A stretch of DNA of 64,000 nt from Anaerococcus octavius (lineage in GTDB: Bacteria; Bacillota; Clostridia; Tissierellales; Peptoniphilaceae), in NCBI RefSeq assembly GCF_900445265.1, contig NZ_UFTA01000002.1, forward strand, positions 310,001 through 374,000. Reading direction: 5' to 3'. Position 1 is the first letter of the stretch, and each line of letters starts with the position of its first letter. This document shows positions 1-64,000 of the stretch, piece by piece. The notes below the pieces were generated by a model. That model made no database searches. It was given only the letters and a program-made list of their open reading frames with translations, and was not told the origin of the DNA. The translations under genes were made by a program, and so were the position numbers.

Positions 1-68
1 CAAAACTTAACTACCTACGTGATCGTCAAGGTAAAGCTACAAAAGTAAAAGAAAAAACAAACTATTAA
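1..68 (+). CDS. rplS: 50S ribosomal protein L19, C-terminal end (partial)
   Basis: Only the last 21 codons are in the window, read in the frame that starts at base 3 and stops with TAA at 66-68. The peptide runs KLNYLRDRQGKATKVKEK and ends TNY; this matches the basic C-terminal tail of L19 (typically LYYLR...GKAARIKEK), which packs at the 30S/50S interface. The context supports it: rplS commonly precedes the rbgA-rnhB-yraN-dprA-topA block, which follows at 3.5 kb here. A strong terminator lies directly downstream. Confidence 0.8.
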   Translation, partial: KLNYLRDRQGKATKVKEKTNY

Positions 69-72
69 ATGT

Positions 73-104
73 AAGCAAGGATACCTAGTATTCTTGCTTT
101 TTTG
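73..104 (+). terminator. intrinsic terminator after rplS
   Basis: An 11-bp stem (73-83 with 89-99, one G-T pair) with a 5-nt loop is followed by a run of T. It ends the rplS transcript. Confidence 0.85.
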
Positions 105-223
105 TTATATAAAATATCTATATAACTAAATTTTCCGAATATTATCTATGATTTAAGAAACGTTTCTTTAAAAAAGTAGCAAAAAGTGATACAATAACTA
201 AAATAATGAAAAGGGGAAATATT

Positions 224-1465
224 GTGGGCAAAGATATTATAGCAGACCATGCAAGATGGCCAAGACTTGAAGATGAAATTTTTAAAGTAAATAAAGAATG
301 TAAAGAAGCTATAAAAGAAAAGGGGAGAGATAAGGTCATAGACTCAACACTTGGAACATTGATAGATGATAATGGAAATCTGATTGCTTTTGATAGTGTG
401 TATGATACATTAAAAAATATGGATAAAAAGTCAATAGCAAGCTATGCTGCCATTGAGGGTAATGAGGCATATCTTGACCTATTAGTTGATAAATGTTTTG
501 GACCTTATAAACCAGATGCTTATATTAAAGCTATTGCTACTGCTGGTGGTACTGGAGCAATTAGACATAGTTTTTGGACATTTTTAAACCAAGGAGATTA
601 TGTAATTTGTCCAAACTGGTATTGGCCAGCTTATCAGACCATGTGCGAAGAATTTGATAGAGAATTTAAAACTTATGAATTTTTGGATGAAGATTTTAAT
701 TTTAATCTTGAAGAGTTTACAAAGACTTTAGATTTTGCCTTAGAAAACAGGGATAGGGTGCTTTGTGTATTTAACTCTCCTGCCAATAACCCAACAGGTT
801 TTAGCATAGATGATGTTATGTGGGATGAGATCCTTGATGTAATAAAGAAAAGAGCGGCAGCTGGCAAATTTATCTCTATACTTCTTGATGTTGCTTATAT
901 AGAATTTGCAGGTGATGGATCTCAAAAGAAATTTTTTGAGAAATTCTCATCCTTACCAGAAAACATTATAACAACAGTGGCTTATTCTATGAGTAAATCC
1001 TACACAGCTTATGGAATAAGGACAGGAGCTTGTATAATAATTTCATCAAATGGAGATATTGCAAACAGAGCCTTTGATTCGATGAAGCATTCAAATAGGT
1101 CAATCTGGTCAAATATAACCCATGCTGGGATGAATATTCTAGTTGATATAGAAAATGACGAAGAAAAGAAAAAATTCTATGAAGATGAGCTTAAAGCAAA
1201 TAGACAGCTACTTGAAAAAAGAGCTAAGGCTTTTGTAGAAAGTGCAAAAGAAGTAGACCTTATTCATTTGCCATATTTTGGAGGATTTTTCATATCAATT
1301 CCATGTGATAATCCAAAAGAAGTTGCCGAAAAATTAAAAGAAAAAGATATGTATATAGTCGCAAATAAAAACGGACTAAGATTTGCAGTTTGTGCAGTAA
1401 GTGAAGATAAATGTAAAATCGCACCAAAGCTTATAAAAGAAGCAATTGATGAAGTAAACAAATAA
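224..1465 (+). CDS. PLP-dependent aminotransferase, class I/II (aromatic/aspartate type)
   Basis: A fold-type I aminotransferase of about 413 residues, cytosolic, expected to move the amino group of an aromatic or dicarboxylic amino acid to a keto acid. Visible motifs are NNPTG (near residue 190), the PLP-ring aspartate/tyrosine segment LLDVAYIEF (near 225) and SMSKSYTAYGIRTG (near 258), whose first Lys is the expected Schiff-base lysine. The frame opens at ATG 206, but AAAGGGGA at 210-217 lies inside that extension and is ideally placed for GTG 224, so I chose 224. A terminator shared with the convergent next gene follows. Substrate cannot be read from sequence. It sits between rplS and rbgA, where most Firmicutes have no genes. 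Confidence 0.85.
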   Translation: MGKDIIADHARWPRLEDEIFKVNKECKEAIKEKGRDKVIDSTLGTLIDDNGNLIAFDSVYDTLKNMDKKSIASYAAIEGNEAYLDLLVDKCFGPYKPDAYIKAIATAGGTGAIRHSFWTFLNQGDYVICPNWYWPAYQTMCEEFDREFKTYEFLDEDFNFNLEEFTKTLDFALENRDRVLCVFNSPANNPTGFSIDDVMWDEILDVIKKRAAAGKFISILLDVAYIEFAGDGSQKKFFEKFSSLPENIITTVAYSMSKSYTAYGIRTGACIIISSNGDIANRAFDSMKHSNRSIWSNITHAGMNILVDIENDEEKKKFYEDELKANRQLLEKRAKAFVESAKEVDLIHLPYFGGFFISIPCDNPKEVAEKLKEKDMYIVANKNGLRFAVCAVSEDKCKIAPKLIKEAIDEVNK

Positions 1466-1471
1466 AATAAT

Positions 1472-1503
1472 AACTCAAGCATATAATTTTGCTTGAGTTT
1501 TTG
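1472..1503. terminator. bidirectional terminator between convergent genes
   Basis: A perfect 9-bp stem (1472-1480 with 1491-1499) has T tracts on the plus-strand side and A tracts before it, serving the aminotransferase and probably the convergent P-loop gene. Confidence 0.8.
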
Positions 1504-1508
1504 TGATT

Positions 1509-3251
1509 TTACATATTTTTAATCAGTTCAAATAGTTCTATGGCAGCAGCTTTTGGACCTTCAAATTGCATACTATCAAGTCCTAATTGTGTTCTAATTG
1601 TTCCTACTTTAACCTTATTTTTATATAAAGTTTCAAAGTATTGGTCTAATAATTTGTCACATTCTTCCATTTTTTGAACAGGGCCAAATGGATTTGCAAA
1701 ATAGGTTTGTACAAGACCAGTTTCTGTTGTAGTTCCCTTAGCAAGTCTTCCGCCTCTTTTAAAGATTCTTAAGGATTCTTTTTTATCATCAAGTATATCT
1801 ATTGAAGATTCATTGTCTAAAACTGCTGAGTAGTTATCAGCATAGAGGAAAAAATCAACCTCATATCCCTTATTTATCTCCTCAAAACTTGCTACAGGCA
1901 TTATAAGTCTAGAGTTTACTTTATCAGGATTCATAAAAATTGACCTGTCAATTTGCTTAAAGGCATAGCCAGCATCAAGGTCATCAAGTCTTACAAAAGC
2001 ACCTATTTCTGTACCATAGGCATAAACTTTTCCATCTTTTATTCTAAATGATCCCATATCATCAAAAACTATGGTCATTTCTTTTATATAGTCTTTTGCA
2101 AGAGACCTAAAGGCTTCTATTGATTCACTTTTTCCAGCCCCGCTATCACCAAGGATTACTATATTTACTGTTTTATCGTTTTGTAAAACTATTGAAAGAC
2201 CAGCACCATGTATTGGTAAATATCCCTTTTTGATGTTGATTACATTGTTTAAGGTTAGCACCATTTTTTTAAGATAACCAAAATAATCAATCTTATCACT
2301 ATAGGCGATATATCCAATATATAGCTTATTCTCCTCATCGTAGTAGAAAGAATTTTTTCTATCGCCCTCATCTTTTGGTCCATATATATAAATGGCATCT
2401 GGAGTTTTTTCTTCAATATCTTTAACATCAGCCAGTTCAAATAGGTTGGATGCTGAAACACCATGGGTAAGAAGGTCTCTGTGAAAATATATATAAATAA
2501 GATTATCTCCTACTTTTGCTGGATAGCAGAAGAAGTGTTCGTAATTTATATCAGTATCAAATATTGGATTTTCATAAACTTCTTCAAATATTCCATCCCT
2601 TTTATTTGACTTAGTATAGGTAATGTAAGGCGTTTCAATCATAACTTGTGTTATAAAAGGAATTTTGTTTAAGTTTTTATAAATTTCTGGAAAGTCCTTT
2701 TCAAAATATCTAATCATAATAGAAGCATCAGCTGCTGCTGGTACTTGCCTATATACTTTTGGCCATTCACCTATGATAGACATTTCAATTCTTCTGTAGG
2801 CTTGAAGAATCATATTCTTAAGTTTTTCATTAATCTCAACAAAGTTTACAACTCCAACTCCACGAGAGTCTTCTTTTTGCTCTATTATTGAATATCTTTC
2901 AAGATTTCTCCAATAATTATAGAATTCTTCAACTATCTTTAATAGTCCATCTTTTTCCTTATTTAAGCTATGATATTTATTTATCTTTGAAGAAACTTCA
3001 TCTATATTCATAACTGTAAGTAGCTTTAGGATATCAACCAATTCTCGTGAGAGTGAGTCAACAGATGAATTAATAAAAAATTGTTCTATGTATGTATAGA
3101 CCCTTGATGATTCTTCTTTATGATAGTTTATAAATGATTTTGTTAGTTCAAAGAAAGAATCGCTATTTAAAAGTTCATTGATATCATTAAAAAATTGTTC
3201 TGATAAATTTAAGATAGCTTTGTTTCCTGTAATAGAAAATTCTTTACTCAT
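1509..3251 (-). CDS. P-loop protein of the HPr kinase / PEP carboxykinase superfamily, unknown substrate
   Basis: About 580 residues. The C-terminal half carries a Walker A loop GDSGAGKSE near residue 368, a kinase-2-like VFDDMG near 398, and NSRLIMPVA near 443. The first resembles HPr kinase (G-E/D-S-G-x-G-K-S-E) and the last resembles the NTR-x-x-P segment of ATP-dependent PEP carboxykinases. It is neither a normal HPrK (about 310 aa) nor a normal PckA (about 530 aa, GLSGTGKTT). The first ~330 residues are not recognisable to me. I infer an ATP-dependent phosphotransfer or carboxykinase-like enzyme, cytosolic, with no signal peptide or membrane segment. Start: a TTG at 3263 opens the frame, but GGAG sits just upstream of ATG 3251. 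It is monocistronic and convergent with the aminotransferase. Confidence 0.6.
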   Translation of the reverse strand: MSKEFSITGNKAILNLSEQFFNDINELLNSDSFFELTKSFINYHKEESSRVYTYIEQFFINSSVDSLSRELVDILKLLTVMNIDEVSSKINKYHSLNKEKDGLLKIVEEFYNYWRNLERYSIIEQKEDSRGVGVVNFVEINEKLKNMILQAYRRIEMSIIGEWPKVYRQVPAAADASIMIRYFEKDFPEIYKNLNKIPFITQVMIETPYITYTKSNKRDGIFEEVYENPIFDTDINYEHFFCYPAKVGDNLIYIYFHRDLLTHGVSASNLFELADVKDIEEKTPDAIYIYGPKDEGDRKNSFYYDEENKLYIGYIAYSDKIDYFGYLKKMVLTLNNVINIKKGYLPIHGAGLSIVLQNDKTVNIVILGDSGAGKSESIEAFRSLAKDYIKEMTIVFDDMGSFRIKDGKVYAYGTEIGAFVRLDDLDAGYAFKQIDRSIFMNPDKVNSRLIMPVASFEEINKGYEVDFFLYADNYSAVLDNESSIDILDDKKESLRIFKRGGRLAKGTTTETGLVQTYFANPFGPVQKMEECDKLLDQYFETLYKNKVKVGTIRTQLGLDSMQFEGPKAAAIELFELIKNM

Positions 3252-3454
3252 TTTCTTCTCCAATCTTTATTCTTTTCTACTTTTTTATTGATAATTTTTA
3301 TTAATTGTATATCAAAACTTAGCTAAAAACAAGGATAAATATACTAGGAGAAAAAATCTTAGTTATAATAAGACTTATTTATTAAATAAATAAAGGCAAC
3401 AAATATAGCTTTATGCTCTATAAATTGGTACACTTTTTAAGTACTACTAATTAA

Positions 3455-3490
3455 CTGATTCTAGATAAAAACAACATATTATGTATAATA
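3455..3490 (+). promoter_or_regulatory. probable promoter of the rbgA operon
   Basis: A consensus TATAAT at 3484-3489, preceded directly by TG, lies 25 nt before the ribosome site. The -35 is weak (nothing better than CTAGAT/CTGATT at the expected distance). The rest of the 3252-3514 gap is AT-rich with nothing else I can name. Confidence 0.45.
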
Positions 3491-3514
3491 TATTTATAAA
3501 ATAAGGAGAATATC

Positions 3515-4357
3515 ATGGCAATGAACATAAATTGGTATCCTGGTCATATGAAAAAGACCAAGGAAGAGATTCAAAACAATTTGAAACTAGTAGACATAGT
3601 CCTAGAAATAATAGATGCCCGCATACCAGAATCATCAAGAAATCCTATGCTTGATGAAATATTGGGAGATAAACCACGCTTGATTATTATGAATAAATCT
3701 GACCTTGCCGATAGTAAAGTGAATAAAATGTGGATTCACAAATTTAAGCAAGATGGAATACCTGCAACACTTATGAATTCTAAGGAAAAAATAAATGTTT
3801 CTAGAATTTATGATTTGGCAAAAGCAGAACTTTCTGAAAAATTTGAGAGAATAGAATTAAAAAATATTGAAAATAAGGTCATCCGCATGATGATAGTTGG
3901 TATACCAAATGCAGGAAAATCTACTTTTATAAATAATGTAGCCAAAAGGAAATCAGCAAATGTCGGCAACCGTCCAGGAGTTACAAAAACTAAGCAGTGG
4001 ATAAAAACTGGTGCAAATATTGAGCTTTTAGATACACCGGGTGTACTTTGGCCAAAATTTGATGAAGAAACCGGACTAAACTTATCCTACACCCATGCCA
4101 TAAAAGATGAAATTGTAAATATTGAAGATTTAACCCTTAAATTTTTAGAAAAAATGAAAGAAGACTATCCAGAAAATCTTAATGAGAGATACGGAGTAGA
4201 TCCAGAAAAACCAGCCTTAGAAATCTATGAAGATGTAGCAAGAAAACGTGGGGCAATCATCAGGGGTGGAGATTTTGACTATACCAGAACTGCAAATATT
4301 ATTTTAACTGACTTTAGATCAGGAAAACTTGGAAGAATTACCCTGGAGCGACCATGA
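3515..4357 (+). CDS. rbgA: ribosome biogenesis GTPase RbgA (YlqF)
   Basis: A circularly permuted GTPase that acts late in 50S subunit assembly. The motifs appear in the permuted order: G4 NKSD at residues 60-63, G1 GIPNAGKS at 132-139, G3 DTPG at 176-179. The N-terminal MNINWYPGHMKK block is the family signature, and the C-terminal helical domain (about 200-280) contacts rRNA. The length of 280 is normal. The start ATG follows AAGGAGA. It overlaps rnhB by 4 nt, so the two are translationally coupled, as first genes of the rbgA-rnhB-yraN-dprA-topA operon. Confidence 0.97.
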   Translation: MAMNINWYPGHMKKTKEEIQNNLKLVDIVLEIIDARIPESSRNPMLDEILGDKPRLIIMNKSDLADSKVNKMWIHKFKQDGIPATLMNSKEKINVSRIYDLAKAELSEKFERIELKNIENKVIRMMIVGIPNAGKSTFINNVAKRKSANVGNRPGVTKTKQWIKTGANIELLDTPGVLWPKFDEETGLNLSYTHAIKDEIVNIEDLTLKFLEKMKEDYPENLNERYGVDPEKPALEIYEDVARKRGAIIRGGDFDYTRTANIILTDFRSGKLGRITLERP

Positions 4358-4977
4358 GATATTCAGCATATAATGATCAAATAAAAAAAGAAATATACGA
4401 TAAATATTCTCTAATAGCAGGAATTGACGAGGTAGGACGTGGTCCCTTAGCAGGACCAGTTGTAACTTGTGCTGTTATTATGAAAAAAAATTCTAATATA
4501 GATGGAGTTACTGATTCTAAAAAGCTAAAGCGACATAAAATGTTAGAACTAAAAGAGAAAATTTTAGAAGATGCCCTTGCTGTTTCTTATGGTTATGCAA
4601 ATAGTAAAAAAATCGATGAGATAAATATCAGACAGGCAACCTTATTAGCAATGAAAATGGCTGTTGAAAATTTAGAAATTACTCCAGAAATTTTACTGAT
4701 AGATGCAGAAAGAATTGATTCAAATATTCCTCAGTTAAATATTGTGAAGGGAGACTTAAATGAATATGCTATTTCTTGTGCATCCATATTAGCAAAAGTA
4801 TGCAGAGATGATATTATGATCAATTTTTCAAAAATATATTCTGGATATTCATTTGAAACAAATGTAGGTTATGGTACAAAAAAACATTACGAAGCTATAG
4901 ATAATTATGGCATCACACCTATCCATAGACTAAGTTTTCTAAAAAAATATTATGCAAAACAGGAAAGTTTTTTATGA
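4354..4977 (+). CDS. rnhB: ribonuclease HII
   Basis: Removes ribonucleotides from RNA-DNA hybrids and misincorporated rNMPs. GIDEVGRGPLAGPVV near residue 23 supplies the first two acidic residues (DE) and the GRGPLAGP loop typical of type 2 RNase H; LLIDAE near 108 and the conserved SILAKVCRD/GY-GTKKH segments complete the family pattern. At 207 aa it is a normal length. It overlaps rbgA and yraN by 4 nt at each end. YraN (4974) begins within its stop region, a common arrangement. Confidence 0.97.
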   Translation: MRYSAYNDQIKKEIYDKYSLIAGIDEVGRGPLAGPVVTCAVIMKKNSNIDGVTDSKKLKRHKMLELKEKILEDALAVSYGYANSKKIDEINIRQATLLAMKMAVENLEITPEILLIDAERIDSNIPQLNIVKGDLNEYAISCASILAKVCRDDIMINFSKIYSGYSFETNVGYGTKKHYEAIDNYGITPIHRLSFLKKYYAKQESFL

Positions 4978-5321
4978 ATGAAAAAAGAAAAATAGGAAAT
5001 CTTGGAGAAGAGATAGTAGCAAATTATTTAGTAGAAAATGGCTATGAAATCTTAGCCCGTAATTATTTAAAATCCTATGGAGAAATAGACATAGTTGCTT
5101 TTAAAAATGACGTAGTTTGTTTTGTAGAAGTTAAAGCAAGAAAAAACACAAAATATGGCTATCCTAGAGAAGCAGTAAATTTTTATAAACAGCAAAGAAT
5201 TATAAAGGCTAGTCAAACTTATTTAATAGAAAATAATCTTACAAACTATATAATGAGATTTGATGTTGCAGAAGTATTTACTGAAAGTAGAAAGATAAAT
5301 TATATTGAAAATGCATTCTAA
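4974..5321 (+). CDS. yraN: YraN family protein (UPF0102, endonuclease-like)
   Basis: 115 residues of the UPF0102 family, which has a restriction-endonuclease-like fold. The motif GEIDIVA...VCFVEVKAR (residues 37-58) matches the PD-(D/E)XK-type core, with E/D and the E-V-K triad in place. The N-terminus IGNLGEEIVANYLVENGYEILARNY is also characteristic. The biochemical role remains unsettled, but its place between rnhB and dprA suggests DNA or RNA-DNA processing. It overlaps rnhB by 4 nt and dprA by 11 nt. Confidence 0.92.
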   Translation: MNEKRKIGNLGEEIVANYLVENGYEILARNYLKSYGEIDIVAFKNDVVCFVEVKARKNTKYGYPREAVNFYKQQRIIKASQTYLIENNLTNYIMRFDVAEVFTESRKINYIENAF

Positions 5322-6402
5322 TTATTCAAATAGAGAAATTATTTTATACCTTAATTACATATATTTAGATAATCGTATCATCCTAAAAATATACGAAACA
5401 ATTGGCTTTGACAATTTTTTAGAAAGATCTAGGTTTGACTTAGACTTTTTAACTGATAAAATTTATAATAAAATCTTTAATACTGATTCCATGGAAAGTT
5501 TCAAAGTCTATTATGAAAAAGTGATTAAATATGCTTACAATTATGTCACTATTTTAGATGATGCTTATCCGGAAAATTTAAAATACATAGAGGATAGACC
5601 TGCTATTTTATTTTATAAGGGAGAATTAGATCAAAATCTTGATAGAAATTCAATTGCCTTTGTAGGAGCAAGAAAGTGTACGGATTATGGCAAATGGGCC
5701 TGTAAAAATTTAAGTCAAGGAGTTTCTGCAGCAGGAGTTACAACAGTTTCTGGTCTTGCTTATGGTATAGATGCCATGTGCCATAAAGCTACTTTAGAAG
5801 TTGGAGGTAGATCTATTGGTATAATTGGATGCGGTATTGATAAAATTTATCCAAAACAAAATCGTAATCTTTATGAAAAGCTAGAAAATGATGGTCTAAT
5901 TTTATCTGAATTTCCTCTAGGGACGGATCCTAAAGCTTATAATTTTCCTAGGCGTAATAGAATTATTTCTGGTATATCTTTAGCAACAGTAGTTATAGAA
6001 GCCAAGGAAAAATCAGGAACTATGATTACAACAAGGTGTGCCCTAGACCAGGGTAAAGAAGTTTTTGCAGTACCTGGAAATATTAATTCTATTTATTCTA
6101 AAGGTACTAATAAACTTATCCAAGAGGGTAGCAAATTAATAACTAGTCCTGAGGATATATTAGAAGAGCTAGACTATCTTTTAGATATAAATCAAGTAGA
6201 ATCAAGTATAGATTACTCATCACTTGCAAAAGATGAGTTAGAAATAGTAAGATATATCGAAGAAAATCCAAATACAAGTGCAGATATCTTAGCTCATAAT
6301 CTAACTTATAGCATAGATGAAATAAACTATCTTTTAACTTCTCTAGAGCTAAGAGATTATATAGAAAATATTGGAAATAATGAATTTACAACAAAGAGGT
6401 GA
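5311..6402 (+). CDS. dprA: DNA-processing protein DprA (DNA uptake / RecA loading)
   Basis: A 363-residue member of the DprA/Smf family, which binds incoming single-stranded DNA and loads RecA in transformation. The Rossmann-like core carries AFVGARKCTDYGKWA, TTVSGLAYGIDAMCHKATL, IIGCGIDKIYPKQN and EFPLGTDP...FPRRNRIISG, the nucleotide/ssDNA-binding signature. An N-terminal helical region and a C-terminal winged-helix-like segment (about 300-363) flank it. I chose ATG 5311; an in-frame TTG lies at 5305. No clear Shine-Dalgarno is visible, fitting coupling to yraN. It stops 5 nt before the topA start, and its TGA is part of the topA ribosome site. Confidence 0.95.
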   Translation: MHSNYSNREIILYLNYIYLDNRIILKIYETIGFDNFLERSRFDLDFLTDKIYNKIFNTDSMESFKVYYEKVIKYAYNYVTILDDAYPENLKYIEDRPAILFYKGELDQNLDRNSIAFVGARKCTDYGKWACKNLSQGVSAAGVTTVSGLAYGIDAMCHKATLEVGGRSIGIIGCGIDKIYPKQNRNLYEKLENDGLILSEFPLGTDPKAYNFPRRNRIISGISLATVVIEAKEKSGTMITTRCALDQGKEVFAVPGNINSIYSKGTNKLIQEGSKLITSPEDILEELDYLLDINQVESSIDYSSLAKDELEIVRYIEENPNTSADILAHNLTYSIDEINYLLTSLELRDYIENIGNNEFTTKR

Positions 6403-6407
6403 AAAGC

Positions 6408-8462
6408 TTGGCTAAAAATTTAGTGATAGTAGAATCCCCAACAAAAGCAAGATCAATCGGCAAGATGCTAGGGAGTAATTACAAGGTAATGGCAACCATT
6501 GGCCACTTGCGCGATTTACCAAAATCAAAATTTGGTGTAGATATAGAAAATAACTTTGAACCTGAATATATAAAAGTAAGGGGCAGGGCAAAAACTATAA
6601 ATGAATTAAAAAAAGAAGCAGACAAGGCTGATAAAGTTTATCTTGCAACTGACCCCGATAGGGAAGGAGAAGCAATAAGCTGGCATCTGGAATATCTTTT
6701 GGGTCTGGATCCAAAAGAAAAAAATCGTGTAGAATTTCACGAAATTACCAAAAATAATGTAAAAAATGCCATCAAAAATCCAAGGCAAATTGACCAAAAT
6801 TTAGTCGATGCTCAGCAAGCAAGAAGGGTGATGGATAGGATAGTAGGTTATGAAATAAGCCCTATTTTATGGAAAAGAGTAAAATCTGGTCTATCAGCAG
6901 GACGTGTACAATCCGTTGCCTTAAAGTTAATTGTAGAAAAGCAAAAAGAAATAGATGCATTTGTTCCAGAAGAATACTGGACTATAACTGCTGACCATAA
7001 ACATGATAATACGAAATTTATATCAGAGTTTTATGGTAAACCTAGCAAAAAGATGAAAATCTCCAATGAAGCTGGAGCAAATAAGGTATTAGATGCCATA
7101 GATAAGGATAATTTTAAGGTAGTAGAGGTTAAAAAGACCAAGAAATCTCGCAAACCACCAAAACCTTATACAACATCAACCCTACAACAAGATGCTTCAA
7201 ATAAATTGGGATATTCGACCAAATTTACTATGCAACTTGCCCAACAACTTTTCGAAGGAATAGACGTTGGAGATGGGTCAGTTGGTTTGATTTCTTATAT
7301 GAGAACAGACGCTACAAGAATCTCTCAAGAGATAGTAAATGAGTCATTATCATATATAAATGAAAAATATGGAGCAAAATACGCTTCAAAAGGAAATAAC
7401 CACGGCGGAAAGAAAAAAGGCAGCCAGGATGCCCACGAAGCCATCCGTCCAACTTCTATCTATAGAGACCCTATTTCCTTAAAACCATATTTAACAGACC
7501 AACAATATAAACTTTATAAACTAATCTGGACTAGAGTAGTGCAATCTCAAATGACAGATTACGAATACTTATCAACTACTATTAAATTTGATAACAACGG
7601 TTTAATTTTTAGGTCAAATGGTAAAATTACTATTTTTGAAGGATTTAATAAAATAAGTGGAGCATTGGAAAATGAAAATATCCTCCCAGAACTAAATGAG
7701 GGAGATATAATATCTGCTACAAAAATTAAAAAAGACCAACATTTTACAAATCCTCCAGCAAGATATACAGAAGCAAGCCTTGTAAAGGTCTTAGAAGAAT
7801 TTGGTATAGGCCGTCCTTCAACATATTCTGCAACTATTAACCAAATTGTAAATAGAAATTACGTGGAATATGAAGGTAGGTCAATTTATCCAACAGAGCT
7901 TGGAAAAACAGTAAATAATTTCTTGCAAGAAAACTTTGATGATATCATAAATGTAGAATTTACAGCAGAAATGGAAGACCAATTAGATAAAATCGCAGAA
8001 CATGAAATATATTGGAAAGATGTTTTAGGTAACTTCTATAAAGACTTTGAAAAAGATATGACAAATGTCAAAAAAGATTCTACGGATTATAAGGTAAAGG
8101 ATAAAGTTTTGGATGAAAAATGTCCAAAGTGCGGTCACGCCTTAGCCATCAAACACGGTAGAAATGGTAAATTTATAGGTTGTACAAATTTCCCGGATTG
8201 TGACTTTACAAAATCAATTGTAAAAACAACTGGAGTGACCTGTCCAAAATGTAAAACTGGAGAGATAATAGAAAAAGTTAGTAAAAAAGGCAAGAGATTT
8301 TACGCTTGCGACAATTATCCGGACTGTGATTATGCAGTATGGGATCCACCAACAGGCGAAAAATGCCCAGAATGTGGTGACCTCTTAGTTCATAAGAAAA
8401 ACAGAAAAGTGGATGAGATAAGATGTGCTAACTGTGACTATATAAAAGAAAAAAAGAGATGA
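6408..8462 (+). CDS. topA: DNA topoisomerase I
   Basis: A type IA topoisomerase that relaxes negative supercoils. The N-terminal TOPRIM domain starts LAKNLVIVESPTKARSIGKMLG; DPDREGEAISWHL is the metal-binding DxD region, and GLISYMRTDATRIS carries the catalytic Tyr near residue 300. Three C-terminal zinc-finger modules (CPKCGHAL..C..FPDCDF; CPKCKTGEI..CDNYPDCDY; CPECGDLL..C..C) follow residue 560. The start is TTG 6408: AAGAGGTGA lies 5-6 nt upstream and the family begins MAKNLVIVESPTKA; the GTG at 6399 lies within that ribosome site. 684 aa is a normal length. Confidence 0.96.
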   Translation: MAKNLVIVESPTKARSIGKMLGSNYKVMATIGHLRDLPKSKFGVDIENNFEPEYIKVRGRAKTINELKKEADKADKVYLATDPDREGEAISWHLEYLLGLDPKEKNRVEFHEITKNNVKNAIKNPRQIDQNLVDAQQARRVMDRIVGYEISPILWKRVKSGLSAGRVQSVALKLIVEKQKEIDAFVPEEYWTITADHKHDNTKFISEFYGKPSKKMKISNEAGANKVLDAIDKDNFKVVEVKKTKKSRKPPKPYTTSTLQQDASNKLGYSTKFTMQLAQQLFEGIDVGDGSVGLISYMRTDATRISQEIVNESLSYINEKYGAKYASKGNNHGGKKKGSQDAHEAIRPTSIYRDPISLKPYLTDQQYKLYKLIWTRVVQSQMTDYEYLSTTIKFDNNGLIFRSNGKITIFEGFNKISGALENENILPELNEGDIISATKIKKDQHFTNPPARYTEASLVKVLEEFGIGRPSTYSATINQIVNRNYVEYEGRSIYPTELGKTVNNFLQENFDDIINVEFTAEMEDQLDKIAEHEIYWKDVLGNFYKDFEKDMTNVKKDSTDYKVKDKVLDEKCPKCGHALAIKHGRNGKFIGCTNFPDCDFTKSIVKTTGVTCPKCKTGEIIEKVSKKGKRFYACDNYPDCDYAVWDPPTGEKCPECGDLLVHKKNRKVDEIRCANCDYIKEKKR

Positions 8463-8487
8463 GTTTTTGCTCCTCTCTTAGTTTTTT
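8454..8487 (+). terminator. intrinsic terminator of the topA operon
   Basis: A 10-bp stem with one T-C mismatch (8454-8463 with 8470-8479) overlaps the topA stop codon and is followed by six T. It also covers the 3' end of the convergent ABC gene. Confidence 0.75.
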
Positions 8488-9140
8488 GGATCAAATTTTA
8501 GTATTACTAGGTGTCTAAGTATTACAACCAGGATAAAAACTATAAAGCCTATTAGTAAGTAAATAGGATTGCTAGCTGATGTGTGGTTTCCTATCAAGGA
8601 TGAATATATAACATAAAGGATAATTCCAATAGGTTCAGGAGCAAATCCAATTATGAAGGCTATAGTAGAAGCAACTATTGCTAAATCGATGCCCATTAGG
8701 ACTTCAGAAAATATAGCAGTAAAGCTTGGCCTTCCATTTGCAAAAAATTCTAATATGCGACTACTATAATTTGGCATAGAATCTACTTGTCCTACAAATA
8801 CTTGGGATAAGCCATAGATTATAAGACTAGTTAGTGCTAATAAAATAATATCTTTTACGATTAAGCTATAAGATATTTCTTTTCTAGTAAAACCTAGTTT
8901 ATTAGCTAGGGGATAAGTCTTATCTAATGATGCTACTACTGATATAAAGGCGAATACTGCTGTTACTAGTATAATTAAGATTGCTGCAGAAAGTAAATAA
9001 CCCGATTTAAAACTGCCCGAATCTTTTCTTGTAGCAAGTGCTAGGGCGATTCCCCCTACTAAGGCTATTAAAATAGCTGTGAAATAGGATTTTATATTAT
9101 CCTTACTGTTGATTTTTAAAATTTTTCCTAATTGATTCAT
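8478..9140 (-). CDS. ABC-2 type membrane protein (GntR operon A, second permease)
   Basis: About 220 residues with six predicted membrane segments (near 20-37, 52-75, 97-120, 150-172, 178-195, 200-218) and no enzymatic motif. It is the last gene of the minus-strand run gntR-ATPase-permease-permease, so it is likely one half of the membrane channel of an ABC-2-type exporter or a peptide/antimicrobial-sensing transporter. The frame opens at 9152, but GGGAG lies inside that extension and points to ATG 9140. Cargo is unknown. Its stop lies in the topA terminator. Confidence 0.75.
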   Translation of the reverse strand: MNQLGKILKINSKDNIKSYFTAILIALVGGIALALATRKDSGSFKSGYLLSAAILIILVTAVFAFISVVASLDKTYPLANKLGFTRKEISYSLIVKDIILLALTSLIIYGLSQVFVGQVDSMPNYSSRILEFFANGRPSFTAIFSEVLMGIDLAIVASTIAFIIGFAPEPIGIILYVIYSSLIGNHTSASNPIYLLIGFIVFILVVILRHLVILKFDPKN

Positions 9141-9190
9141 AATATCTCCCATATTTTTTAAAATCTTTACTTAACTTCTAATTTAAGTTC

Positions 9191-9853
9191 TTAATATCTG
9201 TCGACTTTTTTTATTATAATTGCTCTAACAATTTGAACTAGAACAAATATTATAATAATTGTGATATGATAGTTCGGTATTATTTGAGTAAAATTGCCTG
9301 TAGCTATAATTAAATATCCCGCTGCTCCCTGCAAACCATAGATTAGAGTGTCTTTGAAATTTACTATATAAAATATTATGGAAATAATATTTATTAGTGA
9401 TACTAAAAAGGTAAAATATAGGAGCAATTCACCTAGGTTAGTAAAATTAAATTTTTCATATACTGCTCTAGTAATAAAAAATACTCCACTTTGATCTATA
9501 GGTCTTGGCATTAAATAATATAATATTACATAGGAAGCAATACCAAAAATTATAATCCCTATTATATCCTTTAAAAATGTTGCTAGAATTATATCCTTCC
9601 TAGTATTTGCAAATTGCAGACCTAATTTATTTGTTTTTACAAGTGATTCTGTTGTTGATGCCAGTAGCAAAGATAGGCAACTTATAAATAACAGTCCTCC
9701 TATGCTAGCTCTAATATTTACTGAGGAAGTATTTGAACCCTTAGCCATTAGGCCAAAAATAGCTCCTAGGACAATTGAGATTCCAGCAAATATTAAGAAG
9801 TAACGAAAATATGTTTTAATTTCTGCCTTCAGTAATTTTTTTACACCATCCAT
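9191..9853 (-). CDS. ABC-2 type membrane protein (GntR operon A, first permease)
   Basis: About 220 residues, strongly hydrophobic with roughly six membrane helices; starts MDGVKKLLKAEIKTYFRYFLIFAG, the usual amphipathic N-terminus leading into TM1. It directly follows the ATPase gene (1 nt gap). ATG 9853 is preceded by AGGAGA, which lies inside an apparent longer frame opening at 9868. It pairs with the downstream permease to form a heterodimeric channel, by inference from operon structure. No homologue of known substrate is recognised. Confidence 0.75.
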   Translation of the reverse strand: MDGVKKLLKAEIKTYFRYFLIFAGISIVLGAIFGLMAKGSNTSSVNIRASIGGLLFISCLSLLLASTTESLVKTNKLGLQFANTRKDIILATFLKDIIGIIIFGIASYVILYYLMPRPIDQSGVFFITRAVYEKFNFTNLGELLLYFTFLVSLINIISIIFYIVNFKDTLIYGLQGAAGYLIIATGNFTQIIPNYHITIIIIFVLVQIVRAIIIKKVDRY

Positions 9854-9854
9854 A

Positions 9855-10715
9855 CTAATTCTCCTCATTTATTGCTATAAATAAGTCTCGTAAATCTAGT
9901 CTATCGATTCTAGCTTTTTGTTTAATATTATTTATTTCCTCTTCATTAAATTTATCGTATACACTAACAATGGCTTGGTTTGCAAAAGTTTTTTTACTTA
10001 TGATATTTTTATTAGCGAGCATATCCATATCTTTTGGGTCAAGGGTTATAGAATATGACTTTTCTTCTATATCATAGATAGGTTCATTTACTATAACGTC
10101 TTTGTCTTTTAAGATTATGACATCAGTAATCATTTTTTCTATATCAGCTACATTATGAGATGATATAATTACAGTAGATTCATCTACTTCTTGAAATTCC
10201 ATAAGTTTTTTATAAAAAATATCTTTATTGATCTCATCTAGACCTGTGGTTGGTTCATCAAAAAATAGAAAATTTACTCCACTTGCAAGGCCTATAGCAT
10301 TTCTAAAAAGACTTTGCTTACCAAAAGAAAGCTTTCTATATCTAGTCTTCATATCAATATCAAATATATTAATTAGTTGATCAAATCTTTCTTTATTAAA
10401 ATTTTCTAAAAGAATATAGATCAAATCCATAATCTTATAAAGGCGTTCGGCTTTTAAGCCTTCTGCAATGAGATCTTCTCCAACTAGTAATACTCTTTTT
10501 TTATAGACTTTATTTTCTCTAATGGGTTTAGAATTATAGGTTATTTGACCCTGGTAGTTTACTAGTTGATCTGACAGAATTTTAAGAAGAGTAGTTTTTC
10601 CAACTCCATTTCTAGCAAACAATCCATAGATTCTGTTTTCTTCTATATTTAGGTTTGCATTTTTAAATATAACTTTATTATCAAATGATTTATTTAAATT
10701 TCTAACCTCTATCAT
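9855..10715 (-). CDS. ABC transporter ATP-binding protein (GntR operon A)
   Basis: A cytosolic nucleotide-binding subunit of 286 aa that powers the two downstream membrane proteins. Walker A is GLFARNGVGKTTLLK (near residue 32), the signature is KLSFGKQSLFRNA (a weak LSxGx form), Walker B is FLFFDEPTTGLDE, and the H-loop is IISSHNVADIE. The signature lacks the usual second Gly (SFGKQ) as in several YtrB-type proteins. ATG 10715 follows AAGGAGG; a longer frame from 10751 would run through the gntR gene. It overlaps the gntR end by 14 nt, so the operon is translationally coupled. Confidence 0.88.
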   Translation of the reverse strand: MIEVRNLNKSFDNKVIFKNANLNIEENRIYGLFARNGVGKTTLLKILSDQLVNYQGQITYNSKPIRENKVYKKRVLLVGEDLIAEGLKAERLYKIMDLIYILLENFNKERFDQLINIFDIDMKTRYRKLSFGKQSLFRNAIGLASGVNFLFFDEPTTGLDEINKDIFYKKLMEFQEVDESTVIISSHNVADIEKMITDVIILKDKDVIVNEPIYDIEEKSYSITLDPKDMDMLANKNIISKKTFANQAIVSVYDKFNEEEINNIKQKARIDRLDLRDLFIAINEEN

Positions 10716-11079
10716 CCATATCCTCCTTATTATAAATATCTTGAATTTCATTTATCAATTCATCTTTACTTATTCCAAGTAACTTAATATTTTTAATTAG
10801 ATCTGGAAGTATATTATCTAGATACTCTTGCCTTCTTTTTTCTTTAATAATATCTATAGCTTTATCAGTTACAAACATGCCCATACCTCTTTTTTTATAA
10901 AGTATTCCTTCATCTACCAATATATTTAATCCCTTCCTAGCTGTAGCTGGGTTTATACTATATACATTTGCAAACTCTGTAGTAGAAGGGGACTGATCTC
11001 CTGCTAGAAGTAAACCATCTAGGATTTGGTTTTCTACCATTTCTGCTACTTGTTCAAAAATAAGTTTATTGGAATCCAT
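10702..11079 (-). CDS. GntR family transcriptional regulator, YtrA-like (operon A)
   Basis: 125 residues: an N-terminal winged helix (QVAEMVENQILDG...STTEFANVYSINPATARKGLNILVDEGILYKKRGMGMFVT) and a short helical tail rather than a full effector domain, as in the YtrA subfamily, whose members repress a neighbouring ABC operon. ATG 11079 follows AAGGAGG. A 20-bp palindrome (11101-11120) lies between its promoter and its start, so autorepression is likely. It is the first gene of a four-gene operon with an ATPase and two permeases. Confidence 0.88.
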   Translation of the reverse strand: MDSNKLIFEQVAEMVENQILDGLLLAGDQSPSTTEFANVYSINPATARKGLNILVDEGILYKKRGMGMFVTDKAIDIIKEKRRQEYLDNILPDLIKNIKLLGISKDELINEIQDIYNKEDMDDRG

Positions 11080-11100
11080 TCATATAGCCTCCTTATCTGT

Positions 11101-11120
11101 TAATTACTTAAGTAACTAAC
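11101..11120. promoter_or_regulatory. palindromic operator of GntR operon A
   Basis: TTAATTACTTAAGTAACTAA is a 20-bp inverted repeat centred on CTTAAG with a single mismatched pair. It lies just downstream of the -10 element of the minus-strand promoter and upstream of the gntR start, where a repressor would block transcription. Confidence 0.7.
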
Positions 11121-11133
11121 TATCTTAATTTTA

Positions 11134-11161
11134 TTATAGCAGGTAAATTTATAATGTCAAG
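11134..11161 (-). promoter_or_regulatory. promoter of GntR operon A
   Basis: On the minus strand TTGACA (11156-11161) is separated by 16 nt from TATAAT (11134-11139): both hexamers are perfect consensus. Confidence 0.8.
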
Positions 11162-11180
11162 AAAATTTTGCAAAAGAAAA

Positions 11181-11210
11181 AAAGAACTATCTTTTTGGAT
11201 AGTTCTTTTT
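11181..11210 (-). terminator. terminator of GntR operon B
   Basis: A perfect 12-bp stem (11181-11192 with 11199-11210) is followed on the minus strand by an A/T tract. It ends the second GntR-ABC operon just before the promoter of the first. Confidence 0.8.
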
Positions 11211-11382
11211 ATACATCATTGTTATTAATGTGGCTTGCAATAATTAATATAAGACCAACTCCTAGTGATGATAATTGAATAATTCCATTTATTGGAATTA
11301 TGTGGAGTATTCCTAGCATGGCTCCCGAGATTGCTATAAATTTACCTATAAAATTAAGATTTTTTCTTGATTTATTATCCAT
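11188..11382 (-). CDS. small two-helix membrane protein, last gene of GntR operon B
   Basis: A 64-codon frame that begins ATG at 11382, behind AAGGAGT. The start MDNKSRKNLNFIGKF leads into two hydrophobic segments (about 11-29 and 35-50), then a short basic tail, MMYKKNYPKR. The stop falls inside the operon's terminator stem, an unusual position that suggests either a recently extended C-terminus or that the tail is dispensable. It starts 5 nt after the preceding permease stop. Function is unknown; a small accessory subunit of the ABC transporter is the simplest reading from context. Confidence 0.6.
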
Positions 11383-11387
11383 TTTTA

Positions 11388-12035
11388 TTACTCCTTTTTA
11401 TTAACGATATTCTTTGAAATCGTAAATGAGATATATCCTACTAATACGCTTACTAATAAGATAGATATGATAGTGGCCCATATATTATTTTTAAGGTAGT
11501 CAATAATCTCTATTAAATTATTTGATATATCTGTGTATATATACAAGGAAGCTCCTAAAACATAAAATATAACCGGAATTATAGAAAATAATCTAACCTT
11601 TATAGTTCCGTATTTATAATATAAAGGAAGTTGGATAGAGATTAATATTACATAGAAAATCATACCTAATATAATTGATATAATTATTTCTGATGGGCTT
11701 GAAACTATTTTTTTTAAAATCAGTACTAATATCAATCTTAGGAATACGCTAAGTATAATTCCAATAAAACCAATTATTATCATCAAGCCATATCTTGAAC
11801 TAATAAGGTCAATTTTTGATACAGGAAGTGATCCATAAAATTTATCTAGTTTTTCATTTGTATCAACTTCAAATGGGAGGGAGGTTAGTTTCATAGCCAT
11901 AAGTGTAGCTGCTAATAGTGCAGAAAATATTATGCTACTTGATTGTATGGTAATTATTGATGCTATTATCATATAATATAAGATTGGCAAAAGATATGAC
12001 TTTATTAAATTCCATTGAATTTTAATTGTAGACAT
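11388..12035 (-). CDS. ABC-2 type membrane protein (GntR operon B)
   Basis: 215 residues with about six membrane segments; the stretch TNEKLDKFYGSLPVSKIDLISSRYG between TM2 and TM3 is the pattern of ABC-2_membrane_5/BcrB-like permeases (LPVS/LPI box). Start ATG 12035 follows GGAG. It is encoded directly after its ATPase (11 nt). Together with the ATPase it probably forms an exporter or membrane-stress-responsive transporter; cargo unknown. Confidence 0.8.
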   Translation of the reverse strand: MSTIKIQWNLIKSYLLPILYYMIIASIITIQSSSIIFSALLAATLMAMKLTSLPFEVDTNEKLDKFYGSLPVSKIDLISSRYGLMIIIGFIGIILSVFLRLILVLILKKIVSSPSEIIISIILGMIFYVILISIQLPLYYKYGTIKVRLFSIIPVIFYVLGASLYIYTDISNNLIEIIDYLKNNIWATIISILLVSVLVGYISFTISKNIVNKKE

Positions 12036-12046
12036 CTTGATCTCCT

Positions 12047-12898
12047 TTATTTATTCTTATTTTTAAAAATCATTATTTCTTCAATGCTAGGATTTAATAT
12101 TTGAAAATCATCATTTTTAAAATTCGACAAATTTTTTGTTTCAATTAATGATCTAAAACCATAATCAGAAATTTCATTGGTTATCATAAATTTTATTAAA
12201 TTATCGTTCAGTTTATCTTTTGAACCTTGTACAATACGGTAATTTTCTAAAAACATATCTTTTGTTCCACTATAATCAATCTTTCCTTTAATTAAGTATA
12301 TGATGTAGTCAGCTATTTTTTCTAAATCATTAGTGATATGAGTTGAAAATATAACACTATTACTTTCAGTTTGTACAAATTCTTGTAGTATTTCAAGTAA
12401 ATCATTTCGAGATATAGGATCAAGTCCAGAAGTAGGCTCATCAAGTATAAGAGTTTTTGAACCATGAGCTAAGGCAACAGCTAACATCAGTTTCATTTGC
12501 ATACCTTTTGATAAGGAAGATATAGTTTTTTCTTTATCAAGATTAAATATATCAATGTAATCCATATATTTTTTATGAGACCAGTGATTATAATATGGGC
12601 TTATATTTTTTTCAAGTGTTTCTGCTGTCCAAAATGAGGGGAAAAAATTTGAATCAAGTACGATTCCAATTTTATCTTTATAAATGAAACTTTCGTCATT
12701 TATGTTATTACCATCCACATATATCAAGCCACTTTCAGCTTTTATAATATTTAAGATAGAATTAATTAATGTGGTTTTTCCCGCACCATTTCCACCTATA
12801 ATCCCTGTTATATAACCCTTTGGGAAATCTGTGGTTATATTTAATTCGAAATTTGTGTATTGTTTAACTAGCTTATCGATTTTTATTACACTATTCAT
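12047..12898 (-). CDS. ABC transporter ATP-binding protein (GntR operon B)
   Basis: 283 residues. Walker A GGNGAGKTTLIN (near 35), signature SLSKGMQMKLMLAVALA (near 130), Walker B TLILDEPTSGLDP, H-loop STHITNDLE; the order and spacing are those of YtrB/BcrA-type ATPases. A C-terminal ~70-residue extension is not recognised. ATG 12898 is preceded by GGAG. It lies 8 nt after the GntR gene and 11 nt before the permease, so all are one operon. Confidence 0.92.
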   Translation of the reverse strand: MNSVIKIDKLVKQYTNFELNITTDFPKGYITGIIGGNGAGKTTLINSILNIIKAESGLIYVDGNNINDESFIYKDKIGIVLDSNFFPSFWTAETLEKNISPYYNHWSHKKYMDYIDIFNLDKEKTISSLSKGMQMKLMLAVALAHGSKTLILDEPTSGLDPISRNDLLEILQEFVQTESNSVIFSTHITNDLEKIADYIIYLIKGKIDYSGTKDMFLENYRIVQGSKDKLNDNLIKFMITNEISDYGFRSLIETKNLSNFKNDDFQILNPSIEEIMIFKNKNK

Positions 12899-12906
12899 AT
12901 TTTCTC

Positions 12907-13290
12907 CTAATCATTAATTTCAATCTTGTATATCATTTCTAGTAATTGTTTTAAATCTTTTAAATTTAGATTAGAAATATTAGCCAAATTTACAGCTTGG
13001 GAAAACAAGTTTTCAATTTCACGGATATATTGTTCTTTAACAATTAGTGACTGAGTATCTCCAACAAAAAATCCACTTCCTTGTACACCTACTATAAATC
13101 CCTCACTTTCAAGTTCAGTATATGCTCTATTTACAGTTAAGATGCTTACCTTTAATTCTTTTGCAAGGCCCCTTAGAGAGGGTAGCTGTTCATTGTTTTT
13201 TAAACTGCCTTCTATAATTGCTTTAATTATCTGATTTTTAATTTGAATATAAATTGGATCTTCACTTTGCGCATTTATTAGTATATCCAT
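12907..13290 (-). CDS. GntR family transcriptional regulator, YtrA-like (operon B)
   Basis: 127 residues with an N-terminal winged helix (YIQIKNQIIKAIIEGSLKNNEQLPSLRGLAKELKVSILTVNRAYTELESEGFI) and a short dimerisation tail, typical of YtrA-type repressors of ABC operons. The GGAGT ribosome site is about 12 nt from ATG 13290, longer than usual. A 5-7-5 inverted repeat overlaps the edge of its -10 element, so autorepression is likely. It is paralogous to the regulator at 10.7-11.1 kb but clearly divergent in sequence. Confidence 0.88.
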   Translation of the reverse strand: MDILINAQSEDPIYIQIKNQIIKAIIEGSLKNNEQLPSLRGLAKELKVSILTVNRAYTELESEGFIVGVQGSGFFVGDTQSLIVKEQYIREIENLFSQAVNLANISNLNLKDLKQLLEMIYKIEIND

Positions 13291-13323
13291 TAACTATTCA
13301 TTACTCCTTTTAATAATTGTTTA

Positions 13324-13340
13324 ACTGTATATATAACAGT
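13324..13340. promoter_or_regulatory. inverted-repeat operator of GntR operon B
   Basis: ACTGT and ACAGT arms flank a 7-nt AT spacer; the element overlaps three bases of the minus-strand -10 hexamer, a typical repressor position. Confidence 0.6.
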
Positions 13341-13366
13341 ATAACTATTTTTTGAAAAATTGTAAA
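13338..13366 (-). promoter_or_regulatory. promoter of GntR operon B
   Basis: On the minus strand TTTACA (13361-13366), 17-nt spacer, TATACT (13338-13343). Confidence 0.7.
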
Positions 13367-13377
13367 GTAAAAATGAC

Positions 13378-13405
13378 AAAAAAAAGAACCACATATGTGG
13401 TTCTT
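13378..13405 (-). terminator. terminator of mscL
   Basis: A perfect 22-bp palindrome (13384-13405), whose 11-bp arms would fold with a small loop at the centre, followed on the minus strand by a T run. It lies 11 nt after the mscL stop. Confidence 0.8.
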
Positions 13406-13416
13406 AATTTCTAAAA

Positions 13417-13857
13417 TTATTCTACAATTGTTACACGGTCATTATGAGCATGAGCGTATTCATTGTGGTAACCTTCTAGTTCACTTGTACAGTGTGGGCA
13501 TCTTGTTGCTTCTACTGCAATTGAAGATTTGCAGTATGGGCATTCTTTAGTAGGTGCTTCTTCGCTAGCTTCGTCACTATTTCTATTAAATGTTTTTACT
13601 ATTGCAAACATTACAAATGATATGATTAAGAATGTGATAATAGCATTAATTAAATTACCAAACATTAGTTTTGCACCACCAACTGTTACGTAAAGGTCTG
13701 AAAAGTCTACTCCAGCTGTAAGACCAGTTATAATTGGCATTAGCAAATCTTCTACTACTGAGTTAACAATTGCTGTAAAAGCAGTACCCATGATAATACC
13801 AACTGCCATATCAAGTACATTGCCTTTGGCAATAAAATCTTTAAATTCTTGTATCAT
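13417..13857 (-). CDS. mscL: large-conductance mechanosensitive channel MscL with C-terminal zinc ribbon
   Basis: 146 residues. Residues 1-92 are canonical MscL: the N-terminal amphipathic helix MIQEFKDFIAKGNVLDMAVGIIMG, TM1 (about 14-42, pore), a periplasmic loop with LTAGVDFSDLYVTVGGAKLMFGNLINA, and TM2 (about 68-90). Instead of the usual charged helical bundle the tail holds CPYC (106-109) and CPHC (120-123), a two-knuckle zinc ribbon, then a His-rich end (HNEYAHAHND). The channel releases solutes on hypo-osmotic shock. It is monocistronic and divergent from the Nudix gene. Confidence 0.95.
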   Translation of the reverse strand: MIQEFKDFIAKGNVLDMAVGIIMGTAFTAIVNSVVEDLLMPIITGLTAGVDFSDLYVTVGGAKLMFGNLINAIITFLIISFVMFAIVKTFNRNSDEASEEAPTKECPYCKSSIAVEATRCPHCTSELEGYHNEYAHAHNDRVTIVE

Positions 13858-13985
13858 GACAAAATCCTTTCTATATATTTGTTTAAGTCACTGTTTATAT
13901 TATACCTGTTATACTAGTTTTTTAATCAATATTTTGATTTGACTAATATCTTATATTTTTATAATATAAAGTTACAGAGGTTATT

Positions 13986-14564
13986 ATGAAAAATTTATTG
14001 GTTGATGACGAGTTTTATGATAAGATTAGAAATTATGCAGTTCTTATTCCTATAATAGAAGTGGATGGTAAAGACCATATTTTATTTGAAGTAAGATCAC
14101 AAAATATTACCCAGCCAGGAGAAGTAAGTTTTCCTGGAGGTCGAGTAGAAATGGGTGAAACTTTTAAAAAAGCTGCCATAAGAGAAACTATGGAAGAACT
14201 TTTGCTAGACTACGAGGATATAGAGTATCTAGGGTATTCTTCTATGATTTTAAATTCATCTTATACTCATGTAAAATCTTTTTATGGGAGATTACATAAA
14301 AATATATCAGAAATAAAGTATAATGAAGAAGTAGAAAGAGTTTTTACAGTTGATATAGATTATTTAAAAAATCATAGTCCGATTGTATATCGCTCTCCAT
14401 ATAAATTAGATTTTCCGGAAGATTTTCCTTTTGATAAAATACCACATGGTAGAAAATATAATTTTGCCACTGTATATAAAGAATTATACTTTTATGATAC
14501 AGATCCTGTAATATGGGGATTAACTGCAAAACTTTTAAAAAATTTTATAGAAAGATTAGATTAA
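13986..14564 (+). CDS. Nudix hydrolase, CoA pyrophosphatase type
   Basis: 192 residues. The Nudix box GGRVEMGE-x7-RETMEEL (about residues 48-69) is complete, with the REuxEE metal-binding glutamates. The preceding VRSQNITQPGEVSFPGG matches the UPF0035/NudL CoA-diphosphatase signature (L-L-x-R-S-x-x-L-x-x-H-x-G-x-v-x-F-P-G-G) in a degraded form, so CoA or a related nucleotide-diphosphate is the likely substrate. Cytosolic. Start ATG is behind AGAGG. One nt separates it from the next gene, so these two are an operon. Confidence 0.85.
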   Translation: MKNLLVDDEFYDKIRNYAVLIPIIEVDGKDHILFEVRSQNITQPGEVSFPGGRVEMGETFKKAAIRETMEELLLDYEDIEYLGYSSMILNSSYTHVKSFYGRLHKNISEIKYNEEVERVFTVDIDYLKNHSPIVYRSPYKLDFPEDFPFDKIPHGRKYNFATVYKELYFYDTDPVIWGLTAKLLKNFIERLD

Positions 14565-14565
14565 T

Positions 14566-15396
14566 ATGAGAAACGATATTAATAACAAACTCATCTCTTA
14601 TGCCAAAACTAATGATGCAATTGAATCTATATTTTGTATAAAAAATGAAAATTACGATTCATTTTATAAAGTATATACAATTGTAAATGATATTATAATT
14701 GGAAAACTTGAAGAGGAGTTAGTTGGTCTATTTGATGATGTTATACTTGTAAATAGAATAAAAGAAGAATTTAGCATTGATAAATCAAAGGTGCCTTTTA
14801 CCAGCATCAACATTTATAAAAAAGATAATACAAAAATAACAGAAAGTATTATCTCCAGCGAATATGCAGATGTTTTTCTTAAAACCTTGCCAAAAGATAT
14901 AGAGTTTATATATACAAAAATTGGTACCGATAGGCTTGATATAAATGAAAATTTTAAATATGAAGTTCCTAAAGAATATGAGTTTGTATCTACTATTAGA
15001 AACTTTTTTGCAAGTGCTATAGAGGTTTCACTTTATATTAGTGAAAAAGATGAAATAGCAGCCAGTCTAAAGATGCAAGAAGTTAGAAATTATTTATTAT
15101 CTATGATAAATTTCTACATAAAAGATAAGTACGCCTACACAATGGATAAGGGTTATGATGGTCAAAAATTAAAAAGTACCCTAGATGTAGATACAAAAGA
15201 AAAATTCCTTTTAACTTACAATCACGAGGACTTTATGGACATTTATAATTCATTATTTAAAGCATGCGTTTTATTTAGAAAAATAGCTATGCAATTAGCT
15301 ATAGATCTAGGCTATGAATATCCAAAAAAAATAGATGTAGAAAGTCTTAAAATTTTAAGGGCAAATTACAAAAAACTTGAGTCATTCTTAAGCTAG
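14566..15396 (+). CDS. ANT(6)/AadK-like protein lacking the nucleotidyltransferase active site
   Basis: 276 residues. The C-terminal two thirds resemble the streptomycin/aminoglycoside 6-adenylyltransferase family (PF04439): EVRNYLLSMINFYIKDKYAY...LKSTLD...KFLLTYNHEDFMDIYNSLFKACVLFRKIAMQLAIDLGYEYP follows the family's helical domain almost step by step. In the N-terminal region, however, the GSR-x(n)-D-x-D nucleotidyltransferase motif that binds ATP and metal is absent (IESIFCIKNENYDSFYKVY stands at its place). I infer a catalytically inactive or repurposed homologue, not a resistance enzyme. Upstream Nudix and downstream dacF genes are close (1 and 8 nt), suggesting one operon. Confidence 0.6.
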   Translation: MRNDINNKLISYAKTNDAIESIFCIKNENYDSFYKVYTIVNDIIIGKLEEELVGLFDDVILVNRIKEEFSIDKSKVPFTSINIYKKDNTKITESIISSEYADVFLKTLPKDIEFIYTKIGTDRLDINENFKYEVPKEYEFVSTIRNFFASAIEVSLYISEKDEIAASLKMQEVRNYLLSMINFYIKDKYAYTMDKGYDGQKLKSTLDVDTKEKFLLTYNHEDFMDIYNSLFKACVLFRKIAMQLAIDLGYEYPKKIDVESLKILRANYKKLESFLS

Positions 15397-15404
15397 GGGA
15401 GTAT

Positions 15405-16613
15405 ATGAAAAATAAAAAAATCTTATCCTTTTTATTATCTATTATATTTATTTTAGCTCCATTAAAAGCCTTGGCAGCAAAGCAAAGTCAAGTTGTTGGA
15501 CTAGATGATAATGTTAGAAGCTATATTATAGGCAATGAAAAAACTGGGGATATTTATTACGAAAAAAATGCTGATGAGTCTTTGCCAATGGCATCACTTA
15601 GTAAGCTTATGACTTATTTATTAGTAAAAGAAGCTATTGATGATGGGGAAATTTCTCTTGACCAAGAAGTGGTTGTTGATAAAGAAGCTGCTAAATTTAA
15701 TAGCTGGGAATATTCAGCACTTGGACTAGAAGAAGGAGAAGTTTTTACAATAGAAGAACTTTTGCAAGGATTAATGGTGGTTTCTGGAAATGATTGTGCC
15801 TATCAACTAGCAGTGACTGTTGATGATTCAGAAACAGAATTTGCAAGACGAATGAATATGAAAGCTGGAGAATTAGGACTTGATAGCCAAATATTTTATA
15901 ATGCAAGTGGTGTAGAAACAGAAGATGGCGATCAAAACTCATCGTCTGCTAAAGATTTATTTAAATTAGTCCAACATATTGTAGGAAAATATCCAGAAAT
16001 ATTGGAATATGGCAGCGTCAGAGAAATTGTAGATCATAGGCGTAATATAGATGTAGCATCAACTGTGCCTTTAGTTGGAGAGATACCTGGAGTTGATGGT
16101 CTAAAAACAGGAACGACAGATCAAGCAGGAGCTTGTCTAGTTACTACAACTGATATGAAAAAAATCGATGAAAATGATGATTTTAGAACAATCGGAGTAG
16201 TAATGGGAGCAGATCAAAAGGACACAAGAGATAGTGTAATGAGTGATCTAATTTACTATGTAAGTAGGTATTATAATTTAGACAGCGTACTAGATAAAAA
16301 TGTAGCAGTTGATTCTATAAAAAATAATACTACTTCCCAAGGTTACATAGATCTTTATCCAAGTGAAGATGTAAATATTATTGTAAAAGATGGAAGCCAC
16401 GCTGCAATAAAGTATAATATAAAAGATAATGTAAAAGCACCTATAAAAGCTGGAGATCAGCTAGGAGAAGCTAAAGTTAGCTACGAAAATGAAGAATATA
16501 CAGTACCATTAGTAGCCGAAAATGATTTGAAACAAGCCTCTACCTTTTCAAGAATAATTAGAACTGCTGAAGATGCGGCAGACTTTTTACTTAAAGTGCT
16601 TATTGCTAGGTAA
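15405..16613 (+). CDS. dacF: D-alanyl-D-alanine carboxypeptidase (DacF/PBP5 type, S11 family)
   Basis: A 402-residue serine DD-carboxypeptidase that trims the terminal D-Ala of peptidoglycan stem peptides outside the membrane. A signal peptide (about 1-25, ending ALA) precedes the penicillin-binding fold: S-L-S-K at 64-67 (nucleophile Ser64), SGN near 127, KTG near 235. The C-terminal part (about 290-380) is the PBP5_C beta domain, followed by a terminal amphipathic helix that likely tethers to the membrane. Start ATG follows AGGGGAG. The gene symbol is by family; paralogues cannot be excluded. Confidence 0.9.
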   Translation: MKNKKILSFLLSIIFILAPLKALAAKQSQVVGLDDNVRSYIIGNEKTGDIYYEKNADESLPMASLSKLMTYLLVKEAIDDGEISLDQEVVVDKEAAKFNSWEYSALGLEEGEVFTIEELLQGLMVVSGNDCAYQLAVTVDDSETEFARRMNMKAGELGLDSQIFYNASGVETEDGDQNSSSAKDLFKLVQHIVGKYPEILEYGSVREIVDHRRNIDVASTVPLVGEIPGVDGLKTGTTDQAGACLVTTTDMKKIDENDDFRTIGVVMGADQKDTRDSVMSDLIYYVSRYYNLDSVLDKNVAVDSIKNNTTSQGYIDLYPSEDVNIIVKDGSHAAIKYNIKDNVKAPIKAGDQLGEAKVSYENEEYTVPLVAENDLKQASTFSRIIRTAEDAADFLLKVLIAR

Positions 16614-16635
16614 TAAGGCTTTCTGCCTTTTAGAA

Positions 16636-16657
16636 GACCCGTGCTATTAAGCGGGTC
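16636..16657 (+). other. GC-rich hairpin ahead of tRNA-Arg
   Basis: GACCCG and CGGGTC can pair across a 10-nt loop. It lacks a T tract (it is followed by C's), so it is not a typical terminator; it may be part of the tRNA precursor leader. Confidence 0.4.
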
Positions 16658-16686
16658 CCCCCTCTGGCTAGACGGACTAAATTCGT

Positions 16687-16763
16687 GTTTCAGTAGCTCA
16701 GCTGGATAGAGCACCGCCCTCCTAAGGCGGGTGTCGGAGGTTCGAATCCTCTCTGGAACACCA
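16687..16763 (+). tRNA. tRNA-Arg (anticodon CCT)
   Basis: A complete 77-nt cloverleaf: acceptor GTTTCAG/CTGGAAC (one T-G pair), D arm GCTC/GAGC, anticodon stem CCGCC/GGCGG with loop CTCCTAA giving anticodon CCT, variable loop GTGTC, T arm GGAGG/CCTCT with TTCGAAT loop, and encoded ACCA end. It reads AGG codons. Single gene, between dacF and tadA. Confidence 0.97.
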
Positions 16764-16832
16764 ATTAAATTTAATTTAGAAATATCTTTATTAATAAAGA
16801 TATTTTTTTATATTTATTTTTAAAGGATTATT

Positions 16833-17351
16833 ATGAGCGAAATTACTAAAAAAGAATTTAGTGATGATGATTATTTTTTTATGAATGAAGCTTTATATGA
16901 AGCACGCCTTGCTCGTTTTGTAGAAGAAGTGCCTGTAGGCTGTGTAATTGTAATTGATGGAAAAATTATAGGTCGTGGTCACAATTTCACCTATAAAGGC
17001 AAATCTGCCTTGCTTCATGCTGAGGTTAATGCTATCAAACAAGCCAATGAATATTTTGACGATTTTAGATTGGAAAATTGTACTATGTATGTCAGCATGG
17101 AGCCTTGTTCTATGTGTGCTGGTGCAATTATAAATTCGCGTATTGATAGGCTTGTAATAGGAATACCTGATTTTAAAAGAGGAGCTTGTGGATCAAATAC
17201 AAATATAACTGGTGATAGATCACAATTGCATTTTGTAGATGCAGAATTTGGGCTAATGGCTGATGAATGCTTATTTGAATTGCAAAGTTTTTTTAAGTTA
17301 CTTAGATCACGTAACAAGGAAAGGAAAAAAATAAATAAGTCTTTAAATTAA
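16833..17351 (+). CDS. tadA: tRNA-specific adenosine deaminase TadA
   Basis: 172 residues of the cytidine/deoxycytidylate deaminase fold. HAEVNAI near residue 62 (zinc ligand His and proton-shuttling Glu) and PCSMCAGAI near 91-95 (two zinc ligand Cys) are intact; FKRGACGSNTNI follows as in TadA, which makes inosine-34 in tRNA-Arg(ACG). The N-terminal EALYEARLARFVEEVPVGCVIV is also typical. Start ATG 16833 sits behind a weak AAGGA. Monocistronic with a terminator after it. Confidence 0.95.
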   Translation: MSEITKKEFSDDDYFFMNEALYEARLARFVEEVPVGCVIVIDGKIIGRGHNFTYKGKSALLHAEVNAIKQANEYFDDFRLENCTMYVSMEPCSMCAGAIINSRIDRLVIGIPDFKRGACGSNTNITGDRSQLHFVDAEFGLMADECLFELQSFFKLLRSRNKERKKINKSLN

Positions 17352-17391
17352 GTATAAAAAAATTTTAAATGTAATTATATTTATATATTAT

Positions 17392-17423
17392 GACTCCTTA
17401 CAATTTGTAGGAGTCTTTTTTTT
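17392..17423 (+). terminator. terminator of tadA
   Basis: A stem of about 10 bp with one bulge (17392-17401 with 17406-17415) is followed by eight T. Confidence 0.85.
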
Positions 17424-17483
17424 ACCCCGAAATTCGAAATATTTATAGTATAATTAAAATAAAAGAAAAATAAGGAGAGTGTC

Positions 17484-18434
17484 ATGAAAATTTCTTTAGT
17501 AAATTCATTGGAAGTTGATAAAAAAATAATTGATGAACATAAAGAAAAATTAGAAGCTATGGGTCATGAGTTCATTGTTTATAATGATAATGCAAAAAAT
17601 GATGATGAGCTTGCTAATAGATTAGAAGATACTGATATTGCAATTATAACAAATAAACCTTTATCAGCAAATGTTATAGACAAAGCAAAAAATCTTGAGA
17701 TGATAGACGTAGCTTTCACAGGGGTAGACCATATAGACTTAGACGCTGTAAAAGAAAATGGAATTACACTTTTAAATGCTAGCGGTTATTCTGATGATTC
17801 TGTGGCAGAACTTGTAATTGGCCTAACTATTGCAGTTATGAGAAAATTTAATGAAAATAGGGAAAATATTTTTGATGGACAAAATAATAATCTTATGGGT
17901 GAAACCATAGGAGGCAAAAAATTTGGGATAATTGGTACTGGCAATATTGGTATAAAATTAATAAAAATTTTACAAGCTTTTGATTGTGAAATACTAGCTT
18001 ATTCACGTACTGAAAAAGATGAAGTTAAAGATTTGGGTGTAAAATATGTAGAATTAGATTCTCTTTTAGAGCAGTCAGATATTATTTCCCTACATATTCC
18101 AAATAATAAGGAAACAAAACATTTTTTAGGCAAAGAAGAATTAGATAAGATAAAAGAAAATGCAATTTTGATAAATTGTGCTAGAGGACCAGTTGTAGAC
18201 AATGACTATCTGGCAAAACTTTTAAATGAAGATAAAATTCGTGCTGGTATAGATGTTTTCGATATGGAACCACCACTTCCAAGTGATTATCCATTAAGAA
18301 ATGCTAAAAATGTCGTTTTAACTAACCACGTAGGTTTCTATACTAAAGAAGCAATGGTAAATAGAGCTGAAATAGTATTTAATAATCTTTATGAATATTT
18401 AGACGGTAACATTATTAATGAGATAAATCTATGA
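17484..18434 (+). CDS. D-isomer-specific 2-hydroxyacid dehydrogenase
   Basis: 316 residues of the NAD-dependent D-2-hydroxyacid dehydrogenase family. The Rossmann loop is KKFGIIGTGNIGIKLIKIL (near 140-158), followed by LINCARGPVVD (catalytic Arg region) and IRAGIDVFDMEPP (catalytic Glu region). The final active-site histidine is in LTNHVGFYTKEA near residue 285. The substrate could be lactate, glycerate or a branched-chain hydroxyacid; sequence alone does not decide. ATG follows AAGGAGA. It overlaps udk by 4 nt, making a small operon with udk and glgB. Confidence 0.88.
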   Translation: MKISLVNSLEVDKKIIDEHKEKLEAMGHEFIVYNDNAKNDDELANRLEDTDIAIITNKPLSANVIDKAKNLEMIDVAFTGVDHIDLDAVKENGITLLNASGYSDDSVAELVIGLTIAVMRKFNENRENIFDGQNNNLMGETIGGKKFGIIGTGNIGIKLIKILQAFDCEILAYSRTEKDEVKDLGVKYVELDSLLEQSDIISLHIPNNKETKHFLGKEELDKIKENAILINCARGPVVDNDYLAKLLNEDKIRAGIDVFDMEPPLPSDYPLRNAKNVVLTNHVGFYTKEAMVNRAEIVFNNLYEYLDGNIINEINL

Positions 18435-19051
18435 GTGATGTAAAAATAATTGCTATTGCAGGTGGATCAGCCTCTGGCAAATCTTCTATAGTAAATTATA
18501 TAGATGATTATTTTAAAGAAGACTTAATAGTAATTGGACACGATAACTATTACAAAGCTCATGATGATATTTCCTTTGATCAAAGGGCAAAGTTAAATTA
18601 TGATTACCCGGGTGCCTTTGACAATGATTTATTTTTTGAAGATTTAAAAAAATTACAGGCAGGTATATCAATACAAATGCCAACCTATGATTACACGATA
18701 CACACCCGTAGTGATAAAACTATAAAAATTAATCCTACAAAAATTATTCTTATAGAAGGTATTTTAGTTTTAGGAGATAAAAAAATTAGAGATATTACCG
18801 ATACTAAAGTTTTTATAGATGCTGATAGTGATGTCAGACTTCAAAGAAGAATTTTAAGAGATACTAAAGAACGTGGTAGATCACTTGATTCTGTGTTAGA
18901 ACAATTTATAAAACAAGTAAAACCTATGCATGAAAAATATGTTGAACCTACCAAAAAATATGCAGACATAATTATTCCACGTGGAGCAAAAAATACCAAA
19001 GGTATAGAAATCCTTGTAAGACACATTACTCATATGATAGAGGATAAATAA
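18431..19051 (+). CDS. udk: uridine kinase
   Basis: 206 residues; phosphorylates uridine and cytidine in pyrimidine salvage. P-loop GGSASGKSS at about 11-19; GHDNYYK, FDQRAKLNYDYPGAFD and YDYTIHTRSDKT are the nucleoside-binding signatures of Udk/phosphoribulokinase-type kinases. IDADSDVRLQRRILRDTKERGRS is the lid. The start overlaps the dehydrogenase stop by 4 nt. glgB begins 7 nt later. Confidence 0.95.
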   Translation: MSDVKIIAIAGGSASGKSSIVNYIDDYFKEDLIVIGHDNYYKAHDDISFDQRAKLNYDYPGAFDNDLFFEDLKKLQAGISIQMPTYDYTIHTRSDKTIKINPTKIILIEGILVLGDKKIRDITDTKVFIDADSDVRLQRRILRDTKERGRSLDSVLEQFIKQVKPMHEKYVEPTKKYADIIIPRGAKNTKGIEILVRHITHMIEDK

Positions 19052-19057
19052 AATATA

Positions 19058-20875
19058 ATGGAAATAAATATAATTGAAAGCGACCATAATGAAATAAAAA
19101 ATTATATATATGGTAATGCCAGTAATGGTCATGAAATATTTGGAGCGATTGCTTATGAAGATGGATATATTTTTAGAGTTTATGCTCCAAATGCTGATCA
19201 AATCTTTATAAAAGGAGATTTTACAGATTGGCATAATTATGAAATGACTAAGAATCCAGAATTTGGATATTTTTATGCTTTTTTAAATGCGAGAATTGGA
19301 GATTATTATAAATATGTTGTTGTAAAAGATGGCAACTGGGTAGAACATACAGATCCCTTTGCAAAAGCCATGGATCATGAAGGTGATTTTGCAACACAAA
19401 TAGTTAATGAAAGTTATAAATTTGATGATGAGCAATTTATAAAAAATCGCAGCAAAAATTTTGATAAGGCTATGAATATTTATGAAGTTCATATAGGCAG
19501 TTGGTTAAGATATGGACAAAATATAAATTTTTTGGATATAGTTGATAAATTAATTGAACATATTAAAAAAATGAATTATACTCATGTAGAAATAATGCCA
19601 GTTACAGAATATCCATTTTATCCATCTTGGGGTTATCAATCTACAGGATTTTTTGCAACATCATCCCGCTATGGCAGACCGGAAGATTTTAAAAAGTTTA
19701 TCGACCTAATGCATCAAAATGGAATAGGTGTTATTCTTGATGTGGTTGCAGTTCATTTTGCCAATGATTATTATGGGCTAAAAACTTTTGATGGAACTCA
19801 TTTATACGAATCACCCTATGAGGGCCTTACATATTCTGAGTGGGGATCTATAAATTTTGACTATTCCAAAGGCCATGTAAGAAGTTTTATGAAATCTTGT
19901 TTTTCATATTGGATAGAAAACTTTCACTTAGATGGCATAAGAGTCGATGCGGTATCCTATATGATTTATTATAATGGCAATGAAAATCGTGGTGTCCATC
20001 AGGATAATATAAAATTCATTAGTGATTTGAATAAAACCTTGGCTACAAATCATCCTGATGTTATGCTTATTGCAGAGGACTCCTCATCATATCCTTTAGT
20101 AACAAATAAAAATTCTGATGATGGTTTGGCTTTTGATTATAAATGGGATATGGGTTGGATGAATGATACCATAAAGTACTTTGAAGTTGATTCTTACAAT
20201 AGATCTATGTACCATAATAAGATAACATTTTCTATGTTCTATTTTTATAATGAGAGATTTTTATTACCTCTTAGCCATGATGAAGTGGTTCATCTAAAAA
20301 AACCTATGATTAGCAAGATGAATGGGGATTATTATGATAAATTTAAACAGCTTAAGCTATTAAATACTTATCAAATGACTCATCCTGGCAAAAAGTTAAA
20401 TTTTATGGGCAATGAAATAGCTACATTTGATGAATGGAACGAAAATGAATCCATAAATTGGCCTATACAAAATTATCCGATCCACGATGATTTTAATAGA
20501 TACATTAAGGATTTAAATTTTATTTACAAAAATAATCCAGCTTTTTATGCACGTGACTATTATGATGATGGATTTAAGTGGATAGTAGTAGATGATACTA
20601 ATACATCTGTTTTTGCTTATGAAAGAAGATCAGCAAATTCTAGATTTTTGGTAGTTTTAAACATGGCTAATGTATATCATGGTGGATATGAGTTTATGTA
20701 TGATGAAAATTTAATATTTAGAGAAAAAATAAATTCCTTTAATAATGCCTATGGTGGAGATAAAGGAGCTTATAGACAAATAGAAATTAGAAAGGGAGAA
20801 GTTTTAAAACTGGAGCTTTGGGAATATGAAGCGGCAGTTTTTGAAATTTTTAAAAAAAATGAAAAAACCAATTAA
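19058..20875 (+). CDS. glgB: 1,4-alpha-glucan branching enzyme
   Basis: 605 residues of GH13: N-terminal CBM48-like domain (YIFRVYAPNADQIFIKGDFTDW, about 45-70), then the catalytic barrel with IRVDAVSYM (nucleophile Asp near 297), IAEDSSS (acid/base Glu near 340) and LSHDEV (third acid near 407). HIGSW and YPSWGYQ are typical branching-enzyme loops. It introduces alpha-1,6 branches in glycogen. No glgA, glgC, glgD or glgP lies in this window, so it stands alone here behind udk. The C-terminal codons overlap the next gene by 17 nt. Confidence 0.93.
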   Translation: MEINIIESDHNEIKNYIYGNASNGHEIFGAIAYEDGYIFRVYAPNADQIFIKGDFTDWHNYEMTKNPEFGYFYAFLNARIGDYYKYVVVKDGNWVEHTDPFAKAMDHEGDFATQIVNESYKFDDEQFIKNRSKNFDKAMNIYEVHIGSWLRYGQNINFLDIVDKLIEHIKKMNYTHVEIMPVTEYPFYPSWGYQSTGFFATSSRYGRPEDFKKFIDLMHQNGIGVILDVVAVHFANDYYGLKTFDGTHLYESPYEGLTYSEWGSINFDYSKGHVRSFMKSCFSYWIENFHLDGIRVDAVSYMIYYNGNENRGVHQDNIKFISDLNKTLATNHPDVMLIAEDSSSYPLVTNKNSDDGLAFDYKWDMGWMNDTIKYFEVDSYNRSMYHNKITFSMFYFYNERFLLPLSHDEVVHLKKPMISKMNGDYYDKFKQLKLLNTYQMTHPGKKLNFMGNEIATFDEWNENESINWPIQNYPIHDDFNRYIKDLNFIYKNNPAFYARDYYDDGFKWIVVDDTNTSVFAYERRSANSRFLVVLNMANVYHGGYEFMYDENLIFREKINSFNNAYGGDKGAYRQIEIRKGEVLKLELWEYEAAVFEIFKKNEKTN

Positions 20876-21317
20876 CTTATCTTGGTTGGTTGAAAAATGG
20901 ACTTTGCTTGATGAAGATTCATACCTTAAAGCCATTTGGATAAATACGGAAAGTTTAGATTTTATACGTATCAACCAAGGACAAACAGAAGAAGATATTA
21001 TAAAAGATTATGTAGATATAGAAAATGACATCGAACACTATGTTTTGATGCCTAGTCGTGATGAGTTCGATAGATCAAATATACGTGAAGCCTTTATTGA
21101 AACCCTAGATAGATTTCAAAAAGATCAATTTATAGATGAATTCGATGGTTATTCACCAAGTGAAGAATTTTTAGATACAGTTTATGCTCTGGGACTTGAA
21201 GATGATTATTATGATTTTAGATCAAAAGCTGCTGGGAATATTCTATTATATTGGGCAGATGATGCTGGTATACAAATTAAAAAAGATATGGAGACTATTA
21301 ATATAAATAAGTTATGA
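20859..21317 (+). CDS. UPF0158-like protein of unknown function
   Basis: 152 residues, acidic, cytosolic, no membrane segment. The region VLMPSRDEFDRSNIREAFIETL...YYDFRSKAAGNILLYWADDAGI resembles the UPF0158 family pattern (iPs-x-e...M-x-x-F-i ... W-Y-x-F-r ... W-L-x-x-n-g-I). I rate this as a plausible match, not a certain one. An in-frame ATG at 20826 would start deep in glgB; ATG 20859 (MKKPINL) matches a start for this family better. It overlaps glgB by 17 nt and apbE by 4 nt, so the expression is coupled. Confidence 0.6.
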   Translation: MKKPINLSWLVEKWTLLDEDSYLKAIWINTESLDFIRINQGQTEEDIIKDYVDIENDIEHYVLMPSRDEFDRSNIREAFIETLDRFQKDQFIDEFDGYSPSEEFLDTVYALGLEDDYYDFRSKAAGNILLYWADDAGIQIKKDMETININKL

Positions 21318-22417
21318 GTTATAAAAAATTATTAATGGCCTTAGTCTTGGTTTTGAGTTTGACTTCTTGCCAAGTTCAAGATGATATAAAGCCAAAACAA
21401 GCTGAGGTTAAAGAAACAACAGAAACAAATACTGATTTAAAAAAATATAGTGCGGTATTTTATGATTATTTTGATACAGTAACAGAATTTTTAGTATATG
21501 CCAATGATGAAAAAGAGTTTGACCAATATAAAGAAATTTTAGAAAAAGATCTAAAAAAATACCATCAATTATTTAATACCTACGATGATTTTGAAGGTGT
21601 AAATAATATAAAAACTATAAATGACAACGCAGGAAAAAAACCGGTAAAAGTCGATCCTTCAATAATTGATTTGCTAGAATACAGTAAATATATTTATGAT
21701 GTAACAGATGGCAAAATAAATATGGCATTAGGAGATCTAATTGGATTATGGCATGACTATAGAGAAATGAGCCTGGCTGATGAAAAAAAAGCTGCTATAC
21801 CAAGTGAAGAAGAATTAAAAGAAGCAGCTAGCCATAGCGATATTAATCAAATAGAAATAGATAAAAAAAATAATACTGTATATATAAAAGATCCTGATAT
21901 AAAAATAGATGTAGGAGCTGCTGGAAAGGGATATGGAATAAAAAAAATAGTAGAAGACCTCAAAAAAGCTGGACTTACTCACGGGATCGTATCTGTTGGT
22001 GGCGATGATGTCATAATAGGAGAAAATCCTGCTAAATATGATGGAATTTGGAAAGTGGCTATTGTAAATCCAGATAGAAAATCAGATAATCCATATGCAA
22101 GCATAATTGGATTAAAAGATACAACAGTTGTTACAAGTGGAGACTACCAAAGATTCTATGAGTACAATGGAGAAATTTACCACCATATTATAGATCCAGA
22201 TACAAATTATCCATCTAAATATTTTAGATCAGTATCTGTAGTTCACCCTAATATAGAGCTAGCAGATGCCCTAAGCACTTACTTATTTACTGTAGATTTA
22301 GAAACTGGAAGAAAAGTAGCTAAAGAATTTGATGCTGAAGTCCTTTGGATAGACTATGACTTTAATAGTTACATGACAGAAGGATATGAAAATTTAGAAA
22401 AAAAATCGGAAGATTAA
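21314..22417 (+). CDS. apbE: FAD:protein FMN transferase (ApbE), lipoprotein
   Basis: 367 residues. A lipoprotein signal (lipobox LTSC, Cys19) places it on the outer face of the membrane. The ApbE core is recognisable: DYFDTVTEF near 50, DGKINMALGDLIGLW, IDVGAAGKGYGIKKIVEDLKKAGLTHGIVSVGGD near 200-230, and TSGDYQRFYEYNGEIYHHIIDPDTNYPS near 275-300 (metal-binding). It attaches FMN to Thr/Ser of proteins such as RnfG/NqrC or FMN-binding-domain lipoproteins. No such target is in this window. It overlaps the previous gene by 4 nt and ends in a terminator. Confidence 0.93.
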   Translation: MSYKKLLMALVLVLSLTSCQVQDDIKPKQAEVKETTETNTDLKKYSAVFYDYFDTVTEFLVYANDEKEFDQYKEILEKDLKKYHQLFNTYDDFEGVNNIKTINDNAGKKPVKVDPSIIDLLEYSKYIYDVTDGKINMALGDLIGLWHDYREMSLADEKKAAIPSEEELKEAASHSDINQIEIDKKNNTVYIKDPDIKIDVGAAGKGYGIKKIVEDLKKAGLTHGIVSVGGDDVIIGENPAKYDGIWKVAIVNPDRKSDNPYASIIGLKDTTVVTSGDYQRFYEYNGEIYHHIIDPDTNYPSKYFRSVSVVHPNIELADALSTYLFTVDLETGRKVAKEFDAEVLWIDYDFNSYMTEGYENLEKKSED

Positions 22418-22435
22418 TAATTCCGATTTTTTTAT
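22401..22435 (+). terminator. terminator after apbE
   Basis: An 11-bp stem (22401-22411 with 22421-22431) overlaps the apbE stop codon and is followed by T's. Confidence 0.85.
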
Positions 22436-22479
22436 TTTGAAAAATTTCTGTTATAATAAAATTATTGACTGGAGGGATT

Positions 22480-23955
22480 ATGAAAAAAATAGCTTTTGAT
22501 AATGAAAAATATATAAAATTACAATCCGAAAAAATTATAGAACGCATAAGTCATTTTGATAAACTTTACCTAGAATTTGGCGGTAAACTTTTCGATGACG
22601 CTCATGCATCCAGAGTACTACCAGGATTTTTACCAGATAGTAAGCTTAGAATGTTAGATAGTATAAAAGATAAGGCAGAAATAATTATAACAATAAATGC
22701 CAATGATATTGAAAATAATAAAATAAGAGGAGATAATGATATTTCCTATGATATTGAAAGTATAAGGCTCAAACAAGCTTTTGAGCAAAAAGGATTTTTA
22801 GTAAACAGTATAGTTATCACTCAATTTGCCTATCAAGATAAGGCAGTAAGATTTGAAAAATATTTGGACAATCTTTCTATAAAACATTCTAGAACTTATA
22901 ATATCAATGGTTATCCAAATGATATAAACCATATACTATCACCAGATGGTTTTGGTAAAAATGACTATGTAAAAACTCAAAGGCCTTTAGTTGTTATTAC
23001 AGGACCGGGTCCAGGATCAGGAAAAATGGCAACTTGTCTTTCACAAATGTATTTAGACCATGAAATGGGACAAACTTCTTCATATGCAAAATTTGAAACT
23101 TTCCCAATTTGGAATTTAGCTTTAATGCATCCTGTAAATATGGCTTATGAAGCTGCAACTGCAAATTTAAATGATGTAAATATGATAGATCCATATCATT
23201 TAGAATCTTACGGTCAGTCAGCGGTAAATTATAATCGTGATGTAGAAGCCTTTCCAGTTTTAAAAAAAATGCTAGAAAAAATAATGGGAGAAGCTCCATA
23301 TAAATCACCAACAGATATGGGCGTAAATATGGTTGGTTTTTGCATAATAGACGAAGAGGCTGCTATAGAAGCTAGCAAAGAAGAAATTATCAGACGCTAT
23401 TACAATTCCTTAGTAGATTATAGATTTGCTAAAGAATCTTATACCAGCATAGAAAAAATTCAGACTCTTATGAGCAACTTAGATATAGAAGCAGAGGATA
23501 GAAGAGTTGCTATAGGTGCTAGAAAAAAACAAGAAATCACTGGCAAAGAATCATTTGCTATAGAACTTGAAGATGGGCAGATAATTACTGGTAAAAAATC
23601 AAATTTATTTTCAGCGCCAGCAGCAGCTATTTTAAATACCTTAAAAAAATTAGGCAAAATTGATGATGAAATCTTACTTTTAAGCCCACATATTATAGAG
23701 CCAGTGTCAAATTTAAAAACAAAATCACTTGGAGAAGTAGAGCCATCTTTGTCAATAAATGAAATGCTAATAGCACTAGCTATTTCAGCAACAACAAATC
23801 CTCTTACTCATATGGCTATGCAAGAGATTAAAAATTTAAAAAATTTAGATGCTCATTCTACAGTTATATTAAATGATAGCGAAAAAAGTGAACTTAGAAA
23901 ATTAGGACTAAATTTTACCCAAGATGCAGTTTTCGGTGATGATAGTGAGTATTAA
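22480..23955 (+). CDS. DUF1846 family protein (UPF0371)
   Basis: 491 residues. The start, KIAFDNEKYIKLQSEKIIERI followed by FGGKLFDDAHASRVLPGF, is the signature of DUF1846 (UPF0371), found mainly in Firmicutes; VITGPGPGSGKMATCLSQMYLD near residue 175 is a P-loop-like glycine-rich motif that suggests nucleotide binding. The family has solved structures but no agreed function. A frame opens at TTG 22465, but GGAGGG lies within it and directs ATG 22480. Monocistronic, with a strong terminator after it. Confidence 0.88.
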   Translation: MKKIAFDNEKYIKLQSEKIIERISHFDKLYLEFGGKLFDDAHASRVLPGFLPDSKLRMLDSIKDKAEIIITINANDIENNKIRGDNDISYDIESIRLKQAFEQKGFLVNSIVITQFAYQDKAVRFEKYLDNLSIKHSRTYNINGYPNDINHILSPDGFGKNDYVKTQRPLVVITGPGPGSGKMATCLSQMYLDHEMGQTSSYAKFETFPIWNLALMHPVNMAYEAATANLNDVNMIDPYHLESYGQSAVNYNRDVEAFPVLKKMLEKIMGEAPYKSPTDMGVNMVGFCIIDEEAAIEASKEEIIRRYYNSLVDYRFAKESYTSIEKIQTLMSNLDIEAEDRRVAIGARKKQEITGKESFAIELEDGQIITGKKSNLFSAPAAAILNTLKKLGKIDDEILLLSPHIIEPVSNLKTKSLGEVEPSLSINEMLIALAISATTNPLTHMAMQEIKNLKNLDAHSTVILNDSEKSELRKLGLNFTQDAVFGDDSEY

Positions 23956-23961
23956 TAAAAG

Positions 23962-23994
23962 AGACTTTTAGATTTCTAAAAGTCTTTTTATTTA
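23962..23994. terminator. terminator after the DUF1846 gene
   Basis: A 10-bp stem (23962-23971 with 23976-23985) with T run; it lies between convergent genes and may serve both strands. Confidence 0.8.
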
Positions 23995-24009
23995 GTACTT
24001 ATTAAAATT

Positions 24010-26148
24010 TTATTTACTAGATTTTGAATCATCGTACTCAATATAGTTAAAGTATTTTTCTAGTTCATTTAAATCTTCATTTTGATAAACTTCTACCATT
24101 TCTTCACTCATAGAATTTACAACATCTATTACAAATTTCCTTAAACTCGATTGACCAAACATATGTTTGGAGAAATTTTCTTTGGCAATTCGTACTGACT
24201 TTGTACTTAATATTTTTTTGGCAAAACCAGCTCCAGTTAAGTCTTTTTCATCAGTTATATATCTTGAGAAATAGTCTAAAAGCTCTCTTAAATTATCTAC
24301 TTTTTTTATAAAGCGTTTATAGGCAAAACTTGATAATCTACCTTTAGTTTGTATAAGATCATTGAAGAATTTTTCTTTACTGCCATCTTTTTTAAGCTCA
24401 ATAGAGCTTGTAAACTTATCAAAAGCTTCATTTATTTCATCTTTGCAATATTCTATTACAATATTTGTGATATTATAATTTGAATTATTTAAATTGTCTA
24501 TCATTTTTGCTACAAATTCTGGACGTTCTTCCTCTCCTATAGGTTTGTATTGATAAATATAATTAGCAAAATCATAAAAAGTATGACCGTCATTATCAAT
24601 TGGCATTTGCCAAGCTTTATTTATAATTCTATCCCAATAAGTAACTATTTGATAAGGAATAAGTATTTTGTTGTCTATCTCTTTAAGAATAATATCAAAA
24701 GCTTCTTCAAGATTGCTTGCCTTTATTGTCAAAATATTTTTTGCAGCTCTTATTTGAAATTCAAATTCACCGTTAATTCTTGCAACATCGATTTTTCCTA
24801 CATATTTCTTTTTATAGGGGAAATATTTATATATCATCGGAAATACAATTTTATTCATATATCCATGTACTGGTATATCTTTATCTAGGAAATCACTTGC
24901 TTTTTCAATTAATAATGGCTTTAAATTTATGTGAGCGTATTTTGGATTATTTGCCTGAATTCTAATGTAATTATGAAGTACATCTCTTAATGAAAGCTGC
25001 TTTTCTATAGTATAATTTATTGCATCATCTACGATTTCTATTTCATCAGCTAGATTTCTATAGGTAAATTCTTTTATAAGCTCTGTTTTTATATAAACTT
25101 CAAAACCACTAGTTTCTTCAAGTTTGTTGATAATTTTAATATGTCTAATTGGTAGAGGATAGGTTACGGTAGAACCTGTTTGTACATCATATACCACATT
25201 GCCTAGCTCTGAAACGTACTTAGCAGTTCCATTTTCGTGTAAGTGACCAGTGAAAACAAATTTTACTCCATTATCTGCTAATACTTCTATAGGAGTTTTA
25301 TTATTTATTCTTGGATCATCATCTATAAATTTAGTACGCCATTCCTTTATGATAAATGGGGAGAAAACTAGCTCTTGATTTCTAAAATTTGGCATAAGAG
25401 CATGATGGGCCATTACAAAAATAAGGTCTTTTCTTTGTTTTGCCTCTTCTATTTTTTCAACTGCCCATCTCATTTGATCTAAAGTTATGGAACCAGGTAC
25501 ATTTTCTCGGTTGTCTTTATGGGATTGTTCTGTATCTATTGAATAAATTGATGTATCAAGGGCAATTATTGTAAGGCCACTATCATTTACCTCACTTTTT
25601 ATTCTGGATACATAGGAAAAATACCCATGGGCATAGTACTGGTATTCTTCTCCTCTATCATATTGTTTATTTATATTTTCTAAATATTTTTTAAAAATAT
25701 CTGAATCCTTGTACATTTCGAGTACTAAAGGATTTTCATAAATAAAGGAATATAAGTCATAAAATTCTTTTGGATTTATATTTTTTGTCTTTGTATCTTT
25801 TTTAAAATCGTATGACTTATGGTTATTTAAATCGTGATTTCCAGGTACCATAAAAATCTCACGACCGTCTTTATTATTTTTCCATTCACACAAGTATTTC
25901 TTAACTATTTGGTGAGATTTGTATTCTCCGTCTTTTACCAAGTCTCCCGGCAAAAAAAGAAACTGGCTATTGGCTTTGTTCACTATTTCCAAAGCTTGAC
26001 CAAGTAAGGCTTCGCTTTCTACCAGTAATTTCCTATCTATTTTTATTTCTTTTTTAAAATAATCTGTATCTGCAATCAAATCATAAGCAAGTACATGGGG
26101 GTCACTTATGACTGATATATCAAAATTTTCTATATTTTGTAAAGTCAT
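24010..26148 (-). CDS. large metallophosphoesterase (calcineurin-like)
   Basis: 712 residues. The N-terminal half has a calcineurin-like phosphoesterase domain with the metal-ligand set in order: ISDPHVLAYD (near 15), FLPGDLVKDGE (near 67), MVPGNHDLNNH (near 103), MAHHAL (near 245) and FTGHLHENG (near 300). The C-terminal ~380 residues are helical and not recognised. No signal peptide or membrane anchor is visible, so despite similarity to exported phosphodiesterases it appears cytosolic. Start ATG behind a weak GAGGT. Monocistronic. Substrate unknown. Confidence 0.8.
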   Translation of the reverse strand: MTLQNIENFDISVISDPHVLAYDLIADTDYFKKEIKIDRKLLVESEALLGQALEIVNKANSQFLFLPGDLVKDGEYKSHQIVKKYLCEWKNNKDGREIFMVPGNHDLNNHKSYDFKKDTKTKNINPKEFYDLYSFIYENPLVLEMYKDSDIFKKYLENINKQYDRGEEYQYYAHGYFSYVSRIKSEVNDSGLTIIALDTSIYSIDTEQSHKDNRENVPGSITLDQMRWAVEKIEEAKQRKDLIFVMAHHALMPNFRNQELVFSPFIIKEWRTKFIDDDPRINNKTPIEVLADNGVKFVFTGHLHENGTAKYVSELGNVVYDVQTGSTVTYPLPIRHIKIINKLEETSGFEVYIKTELIKEFTYRNLADEIEIVDDAINYTIEKQLSLRDVLHNYIRIQANNPKYAHINLKPLLIEKASDFLDKDIPVHGYMNKIVFPMIYKYFPYKKKYVGKIDVARINGEFEFQIRAAKNILTIKASNLEEAFDIILKEIDNKILIPYQIVTYWDRIINKAWQMPIDNDGHTFYDFANYIYQYKPIGEEERPEFVAKMIDNLNNSNYNITNIVIEYCKDEINEAFDKFTSSIELKKDGSKEKFFNDLIQTKGRLSSFAYKRFIKKVDNLRELLDYFSRYITDEKDLTGAGFAKKILSTKSVRIAKENFSKHMFGQSSLRKFVIDVVNSMSEEMVEVYQNEDLNELEKYFNYIEYDDSKSSK

Positions 26149-26262
26149 TTTTACCTCTTATCTTTTCATAAACAATATACCTGCAAAATGAAAATCTTAA
26201 ATAAAAGTACAATGCAAATATTTTGTAATATTATTTTAGAACAAAAATATTACAAAAATAGA

Positions 26263-26291
26263 TTGACATCTAAAATTTTGCATGGTATATT
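26263..26291 (+). promoter_or_regulatory. promoter of the Cys T-box operon
   Basis: TTGACA (26263-26268), 17-nt spacer, TATATT (26286-26291). Transcription would begin about 26298, just before T-box stem I. Confidence 0.85.
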
Positions 26292-26299
26292 TATTCTAC

Positions 26300-26530
26300 A
26301 TGAATAGCTGAGAAAAGAAGAGTACATATTTATTTTCAAATACAGAGAGATTTATTAGCTGAGAAAAATCATTGAAAAACTTATGGAAGTGCATCTTTGA
26401 GTTTTATACCGAATTGATAGTAGGCTATAACGCTAGTGCCCGTTAAGCACATTAAGGTTTTAAGTATTTCTTAAAATAAATTAAGGTGGAACCACGACAA
26501 CCTCGTCCTTTTTTGGGCGGGGTTTTTTTA
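26300..26530 (+). promoter_or_regulatory. T-box leader riboswitch, specifier TGC (Cys)
   Basis: The T-box sequence AAGGTGGAACCACG (26483-26496) and the attached terminator (26499-26528, G-rich stem plus seven T) are textbook. Stem I shows CAGAGAG-type and GAA...TTTGAG conserved elements; the codon preceding the conserved A of A-TCTTTGAG, at 26389-26395 or so, is TGC, matching the position of GGC in B. subtilis glyQS and of TCT in the serS leader of this same window. Uncharged tRNA-Cys would favour antitermination. This stretch accounts for the gap 26149-26566. Confidence 0.85.
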
Positions 26531-26566
26531 TATTCATGGAATATTAGGAAAGGATTTTTGTATGTA

Positions 26567-26779
26567 ATGAAAAAATTAGCTTATATTTCATTAGCAGTCA
26601 CCATGGCTTTTACTTTTTCTGCCTGTAGCAGCTTAAATGCTGGTACAAATGTAAAAGAAAATGAAAATACTAATACTAATAATGGAGAAATTTTAGTTGA
26701 CGATTTAGAAAAAGTTGACTTTATGGATAAAGATTTTGATATGTCACAAATTGAGCAACATAGTTGCTGTGATGAATAA
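26567..26779 (+). CDS. small Cys-Cys lipoprotein, first gene of the T-box operon
   Basis: 70 residues. A lipoprotein signal with lipobox SAC (Cys20) is followed by a short Asn/Thr/acid-rich linker and a C-terminus IEQHSCCDE with a vicinal Cys pair and His next to it. I do not recognise the family. ATG 26567 is preferred although GGAAAGGA is 12 nt away; a TTG at 26558 is closer and in frame. It lies 15 nt before the substrate-binding protein gene, so it is probably an extracellular partner of the importer; the HxCC end could bind metal or a thiol ligand (inference). Confidence 0.7.
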   Translation: MKKLAYISLAVTMAFTFSACSSLNAGTNVKENENTNTNNGEILVDDLEKVDFMDKDFDMSQIEQHSCCDE

Positions 26780-26793
26780 AAAGGAGAATTAAA

Positions 26794-27852
26794 ATGAACA
26801 AAAATAAATTATTGGCTGTACTTTTACTTGGTGGGTTGACATTTGCAGGATGTGGCAAACAAGATGCAAATCAAGGACAAAATCAAGCAGTAGAAGAAAA
26901 TAAAAATGTAGCTGAAGCTATCACACTAGAAGAAGAACCAAGATACAATACCCCAATAAAAATGGGCTTTGATGGTGATTTATGTATGGCAGGACAAAAC
27001 CTTGCTGAAATCAAAGGATACTTTAAAGATAAGGGAATTGATATAGAATTTATCAATACTCAAAATGGTAAAGATGCACTATCAACAGGGCAAATTGATG
27101 TAATGACTGGAGAATTTGGTTCATTAATAGTGCCTGCTACTAAAGGATTAAATTATGTATTCTCTACATCATCACACTCAGGATGCAAGTCACTTTATGT
27201 TTTAAATGAAAATAAAGATTTACAAAAAACTTCAGATTTGCTTGGCAAATCAGTAGCAGTTACAAATGGTATAGGCAATAGTGGCCACAATACACTTTTA
27301 AGATTTTTGGTGCATGATGATGTAAACCCAGATGACATAAAAGTAAAACCAGTAGAAAAATCTGCAGTAATTCAATCTCTGGAAAAAGGAGAAATTCAAG
27401 GAGCGGTACTAGATGATCAATTTGCCCAAGAATTTTTACAAAAAGATATAATCAGACCAATTAGATCACTAACAACAGATGAAGATTTTGGAAAAGAAGT
27501 ATGCTGTGTAGCTGCTTTTAACAAAGATTTTGTAAATAATAATCCTATGCTTGCAGAACTTGTAGCAGAAGCTATCGATGAAGGAAATACATTTGCATCA
27601 GAAAATCCTGAAGAATCTATAAAACTTCTTCAAGAGAAAAACTTTGCTGAGGGTGATCCAGAAGTAGCAGCAGATCTACTAAAATCATATGATTATTCAC
27701 TAACAAATGAAGATGGTGAAACAACAATTAGAAGTTACTTTAATGATTACAAAAAACTTGGACTAATTCCAGATAAGAAATCTACAGATGAATTAGTAAA
27801 AGAACTTTGGAGACCACTAGGTAATGGAGAAGTAGAAGTAATTAGAAAATAG
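26794..27852 (+). CDS. ABC transporter substrate-binding lipoprotein (SsuA/TauA/NMT1-like)
   Basis: 352 residues. Lipobox FAGC (Cys20). The fold is that of NMT1/SsuA/TauA/ThiY periplasmic proteins: KMGFDGDLCMAGQNLAEIKGYFKDKGIDIEFINTQNGKDALSTGQIDVMTGEFGSLI, then LLGKSVAVTNGIGNSG. Several cysteines sit at predicted ligand-facing loops (GDLCMAG, HSGCKS, EVCCVAA), unusual for the family. Given the TGC T-box, cysteine or a sulfur precursor is a likely ligand (inference); a classic sulfonate cannot be ruled out. ATG follows AAAAGGAG. Operon partners are the permease and ATPase downstream. Confidence 0.85.
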   Translation: MNKNKLLAVLLLGGLTFAGCGKQDANQGQNQAVEENKNVAEAITLEEEPRYNTPIKMGFDGDLCMAGQNLAEIKGYFKDKGIDIEFINTQNGKDALSTGQIDVMTGEFGSLIVPATKGLNYVFSTSSHSGCKSLYVLNENKDLQKTSDLLGKSVAVTNGIGNSGHNTLLRFLVHDDVNPDDIKVKPVEKSAVIQSLEKGEIQGAVLDDQFAQEFLQKDIIRPIRSLTTDEDFGKEVCCVAAFNKDFVNNNPMLAELVAEAIDEGNTFASENPEESIKLLQEKNFAEGDPEVAADLLKSYDYSLTNEDGETTIRSYFNDYKKLGLIPDKKSTDELVKELWRPLGNGEVEVIRK

Positions 27853-27866
27853 TTAAGGAGAAATAA

Positions 27867-28904
27867 ATGGCAATAAATAATGAAAAACCAACTGCCGTAT
27901 CTACTAAAAACTTAACAGCCGAAGAACTTATAAAATTAGAATCAAAACCCAGAAATAAAAATAAAGAAATACTTAAATTACTATTACCAATAATAGTTGG
28001 AGTATTAGCTATATTAGAATATTTATTTATGCCGGATTTGGATCCTACAGCAGTAAAAACTAATCTTTATCCTGGGTTTTTAGCTATACTTTTAGCCATA
28101 TACATTATTTCTTTACTAGTATCACTTAAAAAAGAAAATGTGAGAGATAGACTTTTATACAAATCAAATTTTTATGTTTTTGTTTTTGTAATACTTATGC
28201 TTTATGATATTGCAACAATAAAGACAGGGAAATTAGCCCTACCATATTTTCCGTGGTTAGATATGATATTTAATTCTATGAAAGAAGATAAAGGCTACTT
28301 GGTTGAATCAGTAGCAAGCTCACTAAAATTACTATTTACAGGTTATATAATAGGAGCTGTTTTAGGTATACTTACTGGAATATTGGCAGGATATTTTGAA
28401 AAAGTAAATTATTGGGTGGATCCATTTTTAAAACTACTAGGACCTATTCCAACTACAACATGGCTACCAGTGGTAATGGTAATTGCCATAAATCTTTTTC
28501 AAGGAGCAGTATTTATTATTGCACTTGGAGTTTGGTTTTCAACAACACTTGCAACAATAACTGGTATAAGAAATGTCGAACCATCCTACTATGAGGCTGC
28601 CCAAACTCTTGGAGCAACGAATTCTGAACTGGTAAGAAAAATCGCAATAAAATCAGCAATTCCAAATATATTCCAAGGTCTAATAGCAGGCATGAGTGCA
28701 GCTTGTAATGCCCTAATAGTCGCAGAAATGCTAGGAGTAGAAAGTGGTCTTGGTTGGTATATTACTTGGAAATCATCATGGGCTGACTACTCAGCAATGT
28801 ATGGAGCAATTATTTTACTTGCAATTACTTTTATACTTGTAAATAAAGTAATAAAAAATATAAGTAATAGAGCTTTAAAATGGAAAGTAGGTGGAATAAG
28901 ATGA
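27867..28904 (+). CDS. ABC transporter permease (SsuC/TauC-type)
   Basis: 345 residues. Binding-protein-dependent transport permease with the EAA loop EPSYYEAAQTLGATNSELVRKIAIKSAIPNI (about 235-265), which couples to the ATPase. It has more membrane segments than SsuC: two extra N-terminal helices (near 32-52, 65-85, 100-118) before the usual core. ATG 27867 is behind AAGGAG. It overlaps the ATPase start by 4 nt (ATGA). Confidence 0.88.
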   Translation: MAINNEKPTAVSTKNLTAEELIKLESKPRNKNKEILKLLLPIIVGVLAILEYLFMPDLDPTAVKTNLYPGFLAILLAIYIISLLVSLKKENVRDRLLYKSNFYVFVFVILMLYDIATIKTGKLALPYFPWLDMIFNSMKEDKGYLVESVASSLKLLFTGYIIGAVLGILTGILAGYFEKVNYWVDPFLKLLGPIPTTTWLPVVMVIAINLFQGAVFIIALGVWFSTTLATITGIRNVEPSYYEAAQTLGATNSELVRKIAIKSAIPNIFQGLIAGMSAACNALIVAEMLGVESGLGWYITWKSSWADYSAMYGAIILLAITFILVNKVIKNISNRALKWKVGGIR

Positions 28905-29647
28905 GCAAATTAGAATTTAAAAATGTATCAAAAGCTTTTCTAAGACCAGATAATAACAGCATTACTACAGCTCTTGATGATATAAATTTTGATATTCATG
29001 AAGGCGAATTTGTAAGTATAGTAGGTCCATCAGGATGTGGAAAATCTACAATGCTAAGGTTAATAGCTGGTTTGATCTTTCCAACTACAGGTGAAATATT
29101 TTTAGATAGTAAAAAAATTGAAGGACCATCTAGTAGAAGAGGCATGGTATTTCAAAAATCAACTCTTTTTCCTTGGCTAACAGTAGAGGAAAATGTAGGA
29201 TTTTCTGGAGATTTGAAAAATGAAGATAATATTAGCCAAGAAGCTATAGATAAGATGTTGGAAAAAGTCGGACTACTAGAATTTAAGGATTCTTATCCAT
29301 CAAACCTTTCTGGTGGTATGGCTCAAAGAATTTCTTTAATTAGAACTTTAATAAATAAGCCAGAAGTTTTGCTATTAGATGAACCTCTAGGAGCCTTAGA
29401 TGCATTTACTAGAATGAATATGCAAGATGAAATTTTAAGACTTTGGAATGAAGAAAAAAATATGACTATAATGGTAACACACGATGTAGACGAAGCTGTT
29501 TATATGTCTACAAAAGTAATTGTTATGGAACCTAGACCAGGCAGAGTAAAAAAAATTGTTCCAATAGATTTAGATTATCCTAGAAAAAGAACGAGCAAGG
29601 AATTTATGGCTTACAGAAATGAATTTTTAAATACCTTAGATATATAA
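28901..29647 (+). CDS. ABC transporter ATP-binding protein (SsuB/TauB-type)
   Basis: 248 residues. Walker A GPSGCGKSTML (near 39), Q-loop FQKSTLFPWLTV, signature LSGGMAQR (near 136), Walker B LLLDEPLGALD, H-loop VTHDVDEAV: the standard nitrate/sulfonate/taurine ATPase. The frame opens at 28880, but the ATGA overlap with the permease stop and the GGTGGA just upstream mark ATG 28901. It ends with a terminator, closing the four-gene Cys T-box operon. Confidence 0.92.
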   Translation: MSKLEFKNVSKAFLRPDNNSITTALDDINFDIHEGEFVSIVGPSGCGKSTMLRLIAGLIFPTTGEIFLDSKKIEGPSSRRGMVFQKSTLFPWLTVEENVGFSGDLKNEDNISQEAIDKMLEKVGLLEFKDSYPSNLSGGMAQRISLIRTLINKPEVLLLDEPLGALDAFTRMNMQDEILRLWNEEKNMTIMVTHDVDEAVYMSTKVIVMEPRPGRVKKIVPIDLDYPRKRTSKEFMAYRNEFLNTLDI

Positions 29648-29651
29648 TATT

Positions 29652-29685
29652 AAGTGCTAATTATTTTAATTAGCGCTTTTTTTAT
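29652..29685 (+). terminator. terminator of the T-box importer operon
   Basis: A 12-bp stem with a G-T pair (29652-29663 with 29667-29678) followed by a T run. Confidence 0.8.
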
Positions 29686-29822
29686 GATTTTTTATTTACA
29701 TTATTATTTATAGTTTTTTTAAAATTGATACTTATTAACTTAGGAGTAAAATATATAAAGTCAAATTGAGCGAAGATTGTTCAACTTTAGCCTTTATGAT
29801 AAATCTAAATGAAAGGAAATCT

Positions 29823-30728
29823 ATGAACAAAAGCAAAAATTTAAATAAAATAGTAAATGTCTTATTTTACATATGTTTAATAAGCATTTTGACGTTAGCA
29901 TCAAGCTCTAGCTTTATAATGTTAATAACTATACCAATTTTATTTGCGGTAATAGCCTTAGATAAAGGTTTAAAAGACTTTTTAATTGTATTAATTGGCT
30001 CATTTTTAGTAGGATTGATTTTTGAAAATATCAGGTCAGTTACTTTATTTTATATACCGATATTGATTTTATCTTTAATAGAAATTATTTTGGTAAAATC
30101 AAAACTTAGTGATAAAAATCAAATATTGATTAATTTTTTATTAGCTAGTCTTGTTTTTATTGGAGTTTATAAATACCAAATGATAACAGAAGGTGTTACA
30201 ATAGCTGATATGGCTAAAGAGCTAAAAGAAGTATTTGCAGAAAATATGCAATATGATATAGCAGATAGTGTTTATGAAAGATCATTTGCTTTGTATCCAT
30301 CCATTTTGGCAGCCCTTGCCATGGTATATAGTATATTTTCATTAAAAATTGTTAGAAATTATCTTGCCTATAAAAATAAGGCAGTCGATATGAAAAATCT
30401 TAATACTATTAGAATAGGCAAAAAAGACCTTACAATTATGCTTATATCAGCTGTAGTAATTTATTTTCTATTAAATATGTTTATTGATGTACCTAGCACT
30501 TATATAAGTTCAAACTTAGTGTGCATGGTAGCTATAGTATTAATTTTAAATGGCATTTTTACTTATGATTACTTAAATATGGCTAGGTCAGCTAGTTTGA
30601 CCCGTGGGATGAGATGTTTTTTTATTATCATCTTTTTCTACTTTTTTATGGTTATTTTTCTGTTGCTTGGTATAGCCGATATTTTTGTAGATTTTAGAAA
30701 CAAAACAAGGAGGATAGATGCAAAATAA
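29823..30728 (+). CDS. yybS: YybS family membrane protein (DUF2232)
   Basis: 301 residues, eight or so membrane segments, no catalytic motif. It matches the DUF2232/YybS family by topology and by neighbours: it lies directly before gdpP (overlap 11 nt), rplI and dnaB, an order conserved across Firmicutes. A longer frame opens with TTG at 29766; AAAGGAAA just before ATG 29823 fixes the start. Role unknown; linkage to GdpP suggests something coupled to c-di-AMP or envelope homeostasis. Confidence 0.8.
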   Translation: MNKSKNLNKIVNVLFYICLISILTLASSSSFIMLITIPILFAVIALDKGLKDFLIVLIGSFLVGLIFENIRSVTLFYIPILILSLIEIILVKSKLSDKNQILINFLLASLVFIGVYKYQMITEGVTIADMAKELKEVFAENMQYDIADSVYERSFALYPSILAALAMVYSIFSLKIVRNYLAYKNKAVDMKNLNTIRIGKKDLTIMLISAVVIYFLLNMFIDVPSTYISSNLVCMVAIVLILNGIFTYDYLNMARSASLTRGMRCFFIIIFFYFFMVIFLLLGIADIFVDFRNKTRRIDAK

Positions 30729-32724
30729 TTCGAATAAGGATAATGCACATATTATATATTCACTTATCCTGCCGGTTATAACATCTGTAATAGTTTTTTA
30801 CTATAACCAAATACTTGGGGCTATATCTATTTTAGGATGTGGAGTATTGTTTTTCTACCTGCAAAGAGTTAGAGATGACAACCAAAAATCCATACAAAAA
30901 TATGTAGATGGTGTCCATTCTAGTTTTGATAGCATTACAAAAAATTTGGTATTTGAGATGCCTTTTCCTATTGCAGTTTTAACGGATGGAGACAATATCA
31001 AATGGCATAATGGATATTTTAGAAATCTTTTCCCAAGTGAAGACTTGGTAGGAGTTGATATCACAAAATTGATACCGAGTTTTGCTGATATTGACTTTTC
31101 AAATAAAGAAATGATCCAACCTATAACGATAGAAGTAGATGAAAAATATATGCAATTTTACTTCTCTACTGTCTATAATGATGAGCTAAATACTAATGAA
31201 ATTTTTCTATATGCCATAGATAACACTTACGATGAATCTATTAAGCAGTTATTTAAAGATAAGAGACTAGTATTTTTCACTATATTTTTAGATAATTATG
31301 AAGATTTAAGAAATAGTACAGAGTCTGTCAATCGCCCACAAGTATTAGGTGCTGTAGATAGAGTTATAAATGAATATTTCAAAGAGCACAATGGCATTGT
31401 TAGAAAATATGAAAATGATAGATTTATGGTAGTAATGGAATATCAAGATTATAGAGATATTCATGAAGATAAATTTTCAATTTTAGATCAAGTAAGAGAC
31501 ATAGAATTAGGAAATGAAATAAATCCCACCTTATCAATAGGAGCTGGGATTTCTGGGGCTGATCCAAGAGAAATTTATGGAGATTCTAGAGTAGCAATTG
31601 ATATTGCTTTATCACGTGGTGGTGACCAAGCAGTTGTAAAAATAGATGATAACTATGAATACTTTGGTGGAAAGTCTAAAGCCACAGAAAAAACTTCAAA
31701 GGTAAAATCTAGGGTAATATCTGGAGCTTTAAGAAGAATGGTAAATGCCTCAAGTGATGTTTATATCATGGGACACAATAATCCAGATATGGATTCCTTT
31801 GGTTCATCACTTGGAGTTTACGAGGGTGTAAGGTTTTTAGAAAAAAATGCATATATAGTTTTAAATGAAGTACCTAGACAAATCGAAAATATATATAATA
31901 GTACAACTGGGAGCTTAGAAGACTTAAAAGAAAATATTTTATCTGAAGACCAAGCCCTAGCTCGCATAAAACCTTCATCTTTGGTAGTTGTTGTAGATAA
32001 TCATAGGAAAAATTCAACTGAAGCTCCAAGCTTAATTGAAAAAACTGATCAAATCTTTATAATTGACCATCACAGACGTGGTAATGATTATATTAAAAAA
32101 GCAACAATTGCATATATAGAACCATATGCTTCAAGTGCATCAGAACTTGTAACAGAAATGTTAAATTATTTAGATGAAGACTTTAAAGCACGTACATCTA
32201 TAGCAGAAGGACTTTTAGCAGGAATAACTGTAGATACAAAAAACTTTGTATACCAAACAGGTGTGCGTACATTTGAAGCAGCCAGCATTTTAAAACGCTG
32301 GGGAGCTGACTCTGTTTATATAAAACGTATGTTTAAAGATGACTTTGAAATTGTTAGATATAAGTCGGAAGTTATAGCAGATTCGAGTATAGTAAATGAT
32401 ATGATTGCCATAGCTCATTTTAATAGAGATATTGATGGATCAAGCTTAATTGCAAGTCAGGCTGCTGATGATTTGCTTACAATAAAGGGTGTTAAGGCAT
32501 CATTTGTACTTACAAAAGCTAACAACAAAATCCATATTTCTGGTAGAAGCTTAGGCGATATATCGGTACAATTAATACTAGAACGTATCGGAGGGGGCGG
32601 TCACTTAACAGCTGCTGCTACCCAATTAGACATGAGCATGGAAAATGCTGAAGATATGCTAAGAAAATCAATAAATGAATACTTAAGAGAGGAAGAAGAA
32701 AATGAAAGTAATACTAAAAGATAA
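30718..32724 (+). CDS. gdpP: cyclic-di-AMP phosphodiesterase GdpP (YybT)
   Basis: 668 residues. Two N-terminal membrane helices (about 8-50), a PAS-like segment (60-150), a degenerate GGDEF domain (about 170-300) and a C-terminal DHH/DHHA1 domain: MGHNNPDMDSFGSSLG near 348 (metal DxD), VVDNHR, IDHHRRG (DHH) near 450, DTKNF near 508, and GRSLGDISVQLILERIGGGGHLTAAATQ. It hydrolyses c-di-AMP at the membrane. AAGGAGG precedes ATG 30718. It overlaps yybS by 11 nt and rplI by 23 nt. Confidence 0.95.
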   Translation: MQNNSNKDNAHIIYSLILPVITSVIVFYYNQILGAISILGCGVLFFYLQRVRDDNQKSIQKYVDGVHSSFDSITKNLVFEMPFPIAVLTDGDNIKWHNGYFRNLFPSEDLVGVDITKLIPSFADIDFSNKEMIQPITIEVDEKYMQFYFSTVYNDELNTNEIFLYAIDNTYDESIKQLFKDKRLVFFTIFLDNYEDLRNSTESVNRPQVLGAVDRVINEYFKEHNGIVRKYENDRFMVVMEYQDYRDIHEDKFSILDQVRDIELGNEINPTLSIGAGISGADPREIYGDSRVAIDIALSRGGDQAVVKIDDNYEYFGGKSKATEKTSKVKSRVISGALRRMVNASSDVYIMGHNNPDMDSFGSSLGVYEGVRFLEKNAYIVLNEVPRQIENIYNSTTGSLEDLKENILSEDQALARIKPSSLVVVVDNHRKNSTEAPSLIEKTDQIFIIDHHRRGNDYIKKATIAYIEPYASSASELVTEMLNYLDEDFKARTSIAEGLLAGITVDTKNFVYQTGVRTFEAASILKRWGADSVYIKRMFKDDFEIVRYKSEVIADSSIVNDMIAIAHFNRDIDGSSLIASQAADDLLTIKGVKASFVLTKANNKIHISGRSLGDISVQLILERIGGGGHLTAAATQLDMSMENAEDMLRKSINEYLREEEENESNTKR

Positions 32725-33151
32725 TATTGTAAGAGTTGGAGTTAAAGGTGATTTAGTTGATGTAAAACCAGGATATTTTAGAAATTACCTAAATCCACAA
32801 GGTTTAGCTGTAGAAGCAACAAAGAAAAATATGGCTGAACTTGAAGAAATGCAAGCTCAATTAAAAGCTGAAGAAGCTGAAAATAGAAAAGAAGCTGAAG
32901 AATTAAAAGAAAAAATCGAAGCTATTACAATTACTCAAAGAGTAAATGTTGGTGAAGATGGTAAACTATTTGGTTCAGTAACAAATAAAGATATTGCAGA
33001 AGCATTAGCTGAACAAGGTATCGAAATTGACAGAAAAAGAATCGAGAATGTAGAAAAAATTGATGGAGCTGGAGAATTCGAACTAAATGTTAGACTTTAT
33101 CCAGAAATAAATGCAAATCTTAAAGTGGAAGTTGTAGCTGAGGTACAATAG
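32702..33151 (+). CDS. rplI: 50S ribosomal protein L9
   Basis: 149 residues. The N-terminal domain MKVILKDNIVRVGVKGDLVDVKPGYFRNYLNPQGLA is invariant for L9; a long connecting helix rich in E/K/A (50-75) leads to the C-terminal RNA-binding domain. It begins inside the last codons of gdpP (23-nt overlap), and its TAG shares one base with the dnaB GTG, so this is a tightly coupled operon. Confidence 0.98.
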   Translation: MKVILKDNIVRVGVKGDLVDVKPGYFRNYLNPQGLAVEATKKNMAELEEMQAQLKAEEAENRKEAEELKEKIEAITITQRVNVGEDGKLFGSVTNKDIAEALAEQGIEIDRKRIENVEKIDGAGEFELNVRLYPEINANLKVEVVAEVQ

Positions 33152-34482
33152 TGACAGAGGCAAATAAGCCTCTACCTTACGACTTCTTAGCAGAAAAAGC
33201 CATAATCGGAAGTATTATCAAAAAAAATGAAACTTTTGATAAAGCAAATCAAATAATAAAACCTGTAGACTTTTATGATTCCAGGACCCAAAGGATATAT
33301 AAATCAATAGTCACCATGTTTGAAAAAGACATTAAGGTTGACGAAGTAAGTTTATTATCTCAGTTAAGGAATGAAAATATATTACAAGAAGTTGGAGGGG
33401 AGGAGTTTATCACTGAGATTACCCTCTCCTCATTTTATACTCCAAATATCGATACATACGCAAAAACTGTCAAAGAAAAAGCACTGCTTAGAAGTCTTAT
33501 AGGGGCAAGTGAAGATATTATGGATTTAAGCTACAGGCAAAATGAAGATGTTTCTAGTATCTTATCTATGGCTGAGAGTAAAATTTTTGATATATCTCAA
33601 AATAAACTTAACGAGGGTTTGATAAAAGTAGGAGATACCCTAGATGAGACTGTTCAAGTCATAAACGAATTATCATTAAATGATGGCAATATAACTGGAG
33701 TGACCACAGGATTAGAGACTATTGATATAAAACTTTCAGGCCTGCAACCATCACAATTAATCTTACTTGCAGCTCGTCCAGCCATGGGAAAAACAGCCCT
33801 AGGACTCACAATGGCATGGAATGCTGCTAAAGAAGGAAAATCAGTTGCATTTTTCTCTTTAGAAATGTCTACCCTTCAGTTAAATTATAGACTTTTATCT
33901 ATGGTTTCTATGATAGATCTAGAACAAGTTATGAATGGTAGAATAAAAGACGATGAATGGGAATTACTATTTACAGCTACAAAACAAATAGCTGCAAAAG
34001 ACTTATATGTAGACGAAACACCAGGTATTACTCTATCAGAGATGAGATCAAAATTAAAAAGACTTAAAGCAGAAGTAGGAGTAGACCTAGTAGTTATAGA
34101 TTATTTGCAGCTAATGCAAGCAGATGGCTACCAAGAAAATAGGCAAAATGAAATTGCATCTATATCAAGAGGATTAAAAACTTTATCAAAAGAATTAAAC
34201 TGCCCAATCCTATCCCTTGCCCAATTATCTCGTGAGGCTGACAAAAGAGCAGACCATAAACCAATTTTATCAGACCTTAGAGAATCAGGAGCTATAGAAC
34301 AAGATGCTGATGTTGTAATGCTTTTATATAGAGAAGATTATTATGATGAAGAAGACAATCCAAATATTGCGAAAGTTATAGTAGCAAAACACAGAAATGG
34401 TGCAACAGGAATCCTTGATTTATTTTTCAATAAACCATGTACAACCTTTAGAGATCTAAGTTATAAGGAAGAAAATGTATAG
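33151..34482 (+). CDS. dnaB: replicative DNA helicase DnaB (DnaC in Bacillus)
   Basis: 443 residues. N-terminal DnaB collar (PYDFLAEKAIIGSIIKKNETFDKA) then RecA-like core: Walker A ARPAMGKTALG (near 210), Walker B LVVIDYLQLM, and the arginine-finger region. Unwinds DNA at the replication fork. The start is GTG at 33151, sharing a base with the rplI stop; GAGGT lies upstream. Length is normal. It overlaps the GNAT gene by 8 nt. Confidence 0.97.
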   Translation: MTEANKPLPYDFLAEKAIIGSIIKKNETFDKANQIIKPVDFYDSRTQRIYKSIVTMFEKDIKVDEVSLLSQLRNENILQEVGGEEFITEITLSSFYTPNIDTYAKTVKEKALLRSLIGASEDIMDLSYRQNEDVSSILSMAESKIFDISQNKLNEGLIKVGDTLDETVQVINELSLNDGNITGVTTGLETIDIKLSGLQPSQLILLAARPAMGKTALGLTMAWNAAKEGKSVAFFSLEMSTLQLNYRLLSMVSMIDLEQVMNGRIKDDEWELLFTATKQIAAKDLYVDETPGITLSEMRSKLKRLKAEVGVDLVVIDYLQLMQADGYQENRQNEIASISRGLKTLSKELNCPILSLAQLSREADKRADHKPILSDLRESGAIEQDADVVMLLYREDYYDEEDNPNIAKVIVAKHRNGATGILDLFFNKPCTTFRDLSYKEENV

Positions 34483-35044
34483 ACAAGAAAATCCTAGAAT
34501 TTATATAGAAAAAATAAATCGTCAAACAGCTATGGACTTAAAATATTGGGGAAAGTTTGAAGATCCTAGATTATCTGGCTATAATTATGGAGATTTATCA
34601 GATTTTGAAATAAATTTTTGGTACAATTCAGTAAGCACTCCTCGAAAAAGATATTTTGCAGTAAAAAAAAGTGAAGATGATAGATTTATTGGATTTTTAG
34701 GTCTGAAAAATTACAATCCCCTAACAAAAAGATCAAAATTAGGAATAGTTTTTGATCCTAATTATGTATCAGATGGCTTTGGATATGAAGCTATGAATCA
34801 GTTTTTGGATTATTACTTTATTGTTCTAAAGTTTAAAGAAATGCTTTTAGAAGTTAATTTGTTTAATGAAAGAGCAATTAATTTATATAAAAAATTAGGA
34901 TTTAAAGAATGTGGTTATACTAGTGAAATTTTTGAAAACCAAAAAATTGATGTAGATGAAAGATACTTTGAAAAAAAACATGATATTATTTATTCTAAGA
35001 TACTAATAATGAATTTAAAAAAGGATGATTATTATGAACTTTAA
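34475..35044 (+). CDS. GNAT family N-acetyltransferase
   Basis: 189 residues. A Gcn5-related fold: LGIVFDPNYVSDGFGYEAMNQFLDYYF (motif A, acetyl-CoA pyrophosphate loop in a variant form) and EVNLFNERAINLYKKLGFKECG (motif B). Similar to RimJ/RimL-like acetyltransferases, but the target amine is unknown. It lies between dnaB and the DnaD-like gene, an uncommon position, overlapping dnaB by 8 nt and dnaD by 11 nt, so it is co-transcribed with replication genes. Confidence 0.82.
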   Translation: MYRQENPRIYIEKINRQTAMDLKYWGKFEDPRLSGYNYGDLSDFEINFWYNSVSTPRKRYFAVKKSEDDRFIGFLGLKNYNPLTKRSKLGIVFDPNYVSDGFGYEAMNQFLDYYFIVLKFKEMLLEVNLFNERAINLYKKLGFKECGYTSEIFENQKIDVDERYFEKKHDIIYSKILIMNLKKDDYYEL

Positions 35045-35765
35045 GATGCAAGATGTGAAGCTAGATTTAGGTATGACAGCTTTTGAAAATATGTTTTTAA
35101 ATACCTATGTACAAATGGCAGATGGAGATAGTCTTAAAGTTTTTTTATTGGTCTATAAAGATGCCTACAATACTGGATATGTGGATACAAAAAAAATTCA
35201 AAAACAGCTATCATTTACAGAAGAAAAATTTAATGAATGCATAGATTTTTGGATAAATATGGGAGTTTTCAGAGAAAAAAGAGACACTTCAGGACAAAAT
35301 TTTATAGAAATAGTATCCCTTAGGCAAATGTATTATGGAGACAATAGCAAATCATCCAATGAAATCAACTTTGATAAAGCAGGCAGAAAGTCTATTATGT
35401 TTGATAATATCGAAAGAATCCTAGATAGGAGTCTGACTCCAGCAGATATCACTCGTATCCAAGAAACCCTTATGGACTATGACTCAGACCCAGAGTTAGT
35501 TACAGAAGCCTTTCGCCAAGGAAAAGCCAATGGAAATATGGATGTAAAATATGTCTTAGGCTACATAAAAACCTGGAGAGACCAGGGAATATTTACTCTA
35601 AATGATTTAAAAATGAAAGAAGAACGCCAAAAGTTGGCTAAAAAAAATTCACCAAGACAATATAGGAAAAGATCATCAAACAATGATGAAATAAAAAATT
35701 ATGCTCAAAAAGCACGTGAAGAGCGTTTTAGAAGAATGCTAGGGGAAGATAATAATGGAAACTAA
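35034..35765 (+). CDS. DnaD-like replication/primosome protein
   Basis: 243 residues. The N-terminal part (FLLVYKDAYNTGYVDTKKIQKQLSFTEEKFNECIDFWINMGVF) is a winged-helix-like DNA-binding domain; the C-terminal part (RSLTPADITRIQETLMDYDSDPELVTEAFRQGKANGNMDVKYVLGYIKTW) is the DnaB/DnaD helical domain, ending in a basic tail. By analogy with B. subtilis DnaD it would help load the replicative helicase. AAAAGG precedes ATG 35034. It overlaps the loader gene by 11 nt. Confidence 0.85.
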   Translation: MNFKMQDVKLDLGMTAFENMFLNTYVQMADGDSLKVFLLVYKDAYNTGYVDTKKIQKQLSFTEEKFNECIDFWINMGVFREKRDTSGQNFIEIVSLRQMYYGDNSKSSNEINFDKAGRKSIMFDNIERILDRSLTPADITRIQETLMDYDSDPELVTEAFRQGKANGNMDVKYVLGYIKTWRDQGIFTLNDLKMKEERQKLAKKNSPRQYRKRSSNNDEIKNYAQKAREERFRRMLGEDNNGN

Positions 35766-36723
35766 TAATAAAGTTACACATATTTTAGCCCAAAGACGTG
35801 AGCAAAATCTTATAGATCAAAAGAAAAGAATCAACGAAGTTTACAAAAAAATTCCATCTATGGAGTCTTTAGATAAAAATATAAGGGAATTAGGATATAT
35901 TATCATCCAAGACGGATTAAAGGGAGATGATACTGAAAAAAAAGAAAATGATCTTAAACAATTAAGAATAGAAAAAGCTAGAATTTTAGAAGCAAATGGA
36001 TTTGAGAAAGACTATATGGAAATCAGATACCATCATCCAATTTGCAAGGATACTGGTTTTGTCGGTACAAAAATGTGTTCTTGTCGTAAGCAGCTAATAA
36101 TTGATCAAAATTATAGTCAATCGAATATTAGAAGTCTAATATCTAGAGAAAACTTTAGAAATTTTGATGATTCTTTATTTTCAGATAATCCTTACAAAGA
36201 TTATCCAATAACTCCATACCAAAATATCCAGCACATAAAAAAATCCCTGTATGGATTTATAAATGATTTTGATAAGCAAAATAATAATTTATATATTTTT
36301 GGCGATGTAGGTCGTGGTAAGACTTACTTATTAAATTCTATTGCTAAGGAAATACTAGACCGCAATTATTCGGTTCTTTATATGACATCATCCAGACTTT
36401 TTAAATTTTTAAATGACTATAACTGGGCTTTTGAAGAAGCTCGTGCAAAACACCAAGAACAGTTTGATTTTATCTTAGAATGTGATTTACTAATAATAGA
36501 TGACCTAGGAAGTGAACCATCTAGCAAAAATGATTCTGCAAATTTATTTGAAGTCGTAAATAACAGAATGATTGCTGGCAAACCAATTATTTTTTCTACA
36601 AATTTTGATGAAACAATGCTTTCTGAAATGTATGGAGAGAGAATTTTTTCAAGAATAATTGGTAATAGTGAAGTTTATGAGATATTTGGTGAAGATTTGA
36701 GGCTGAAAACAAGAGAATTTTGA
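35755..36723 (+). CDS. DnaI/DnaC-type helicase loader ATPase
   Basis: 322 residues. An N-terminal region with a Cys/His cluster (HHPICKDTGFVGTKMCSCRKQ, about 94-115), as in B. subtilis DnaI's zinc-binding helicase-interaction domain, then an AAA+ core: Walker A GDVGRGKTYLLN (near 183), Walker B LLIIDDLGSE, sensor 1 IIFSTNFDE, arginine box SRIIGNSE. It loads DnaB onto DNA. Called dnaI-like; the symbol is left empty because dnaC and dnaI nomenclature differ. Confidence 0.88.
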   Translation: METNNKVTHILAQRREQNLIDQKKRINEVYKKIPSMESLDKNIRELGYIIIQDGLKGDDTEKKENDLKQLRIEKARILEANGFEKDYMEIRYHHPICKDTGFVGTKMCSCRKQLIIDQNYSQSNIRSLISRENFRNFDDSLFSDNPYKDYPITPYQNIQHIKKSLYGFINDFDKQNNNLYIFGDVGRGKTYLLNSIAKEILDRNYSVLYMTSSRLFKFLNDYNWAFEEARAKHQEQFDFILECDLLIIDDLGSEPSSKNDSANLFEVVNNRMIAGKPIIFSTNFDETMLSEMYGERIFSRIIGNSEVYEIFGEDLRLKTREF

Positions 36724-36730
36724 GGTAATT

Positions 36731-37402
36731 ATGCTAGTTGTAGATAAAAATCAGATGATAGCAATCGATAAATATGCCATAGAGCAGCTAAAGATACCAG
36801 CTCTTTGCCTAGTGGAAAGAGCAGCACTTGCAGTTATAAAAAATATTAATTTAGATATTAGAAAAACTTTTGCAATTGTTGCAGGCATTGGCAATAATGG
36901 AGCTGATGGACTTGCTGTTGCAAGAAACCTTTTAGCTAGGGATTATTATGTAGATACTTATATTATCGGTAATATAGATAAGGCCAGTGATGAGTTTATC
37001 CTAAACTATGAAGCTATCAAAAATCTTACCGAAAATATCTACATGGTAGATACCATAGCTGACTTAGAGTTTATGGAAGCAAATTTATCAAATGTTACTA
37101 CAATTATAGAAGGAATATTTGGCACTGGTCTTGATCGTACTATTTCTGGCACCTATGCTTATGTGATTTCCCTTATAAATAGTTCTTTAAAATATATTAT
37201 ATCTATAGATGTCCCATCAGGACTAGATTCTACAAGTGGAGATAGCTGGGGAGAGATAGTAGATTGTGACTTGATAGTATCTATGCAACTAATGAAACAA
37301 GGAGTTTTTGAAAGATCAATATACAAAAACAAATGCATTGTAGAAGATATTGGTATACCACAAAAAGCAATAAATCATATTTTAGATAAGATGGCAGACT
37401 AG
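36731..37402 (+). CDS. nnrE: NAD(P)H-hydrate epimerase (YjeF N-terminal domain only)
   Basis: 223 residues, only the YjeF_N epimerase half of the bifunctional NNR enzyme; the C-terminal ADP-dependent dehydratase domain is not attached and not seen in the window. Motifs: MIAIDKYAIEQLKIPALCLVERAA (start), AIVAGIGNNGADGLAVARNL (near 46), IIEGIFGTGLDR (near 126) and SIDVPSGLDSTSG (near 158). It repairs R/S NADHX epimers. It lies 7 nt downstream of the loader gene and ends in a terminator. Confidence 0.88.
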   Translation: MLVVDKNQMIAIDKYAIEQLKIPALCLVERAALAVIKNINLDIRKTFAIVAGIGNNGADGLAVARNLLARDYYVDTYIIGNIDKASDEFILNYEAIKNLTENIYMVDTIADLEFMEANLSNVTTIIEGIFGTGLDRTISGTYAYVISLINSSLKYIISIDVPSGLDSTSGDSWGEIVDCDLIVSMQLMKQGVFERSIYKNKCIVEDIGIPQKAINHILDKMAD

Positions 37403-37420
37403 CCATCTTTTATTTTTTAA
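37388..37420 (+). terminator. terminator of the replication-block operon
   Basis: An 8-bp stem (37388-37395 with 37402-37409) spans the nnrE stop codon, followed by a T-rich tract. Confidence 0.75.
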
Positions 37421-37463
37421 ATAAATGGATAAAATAAAATTAAATAAATTTTAAGGAGATATT

Positions 37464-37949
37464 ATGCAAAATCATAATGAAACAGAAGCAGAAATTCTTC
37501 AAACCATACTAGATAATGATTTGGGACTTGATGATGAAGAAATTGTAATGTTAATAAAAGATAGTCTTTCAAAAAGAGCAAAAAAAGAAAAAGAAGATTA
37601 TACCTTTGGGGCAAAAGCAGCAGATAAAATCGCAAAATTTGCTGGTTCTTGGACTTTTATAATAATTTTTATATTTTGCTTAGTAACTTGGATGATTATA
37701 AATACAAAATTGAAAAATAAGGCTTTTGATCCATATCCATTTATTTTATTAAACCTAGTCTTATCTTGTGTGGCCGCTATTCAAGCTCCACTAATAATGA
37801 TGAGCCAAAATCGCCAAGAAGAAAAAGATAGGCAAAGAGCCCAAGAAGATTATATAGTGAATTTAAAAACGGAAATAATTATAAGAGACATTCACAAACA
37901 CCTAGAGCAAATTGAAAAAAAACTTGATGATCAAAAAAATCTTGATTAA
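37464..37949 (+). CDS. DUF1003 family membrane protein
   Basis: 161 residues, cytosolic N-terminus then two membrane helices (about 57-78 and 88-108) separated by FDPYPFILLNLVLSCVAAIQAPLIMMSQNRQ, which is the DUF1003 signature. A conserved basic helical tail follows the second helix. Function unknown. ATG follows AAGGAG. Confidence 0.85.
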   Translation: MQNHNETEAEILQTILDNDLGLDDEEIVMLIKDSLSKRAKKEKEDYTFGAKAADKIAKFAGSWTFIIIFIFCLVTWMIINTKLKNKAFDPYPFILLNLVLSCVAAIQAPLIMMSQNRQEEKDRQRAQEDYIVNLKTEIIIRDIHKHLEQIEKKLDDQKNLD

Positions 37950-38010
37950 TATACTATTTTCACAATTTACTTGTATAATATAAAGTAAATCAAAAAAGTA
38001 GGTGAAATCA

Positions 38011-39303
38011 ATGAATAATGAAAAACTAGATACTAAAAAAATATTGATATCAGGATTTGCTCTTTTTGCCATTTTTTTTGGTGCGGGCAATCTTATCTTT
38101 CCTCCCTTTTTAGGAATGCATTCTGGAGATGGTTGGTTTGTATCATCCATGGGATTTAATTTATCTGATAGTTTATTGATTCTTTTAGGAATTTTGGCTG
38201 TCAGTAAGCGATCAGCAAATCTAAATGAGTTTGGTGTGAAAATAAGCAAAAATTTCGGATCGATTTTAAGCTTAATATGTATAACTTTAGTAGGTCCGCT
38301 TTTATCAATTCCAAGAACTGGTGCAACAACCTTTGAAGTAGGCATCTTGCCTTTTTATCCAAATTTTAATAAAGTACTATTTTCCTTTTTATTTTTTGCC
38401 CTAGTTTATGTTTTAACTATAAACGGATCAAAGGTTATAGATAGGGTTGGCAAATATTTGACTCCTATGCTTTTACTTATCCTAGCTTTTTTAATTATAA
38501 AAGGAATTACATATCCAGATGTAGCTTTAAAGTCTACTCCCGAAAACAAATTGTCCTTAGGATTTGTAGAAGGATATCAAACTATGGATTCTCTAGGGCC
38601 AGTTTTTACAACAGGTATTATTTTAAACGATTTTAGAAACAAAGGATTTAAAAAACAAGATGATTTGATAAGAGCTACAATTTATTCTGGACTTATAGCT
38701 GTTTTAGGTCTAGTAATTGTTTATACTGGTCTAACATTTATAGGAGCAAAATCAATTGCTTATGCTGATACTTCTATAACTAGGACGGATTTATTTATTA
38801 CTATTGCAGAAAATCTTTTAGGAAGAAATTTACAAGCTGCCTTAAGCCTTGTTGTAGGATTTGCTTGTCTTTCTACAGCTATTGGACTTTTATCTGCTTT
38901 TGCAACAAATTTTGCAGAAAAGTCTGATAGATTTTCCTATAAATTTTATGTAAGATTGGGTGTTATTATAAGCTTTATATTATCAATATTGGGAGTAGAA
39001 AAAATAATGGAAATATCAATACCTATTTTGCTATTTATTTATCCTATAGTAATTAGCCTTTATATTTTAAATCTTATTGATAGGGATAGTATAGATCCAA
39101 TTCTCTATAAAATTGTCGTCACAGCAGTTGGTTTTGTTAGCCTTGCTGATAGTATCAAAGCTATAGGCTTTGAGGATAATTTTTATGTAAATGCTATGGC
39201 AAAACTACCTCTTCAAGAATCTGGCTTTGGTTTTGTATTTGCTTTTATAGTTAGTTTTTTAATAGCATTAATTATTGCGAAAAGTAAAAAGGGGATTGAA
39301 TAA
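38011..39303 (+). CDS. brnQ: branched-chain amino acid transporter BrnQ (LIV-II)
   Basis: 430 residues, twelve predicted helices. GFALFAIFFGAGNLIFPPFLGMHSGD is the BrnQ N-terminal signature and ARTGATTFEVGILP (present as PRTGATTFEVG) also fits. Sodium- or proton-coupled import of Leu/Ile/Val. A GTG opens the frame at 38002, but AGGTGA precedes ATG 38011. Its last codons carry the -35 element of the serS leader promoter, so transcription of the two overlaps at the boundary. Confidence 0.95.
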   Translation: MNNEKLDTKKILISGFALFAIFFGAGNLIFPPFLGMHSGDGWFVSSMGFNLSDSLLILLGILAVSKRSANLNEFGVKISKNFGSILSLICITLVGPLLSIPRTGATTFEVGILPFYPNFNKVLFSFLFFALVYVLTINGSKVIDRVGKYLTPMLLLILAFLIIKGITYPDVALKSTPENKLSLGFVEGYQTMDSLGPVFTTGIILNDFRNKGFKKQDDLIRATIYSGLIAVLGLVIVYTGLTFIGAKSIAYADTSITRTDLFITIAENLLGRNLQAALSLVVGFACLSTAIGLLSAFATNFAEKSDRFSYKFYVRLGVIISFILSILGVEKIMEISIPILLFIYPIVISLYILNLIDRDSIDPILYKIVVTAVGFVSLADSIKAIGFEDNFYVNAMAKLPLQESGFGFVFAFIVSFLIALIIAKSKKGIE

Positions 39304-39324
39304 AATATAGTTTCATTGTATACT
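39296..39324 (+). promoter_or_regulatory. promoter of the serS T-box leader
   Basis: TTGAAT (39296-39301), 17-nt spacer, TATACT (39319-39324). It overlaps the brnQ stop codon. Confidence 0.75.
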
Positions 39325-39334
39325 ATTATTAATT

Positions 39335-39524
39335 GAATATGAGCGATAATAAGACATAGTAACTATTATGAAGTCTTTAGAGAGAAGATGGCTGGTGAAA
39401 ATCTTTGGCAGATGATAGTGAATCTACCTTTAGCTTTTTTTAATATGAGTATGTTATACATAAAAATTGGGTGGCACCACGAGACCTTCGTCCCATGTAG
39501 GATGATGGTCTTTTTTTATGCGAA
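39335..39524 (+). promoter_or_regulatory. T-box leader riboswitch, specifier TCT (Ser)
   Basis: T-box sequence GGGTGGCACCACG (39469-39481) with an overlapping terminator stem (39483-39493 with about 39500-39511) and seven T. Stem I contains the specifier loop GAA-TCT-A followed by CCTTTAG; TCT is a serine codon, agreeing with the downstream serS. The leader fills the gap 39304-39536. Confidence 0.92.
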
Positions 39525-39536
39525 AAAGGAGAAAAA

Positions 39537-40826
39537 ATGATAGATATAAAATTAGTTAGAGAAAACCCTGAGCTTGTAAAAGAAAATATCAAAAAGAAAT
39601 TTCAAGAAGAAAAACTACACTTAGTTGATGAAGTCCTAGAACTAGATGAAAAGGGCAGAGCTTTTAAAACTGAGGGAGATAACCTAAGAGCAGAAAGAAA
39701 TAAAGTTTCAAAAGAAATAGGTGCTTTAATGGGACAAGGTAAAAAAGACCTAGCAGAAGAAGCAAAAGCGCATGTAGGTGAAATAAACGATAGACTTGCT
39801 CATATAGAAGAAGAAACTAAAAAATTCGAAGATGAGATCAAAACTAGAATGCAAAAAATTCCACAAATCATCGATGACTCTGTACCAATAGGCAAAGATG
39901 ATAGCGAAAATGTGGAAAATGATAAATACGGTGAACCGGTAGTTCCAGACTATGAGGTACCATACCACATAGATATTATGGAAAGTTTTGATGGTATAGA
40001 ACTAGATGCGGCTAGAGAAACATCAGGATCTGGTTTTTACTATCTAAAAGGCGATATAGCAAGACTACACTCAGCTATTCTTTCATATGCAAGAGATTTT
40101 ATGATTGACCGTGGATACACATATTATATACCTCCATTTATGATAAGAAGTGAAGTTGTAACAGGAGTTATGAGCTTCGAAGAAATGGAAAATATGATGT
40201 ATAAAATTGAGGGAGAAGATTTATATCTAATAGGTACATCAGAACACTCAATGATTGGTAAATTTATTAATACAATCAATGATGAAGAAGATATGCCACT
40301 AAAAATGACTAGCTACTCACCATGCTTTAGAAAAGAAGTGGGAGCTCACGGTATAGAAGAACGTGGAGTATATCGTATCCACCAATTTGAAAAACAAGAA
40401 ATGGTTATAATTTGTAAACCAGAAGAATCAAAAGAATTTTACAACGAATTATGGAATAACACGGTAGATTTCTTTAGAAGTCTAGAAATACCGGTAAGAA
40501 CATTAGAATGTTGTTCAGGTGATTTAGCAGATTTAAAAGTAAAATCTTGCGATGTAGAAGCATGGAGCCCACGCCAACAAAAATACTTTGAAGTAGGATC
40601 TTGCTCAAACCTAGGTGATGCTCAAGCAAGAAGACTAGGAATCAAATTGCGTGGAGAAGATGGCACATACTTTGCTCACACATTAAATAATACAGTAGTA
40701 GCTCCACCAAGAATGTTAATAGCGTTTTTAGAGAACCTACTACAAGCAGATGGCACAGTAAAAATACCAGAACCACTTAGAATGTATATGGGTGGTAAAG
40801 AAAAATTAGAGCCTGTTGAAAAATAA
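39537..40826 (+). CDS. serS: seryl-tRNA synthetase
   Basis: 429 residues. N-terminal coiled-coil tRNA-binding arm (about 25-100, rich in K/E), then the class II core: TSEHSMIGKF (motif near 230), FRKEVGAHG...GVYRIHQFEKQE (motif 2 near 265-285), and VEAWSPRQQKYFEVGSCSNLGDAQARR (motif 3 region, near 335-360). Length is normal. AAAAAGGAG precedes ATG. It is regulated by the Ser T-box upstream. Confidence 0.98.
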   Translation: MIDIKLVRENPELVKENIKKKFQEEKLHLVDEVLELDEKGRAFKTEGDNLRAERNKVSKEIGALMGQGKKDLAEEAKAHVGEINDRLAHIEEETKKFEDEIKTRMQKIPQIIDDSVPIGKDDSENVENDKYGEPVVPDYEVPYHIDIMESFDGIELDAARETSGSGFYYLKGDIARLHSAILSYARDFMIDRGYTYYIPPFMIRSEVVTGVMSFEEMENMMYKIEGEDLYLIGTSEHSMIGKFINTINDEEDMPLKMTSYSPCFRKEVGAHGIEERGVYRIHQFEKQEMVIICKPEESKEFYNELWNNTVDFFRSLEIPVRTLECCSGDLADLKVKSCDVEAWSPRQQKYFEVGSCSNLGDAQARRLGIKLRGEDGTYFAHTLNNTVVAPPRMLIAFLENLLQADGTVKIPEPLRMYMGGKEKLEPVEK

Positions 40827-40838
40827 ATATAATTATTT

Positions 40839-40869
40839 AGCCAGCATAGTAAATATGCTGGCTTTTTTA
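40839..40869 (+). terminator. terminator of serS
   Basis: A perfect 10-bp stem (40839-40848 with 40854-40863) followed by a T run. Confidence 0.9.
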
Positions 40870-40890
40870 TAGAAAGATAAGGAGTGAAAT

Positions 40891-40952
40891 GTAAAACAAA
40901 CTTGACATTTTACTATTTAAATATTACAATGAAAATGTAAAACGTGTTTTAC
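40891..40952 (+). promoter_or_regulatory. promoter and operators of the XRE gene
   Basis: TTGACA (40902-40907), 17-nt spacer, TACAAT (40925-40930). A 16-bp palindrome GTAAAACGTGTTTTAC lies at 40937-40952, and further GTAAAA half-sites (40891 and the reverse form at 40908-40913) bracket the -35. This is the layout of an autorepressed HTH regulator. Confidence 0.7.
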
Positions 40953-40988
40953 TTTTTTGGGGGTGGAGTATTTATATGGAGAAAGTTT

Positions 40989-41177
40989 ATGAAAAATAAT
41001 ATTAAAAATCTCAGAAAGGAGAAGGGACTCAGGCAGGAAGACTTAGCAGAAATATTAGAAGTATCAAGGCAGACTATAATTGCCATAGAAAATGACAAGT
41101 ATGATCCATCGTTGGAACTGGCTTTAAAAATTTCTGATTATTTTGCTATGAAAGTAAATGATATATTTAAATTATAG
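40989..41177 (+). CDS. XRE family transcriptional regulator
   Basis: 62 residues: a bare helix-turn-helix (IKNLRKEKGLRQEDLAEILEVSRQTIIAIENDKYDPSLELALKISDYF), of the type often paired with a small membrane protein. The longer frame from 40944 lies inside the operator region; ATG 40989 follows GGAG. It probably binds the GTAAAAC repeats upstream and represses itself plus the next gene (11 nt downstream). Confidence 0.9.
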   Translation: MKNNIKNLRKEKGLRQEDLAEILEVSRQTIIAIENDKYDPSLELALKISDYFAMKVNDIFKL

Positions 41178-41188
41178 GAGTAAAATTT

Positions 41189-41488
41189 ATGAGAAAAATG
41201 GATGAAATGGAAATGCAACACAACCTATTTGCTATAAGGTCTGCCTATGCATTTACCTTAATATTTGAAATAATTTACCTAATCTATCTAGGAATAAACC
41301 AAGGATTTACAGCTGTAACAGATAATATAGTTTTCTTCTTAGTTTTAGGTCAGAGTATTGTTTATTGTATATCTCACCTTTTATTTAGAAATAAGGTGGG
41401 AGATGAAGGTGCTAGGATAAATATAGTGGATATTATGGGTCTTGTATTTGTAGTATTAATTCTAGGTTTTATTTTAATAAATAAATAA
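41189..41488 (+). CDS. small membrane protein cotranscribed with XRE regulator
   Basis: 99 residues with three predicted helices (about 17-37, 43-62, 77-96) and an N-terminus rich in Met/Glu (MRKMDEMEMQHN). Not recognised. ATG 41189 follows AGGAG, 11 nt after the XRE gene. XRE-plus-small-membrane-protein pairs are common in Firmicutes, usually without assigned function; membrane-linked sensing through the regulator is one guess. A terminator closes the pair. Confidence 0.7.
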   Translation: MRKMDEMEMQHNLFAIRSAYAFTLIFEIIYLIYLGINQGFTAVTDNIVFFLVLGQSIVYCISHLLFRNKVGDEGARINIVDIMGLVFVVLILGFILINK

Positions 41489-41489
41489 A

Positions 41490-41516
41490 AAATCCCGGTT
41501 TACCCGGGATTTCTTA
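41490..41516 (+). terminator. terminator of the XRE/membrane-protein operon
   Basis: A 9-bp GC-rich stem (41490-41498 with 41504-41512) followed by a short T-rich stretch. The next 200 nt to 41715 are AT-rich and I see nothing named in them. Confidence 0.75.
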
Positions 41517-41715
41517 ATTTAGATATTAGTTATTATAATTTTTTAATTTTACTTTTATTAAAGTACTATTCGCAGTAACTATAATCTGGACATCCTATCT
41601 TTGATTATTAGCAGGTATTTTCTTTATTAGAATTATGATTATTTTTTCTGAATTTGTACTTTGAATAAAGTATATTATTTTGCCTATATCTTTCTACATG
41701 TTTAGGATATCTATT

Positions 41716-43575
41716 CTAGTCTCTAACCTTATTTACATTAAGGATTTTTCTCATTATTAGTTTTGCAAAATCATCTGAACCTTCTTTATTAGGGTGGGTT
41801 CTGTCTGGTGCTAGTAGATCTGGCTTATCTTTTATAAAGCCTCTCCAGTCTACCAAATGAGCTTTTTCGTTATTTTCTGTAAACTCTAATAAGGATTTAT
41901 TTACATAATCCATATAAGATTGGGTGTGGGATGTGTTTACAAAGTAAACATCACGACCATCTGCTATTTCCATTATTTTATTTAAATCTTCTTCATTGGC
42001 AGAACCGTTAGAACCTAAAGATATTAAAACGACATCGCCTAACCCATAATTATTTTTGATTTGTGATAGGATTTCAGGTCCAGAAACCATATCTCTACCT
42101 ACTTTTCCATCTAGGTAAAAGTTTGGTGTGTATTTCCTTATATAGGAATCTGCATTTATAATTACAGAATCACCTACGGCTGTTATATTTATATTTTTTA
42201 GATACTCTAGCTCTTTTTCTGTAAAGTTAAAATTATTGTAGGCTTTTTGCTTAAAGTTTTTATCTAATTGCTTTGTTTGGGGAATCTTATTTGAGCTTTG
42301 ATTTTCTTTTTCCTTGCTTTTATTATTCTTGTTCTTTGATTTTGAAGATTTATTTTTAGCAATCATTTCCTTATTGGCTTGGTCAATTTTTGCTTGATTT
42401 GTTTCAATATCTTTTCTAAGATTATTTATTTCTTTATCCTTACTATTACCTAGTACTACTGATGTTATAGTTAGAATAACAAAAATAATTATTGCCGTTA
42501 ACTGAATATATTTTCTTATTTTTTTTACCTTTAAAATTTGATAGGTAATTTCTGATAAAATTATTACAGTTAAAAATTGTAATAATAAGTTCAAAAATAT
42601 ATTATCCATCAAACTAGGAAAGAAGTATAGGGCAAATATTTGCACTATATATTGCCATAGATATAGGTAAAAGGATCTATCACCTATATATAAAATAGAT
42701 TTATAAAAAATATTATGTTTTTTTACATCATATCTATTAGCATCTTCAAAATTATATAAAAATGTAATCAATACTCCTACTAGAATTGTATAAAAGATAA
42801 AGAATAAATGGTAGGATGATATATTCTTTCCGTCTATTAGGAAAAATGGAATTACAGTCAATAGTCCTAATATTGCTAATATAATTCTAGGATCTATTTT
42901 TAAATCAATAGCTTTTTTATCAATTTTTTCATTTATTAAAAATGCTAAGATTCCAAGACCAAAGGCAGAAAATCTGGTACTTATATCATAGTATATCCTA
43001 GTGATATCTTTATCTGACCTAGCTAAAACCAATATTAGTATAAAACTAATTATGGTCATTAAACCAAAGACAACAATTCTCTTGTTATTTTTTTTAGGAT
43101 TTGCTAAGTATTGATCAATTAGTAAAAATATAGCTATAAATTGCATATAAAGCGATACATACCACATATGCAAAAACATATTAAAATTGCCTAATTGGTT
43201 AAAATAATCATCTCCTACTACAATGCGTCTAATATTTTCAAAATTTAAGGCAACTGGTAGGGTAGATTTAATACTATCATCAAAAATATTTCTAGCAAAT
43301 TTAAATGAAAATATCAAAGAAATTGCCATTATTAGGTAAACTGGACTTAGTATATTTCTAAATTTTTTCCTAAGTTTTGTAAATGTATCGACTTGCCTGT
43401 TGCTTGCTGTTCTAACGGTTAAAAAACCTGATAGAACTAAAAATATAATTACTGCAAGATAACCACCTGGCACAAAATGTGAATAGGTGTGAAAGAGCGA
43501 TACAGCAAAAAATGCTACAGCCCTTAGTATATTCAGATAATCATATCTTTTATTTAAAGTTTTTCTTTTGCTCAT
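41716..43575 (-). CDS. OatA-like acyltransferase (acyltransferase-3 plus SGNH domain)
   Basis: 619 residues. The N-terminal ~370 residues form an acyltransferase-3 membrane domain (LRAVAFFAVSLFHTYSHFVPGGYLAVIIFLVLSGFL: catalytic His of the RxxAxxxVxxxH-like pattern in a diverged form) with about ten helices. A Lys/Asn/Ser-rich linker (about 400-440) leads to an extracellular SGNH hydrolase-like domain with VGDSVII (block I), SLGSNG and DRTHPNKEG (block V). OatA homologues O-acetylate peptidoglycan MurNAc and confer lysozyme resistance, but other cell-envelope glycans are possible. GAGGTGG precedes ATG 43575. Monocistronic. Confidence 0.82.
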   Translation of the reverse strand: MSKRKTLNKRYDYLNILRAVAFFAVSLFHTYSHFVPGGYLAVIIFLVLSGFLTVRTASNRQVDTFTKLRKKFRNILSPVYLIMAISLIFSFKFARNIFDDSIKSTLPVALNFENIRRIVVGDDYFNQLGNFNMFLHMWYVSLYMQFIAIFLLIDQYLANPKKNNKRIVVFGLMTIISFILILVLARSDKDITRIYYDISTRFSAFGLGILAFLINEKIDKKAIDLKIDPRIILAILGLLTVIPFFLIDGKNISSYHLFFIFYTILVGVLITFLYNFEDANRYDVKKHNIFYKSILYIGDRSFYLYLWQYIVQIFALYFFPSLMDNIFLNLLLQFLTVIILSEITYQILKVKKIRKYIQLTAIIIFVILTITSVVLGNSKDKEINNLRKDIETNQAKIDQANKEMIAKNKSSKSKNKNNKSKEKENQSSNKIPQTKQLDKNFKQKAYNNFNFTEKELEYLKNINITAVGDSVIINADSYIRKYTPNFYLDGKVGRDMVSGPEILSQIKNNYGLGDVVLISLGSNGSANEEDLNKIMEIADGRDVYFVNTSHTQSYMDYVNKSLLEFTENNEKAHLVDWRGFIKDKPDLLAPDRTHPNKEGSDDFAKLIMRKILNVNKVRD

Positions 43576-43647
43576 AAAAATCCACCTCGTTAACGAATTA
43601 ATTATAACAAAGGTGGTGTTAAAGTATTATTAAGAAATTTTGTAATT

Positions 43648-44340
43648 TTAAAACTTTAGCTCGAAATCTGATTTTTTTATAGATTCATAGGCCAATATAT
43701 CCATGGCATCTATAACATAATCATATGAAGTGATATCATCTATCATTGATAGTTCAGTGCAAGCTAGTATAATTGCATCAACCTTTGTATCTTTTAAATC
43801 TTCTAGCATCTCTAAAAATTCAGGATAAGATGTTTCGTTTGTTTCTTTTATTTTGTATATGGTATCCATAGTAAAGTTTTTAATATTTTCATCCATTTCT
43901 ATTATGTTGATTCCAATATCTTTGGAATATTTTTCATAGATATCACAATTTGCTGTAGCAAGTGTTCCTAAAACTGCAATATTCTTTGCATTTTTATTTT
44001 TGCAATATAGCAAGGTTTCTTCTACCATATTTATAATATTTACACTTGTATAGTCTTTAAAAGTATCATAATAATAGTGCATAGTATTACAGGGGATAGC
44101 TATATTATCAACTCCTTGCTTTTCTAAATTTTCTAAGTCTTCTTTTATTTTATTAAGTAATATATCCTCGTCATCTCCAGTAATTATAGCTTTTGTTCTA
44201 TCTGGAATTTGAGGATCTGAAAGTATAATTGTAGGTATATGGTCCTGGTCCTTATTAGCTTTTGTATTTTTTACCAATTTTTTATAAAAAATAGCTGTAC
44301 ACAAGGGCCCCATACCACCTAATACGCCTAATTTTTTCAT
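43648..44340 (-). CDS. aspartate/glutamate racemase family protein
   Basis: 230 residues. KKLGVLGGMGPLCTAIFYKKLV at the N-terminus is the Asp/Glu racemase signature; catalytic cysteines are in PCNT (near residue 82) and ACTEL (near 193). PLP-independent interconversion of L- and D-Asp or Glu. Closer to RacX/RacD than to MurI by its GGMGP start. It is transcribed away from an ATP-grasp ligase gene with overlapping promoter elements. That arrangement parallels the racemase/D-aspartate-ligase pair of Enterococcus faecium. Confidence 0.88.
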   Translation of the reverse strand: MKKLGVLGGMGPLCTAIFYKKLVKNTKANKDQDHIPTIILSDPQIPDRTKAIITGDDEDILLNKIKEDLENLEKQGVDNIAIPCNTMHYYYDTFKDYTSVNIINMVEETLLYCKNKNAKNIAVLGTLATANCDIYEKYSKDIGINIIEMDENIKNFTMDTIYKIKETNETSYPEFLEMLEDLKDTKVDAIILACTELSMIDDITSYDYVIDAMDILAYESIKKSDFELKF

Positions 44341-44363
44341 AAAATGCTCCTTATCTATAGGAT

Positions 44364-44403
44364 TTGCTTTTTATATTATACGATTATATAATAGATATCA
44401 CTA
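44364..44403. promoter_or_regulatory. overlapping divergent promoters, racemase/ligase
   Basis: Plus strand: TTGCTT (44364-44369), 17 nt, TATAAT (44387-44392). Minus strand: TATAAT (44375-44380) with a weak TAGTGA (44398-44403) at 17 nt. The two -10 elements are only a few bases apart, so the pair is likely co-regulated. Confidence 0.65.
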
Positions 44404-44441
44404 TTAGCAAAGAAGAGTATTAGCAAAATAGGGGAGAATAA

Positions 44442-45632
44442 ATGAACAAATTTTTACCAATTATACTAGGTTCAGACCTAAATACATATTCAATAGCAAG
44501 AGAAATTTATGAAGCTTACGAGATAAAACCAGCAGTTGCTACATCTGCAATTTTTCTTCCTTGCATAAATTCTCAAATAATTAATTTTTATAAAAAAGAA
44601 AATTTTTCTAAAGATCCAGAAGTTTTTAAGGAAGTTTTAGATAAAATCTATGAGGAAAACAAAGATAATTACGAAAACTTTATAATATTTGCTCCAGATG
44701 ATGTTATGAGGACCTTTGCTCTAAAAAATATAGAAAAATTAAAATTTAAGCCTCTTATGCCTTATGCAGACCAAGATATTATAAATGAAATTTCTACAAA
44801 AAATAAATTTTATGAAAAAATAAAAGACTTAGACTTAGCTCCAAAAACATTTGTAGCAGATAGTAAAAATTATAAGGACTTGACCTATCCAGAAGATGTA
44901 TTTATAAAGCCAGATAATGATGTTTTTTATAAAACTTTAGATTTTGAAGGTTGGCAAAAAGGATATCATTCTAAATCAAAAGAACAAACTTTAGAAATAT
45001 TAAAGACAATTTTTGAAAATGGCTATGATTACAATATCTTAGTTCAAGAATTTGTAGCAGGAGGAGATGGTAGTGAGTATTCCGTAGAAGGATATAGGTC
45101 AACATCTACTATTTCTATGGCAATGTCTAGAAATATTCTTTTAGACAAGAGAGTAGAGTGGATAGGAAATTTTGTTGCAAAAATAGATTCTGATGAAAAG
45201 ATTCTCTTTGACTATGCAAAAAAAATAGTAGAAACACTAGGAGTGTATGGATTATTTAATCTAGACTTCAAAAAAGATACTAAAACTGGCAAATTTTATG
45301 CTTTTGAAATAAATTTACGCCAAGGACGTAGCCATTATTTTGCAACACTAAATGGAGTAAATACTTCAAAACTAGCTATAGACGATTTGATTTTTAATAA
45401 GCAAGAGGAAATAATAGGAGATAAGAAATTTAGATATTATAACTTAGACCTAGGTCAAACTATTGACAATCTAGACTCTCAGTTTAGAGTAGATTTTGAA
45501 AATGATCAAAGAAAAGCAAACTCAGCCAATCCTCTAGTTTATAAAGAAGATTTAAACTTTAAAAGAAAAATAAAAATAAAAAAATATTTGAATAAGCTTA
45601 GCAAAGAGACTTTTGCTATAAGAGAAATATAA
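44442..45632 (+). CDS. ATP-grasp carboxylate-amine ligase, D-aspartate ligase-like
   Basis: 396 residues of the ATP-grasp fold: LGSDLNTYSIAREIYEAY (N-terminal preATP-grasp), a nucleotide-gripping segment DVFIKPDN (near 150), VQEFVAGGDGSEYSV (near 205) and EINLRQGRSHYFATLNGVN (near 287, metal-binding). The organisation resembles D-aspartate ligase (Aslfm family), which adds D-Asp through its beta-carboxyl to the Lys of the peptidoglycan precursor. The preceding racemase would supply the D-amino acid. Whether it uses D-Asp or D-Glu, and whether it acts on peptidoglycan, is inference. GGGGAG precedes ATG. Confidence 0.7.
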   Translation: MNKFLPIILGSDLNTYSIAREIYEAYEIKPAVATSAIFLPCINSQIINFYKKENFSKDPEVFKEVLDKIYEENKDNYENFIIFAPDDVMRTFALKNIEKLKFKPLMPYADQDIINEISTKNKFYEKIKDLDLAPKTFVADSKNYKDLTYPEDVFIKPDNDVFYKTLDFEGWQKGYHSKSKEQTLEILKTIFENGYDYNILVQEFVAGGDGSEYSVEGYRSTSTISMAMSRNILLDKRVEWIGNFVAKIDSDEKILFDYAKKIVETLGVYGLFNLDFKKDTKTGKFYAFEINLRQGRSHYFATLNGVNTSKLAIDDLIFNKQEEIIGDKKFRYYNLDLGQTIDNLDSQFRVDFENDQRKANSANPLVYKEDLNFKRKIKIKKYLNKLSKETFAIREI

Positions 45633-45635
45633 AAG

Positions 45636-45663
45636 TTCCCCTAAGAAGGGGAATTATTTTTTT
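45636..45663 (+). terminator. terminator of the ATP-grasp ligase gene
   Basis: TTCCCCT (45636-45642) pairs with AGGGGAA (45647-45653), then a T run; it lies at the convergent boundary with the next gene. Confidence 0.75.
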
Positions 45664-46525
45664 CTAATATTTTATCATTTTCAAAAATAAGTGGCTTTAA
45701 GGGAGATTGTTCATTTGAAAAATCGTAAAGTTCCATCAAATAATCGTACAAATCATTTTTGTTTTCAAAGATTACGACTTGGTAGGGAGCTGTAAAAGCT
45801 AGTTTTTCTACTAGCATGTATCTATCGTCTTCCATGTTAAATAATAATCCTGTATGTCCGATAAAAAGCTCGTTGTTATTCTCATCTAAATTTGAAAAGA
45901 CAAATACCGATATAAGATTATAGTTTTTGCCTGTATTGATTGTTATGCCATTGTCTTTCCAAAAATCTTTTATTTTTTCTATTTGAAAATCTCTATCATT
46001 TTTATTTTCTGTAGGAATGGCTGAGTAAAATTTATTAAATTTTGCTATTTCTTCTTTTTCTAAAGTAGGAACAGGATTATCTTCAAAGCTTGTATTATCA
46101 ATTTCTACTACAGAAAGGTTTGGATTTTTAGTATTTTTTATATTTATTTTATCTGATATTAGTCCAAAACTTGTTATCCTACAATTGATACCTGTAAAAG
46201 TTGGATATTTTTTATAAAGTTCTTCTTGAATTTTATAGAAGTCATAATCTTTAATCTTGTCTGCTCTTTCATAATCTTTACTAACTAGCAAGTCCTTATC
46301 TACCTGTTTATTAAAAAAATTCACTTGTTTGAAAAATCTTTCTGTATTATTTTTGTTAAGATCTGTATTAGACATTATATTTTTAAGATCGTTTCTAGAC
46401 TGTTTTGTTTGTAAATTATTGTAGACCATTTTCTTTCCATCATTATTTTCTATGGTTTTGTTAGTAGTTTTATTACAGGCACTTATACATATAAGTGAAA
46501 GAATAACTGCAAGTATTTTTTTCAT
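45641..46525 (-). CDS. lipoprotein, DUF4300-like
   Basis: 294 residues. Lipobox ISAC (Cys17) then a low-complexity Asn/Thr/Lys region and a folded part (about 70-280) with ERFFKQVNFFNKQVD, GITINTGKNYNLISVFVFSN and LFIGHTGLLFNMEDDRYMLVEKLAFTAPYQVVIFENKNDLYDYLMELY. The latter resembles DUF4300 lipoproteins of streptococci. Function unknown. On the minus strand, convergent with the ATP-grasp gene; 37 nt and a terminator separate it from the YihY gene upstream. Confidence 0.6.
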   Translation of the reverse strand: MKKILAVILSLICISACNKTTNKTIENNDGKKMVYNNLQTKQSRNDLKNIMSNTDLNKNNTERFFKQVNFFNKQVDKDLLVSKDYERADKIKDYDFYKIQEELYKKYPTFTGINCRITSFGLISDKINIKNTKNPNLSVVEIDNTSFEDNPVPTLEKEEIAKFNKFYSAIPTENKNDRDFQIEKIKDFWKDNGITINTGKNYNLISVFVFSNLDENNNELFIGHTGLLFNMEDDRYMLVEKLAFTAPYQVVIFENKNDLYDYLMELYDFSNEQSPLKPLIFENDKILEKNNSPS

Positions 46526-46533
46526 TTAGCCTC

Positions 46534-46560
46534 CAAAAAAGGACTATTAAAAGTCCTTTT
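46534..46560 (-). terminator. terminator of the YihY/FTHF gene
   Basis: AAAAGGACT (46537-46545) and AGTCCTTTT (46552-46560) form a stem; on the minus strand the stem is followed by a T run and lies directly after the stop at 46563. Confidence 0.75.
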
Positions 46561-46562
46561 AA

Positions 46563-48110
46563 TTAAAATATTTCTTTTTCTGTGATTATATAATCAAGTT
46601 TATAATCATATTCATTAGTTTCTATTTCATCTATTTCAAAGTCACTTGCAAAAAATCCAACAGATGTAGTTTGATTTTTACTAAGATATCTATCGTAGTA
46701 TCCGCCTCCATAGCCTATTCTATTTTTATTTCTATCAAATCCAAGTCCTGGGACGATAGTAAGATCAGGATTTTCTATAATTTCTATATTTTTTGCAGTT
46801 GGTATATTAAATTCTCCTATGCCTAGATCATCCAGAGAGTAGATTTTTGCAGCTTGCATTTGGAAATTTTCTGGATCATTTATATAGGGTACATAAACTT
46901 CCTTGCCAAATTCTAGAGCTTTTTTGATTATTTCATAAGTATCTACTTCATCTGCTACTGATACGTAGATAAATATAGATTTAGCTTCATAAAATAATTC
47001 TGAATTTAAAAACTTGGTGTATATACTATAGTCGACCATATTTTTGTGATCATAGTCCATACGGTATCTAATATCTCTAAACATTTTACGTAATGATCTC
47101 TTATCCATTTTTTCCTCTTTCTTGTTTTGATTGTCCTTGCTTGGATTTGTAAGGCTAGATTCTACAGTTTCTTTTAGGGATTTATTCTCTTTTTCAAAGT
47201 CTAATATTTCTTCGTCTGATTTTATTTTATAATTTTCTCTAACTGCATCTATAAGTTCTGCACCTAGTATCAATATTGTAGATACTAAGTTTAACCAAAT
47301 AAATAATGCCAATATACCTGCCAAAGCTCCATAGACTACAGATTGTCTGGAAAAGTTATTTAAAAAAAATGAGTATATGAATGTTGCAATGTATATAGTT
47401 ATAGTAGCAAAAATACCACCCCAAAGAGAATCTTTAAAGGGCACTCGATCTTCTTTGTTGTTTGGAGCAAATTTATAAAATATTGCAAAAACTACAGACA
47501 TTATAAAAATAGGACCCAATGTCAGTATTATTCTAAATAAAGGTGATGATAAAGTTTTGATGACTTTATCAAAAACACCACCGAAGGCCCTATCGGATAT
47601 TCTCGTTAAAACCTGATCGTTTATAAAAGTTAGTATGCTTGGTCCATAGATTTGAGAAACTAAAATAAATACTATAAATGCTACAAATATAATTGTATAT
47701 AGCAAAGATGATAGTCTTTGCTTGACATACTTACTTTCTCCATCAAGACCATAGGCTTTATTTATAGAAAACATTAGGTTGTTTATACCCTTTGTGGCTG
47801 ACCATAGAGCAAATAAAACAGTAATTACTGTAACAGATGCTGAACTGGTATTTACAAAAATAGTATCAATAACCCATTTGGCCATGTCTTGGGTAGCGGT
47901 TGGCAAAAACTCTATAAGTGAATATATAACGTCTGTATTATTATTTAAAATTCTTGAAACTACTGATACAAGAACCATCAAAAGTGGGATCGATGCTTGT
48001 AATAAGTAAAAGGACAGGGCCGCCGAATTGTTGGTGATCTCATGATATTTAAACCTATAGAGCATATCTGCTGTGGTTTTTTTTAATTTTACTTTTGTTT
48101 CAGTTTTCAT
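46563..48110 (-). CDS. fusion of YihY/BrkB membrane protein and 5-formyltetrahydrofolate cyclo-ligase
   Basis: A continuous 515-codon frame. Residues 1-285 are YihY/BrkB: YHEITNNSAALSFYLLQASIPLLMVLVS, six helices, and the GLDGESKYVKQRLSSLLYT loop. Residues 290-334 are a K/E-rich linker. Residues 335-515 (from an internal MDKRSLRKMF) are a complete 5-formyl-THF cyclo-ligase (KRSLRKMFRDIRYRM, GLGFDRNKNRIGYGGGYYDRYL). An internal AGAGGAAA immediately precedes that Met (ATG at 47108), so a separate 181-aa enzyme could be made. The two domains are unrelated; whether this is a true fusion is open. It overlaps the peptidase gene stop by 1 nt. Confidence 0.88.
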   Translation of the reverse strand: MKTETKVKLKKTTADMLYRFKYHEITNNSAALSFYLLQASIPLLMVLVSVVSRILNNNTDVIYSLIEFLPTATQDMAKWVIDTIFVNTSSASVTVITVLFALWSATKGINNLMFSINKAYGLDGESKYVKQRLSSLLYTIIFVAFIVFILVSQIYGPSILTFINDQVLTRISDRAFGGVFDKVIKTLSSPLFRIILTLGPIFIMSVVFAIFYKFAPNNKEDRVPFKDSLWGGIFATITIYIATFIYSFFLNNFSRQSVVYGALAGILALFIWLNLVSTILILGAELIDAVRENYKIKSDEEILDFEKENKSLKETVESSLTNPSKDNQNKKEEKMDKRSLRKMFRDIRYRMDYDHKNMVDYSIYTKFLNSELFYEAKSIFIYVSVADEVDTYEIIKKALEFGKEVYVPYINDPENFQMQAAKIYSLDDLGIGEFNIPTAKNIEIIENPDLTIVPGLGFDRNKNRIGYGGGYYDRYLSKNQTTSVGFFASDFEIDEIETNEYDYKLDYIITEKEIF

Positions 48111-50020
48111 TATTTCAGATGCCCATCAAACCATTTTTTTATTTCTTTTAGTCTTTTTATCCTAGAATGAGGTTTACCAGATCTTGATAGCTCGTGGTTT
48201 TCTCCATGGAAGACAAACATTTTTGTATCAACACCATTTAATTTTAATTTTGTATACATTTGCAAACCTTGTTCTAGCGGACAGCGATAATCTTCATCTG
48301 AGTGGATATATAGGGTAGGAGTTTTTGCCTTATCAGCATATTTTATTGGAGATTGATCCCACATCTTATCTAAGCTGTTCCATGGAGTTGCAGTTATTTG
48401 ATCATAGCCAAAATAATAACCGATGTCACTGACTCCATAAAAACTAGTCCAATTTGAAATTGATCTTTGAGAGCAAGCAGCTTTGAAACGATCATTATGA
48501 CCTATTATCCAATTTGTCATAAATCCACCATAAGATCCTCCATATACTCCAAGATTTCCACTATCAATTTGTGGATATTTTTCTATAGCCAAGTCTACAA
48601 ATCTCATCAAGTCATCGTAGTCTATATCACCATATTTTCCACGAATATCAGAAAATTCTACTCCATTGCCACTAGATCCATGAGGATTTGTATAAATTAC
48701 TATATAGTCATTGCTAGCAAGCACTTGGTGTTCATGGTGAAAGATAGACCCAAACTCTGTTTTTGGTCCACCATGGATACTTAAAATAGCAGGATATTTT
48801 TTGTTTTTATTAAACTTTGGAGGCAATAAGACAAAACCTTTTAAAGTATCTCCATTAGATTCAAAGTAAAATGTTTCTATTTTTCCTAATTTAGAATCAA
48901 CTTTATTTTCTACCAATATGACATCTTTATTTTTTTTCTTTAGCTCAGATAAGCTATTTTCAGACATTGACAGATAATAAATGTCATTGTTATTTATAAT
49001 AAAGTCTTCTACTTGCTCGTCAATTTCTAGTTTTAGTTCGCCATTTATATCTGTAGAATATAGTTTTGTTGTTTCTTTTTCTGTCACTATAAAATATAGT
49101 CTATCATTTGCTTTAAAGAAGTCTTTATTAGAACCGTATCTAGCATCAGTTCCTAGAGAATTTCCAAAGGACATATCAAAATCATCATCAGTAATTTTTT
49201 TATAATTACCATCAAAATCGCAAGTATAGATAAAGGAATCTTGATTTATGCCACCCTTTTTCATATCACTTCCAACAAAAATAATTTTATCAGATAAAAA
49301 TTCAGCAGTATAAAAAGAGAATAAACTATCAATTAAAACTTTTTCTGTTTTTGTTTTTATATCAAAAAGTACTAAACTTTCGCGAGTGCCTGCTACATTA
49401 TTTTTATCATAATTTGCTTTTATAAAAATTACTTTTGACAAATCTTCATTTAAAGAAAGTCGATAAATTTCATTAGGGAACTTAGAGTCAATTATTTTTA
49501 CTAATTTACCATCATTTGCTTTATAAAAATAATAAGAAGATTCTTCTTTTTTTAAGTAACCTTGACTATTAAGCCAAAATGGTAGGGTATCTAGTTTTTC
49601 AAAGTATTTATTTTCTTCTTCTTTTTTCTTAGCTTTTTCTTCTTTTTTGTTAGAGGCATTTATCAAATATAAATCATCTTTTAAAAACTTTATGCTTTTT
49701 ACTTCCAAATCTATATCAAAGATTTTTTTACCTATACCATAGCCATTATATATATAAAAAGTATCTTTTTTATCATCAGATTTTGCTTTATATACTAAGT
49801 TTGAATCTTGGTTAAAAGTAAAAATTGATATATTTTTATTATCTGTTATAGGAAAAGTTTCAGCTTTTTTTGTGTTGTATATCCAAAGATCACTTTCGTA
49901 TTTATTATGATCATAATTTGCTTTAGTTTTTATGTAGGCTAATTTTTCTCCATCCTTAGAAATATCAAGATTAGAGAGAAAATCATAACCCAGTATATCT
50001 TTTATTTTTGTTTTGCTCAT
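48110..50020 (-). CDS. S9 family prolyl oligopeptidase-like peptidase
   Basis: 636 residues, cytosolic. N-terminal seven-bladed beta-propeller (TolB-like repeats about 1-390), C-terminal alpha/beta hydrolase: GVYGGSYGGFMTNW holds the nucleophile Ser near 485, IHSDEDYRCP (Asp) near 570 and FHGENHELSRSG (His) near 600. Acylaminoacyl-peptidase/dipeptidyl-peptidase-like; cleaves short peptides. A frame opens from TTG 50032, with GGAGG just before ATG 50020. It is the first gene of the peptidase-YihY pair, adjacent to hpf. Confidence 0.92.
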   Translation of the reverse strand: MSKTKIKDILGYDFLSNLDISKDGEKLAYIKTKANYDHNKYESDLWIYNTKKAETFPITDNKNISIFTFNQDSNLVYKAKSDDKKDTFYIYNGYGIGKKIFDIDLEVKSIKFLKDDLYLINASNKKEEKAKKKEEENKYFEKLDTLPFWLNSQGYLKKEESSYYFYKANDGKLVKIIDSKFPNEIYRLSLNEDLSKVIFIKANYDKNNVAGTRESLVLFDIKTKTEKVLIDSLFSFYTAEFLSDKIIFVGSDMKKGGINQDSFIYTCDFDGNYKKITDDDFDMSFGNSLGTDARYGSNKDFFKANDRLYFIVTEKETTKLYSTDINGELKLEIDEQVEDFIINNNDIYYLSMSENSLSELKKKNKDVILVENKVDSKLGKIETFYFESNGDTLKGFVLLPPKFNKNKKYPAILSIHGGPKTEFGSIFHHEHQVLASNDYIVIYTNPHGSSGNGVEFSDIRGKYGDIDYDDLMRFVDLAIEKYPQIDSGNLGVYGGSYGGFMTNWIIGHNDRFKAACSQRSISNWTSFYGVSDIGYYFGYDQITATPWNSLDKMWDQSPIKYADKAKTPTLYIHSDEDYRCPLEQGLQMYTKLKLNGVDTKMFVFHGENHELSRSGKPHSRIKRLKEIKKWFDGHLK

Positions 50021-50135
50021 AATTTCCTCCAATTATTAATTTAATTATACAATATATTATAAAGTTTTTAAATTGCATACGTTTGCATAAGCTGATTTTG
50101 GGTATTTATATAAAAAGACAAAGGGAGATGATGTT

Positions 50136-50687
50136 ATGAAGATTAATATTAAAGGCAAAAATATAAATATCACTAATGATATAGTCTATGAAGCAGAAAG
50201 AAAATATGATAGACTGGATAAATATTTTTCCAAGGAACAAGAAATAGATCTTCTCATTTCAAAAGAGGGTAATGATTTTAAGGCTGAAGCTACAATGTAT
50301 TTAGATAAGGGTCCTATTTTAAGGGCAGAATCATCTGATGAGACTTATCAAAATGCAATCGATCAGACTATAGATGCCTTGGTAAGGCAAATTAGAAAAC
50401 ATAAAACAAGACTTACAAAAAACAGACATCAAGATTCTATAAGATTTGAAAACTTTAATGAATCTTTTGATGAAGAATATGATATAGATGAGTCTTATGA
50501 TTCTGATATAAATATAGCAAGAGTTAAGGAAATATCTCTAAAACCAATGAATACAGAAGAAGCAGTTATGCAAATGGAATTATTAGGTCATGACTTTTTT
50601 GTATTTTATGATGCAGCAGACATGGATGTTAGAGTTGTATACAAAAGACGCAAAGGTGATTATGGTTTGATAGTGCCATCTAGGTAA
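50136..50687 (+). CDS. hpf: ribosome hibernation-promoting factor, long form (HPF/RaiA)
   Basis: 183 residues. The N-terminal domain MKINIKGKNINITNDIVYEAERKYDRLDKYF...YQNAIDQTIDALVRQIRKHKTRL binds the 30S decoding centre; the C-terminal domain (about 125-183, KPMNTEEAVMQMELLGHDFFVFYDAADMDVRVVYKRRKGDYGLIVP) dimerises to form 100S ribosomes. Length fits long HPF of Firmicutes. ATG behind AAAGGGAG. A strong terminator follows. Confidence 0.97.
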   Translation: MKINIKGKNINITNDIVYEAERKYDRLDKYFSKEQEIDLLISKEGNDFKAEATMYLDKGPILRAESSDETYQNAIDQTIDALVRQIRKHKTRLTKNRHQDSIRFENFNESFDEEYDIDESYDSDINIARVKEISLKPMNTEEAVMQMELLGHDFFVFYDAADMDVRVVYKRRKGDYGLIVPSR

Positions 50688-50692
50688 AATAA

Positions 50693-50751
50693 CTGGTATT
50701 AGCTGGACTTATTATTTAAAAATAATTTGTTTAGCTAATACCAGCTTTTTT
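50693..50751 (+). terminator. terminator of hpf
   Basis: A 12-bp outer stem (50693-50704 with 50733-50744) with an AT-rich inner stem, then T's. Confidence 0.85.
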
Positions 50752-50753
50752 GT

Positions 50754-50782
50754 TTGAAAATTTGCCATCAAAAAGGTACTAT
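50754..50782 (+). promoter_or_regulatory. promoter of candidate small RNA upstream of secA
   Basis: TTGAAA (50754-50759), 17-nt spacer, TACTAT (50777-50782), just after the hpf terminator. Confidence 0.4.
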
Positions 50783-50788
50783 TAATTA

Positions 50789-50856
50789 AAGAAAGTTATA
50801 AAAATACTTAAGTAAAACGCAGGGTCTTAAGTGACTAAGTCTACTGCGTTTTTTAT
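50789..50856 (+). ncRNA. candidate small RNA or terminated leader between hpf and secA
   Basis: About 65 nt, ending in AAACGCAG (50815-50822) pairing with CTGCGTT (50844-50850) and a T run: a complete intrinsic terminator with an internal CTTAAG-rich segment. It sits after its own promoter-like hexamers and about 150 nt before secA. It could be a free-standing sRNA, or a leader where secA transcription ends prematurely. No known riboswitch is recognisable. The remaining sequence up to 51001 carries a TATAAT at 50931 as the likely secA -10 with a weak -35. Confidence 0.45.
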
Positions 50857-51001
50857 ATGTTAAGTAAATAAGATTTTAAAAAATAAAATCCACTCATATT
50901 TCAGTTTACAAATTTGATAATTTACTTTAATATAATAGTGGTAAAACTTAATTATTTTAAATCATTGGATGAATAATTAAGAGAATTGGAGAGTGAACAA
51001 T

Positions 51002-53743
51002 TTGGCATTATTTAATTTATTTAAGTCATTTAGTGAAAAAGAAATAAAAAATAACCAAAAATTGGTTGATAAGATTCTTAGCCTAGATGAGTCTATGCAA
51101 CAACTAACTGACGAACAGTTACAACACAAAACAGTAGAATTTAGACAAAGATTAGAAAATGGTGAAAGCTTAGATGATCTTTTACCAGAAGCATTTGCAA
51201 CTGTGCGTGAAGCAAGTGATAGAGTTTTAGGTATGAAACATTACCCAGTGCAATTACTTGGTGGTATTGTTTTACACAATGGTCAGATAGCAGAAATGAG
51301 AACTGGTGAAGGTAAAACTTTAGTAGAAACTTGTCCGGCATATCTAAATGCTTTATCTGGCAAAGGAGTACACATTGTTACAGTAAACGACTATCTTGCA
51401 AAACGTGACCAAGAGTGGATGGGTAAAATATTTACTTTCCTTGGTATGACTGTAGGTTGTATCGTATATGGTCTAACCAATAGCGAAAGAAAACAAAACT
51501 ACGCTGCAGATATTACCTATGGTACTAATAACCAATTTGGTTTTGACTACCTAAGAGATAATATGGTTATTTACAAAGATGATATGGTACAACGTGGTCT
51601 AAACTATGCTATAGTTGATGAGGTTGACTCAATTTTAATTGATGAAGCACGTACACCACTTATCATCTCAGGTCAAGGAGATGAATCAACAGATACCTAT
51701 ACAAGTGCAAATCAATTTATCCAAACACTTGAAGGTAGAATTCTAGATCCAAATGAAGATGCAGAAATCGATCCATTTGACCGTGAGTTTAAAGTAGAAG
51801 ATGTAGACTTTTTAGTAGATGAAAAAAGAAAAACATCAAACCTTACAGAAAAAGGAACAGCAAAAGCTGAAAAATTCTTTGATATAGAAAACTTGTCAGA
51901 TCCAGAAAACTTGGAATTGTCTCACTATATTAACAACGCCTTAAAAGCAAACACAACTATGCACCGTGATATAGACTATGTTGTAAATAACGGAGAAGTA
52001 GAAATAGTAGATGAATTTACAGGTCGTATCATGCAAGGTAGAAGATTCTCAGATGGTCTTCACCAAGCCATAGAAGCTAAAGAAGGTGTAGAAGTAAAAG
52101 CTGAAAGTAAAACACTTGCTACAATTACTTTCCAAAACTACTTTAGAATGTATGACAAACTTTCAGGTATGACAGGTACTGCAAAAACCGAAGAAGAAGA
52201 GTTTGACGAAATTTACAACTTAGATGTTGTTGAGATACCAACCAATAAACCAATTCAAAGGGTAGATGATGTTGACTATGTATATATCAACGAAAATGGT
52301 AAATTTAATGCTATTATAGATGAAATAAATAGAATCCACCCAACAGGACAACCAATCCTAATTGGTACAATTTCTATCGAAGCAAGCGAGAGATTATCCC
52401 AAGCTTTAAAAAAAGCGGGCATCAAACATACAGTATTAAATGCTAAAAACCACGAAAGAGAAGCTGCAATAGTTGCAGAAGCAGGTCGTTTTGGCGCTGT
52501 TACAATTGCAACAAACATGGCAGGACGTGGTACAGATATTATGCTTGGTGGTAATGTCGATGATATGGCTAAGCAAAAACTAAAAAGAGAAGGCATGAGT
52601 GAAGAATTGCTTGAAGAAGTAGATTCATATGCAGACACAAGTGACCAAGAAATCTTAGATGCTCGTAAGAAATTTAGACACTACAAAGATCAAATTAGAC
52701 CAACTGTAAAAGAAGAAGCTGAAAAAGTAAAAGAAGTAGGCGGTTTATATATAATAGGTTCAGAACGTCACGAATCACGTCGTATAGACAATCAGTTAAG
52801 AGGACGTTCAGGTCGTCAAGGAGACCCAGGACATTCTAGATTCTTTATATCACTTGAAGATGATCTTATCAGGTTAAATGGTGGGGAACAAGTAGCAAAA
52901 TTTGTTGAAAATTCAAATTTTGATGAAAATGAACCAATAGTTTCAAAAATGGTAAGTAGATCAGTAGAAAAAGCTCAAACAAGAGTAGAAGCAAACAACT
53001 TTGCAACACGTAAAAGAGTCCTACAATACGATGACGTTATGAATAAGCAAAGAACGATTATCTACAATGAAAGAGCTGATGTTCTTTACGGTCAAGATAT
53101 GAAAGAAACTATTGTTTCTATGATAAAAGATGTTATAGCAGATAGTGTATATAACTTTACAAATCCAGAAATAAAACCAGAAAATTGGGAAATGGTAGCT
53201 TTACTTAACCACTTAAATAGTCTAGGAATACCAGTAACACAATTGCACTTTGAAAATATAAATGATTACACTCAACAAGAATTAATCGATTATATTACTC
53301 AGGCAACACTTGCTAAATATGAGGATAAAGAAGCTCAATTTGGTCCGGAAAATATGAGAGAAGTAGAACGTGTTATTATGCTAAGAGTTATCGATCAAAA
53401 ATGGATGGACCACATCGATGCTATGGATCAAATGAGAAAAGAAATTGGTGTTCGTGCAATGGGTAACGAAGATCCAGTTCGTGCATATACAAATGATGGT
53501 TTTACTATGTATGAAGAAATGACTAGAGCTATCCAAGAAGAAACTGTTAGATACATGATGAATGTTGAAATAAAACAAAATATCCAAAGAAAACAGGTTA
53601 TGAATCCAACAGGAGAAGCTGGGCCACAATTAGATGGTGATAGCGAAAATGAATCAGACGATGAAGATCCAATGCAAGGACTAAATAGAGCAGAACGCAG
53701 AAGATTAGAACGCGAAATCAAAAAATCTAACGTAAAGAAATAA
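51002..53743 (+). CDS. secA: preprotein translocase ATPase SecA
   Basis: 913 residues. Drives post-translational export through SecYEG. Walker A is MRTGEGKTLV (near 100), DEVDSILIDEARTPLIISG (Walker B and DEAD-like), and the regions MAGRGTDIMLGGNV and GSERHESRRIDNQLRGRSGRQGDPG are present. The C-terminal tail (about 870-913) is acidic/basic and lacks the CxCxSGKKYKxCCG zinc motif found in most SecA proteins. The start is TTG 51002: GGAGAG is 9 nt upstream and MALFNLF matches SecA N-termini; GTG 993 is too close to the ribosome site. Confidence 0.94.
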   Translation: MALFNLFKSFSEKEIKNNQKLVDKILSLDESMQQLTDEQLQHKTVEFRQRLENGESLDDLLPEAFATVREASDRVLGMKHYPVQLLGGIVLHNGQIAEMRTGEGKTLVETCPAYLNALSGKGVHIVTVNDYLAKRDQEWMGKIFTFLGMTVGCIVYGLTNSERKQNYAADITYGTNNQFGFDYLRDNMVIYKDDMVQRGLNYAIVDEVDSILIDEARTPLIISGQGDESTDTYTSANQFIQTLEGRILDPNEDAEIDPFDREFKVEDVDFLVDEKRKTSNLTEKGTAKAEKFFDIENLSDPENLELSHYINNALKANTTMHRDIDYVVNNGEVEIVDEFTGRIMQGRRFSDGLHQAIEAKEGVEVKAESKTLATITFQNYFRMYDKLSGMTGTAKTEEEEFDEIYNLDVVEIPTNKPIQRVDDVDYVYINENGKFNAIIDEINRIHPTGQPILIGTISIEASERLSQALKKAGIKHTVLNAKNHEREAAIVAEAGRFGAVTIATNMAGRGTDIMLGGNVDDMAKQKLKREGMSEELLEEVDSYADTSDQEILDARKKFRHYKDQIRPTVKEEAEKVKEVGGLYIIGSERHESRRIDNQLRGRSGRQGDPGHSRFFISLEDDLIRLNGGEQVAKFVENSNFDENEPIVSKMVSRSVEKAQTRVEANNFATRKRVLQYDDVMNKQRTIIYNERADVLYGQDMKETIVSMIKDVIADSVYNFTNPEIKPENWEMVALLNHLNSLGIPVTQLHFENINDYTQQELIDYITQATLAKYEDKEAQFGPENMREVERVIMLRVIDQKWMDHIDAMDQMRKEIGVRAMGNEDPVRAYTNDGFTMYEEMTRAIQEETVRYMMNVEIKQNIQRKQVMNPTGEAGPQLDGDSENESDDEDPMQGLNRAERRRLEREIKKSNVKK

Positions 53744-53744
53744 T

Positions 53745-54861
53745 ATGACAGAAATATATCAATTAAGAGAAACAATTGAAGAATTATCTGAAACAATGAA
53801 GCTAATTGGAGACTCCCTTTGACCCAGAAAATTTAGAAAATGAGGTAAAGGATCTTGAAAAAAAGACCTTTGCCACAGATTTTTGGGATGATAGCGACAA
53901 AGCTCAAGCTATAATGGCAGACTTGGCAGCAAAAAAAGATGATCTAGAAAAATATCAAGAAATCACCACTGCTTTAAATGATAATATTGATCTAATTGAT
54001 CTAGTAGAAATGAGTGATAATCAAGAACAAGAAACTATTGGTCAAATAGAAAATGACTTGGAAAATCTAAAAAAAGAAGTTTCATCAATGAAACTTAAGA
54101 CTCAATTAGATGGCGAATACGATAAAAATAATGCTTATATGTCTATAAATGCTGGTGCTGGAGGACTTGAAGCAACAGATTGGGCAGAAATGCTACTTCG
54201 TATGTATAAAAGATATTTTGACCACAATGGATTTAAATATGAACTAACAGATATAAACAACGAAGAAGCTGGTGGTATAAAATCTGCAACCCTAAAAGTA
54301 AGTGGATCATATGCCTACGGATATTTAAAAGGAGAAAAAGGCGTCCATAGACTTGTCCGCATTTCACCTTTTGATAGTGGAGCGCGCCGCCATACTTCCT
54401 TTGCATCTGTAGATATTTTCCCAGAATTACCTGATAACACAGATGTAGAAATAGATCCAAATGATCTAAGAGTAGATACCTATAGAGCGAGTGGGGCAGG
54501 TGGTCAACACGTAAATAAAACCGACTCTGCTGTTAGGATCACTCATATACCAACAGGAGTAGTTGCCAGTTCCCAAGCGGAACGTAGCCAAATACTAAAT
54601 AGAGAAACCGCTATGAAACTTCTTTTATCAAAACTTATACAAATAAAAGAAGAAGAACAAAGAGAAAAAATATCTGATATCCAAGGTAAGTACACCCAAA
54701 TAGCTTGGGGTAGCCAAATAAGATCTTATGTATTCCAACCATATACTTTAGTAAAGGACCATAGGACAAATTATGAAGTAGGAAATATAGAAGCAGTAAT
54801 GGATGGAGATATACAAGATTTTATAGATGCTTATTTAGCAGAAAGCAATAAAGAAAATTAA
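53745..54861 (+). CDS. prfB: peptide chain release factor 2 with programmed +1 frameshift
   Basis: ATG 53745 reads 25 codons (MTEIYQLRETIEEL...GDSL) to CTT-TGA-C; the in-frame TGA at 53820-53822 is bypassed by a +1 shift at the CTT, continuing DPENLENEVKDLEKK. GGAG lies just before the CTT, the stimulatory pairing site of RF2 frameshift signals. Full product about 371 aa. The decoding motif SPF (RISPFDSGARRHTSF) and the GGQ (RASGAGGQHVNKTDSAV) are intact. Reading the frame from 53806 alone would miss the N-terminus. Follows secA by 1 nt and ends in a terminator. Confidence 0.96.
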
Positions 54862-54863
54862 TT

Positions 54864-54890
54864 AGGGAGGATCTTATCCTCTCTTTTTTA
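54864..54890 (+). terminator. terminator after prfB
   Basis: A 9-bp stem with one G-T pair (54864-54872 with 54876-54884) and a T run. Confidence 0.8.
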
Positions 54891-54903
54891 AAAGGAGAAT
54901 GTT

Positions 54904-55992
54904 TTGCAAGAAAAAAATATAATTTTGACAGGAGATAGGCCAACAGGACGTTTGCACCTGGGCCACTATGTAGGTAGCTTAAAAAATAGGGTTAAAATGC
55001 AAAATGAAGGCAATTTTGAAAAAATGTATGTAATGATTGCTGATAGCCAAGCCCTAACAGATAATTTTAATAATCCAGATAAAATTCGCGAAAATCTTAT
55101 AGAAGTAGCCCTAGACTACCTAAGCATAGGTATAGATCCAGAAAAAGTAACTATCTTTGTTCAATCCCAAGTAGAAGAACTAACTGAGCTTACTTTTTAC
55201 TTTTTAAACCTAGTTACACTTTCAAGATTAGAAAGAAATCCTACAGTAAAATCAGAAATTAAACAAAAAAACTTTGAAACAAGCTTGCCAGCAGGATTTT
55301 TAATCTATCCAGTAAGTCAAGCAGCAGATATATTACTCTTTGATGCAAATATTATTCCAGTAGGTGTAGACCAAGAGCCAATGCTTGAACAAACTCGTGA
55401 AATATCTAGAAGCTTTAACAATATCTATGAAGAAATATTTATAGAGCCACATGCAGTTTTACCAGAAAATAAAGTAGCCCAAAGATTGCCTGGCATAGAC
55501 GGTTCAGCTAAAATGAGCAAATCATTAGGTAATTGTATATATCTTGCAGATGATAAAAAAACTGTAAAGAAAAAAGTAATGTCTATGTACACAGACCCAG
55601 ACCATATAAATATAGAAGATCCAGGAAAAGTAGAAGGAAATATAGTATTTACTTATCTAGATGTATTTTCAAATGATAGTCATTTTGAAAAATACTTGCC
55701 AGAATATAAAAACCTAGATGAACTAAAAACTCACTACCAAAAAGGTGGTCTAGGTGATGTAAAAGTTAAAAAATTCCTAATAAAGGTTTTAGAAGAAGAA
55801 CTAGAACCAATTAGAGAAAAAAGAGCCTACTATGAGCAAAATCTGGATCAGGTTTTAGAAATCCTAAACAAAGGTACAGCAGATGCTAGAGAAGTAGGTC
55901 GTGCGAAGATTAACGCTGTAAAAAAATCTATGGGTATAGACTATTTTGCAGATAGTAGATTTTTAAAAGAAATAAAAGAAAAATACAATTAA
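54904..55992 (+). CDS. trpS: tryptophanyl-tRNA synthetase
   Basis: 362 residues. Class I synthetase with the HIGH-like GDRPTGRLHLGHYVGSL (near 13) and KMSKSLGN (near 200); DQEPMLEQTREISRSF is the Trp-enzyme pattern. The start is TTG 54904 behind AAAGGAG; an ATG immediately upstream is out of frame and soon stops. No T-box leader is visible ahead of it, in contrast to serS. Terminator follows. Confidence 0.95.
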   Translation: MQEKNIILTGDRPTGRLHLGHYVGSLKNRVKMQNEGNFEKMYVMIADSQALTDNFNNPDKIRENLIEVALDYLSIGIDPEKVTIFVQSQVEELTELTFYFLNLVTLSRLERNPTVKSEIKQKNFETSLPAGFLIYPVSQAADILLFDANIIPVGVDQEPMLEQTREISRSFNNIYEEIFIEPHAVLPENKVAQRLPGIDGSAKMSKSLGNCIYLADDKKTVKKKVMSMYTDPDHINIEDPGKVEGNIVFTYLDVFSNDSHFEKYLPEYKNLDELKTHYQKGGLGDVKVKKFLIKVLEEELEPIREKRAYYEQNLDQVLEILNKGTADAREVGRAKINAVKKSMGIDYFADSRFLKEIKEKYN

Positions 55993-55997
55993 AAAAG

Positions 55998-56023
55998 AAC
56001 CACCAAAATTTGGTGGTTTTTTT
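55998..56023 (+). terminator. terminator of trpS
   Basis: AACCACCA (55998-56005) with TGGTGGTT (56011-56018) forms the stem; T run follows. Confidence 0.8.
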
Positions 56024-56033
56024 AGGAGGAATA

Positions 56034-56609
56034 ATGACTTTTGATAAAATTATAGAAGAAATAAAAAATGATCCTAGAAATGAAGAATATACAAAACGAG
56101 CTATAGATCCTATTTTTCAAGTAGATAAAGACGCTAAAGTACTTTTAATAGGTCAAGCTCCAGGCAGAGTTGTAGAAGAGACTGGTATATCTTTTAATGA
56201 CAAATCAGGAGATAAATTAAGAAATTGGATGGGCATTGATAGAGATATATTTTATTCAAAAGAGATTGCAATTCTACCTATGGATTTTTATTATCCAGGC
56301 AAGGCCAAGCAGGGGGACTTGCCACCTAGAAAATTTATAGCAGAAGACTACCACCAAAAAATCTTAGATCAAATGCCAAATATAAAGCTAACTATACTGA
56401 TAGGAGCTTATTCACAAAAATATTATCTAGGCAAAAAACGTAAGAAAAATTTAACTCAAACTGTAAAAAATTATAAAGAATATTTGCCAGAATATTTTCC
56501 AATAGTCCATCCAAGTCCCTTAAATATAGGCTGGCTAAAGAAAAATCCATGGTTTGAAGAAGATAATTTACCAGATTTGCAAAAAAGGATTGAACAAATA
56601 TTAAGTTAA
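56034..56609 (+). CDS. uracil-DNA glycosylase family protein
   Basis: 191 residues. LLIGQAPGRVVEETGISFNDKSGDKLRNWMGI (near 40) and FPIVHPSPLNIGW (near 160) match the uracil-DNA glycosylase-like superfamily of the YcdB/SMUG-like type (GQAPG and HPSP motifs). Removes uracil or related lesions, by family. A frame starts at 56010 but AGGAGG precedes ATG 56034. Small and monocistronic between trpS and the NSS transporter; catalytic class not settled. Confidence 0.75.
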   Translation: MTFDKIIEEIKNDPRNEEYTKRAIDPIFQVDKDAKVLLIGQAPGRVVEETGISFNDKSGDKLRNWMGIDRDIFYSKEIAILPMDFYYPGKAKQGDLPPRKFIAEDYHQKILDQMPNIKLTILIGAYSQKYYLGKKRKKNLTQTVKNYKEYLPEYFPIVHPSPLNIGWLKKNPWFEEDNLPDLQKRIEQILS

Positions 56610-56698
56610 TAAAAGCAGATTTTTATAAAAATTTAGTAAATTTTACTAAATAAGATATAATTGTAAGTATTATTAATAAAATTATAAAGGAGTAACTT

Positions 56699-58006
56699 AT
56701 GGACAATGAATTTAGTTCTAAAGTTGGAGTTGTTCTCTCTGCAGTAGGTTCTGCTGTGGGAATGGCAAATATATGGGGTTTTCCTTATAAGTTTCAAGCT
56801 GGTGGGCTTGTTTTTTTAATTTTTTATATATTATTTGCAATACTTTTTTCTTATGTTGGACTATCATCAGAATTTGCAATAGGAAGAATGGCTCAAACAG
56901 GAACTTTGGGGGCTTATGAATATGCTTTTAATAATGGAAAAGCTAATAAAAAAGTTGGAAGAAATATTGGTTACATACCGTTAATCGGAACATTTTTAAT
57001 AGCTGTTGGCTATTGTGTGATTGTTGCCTATGTATTAAAAGGTTTTTTTGATTCACTAACAGGAGATATTTTCAAAATGGATGCATCAATTTGGTTTGAT
57101 AGTTTTGCAAACTATAAGTATTCTGTGATTATATTTCACTTAATAGCAATTATTTTGACAATTATTACCTGCCTTGGTGGAGCTTCCTCAATAGAAAGAT
57201 CTAATAAGATTATGATGCCGGTATTTTTTATTTTGTTTGTAATTTTGGCTATAAAAGTTGCCACACTGCCTAAGGCAAGTACTGGTTATGCTAATATGTT
57301 TAAATATGATCCATCAACTTTAAATTTAGATACAATTATAGCAGCAATGGGTCAGGCATTTTTTTCGCTTTCTATAACAGGATCTGGAATGATAGTTGTG
57401 GGATCTTATATTAGTAAAAAAGAAGATATTGTAAGTTCATCTATCCATACGGGTTTTTTTGACACACTATCTGGCGTAATATCTTCACTCGTAATAATTC
57501 CTGCTATTTCTGTATTTAATATGCAACAAGTAGGTGGTCCATCTTTACTTTTTGTAAGTCTACCAACTATTTTAAATAATATAAAATTTGGAAGAATTTT
57601 TGCTATCTTTTTATACTTCGCGGTGATATGTGCAGGTGTATCTTCCTTACAAAATATGTTTGAGGTCATAGCAGAGTCAATTACAAATAGATATAAAAAT
57701 CTATCTAGAAAAACAGTTTTTATTGTTTTGGGAACAATAGTTTTTTTACTAGGTATAAATCTAGAAACTATAGATGCTTTTGGACAGTATATGGATATTG
57801 TTTCTATATATATTATTCCGATAGGTGCATCAATTGGTGCCATAACATGGTTTTATGTATTGAAAAAAGATAAACTGTTAGATGAAATAAATCAAAGTAG
57901 TAAAAATAATTACTCAGACAAATGGTATAAATTGGGGAAATATTTATATGTACCACTTGCAATAGTCCTTACATTCTTAGCTTTAATTTTTAAAATGTCA
58001 TTTTAG
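56699..58006 (+). CDS. neurotransmitter:sodium symporter (SNF) family transporter
   Basis: 435 residues, eleven or twelve helices. SKVGVVLSAVGSAVGMANIWGFPYKFQAGGLVFLIFYI is the LeuT/SNF family TM1 signature with Na+/substrate contacts; GQAFFSLSITGSGMIVVGSYISKK is the TM6 unwound region. Imports an amino acid with sodium; substrate not resolvable. ATG 56699 behind AAGGAG. Confidence 0.92.
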   Translation: MDNEFSSKVGVVLSAVGSAVGMANIWGFPYKFQAGGLVFLIFYILFAILFSYVGLSSEFAIGRMAQTGTLGAYEYAFNNGKANKKVGRNIGYIPLIGTFLIAVGYCVIVAYVLKGFFDSLTGDIFKMDASIWFDSFANYKYSVIIFHLIAIILTIITCLGGASSIERSNKIMMPVFFILFVILAIKVATLPKASTGYANMFKYDPSTLNLDTIIAAMGQAFFSLSITGSGMIVVGSYISKKEDIVSSSIHTGFFDTLSGVISSLVIIPAISVFNMQQVGGPSLLFVSLPTILNNIKFGRIFAIFLYFAVICAGVSSLQNMFEVIAESITNRYKNLSRKTVFIVLGTIVFLLGINLETIDAFGQYMDIVSIYIIPIGASIGAITWFYVLKKDKLLDEINQSSKNNYSDKWYKLGKYLYVPLAIVLTFLALIFKMSF

Positions 58007-58081
58007 ACTTTAAATTACAAATTATAATGTTATAGTTTTAATATAGTTAAAAAAACTATGTAATTTAGAAAAGGAGTTATA

Positions 58082-59020
58082 ATGAAAGATAGTAAAGTTA
58101 TTTTAATTGGTGATGGTGCGGTAGGCTCTTCATTTGCTTATTCTTCATCACTTTTAGGTGTAGGACGTGAATTAGGAATTATTGATATAAATGAAGAAAG
58201 AGTAGAAGGTGATGTACTAGATCTAACAGATGCCTTAAGCTTCACCTATCCAAAAAAAGTATATAAGGCAGAATATGCTGATTGCAAAGATGCAGAAGTA
58301 GTTGTAATTACTGCAGGTATTCCACAAAAACCAGGTGAAACACGTTTACAATTAGTAGATAAAAACCTAGTGATTTTTAAAGATATGATTGGTAAAGTTG
58401 TAGCAAGTGGATTTGATGGAATATTCGTAGTAGCTTCAAACCCAGTAGATGTTACAACATATGCAACTATGAAGTACTCAGGATTTCCTGCTAATAAAGT
58501 TATTGGCTCTGGTACAACTTTGGATACATCTAGATTTAAAAAACAAATTGGAGATCTATTAGACGTTGATTATAGATCAGTCCATGCTTACATAATGGGA
58601 GAACACGGAGATACAGAATTCCCAGTTTGGTCAAATGCAAATGTTGGTGGACTTAGCATAGAAGAGTGGAAAAGCACCCATCCAAACATTAGCCAAGAAT
58701 CTTTAGATGCTGCTTTTGATAAAACTGTAAATGCCGCTTATGAAATTATTAACAAAAAAGGAGCTACATTCTACGGAATAGGTACAGCACTTTCAAGTAT
58801 AGTTAGAGCTATTCTAAACGATGAAAATACAGTTTTCCTAACATCTTCTTATCTTAATGGAGAATTTGGATTAAAAGATATTCACATTGGTGTGCCAACA
58901 GTTATTGGTAAATCAGGTGTAGCACATATCATAGAAGTACCATTATCAGATAAAGAACAAGAACAATTAGAACATTCAGCTAGAACATTAAGAGAGATAA
59001 TAGATAATAGTAATTTATAA
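58082..59020 (+). CDS. ldh: L-lactate dehydrogenase
   Basis: 312 residues. NAD-binding GDGAVGSSFAY; GETR loop and DTSRF substrate Arg, and catalytic His in MGEHGDTEFPVWS (near 173-177). NAD-dependent reduction of pyruvate to L-lactate, with the usual fermentative role in anaerobes. AAAGGAG precedes ATG 58082. Its last base is shared with the start codon of a broken HAD gene. Confidence 0.96.
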   Translation: MKDSKVILIGDGAVGSSFAYSSSLLGVGRELGIIDINEERVEGDVLDLTDALSFTYPKKVYKAEYADCKDAEVVVITAGIPQKPGETRLQLVDKNLVIFKDMIGKVVASGFDGIFVVASNPVDVTTYATMKYSGFPANKVIGSGTTLDTSRFKKQIGDLLDVDYRSVHAYIMGEHGDTEFPVWSNANVGGLSIEEWKSTHPNISQESLDAAFDKTVNAAYEIINKKGATFYGIGTALSSIVRAILNDENTVFLTSSYLNGEFGLKDIHIGVPTVIGKSGVAHIIEVPLSDKEQEQLEHSARTLREIIDNSNL

Positions 59021-59723
59021 TGATTAATTATATTCTTTGGGACATTGACAATACACTTTTAAATTTTGATTTAGCCGAAGAAGCATCCATGATAAATGGT
59101 TTTGAAAAATTTGGCATAAAAGTCACTGACGAAAATGCCCTTCTAGGTTATAAAAAATAAATGATAAATATTGGAAAAGACTCGAAAATGGTGAAATAGA
59201 CCGAGATGAAGTTTTACTAGGACGTTTTAGAGAATTTTTTACCAAATATAACATAGATTATGATGATAATCTAGTAGAAAATTTTAATCTAAACTTTCAA
59301 AAAGAACTTGGCAGACAAGTATTTTTTCACGACCATGCTAAGGAAGTTTTAAATGAATTAAAAAATAATTACAAGCAATATGCAGTTACAAATGGTTCAA
59401 AAATAGCTCAAACAGGCAAAATTACAAATTCTGGCCTAGATAAAATCTTAGATGATGTTTTTATATCAGAAGATTTAGGAGTAGATAAACCTAATAAAGC
59501 ATTTTTTGACAAAATTTTTGAAAAAATAGGATCAACTAACAAAAAAGAATATATTTTGATAGGCGACTCATTGACCTCTGATATTAGAGGAGCAAACAAT
59601 GCTGCTATAAAAAATATATGGTTTAACCCAAATACAAACATAAATGAAACAAAAATAAAAGTAGATTTTGATATAAAAGATTTGTCAGAAGTCCCAGATA
59701 TATTAAAAAGGATAGATGTATAG
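59020..59723 (+). pseudogene. HAD-superfamily hydrolase (YjjG-like) interrupted by frameshift
   Basis: Begins MINYILWDIDNTLLNFD (the HAD DxDxT motif I), proceeds to DENALLGYKK and hits TAA at 59158-59160. One added A in the run of six A at 59152-59157 restores the frame: INDKYWKRLENGEIDRDEVLLGRFREFFT and the complete HAD core (FHDHAKEVL, VTNGSKIAQTGK, FISEDLGVDKPNKAFF, LIGDSLTSDIRGA), stopping at 59721-59723. The 3' part has no usable start. It overlaps the ldh stop by 1 nt, so was probably co-transcribed. Could be sequencing error, slippage or true decay; the neighbour is also broken. Confidence 0.82.
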
Positions 59724-60072
59724 AAAAGAAGATAGAAAAGCTTTGGGCAAAAAATAAATACCTTGTAATTTTTAAAATCCCACAAACATTATTTAGCTAT
59801 TAAAGAACATCTAAAGACAGATGAATTTAAACTTGAAAATATAGAAATACTAATAGAATCAAAAAAGATATGGTAATTGCTTACCAGCATATATTGGGTT
59901 ATTTTAAAGACAAGGCAAGTCCCATAAAAAAAGAAAAATATTTATCGCTTATCAATAAATATAAAAATGGGATCATTAGTAAAAATGAAGTGTTAGATTA
60001 TATAAAAAACTCTTAGAAAAATATCCTAACAATTATTTAAAAAATGCAACTATATTTAAAGAAGAATCGTAA
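59716..60072 (+). pseudogene. DUF1722 (YbgA-like) domain protein, fragmented by frameshifts
   Basis: Pieces in different frames line up with the DUF1722 domain: MYRKEDRK, LWAKNKYLV, KSHKHYLAIKEHLKTDEFKLENIEILIE, AYQHILGYFKDKAS, KEKYLSLINKYKNGIISKNEVLDYIKN, LLEKYPNNYLKNATIF, ending TAA 60070-60072. At least four frame changes (near 59740, 59778, 59870 and 60015) separate them. DUF1722 typically lies with photolyase or DUF523 genes, but alone here. It starts inside the end of the HAD pseudogene. No translation product is plausible. Confidence 0.7.
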
Positions 60073-60143
60073 ACATAGAGTTTGCGGTTTTTTCTATGCC
60101 TATCTGTGGGTAGTAATAATATATAGTAAGAAAAGAGGTTATT

Positions 60144-60833
60144 ATGGATAAAAAAATACTAGTAGTAATGACAAATACCGATCATTATGGAGATGATAGT
60201 GAAAAAACTGGACTCTGGCTAGCAGAAGCAACAGAATTTGTAGATAAAGTAAAAAGAAATGGCATAAAAGTAAACTATGTTAGTCCCAAAGGTGGAAAAA
60301 TACCACTAGATCCTAGGTCTATGAAAAAACCATATGCTAGCAAAAAAGATTACCAAATACTAAATTCTCTTGATTTTAAAAGACGAGCCATAAATAATTC
60401 TCTAAAACCGAGTGATATTAATCCAGATGATTATATAGCTATTTACTATACGGGAGGTCATGGAGTATTATGGGACTTTCCTAAAAATTTAGAATTAAAA
60501 GAAATAGCAGAAAAAATATACCACAATGGCGGCTATGTATGTTCAGTTTGCCATGGTCTAGTAGGATTATTAAATCTAAAAGACTACAATGACAAATATC
60601 TTATAGATGGTAGAAATATAACAGGATTTACAGATGAGGAGGAAAAATTAGGAGGCAAGGGAGATAAAGTCCCTTACAGCAGTGAACAAGAAGCAAAATA
60701 TAGGGGAGCAAATTTTGTAAAAACTCTACCATACACCCCAAATGCCATAAAATGTGGTAGGATAATAACCGGACAAAATCCATTTTCAGGGAAGGCTGTA
60801 GCTAGAGAACTTTTAAAAGCCCTAGACAAATAA
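60144..60833 (+). CDS. DJ-1/PfpI family protein (Hsp31-like)
   Basis: 229 residues. YYTGGHGVLWDFP (near 100) and SVCHGLVG with the nucleophilic Cys near residue 136 are the DJ-1/Hsp31-type class I glutamine amidotransferase-like pattern. By family a glyoxalase III/deglycase or chaperone; the exact activity cannot be read. Start ATG behind AGAGG. Monocistronic, between the pseudogenes and the restriction-modification operon. Confidence 0.88.
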   Translation: MDKKILVVMTNTDHYGDDSEKTGLWLAEATEFVDKVKRNGIKVNYVSPKGGKIPLDPRSMKKPYASKKDYQILNSLDFKRRAINNSLKPSDINPDDYIAIYYTGGHGVLWDFPKNLELKEIAEKIYHNGGYVCSVCHGLVGLLNLKDYNDKYLIDGRNITGFTDEEEKLGGKGDKVPYSSEQEAKYRGANFVKTLPYTPNAIKCGRIITGQNPFSGKAVARELLKALDK

Positions 60834-60846
60834 ATATTTTAATTAA

Positions 60847-60871
60847 AACCTAGTGTAACTAGGCTTTTTTT
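60847..60871 (+). terminator. terminator after the DJ-1 gene
   Basis: CCTAGT (60849-60854) with ACTAGG (60858-60863), extended by AA/CT partners, then T run. Confidence 0.7.
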
Positions 60872-60872
60872 A

Positions 60873-60904
60873 TTGAAAAAATCATTGTTTTTCTATGTTA
60901 TAAT
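60873..60904 (+). promoter_or_regulatory. promoter of the hsd operon
   Basis: Extended -10 TG-T-TATAAT at 60896-60904. TTGAAA at 60873-60878 is 20 nt upstream, longer than optimal. Confidence 0.6.
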
Positions 60905-60922
60905 ATTTATAAGGAGAATAAT

Positions 60923-62518
60923 ATGGAAAAAACAAATAACTTATACCAAAAATTATGGTCCGCTTCAGATGATTTGCGTAACTTTATGGATGCTAATGAG
61001 TACAAAAATTATCTTTTAGGGATCATTTTTTATAAATACTTATCAGATAAGCAACTTAAAAAAATATCCAATCTTTTGGAATTAGAAACTGATAATCTAG
61101 TAGAAATCCAAAAAGAATATGAAAAAGCTCTAGATTCCGAAGATGCTGACTTACTTTTAGAGGAGCTAAAATATGAGGATGGATTTGTAATCAAAGCTCA
61201 ATATACATTTACAAATCTTATAAGAGAAATCGATGAGAAGACCTTCCAATTAGATGACTTAAAACAAGCCTTTAATGATATAGAAAGATCAGATGAGAAC
61301 TTTAGAGGATTATTTGATGATGTGGACCTATATTCAAATCGACTTGGCAAATCTTTACAAGATAGAAACAAAAGAATAGCCAATGTTATGAAACAAATAT
61401 CAGCTATCAATCTTGCAGACTACTCTGGAGATATATTAGGGGATGCCTACGAATATATGATAAGCAATTTTGCTAGTGAATCAGGCAAAAAAGCAGGCGA
61501 ATTTTATACACCACAAGAAGTAAGTAGACTTATGGCTATGATAGTTATGGATGGCAAAGAAAATGTAAAAGGATATACAGTCTATGACCCAACCATGGGA
61601 TCTGGATCCTTGCTTTTAAATCCCAAAAATTTTTCCAATGAGCCATCTAGGATAAGATATTTTGGTCAAGAGCTAAATAATTCTACTTATAATCTTGCAC
61701 GTATGAATATGATCCTTCACGGAGTACCATTAGAATACCAATCTCTAAACCAAGGTAACACCCTATCAGACGATTGGCCAGTAGATGAGCCTACAAACTT
61801 TGATGCAGTAGTGATGAATCCACCATACAGTGCAAAATGGGATGCCACAGATGGATTTTTAGATGATCCACGTTTTTCAGATTTTGGAGTATTGCCACCA
61901 AAATCAAAGGCAGACTTTGCATTTTTACTCCATGGACTCTACCACTTAAAAAATTCAGGAACCATGGCTATATTATTGCCTCATGGAGTTTTATTTAGAG
62001 GAGGCAAGGAGGAAAAAATTAGGAAAATGCTCCTAGAAAAAGGAATATTTGATGCAGTGATAGGCCTTGCTCCAAACCTATTCTACTCAACAGGTATCCC
62101 AGTAAGCCTTTTAATCCTCAAAAAAGATAAGACCGACCGTTCAGTATATTTTATAGATGCTAGCGAAGAATTTGTCAAAAAAGGTAACAAAAACGAATTG
62201 ACAGATGCAAATATAGAAAAAATTATAAAGGCTTATAAAGAGAAAGAAGACATAGACAAATTTGCCCATCTAGCAAGCTATAATGAGATCAAAGAAAATA
62301 ACTACAACCTAAATATCCCCCGCTATGTAGATACCTTTGAGGAAGAAGAGCCAATAGATTTAGGAGAAGTATCAAAAAATATAGAGCAAATAGAAAAAGA
62401 AAATCAAAAGCTAAAAGATGAAATCTATAATGATATGAAAAATCTAGTGGCAAATACAGATGAGGCACAAAGAGAATTAGAAGAATTTTTACAAATCCTA
62501 GGTGACGACAATGACTAA
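60923..62518 (+). CDS. hsdM: type I restriction-modification system methyltransferase subunit HsdM
   Basis: 531 residues. N-terminal HsdM_N domain (ASDDLRNFMDANEYKNYLLGIIFYKYLSD), then an N6-adenine methyltransferase: VYDPTMGSGSLLLN (SAM-binding, near 225) and VVMNPPYSAKW (NPPY catalytic, near 298). C-terminal helices and coil bind HsdS. AAGGAG precedes ATG. It overlaps hsdS by 8 nt. Confidence 0.96.
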   Translation: MEKTNNLYQKLWSASDDLRNFMDANEYKNYLLGIIFYKYLSDKQLKKISNLLELETDNLVEIQKEYEKALDSEDADLLLEELKYEDGFVIKAQYTFTNLIREIDEKTFQLDDLKQAFNDIERSDENFRGLFDDVDLYSNRLGKSLQDRNKRIANVMKQISAINLADYSGDILGDAYEYMISNFASESGKKAGEFYTPQEVSRLMAMIVMDGKENVKGYTVYDPTMGSGSLLLNPKNFSNEPSRIRYFGQELNNSTYNLARMNMILHGVPLEYQSLNQGNTLSDDWPVDEPTNFDAVVMNPPYSAKWDATDGFLDDPRFSDFGVLPPKSKADFAFLLHGLYHLKNSGTMAILLPHGVLFRGGKEEKIRKMLLEKGIFDAVIGLAPNLFYSTGIPVSLLILKKDKTDRSVYFIDASEEFVKKGNKNELTDANIEKIIKAYKEKEDIDKFAHLASYNEIKENNYNLNIPRYVDTFEEEEPIDLGEVSKNIEQIEKENQKLKDEIYNDMKNLVANTDEAQRELEEFLQILGDDND

Positions 62519-63725
62519 AATGCCAGAGCTGAGATTTGCTGGTTTTGATGGAGAGTGGGAAGAGAATACTTTAGGAAAATTAAATGAATTTTCAAAAGGT
62601 AAAGGATACTCTAAAAATGATTTGTCTGATGAGGGAAATCCAATATTTCTTTATGGACAAATGTATACTGATTATAAAATGCAAATAAATGAGTTAAAAA
62701 CTTATGTAAAATCTATTAAGAGTAGCTCTGTCTTAAGTATTGGGAATGAAGTATTAATACCAACATCTGGAGAAACTGCTTTGGATTTAGCGAGAGCTTC
62801 ACACATGAATATGGCGGGTGTTATTTTAGGAGGTGACTTGAATATATTAACCCCATGTGAAAAAATATCACCTCATTTTGAAGCTTTAACTTTATCTACA
62901 GAAAAAAATAGAAAAAATTTATCAAAATTAGCTCAAGGTAAATCTGTGGTGCATTTATATGGAAGCGATATTAAAAAAGACGTTATTAGCTATCCTGATA
63001 TTAAAGAACAAGAAGATATAGGGGACCTATTTAGTAAAATTGACCAGCTGATCGAAAGTCAACAAGAGCTTGTAGACCAAACTATAGCCTTTAAAAAATC
63101 TATGCTACAAAAAATGTTTCCCAAAAAAGATTCCATTGTTCCTGAATTTAGATTTGATGAGTTTAAAGACAATTGGATGCCAGTTCAACTATCTAAAATA
63201 GGTAAAACAGTAACCGGTAATACTCCCTCAACCAAAAATAATTTGTATTGGAATGATAAACCAGATAATATATGGGTAACTCCTACTGATATTGATGGAC
63301 CTACAATTTATAATTCTGAAAGATATTTGACTGAATTGGGATTGGGAAAATCAAGATATTTACCAGAAAACTCTGTATTAATTACATCAATTGCTTCAAT
63401 TGGTAAAAATACTATAAATATAGTACCTGTTTCAATTAATCAACAAATAAATGCAATAATACCAAGTAATCACAGTAGTTACTTCATATTACAAGCTATG
63501 AATAATTCAAAAAATAGATTTGAAAGTTTAGCAGGAAACTCTGCTACAAAAATAATTAATAAATCTACATTTGATAGATTTGAAATAATAGTCCCATGTC
63601 TAGAAGAACAAGAAAAAATAGGAAATTTCTTTAAAAAGCTAGATGAAAAAATTGCAAGGGAAGAAAAATTACTAGATGCATATAGAGATATGAAAAAATC
63701 TCTACTCCAAAAAATGTTTGTATAG
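62511..63725 (+). CDS. hsdS: type I restriction-modification specificity subunit HsdS
   Basis: 404 residues with two target-recognition domains, each followed by a conserved helical region: TRD1 about 1-165, then QEDIGDLFSKIDQLIESQQELVDQTIAFKKSMLQKMF; TRD2 about 205-350, then EQEKIGNFFKKLDEKIAREEKLLDAYRDMKKSLLQKMF. The two helical repeats pair to space the half-sites of the recognition sequence. AGGTGA precedes ATG 62511. Target site is unpredictable. Confidence 0.93.
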   Translation: MTKMPELRFAGFDGEWEENTLGKLNEFSKGKGYSKNDLSDEGNPIFLYGQMYTDYKMQINELKTYVKSIKSSSVLSIGNEVLIPTSGETALDLARASHMNMAGVILGGDLNILTPCEKISPHFEALTLSTEKNRKNLSKLAQGKSVVHLYGSDIKKDVISYPDIKEQEDIGDLFSKIDQLIESQQELVDQTIAFKKSMLQKMFPKKDSIVPEFRFDEFKDNWMPVQLSKIGKTVTGNTPSTKNNLYWNDKPDNIWVTPTDIDGPTIYNSERYLTELGLGKSRYLPENSVLITSIASIGKNTINIVPVSINQQINAIIPSNHSSYFILQAMNNSKNRFESLAGNSATKIINKSTFDRFEIIVPCLEEQEKIGNFFKKLDEKIAREEKLLDAYRDMKKSLLQKMFV

Positions 63726-63733
63726 GAGAGCCT

Positions 63734-64000
63734 ATGGTTGAGATAAAGTTTGATGATGAACAAATATTAGAAGACACTTTGATAAAAAGATTGTGTGAGG
63801 GCAAAAGCCAGTGGACATATGAGCCAAGTATCAAAAGTCATGCTGACTTATGGGCCAACTTTAGAAAAATACTTGAGATAAATAATAAGGATGTCCTAGA
63901 TGATCACCCTCTAACTGATGCTGAGTTTCGCCAAATTCAAGGGCAAATGGAATTTACTTCCTTTTATGATGCAGGCAAGTTTTTGGTTGGAGAAAATGGC
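63734..64000 (+). CDS. hsdR: type I restriction endonuclease subunit HsdR, N-terminal part (runs off the window)
   Basis: ATG 63734 behind AGGAGAG, 89 codons to the window end without a stop. VEIKFDDEQILEDTLIKRLCEGKSQWTYEPSIKSHADLWANFRKILEINNKDVLDDHPLTDAEFRQI is the usual start of HsdR before its nuclease domain (the L-T-d-x-E-f pattern). It follows hsdS by 8 nt; order M-S-R. Confidence 0.82.
   Translation, partial: MVEIKFDDEQILEDTLIKRLCEGKSQWTYEPSIKSHADLWANFRKILEINNKDVLDDHPLTDAEFRQIQGQMEFTSFYDAGKFLVGENG

Follow-up and report, generated by a model that had tools for sequence, protein, structure and literature searches.

A cysteine T-box leader in front of an SsuABC-type importer operon with a four-cysteine binding protein in Anaerococcus octavius

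The stretch of DNA analysed here (the window) comprises 64,000 nucleotides of Anaerococcus octavius (contig NZ_UFTA01000002.1, positions 310,001 to 374,000 of the forward strand) and includes a T-box leader followed by four genes. The features, in window coordinates, are the following:

26263..26291, + strand: promoter-like site TTGACA-17-TATATT with TG before the second hexamer (consensus scan, 11/12 matches)
26301..26513, + strand: T-box leader (RF00230), with the specifier loop GAAGUGCA at 26386-26393
26390..26392, + strand: specifier triplet TGC (Cys), constant in 15/15 leaders lying on one contig with their operon
26485..26493, + strand: antiterminator GGTGGAACC, whose A would pair with the discriminator U of tRNA-Cys
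26499..26524, + strand: intrinsic terminator of the leader (terminator scan)
26567..26779, + strand: gene for a 70-aa lipoprotein, lipobox Cys20, C-terminal HSCCDE
26794..27852, + strand: four-cysteine SsuA-like substrate-binding lipoprotein (C64, H128, C131, C237, C238; NMT1 56.3 bits)
27867..28904, + strand: ABC permease (BPD_transp_1; best NCBIfam model SaoP, 101.2 bits, cut-off 295)
28901..29647, + strand: ABC ATPase, its start overlapping the permease stop (ATGA; best NCBIfam model SaoA, 252.7 bits, cut-off 360)
29652..29678, + strand: operon-end intrinsic terminator (12-pair stem and T run)

The promoter-like site and the two terminators delimit the transcription unit, and the four genes within it are those given in a preliminary description of this DNA. 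Promoter-like matches occur at chance level (18 found versus 19.3 expected), the site at 26263-26291 being the best of the 18, and terminator-like sites number 4 versus 1.3 expected by chance.

The leader matches the covariance model RF00230 over the full model length with 107.9 bits (gathering score 93, E 7e-23), confirming the T-box of the preliminary description; minimum-energy folding gives a weak signal (z -1.75; 14 of 200 shuffled sequences fold as low) and adds nothing. Its specifier loop reads GAA-G-UGC-A. TGC had been placed in the specifier slot partly by comparison with the serS leader, a T-box that does exist at 39337-39498 of the window (91 bits, below gathering). The specifier read-out, set beforehand as the point on which this assignment could fail, gave UGC and no other codon, and the homologous operons, checked likewise, carry the T-box with UGC wherever the leader lies on the same contig (15/15, window included). 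These 15 amount to 14 distinct leaders, as those of L044 and L055 are identical. A sixteenth leader (G018) has T before TGC and was picked by a pattern already requiring TGC, so that its TGC is not independent. The 15 leaders and that of G018 all score above 93 bits, and GGTGGAA is constant in their antiterminators. The tRNA-Cys of the window genome, with the anticodon GCA, has the 3' end TCCA (UCCA), which fits the UGGA bulge of the antiterminator; of the 27 anticodon species read from the genome, the only one that both has discriminator U and matches a triplet of GAAGUGCA is that for UGC. The constancy of UGC and this fit of the antiterminator base to the tRNA-Cys end both uphold the proposed specifier.

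A misread specifier, with the leader answering to Val (GUG), Ala (GCA) or, in variant leaders, Met (AUG), is very improbable. The triplets GUG and GCA do overlap UGC in the loop, but the base before UGC is G in 11 and A in 4 of the 15 leaders, turning GUG into AUG in four species and into UUG in G018, with UGC unchanged. Moreover, the tRNA-Val, tRNA-Ala and tRNA-Met of this genome carry discriminator A, which does not pair with the A of the bulge, and these specificities were rejected on both grounds. As a control, the same specifier rule assigned Arg, Thr, Val, Ser, Phe and Ile to the leaders before argG, thrS, valS, serS, pheS and ileS, genes named from their translations (6/6). Ten T-boxes were found in the genome, the importer leader being the sole Cys leader among them. 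Comparison of leaders and tRNAs shows a specificity fitted to tRNA-Cys, and it is well supported, at the level of such alignments, that the T-box is cysteine-specific and has an SsuABC-type importer under its control.

The whole operon is kept in 15 genomes; 15 of the 31 Anaerococcus genomes are without it and one (G018) has a remnant only, a truncated binding-protein gene behind the leader. In G015, the binding-protein gene is frameshifted. The operon is thus dispensable. The signature GAANTGCANCTTNGAG, a pattern blind to Cys leaders with other flanks, was found in 17 of 130 Peptoniphilaceae genomes; 16 of the matches precede this operon or its remnant, and the seventeenth (G071, L217) is not recognised as a T-box by Rfam. 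The T-box-linked binding proteins form one clade with support 100/100, in a tree holding 13 of the 15 (L045, L055 and the remnant L060 left out). A paralogous cassette (L041/L057-L059) has no T-box in front at gathering score; a T-box nearby sits behind its ATPase gene with the specifier AGA, and the gene following it, read in L041 only, was judged from its translation to be argG.

Likewise, no T-box reaching the gathering score precedes any of the 23 cassettes examined in other genera, and the only one at these loci (L139 = L075) lies behind a double-cubane-like gene. Their neighbours include nitrogenase-like proteins with cysK (3 cassettes: L135, L136 and L142), double-cubane-like reductases (3), molybdoenzymes (3) and an FtsX-like permease carrying a CC-S motif (8, of which 7 were aligned, L117 at a contig end being left out). 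In the tree, the nitrogenase-associated binding proteins (g50_nif, g51_nif, g118_nif) branch apart from the T-box clade, and their substrate may therefore differ. These placements are read from the tree rows; a count for a 'nif' group picked by name, which wrongly took in the row Flavonif, is void.

The binding protein matches NMT1 (PF09084; 5.6e-15, 56.3 bits), and its best NCBIfam match is SsuA_fam (TIGR01728) with 77.9 bits, below the 163.5 cut-off. The domain SBP_bac_3 (PF00497), which we take to be that of the binding proteins of polar amino acid and cystine importers, is absent, as Pfam at E <= 0.01 gives NMT1, NMT1_2 and a sub-threshold Phosphonate-bd only. Filing the importer as SsuABC, SAO or cystine importer was rejected, since the SsuA_fam and Sao cut-offs are missed and SBP_bac_3 is absent. 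By its predicted structure (pLDDT 85.2), the protein is of the SsuA/TauA fold. The structure search gave SsuA (2x26; Z 26.9, rmsd 3.0, 283 residues) level with CmpA and NrtA, and Thi5 matches were also high; it thus names the fold and no ligand.

The residues C64, C131, C237 and C238 are identical in 26/26 aligned binding proteins; the Anaerococcus alignment comprises 18 of 21 proteins, leaving out L045 (non-ATG start), L055 (frameshifted) and L060 (stop-truncated). In the profile alignment to TauA, which leaves C64 uncovered, C237-C238 fall at Leu204-Asp205, and C131 falls at Asn104, two before Glu106. Leu204 and Asp205 belong to the TauA pocket residues, and SsuA carries Gly-Gly at these positions, according to PMC6906117; the cysteine pair thus sets the protein apart from TauA more than from SsuA. 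The window protein has a loop G-F-D-G-D-L-C, and the TauA alignment stops short of the sulfonate Gln region (Gln30 in TauA, Gln36 in SsuA). The pocket appears, from conservation, to be lined with four constant cysteines, whose closeness in space and position in the cleft we infer from the alignments. The preliminary description had rightly seen extra cysteines and had tied them to this cysteine-regulated operon. The tie did not hold, as the same four are constant in 26/26 proteins and the 23 cassettes of other genera have no T-box in front; the cysteines are a family trait, and as a mark of cysteine regulation they were rejected.

The small lipoprotein has no match in the family libraries beyond its signal-peptide part, in agreement with its earlier designation as a new accessory protein, within the libraries searched. 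Of the 130 Peptoniphilaceae genomes, 10 have a full-length copy, without exception behind this T-box. Among the 15 complete operons it is missing from 4 and degraded in 1, and transport therefore does not depend on it. These 10 sequences were aligned, those of L044, L045 and L055 without their first residues (apparent GTG start), and the degraded L050 was left out. One or two residues separate the CC pair from the C-terminus.

We consider the operon to be probably a cysteine-starvation-induced, sulfur-scavenging ABC importer with a four-cysteine pocket for a thiol-reactive or thiolate ligand. By analogy with the known T-box family, from which the antitermination mechanism is taken, the specifier UGC would be read by the GCA anticodon of uncharged tRNA-Cys and the UGGA bulge would pair with the UCCA end of that tRNA, so that the antiterminator could form and all four proteins of the operon be made. 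The binding protein would most likely capture a thiol-reactive or thiolate sulfur compound, be it cysteine or cystine, a different small thiol or disulfide, a persulfide, or a complex of metal and thiolate, and the lipoprotein, exposing its SCC tail at the cell surface, could reduce this ligand or hand it over to the binding protein. The substrate would be cysteine or a precursor. The nitrogenase-like and cysK neighbours of relatives in 3 of the 23 cassettes of other genera also speak for this reading. Against it, the operon has no enzyme freeing sulfur among its genes and the genome no nitrogenase-like protein by PF00148. The genome carries cysK (391 bits), followed by a gene read as cysE-like, and inside the cell these enzymes might turn released sulfide into cysteine, unless the ligand is cysteine itself.

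An ordinary SsuABC/TauABC-like importer, bringing in a sulfonate or thioether as sulfur source under cysteine limitation, with structural or disulfide-bonded cysteines making no ligand contact, is an unlikely alternative. It would account for the SsuA/TauA fold, the NMT1 domain and SsuA_fam as best NCBIfam match, and the nitrogenase-like and cysK neighbours of 3/23 relatives parallel the locus of Rhodobacter capsulatus in which, according to PMC11423573, a sulfonate importer (SsuCAB) adjoins the isethionate reductase IsrBHDK, with mutants tested. However, the SsuA_fam cut-off of 163.5 bits is missed, the TauA Leu204-Asp205 positions hold Cys-Cys in 26/26 proteins, and the window genome has no nitrogenase-like protein by PF00148, the one enzyme family searched.

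Quite unlikely as well is an importer of the SAO type (Sec-assisted organometallic), for a metal, metalloid or organometal, where the Cys-lined binding protein and the Cys-Cys-tail protein would handle a thiophilic metal and the T-box would reflect thiol or Fe-S demand. The closest named models, SaoP for the permease and SaoA for the ATPase, point this way, together with the SaoX match of the binding protein, the His-rich linkers of two lipoproteins (L042, L046), and the tail of the lipoprotein, similar to that of a 150-aa SaoC (L148; NF040734, 182 bits, cut-off passed) ending in DMDKCC; Sec occurs in SaoX, SaoB and SaoC, as reported in a review (PMC13188914). Nevertheless, all three cut-offs are missed (SaoX 57/300, SaoP 101.2/295 and SaoA 252.7/360 bits), none of five lipoproteins scanned with the SaoC profile (NF040734) matches even at E 10, and the three SaoX proteins found have Gly at the C131 position and vary at CC, as judged by eye. 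In addition, the transcription unit is limited to its four genes, and metal uptake would hardly be expected to respond to cysteine starvation.

Extending the preferred reading, that of a sulfur-scavenging importer, we tentatively suggest, as a possibility short of even odds, that anaerobes have a class of ABC importers of its own. These would capture a thiophilic form of sulfur (a thiol, a persulfide or a thiolate complex) directly on a four-cysteine pocket and pass it along extracytoplasmic Cys-Cys sites, proposed to be the SCC-tail lipoprotein in Anaerococcus and, in other genera, the FtsX-like permease with the CC-S motif. The class would stand under tRNA-Cys control in Anaerococcus and in other anaerobes feed nitrogenase-like, double-cubane or molybdenum reductases. 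The cysteine T-box is a direct clue to the purpose of an orphan importer, and it thereby attaches a sulfur-supply role to a four-cysteine family that turns up repeatedly in anaerobes next to nitrogenase-like, double-cubane-like and molybdenum enzymes. No assigned ligand was found for this family, whose binding protein, being small and soluble, lends itself to testing the contents of such pockets, and the role of the Cys-Cys-tail lipoprotein is open to assay.

Among the literature matches listed, as far as their text extends, no Cys T-box before an SsuABC-type operon, no Anaerococcus T-box and no four-Cys binding protein was recognised, and an earlier description is possible; an attenuator of unnamed type precedes a sulfonate ABC transporter operon according to PMC2965389. 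The R. capsulatus IsrBHDK-SsuCAB locus resembles those relatives in which the importer adjoins a nitrogenase-like reductase (L135, L136, L142), but these lie on another branch and the window genome lacks such a protein (PF00148). With SAO systems (NF040735/733/729/734), as outlined in PMC13188914, the operon shares an SsuABC-type transporter, a Cys-bearing binding protein and a small protein with vicinal terminal cysteines, and it differs in the missed transporter cut-offs, a 70-aa lipoprotein instead of the 150-aa SaoC, the lack of further genes in the unit, and the Cys T-box. With SsuABC/TauABC (PMC6906117, PMC3839906) the operon has in common the binding-protein fold, the permease and ATPase classes and the sulfur-supply role; the Cys-Cys at TauA Leu204-Asp205, C64 and C131, the scores below the NCBIfam cut-off and the tRNA-Cys control set the operon apart. 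Finally, in Clostridium perfringens, PMC2940859 describes cysteine T-boxes before cysKE, cysP1, cysP2 and the ubiG operon, where cysteine depletion relieves premature termination. The leader shares with them the TGC specifier, the GTGGAACC T-box motif and transporters among the targets, which are listed as Na+-H+/amino acid symporters there, whereas the present leader precedes an ABC importer of the SsuABC type accompanied by an unnamed lipoprotein.

Four genes follow a T-box leader in this operon, encoding a lipoprotein of 70 amino acids, a substrate-binding lipoprotein of 352 amino acids, a permease and an ATPase, and the gene upstream of the leader runs in the opposite direction. The signals framing the unit, in window positions, are:

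26263-26291, + strand: promoter-like match TTGACA-17-TATATT, the best in the region
26301-26513, + strand: T-box leader
26499-26524, + strand: leader terminator
29652-29678, + strand: operon-end terminator, closing the unit after the ATPase

The match at 26263-26291 is only likely to be the promoter of the operon, because promoter-like matches are no more frequent across the region than chance predicts (18 against an expected 19.3). On sequence evidence, a cysteine-specific T-box precedes all four genes.

In the T-box family, uncharged tRNA, here tRNA-Cys, stabilises the antiterminator. The specifier loop of the window leader reads GAA-G-UGC-A. Among 15 leaders lying with the operon on the same contig (14 distinct), UGC and GGTGGAA are invariant, and the preceding base is G in 11 leaders and A in the other 4; thus, the overlapping GUG turns into AUG while UGC holds. 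A sixteenth leader, from genome G018 (99.8 bits with RF00230), has T before UGC and was found by a pattern already requiring TGC. Regarding the antiterminator, the bulge UGGA requires a tRNA ending in UCCA, which is carried only by Cys, Gly (2) and Thr (2) among the 27 anticodon species read in this genome, and UGC alone of the six triplets in the specifier loop belongs to a tRNA with that end. As a control, the same rule applied to the argG, thrS, valS, serS, pheS and ileS leaders of this genome returned Arg, Thr, Val, Ser, Phe and Ile, respectively, the genes being named from their translations and serS being read without the spacer base. The bulge base, read by eye from the 3' ends (an automated pattern caught four), is readable in nine of the ten leaders of this genome, and each time it matches the end of the cognate tRNA, through a G-U pair in the Arg leader; no clear UGGN bulge is seen in the ileS leader. 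The window leader is the sole Cys leader among the ten T-boxes found. The preliminary description had proposed a T-box with a TGC specifier, and both proposals are borne out, the first by 107.9 bits with RF00230 against a gathering score of 93, the second by the invariant UGC and a bulge fitting tRNA-Cys; as a reading of sequence, the assignment to cysteine is firm.

Two other leaders deserve mention. The serS T-box (window 39337-39498) has UCU and a bulge UGGC fitting the GCCA of tRNA-Ser, at 91 bits, slightly below the Rfam gathering score. The ileS leader L010 (G000:C1:26563-26752; 70 bits with RF00230) may be a T-box that has degenerated or works differently.

Named relatives place the genome of the window in Anaerococcus. 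A scan of 130 Peptoniphilaceae genomes for the Cys-specifier signature gave matches in 17, namely 16 Anaerococcus genomes with one each, ahead of the operon or its remnant, plus one chance hit. The operon is present in 15 of the 31 Anaerococcus genomes, including G015, where the binding-protein gene is frameshifted (L055 6080-7142) behind an intact Cys leader. In the remnant of G018 (L060 138-911), the Cys leader is intact, the binding-protein gene stops at VCCVLAFT, and permease and ATPase were not found within the 7 kb examined. These broken genes reflect decay or, for G015, an assembly error. In the tree, the 13 binding-protein rows linked to the T-box group in a single clade (support 100/100), and a single gain of the T-box is therefore probable. 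Genomes G000, G008, G012 and G023 also have a paralogous cassette, with no T-box ahead of it at the gathering score. The copy in G000 (G000:C1:235457-238407; L041 5458-8407), whose binding protein is ~35% identical, lies directly upstream of an Arg-specific T-box (AGA), then argGH by translation reading; the same importer-then-AGA-T-box order is seen in L057-L059, the gene behind being read in L041 only.

The binding protein has the SsuA/NrtA/CmpA/Thi5 fold by structure search (model pLDDT 85.2, pTM 0.82), and it misses the cut-offs of SsuA_fam (77.9 bits versus 163.5) and SaoX (57 bits versus 300). C64, C131, C237 and C238 are invariant in all 26 aligned binding proteins, which include three from Anaerococcus and, going by label or record name, span 16 genera; residue 128 is His, Gln or Asn. 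Profile alignment puts C237-C238 on TauA chain positions 183-184, which are Leu204-Asp205 in entry numbering, and C131 on Asn104, two residues before Glu106; the offset of 21 also places Glu, Thr and Gly at 106, 132 and 79, agreeing with the TauA paper. That paper describes Leu204, Asp205 and Glu106 as pocket-lining or ligand-binding residues (PMC6906117). The C237-C238 pair also falls on the CCCFC stretch of Thi5. We infer that the four cysteines line the ligand cleft.

Outside Anaerococcus, 23 stretches encoding this binding protein, from 21 genomes, were examined; none has a T-box at the gathering score ahead of the cassette, and no permease of the family was seen in L118 and L143. Nitrogenase-like D/K genes and cysK adjoin the importer in three (L135 1804-9119, L136 5729-14433, L142 988-8144), together with nifH and a nifB-like gene in L142 and O-acetylhomoserine sulfhydrylase in L136. 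These three loci, whose genomes belong to other families, are candidates for encoding C-S reductases. In Rhodobacter capsulatus, isethionate reductase occurs with its own SsuCAB importer (PMC11423573). Double-cubane-like genes directly follow the importer genes in three (L119 10358-12282, L120, L139), L119, the one scanned, passing NF040772; clusters with double-cubane and Sao genes are proposed, in a preprint, for methyl-sulfur or methyl-selenium metabolism (PMC10418091). A molybdopterin oxidoreductase lies nearby in L116, L118 and L123 (3/23), that of L118, the only one scanned, matching a formate dehydrogenase model best, with models for DMSO/selenate and thiosulfate reductases next; every score falls short of its cut-off. 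One stretch (L143, the same as L076) has RACo and methyltransferase genes nearby. An FtsX-like permease is near in eight (L114, L115, L117, L122, L081, L134, L137, L142), several of these loci also having a DUF4418 protein (checked against Pfam in L114 only) and a LolD-like ATPase. All seven aligned FtsX proteins (L114 9454-11732, L115, L134, L137, L142, L122, L081) share a CC-S motif, and this FtsX/MacB-like permease may act with the importer in one thiophilic pathway. Six stretches have none of these neighbours (L072, L082, L121, L138, L140, L141), L138 having a methionine-gamma-lyase-like gene and L140 nothing closer than remote nitrogenase-like matches (22-24%). The counts are no more than suggestive, because contig ends truncate some stretches, several stretches share a genus (g34 supplies four) and the tallies are raw, uncorrected for chance. 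RNA elements also occur, with a cobalamin riboswitch at L138 4293-4470, about 2.6 kb from the importer, and a skipping-rope RNA at L121 2261-2340, near the importer genes.

The importer would take up sulfur in a form that meets the cysteines, and the lipoprotein, where present, would help through thiol exchange or hand-over. In this genome, cysK is followed by a gene read as cysE-like, and therefore sulfide could be used; a profile search found no nitrogenase-like protein in it, and therefore the substrate may be of direct use to the cell, cysteine and cystine being among the candidates. Extrapolation from the nitrogenase-like loci is weakened because their binding proteins sit on a different tree branch from the T-box clade.

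Exactly ten of the 130 genomes have a full-length match to the lipoprotein (E at most 5e-28), in every case immediately after the T-box; the next-best match (E 3e-8) spans only positions 1-52 of 72. S21, F52, D54, F57 and S66-C67-C68 are invariant in the ten rows, one of which (L049, genome G014) carries Tyr in place of the lipobox cysteine. The G007 copy is degraded and contains stops, and the lipoprotein is absent in G002, G003, G004, G016 and the G018 remnant. In family library searches, matches were confined to the signal-peptide part. Two Cys-Cys-tail lipoproteins (L042 5764-5985, L046 5742-5978) have His-rich linkers, which suggests metal contact.

The lipoprotein tail may also resemble the Cys-Cys tail of mercuric reductase. 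In the Sec-assisted organometallic (SAO) system, whose SaoX was detected in 3 of 391 class genomes, the SaoC proteins of loci L148 (902-1351) and L150 end in Cys-Cys, the former passing NF040734 and the latter assigned by eye, and SaoX at both has Gly at the C131-equivalent position. SaoC is the closest analogue of the lipoprotein, the likeness lying in the Cys-Cys tail only, as SaoC has 150 amino acids compared to 70 in the window. The importer, accompanied here by a lineage-specific accessory lipoprotein, is of known fold, but its four-cysteine family is named by no library searched.
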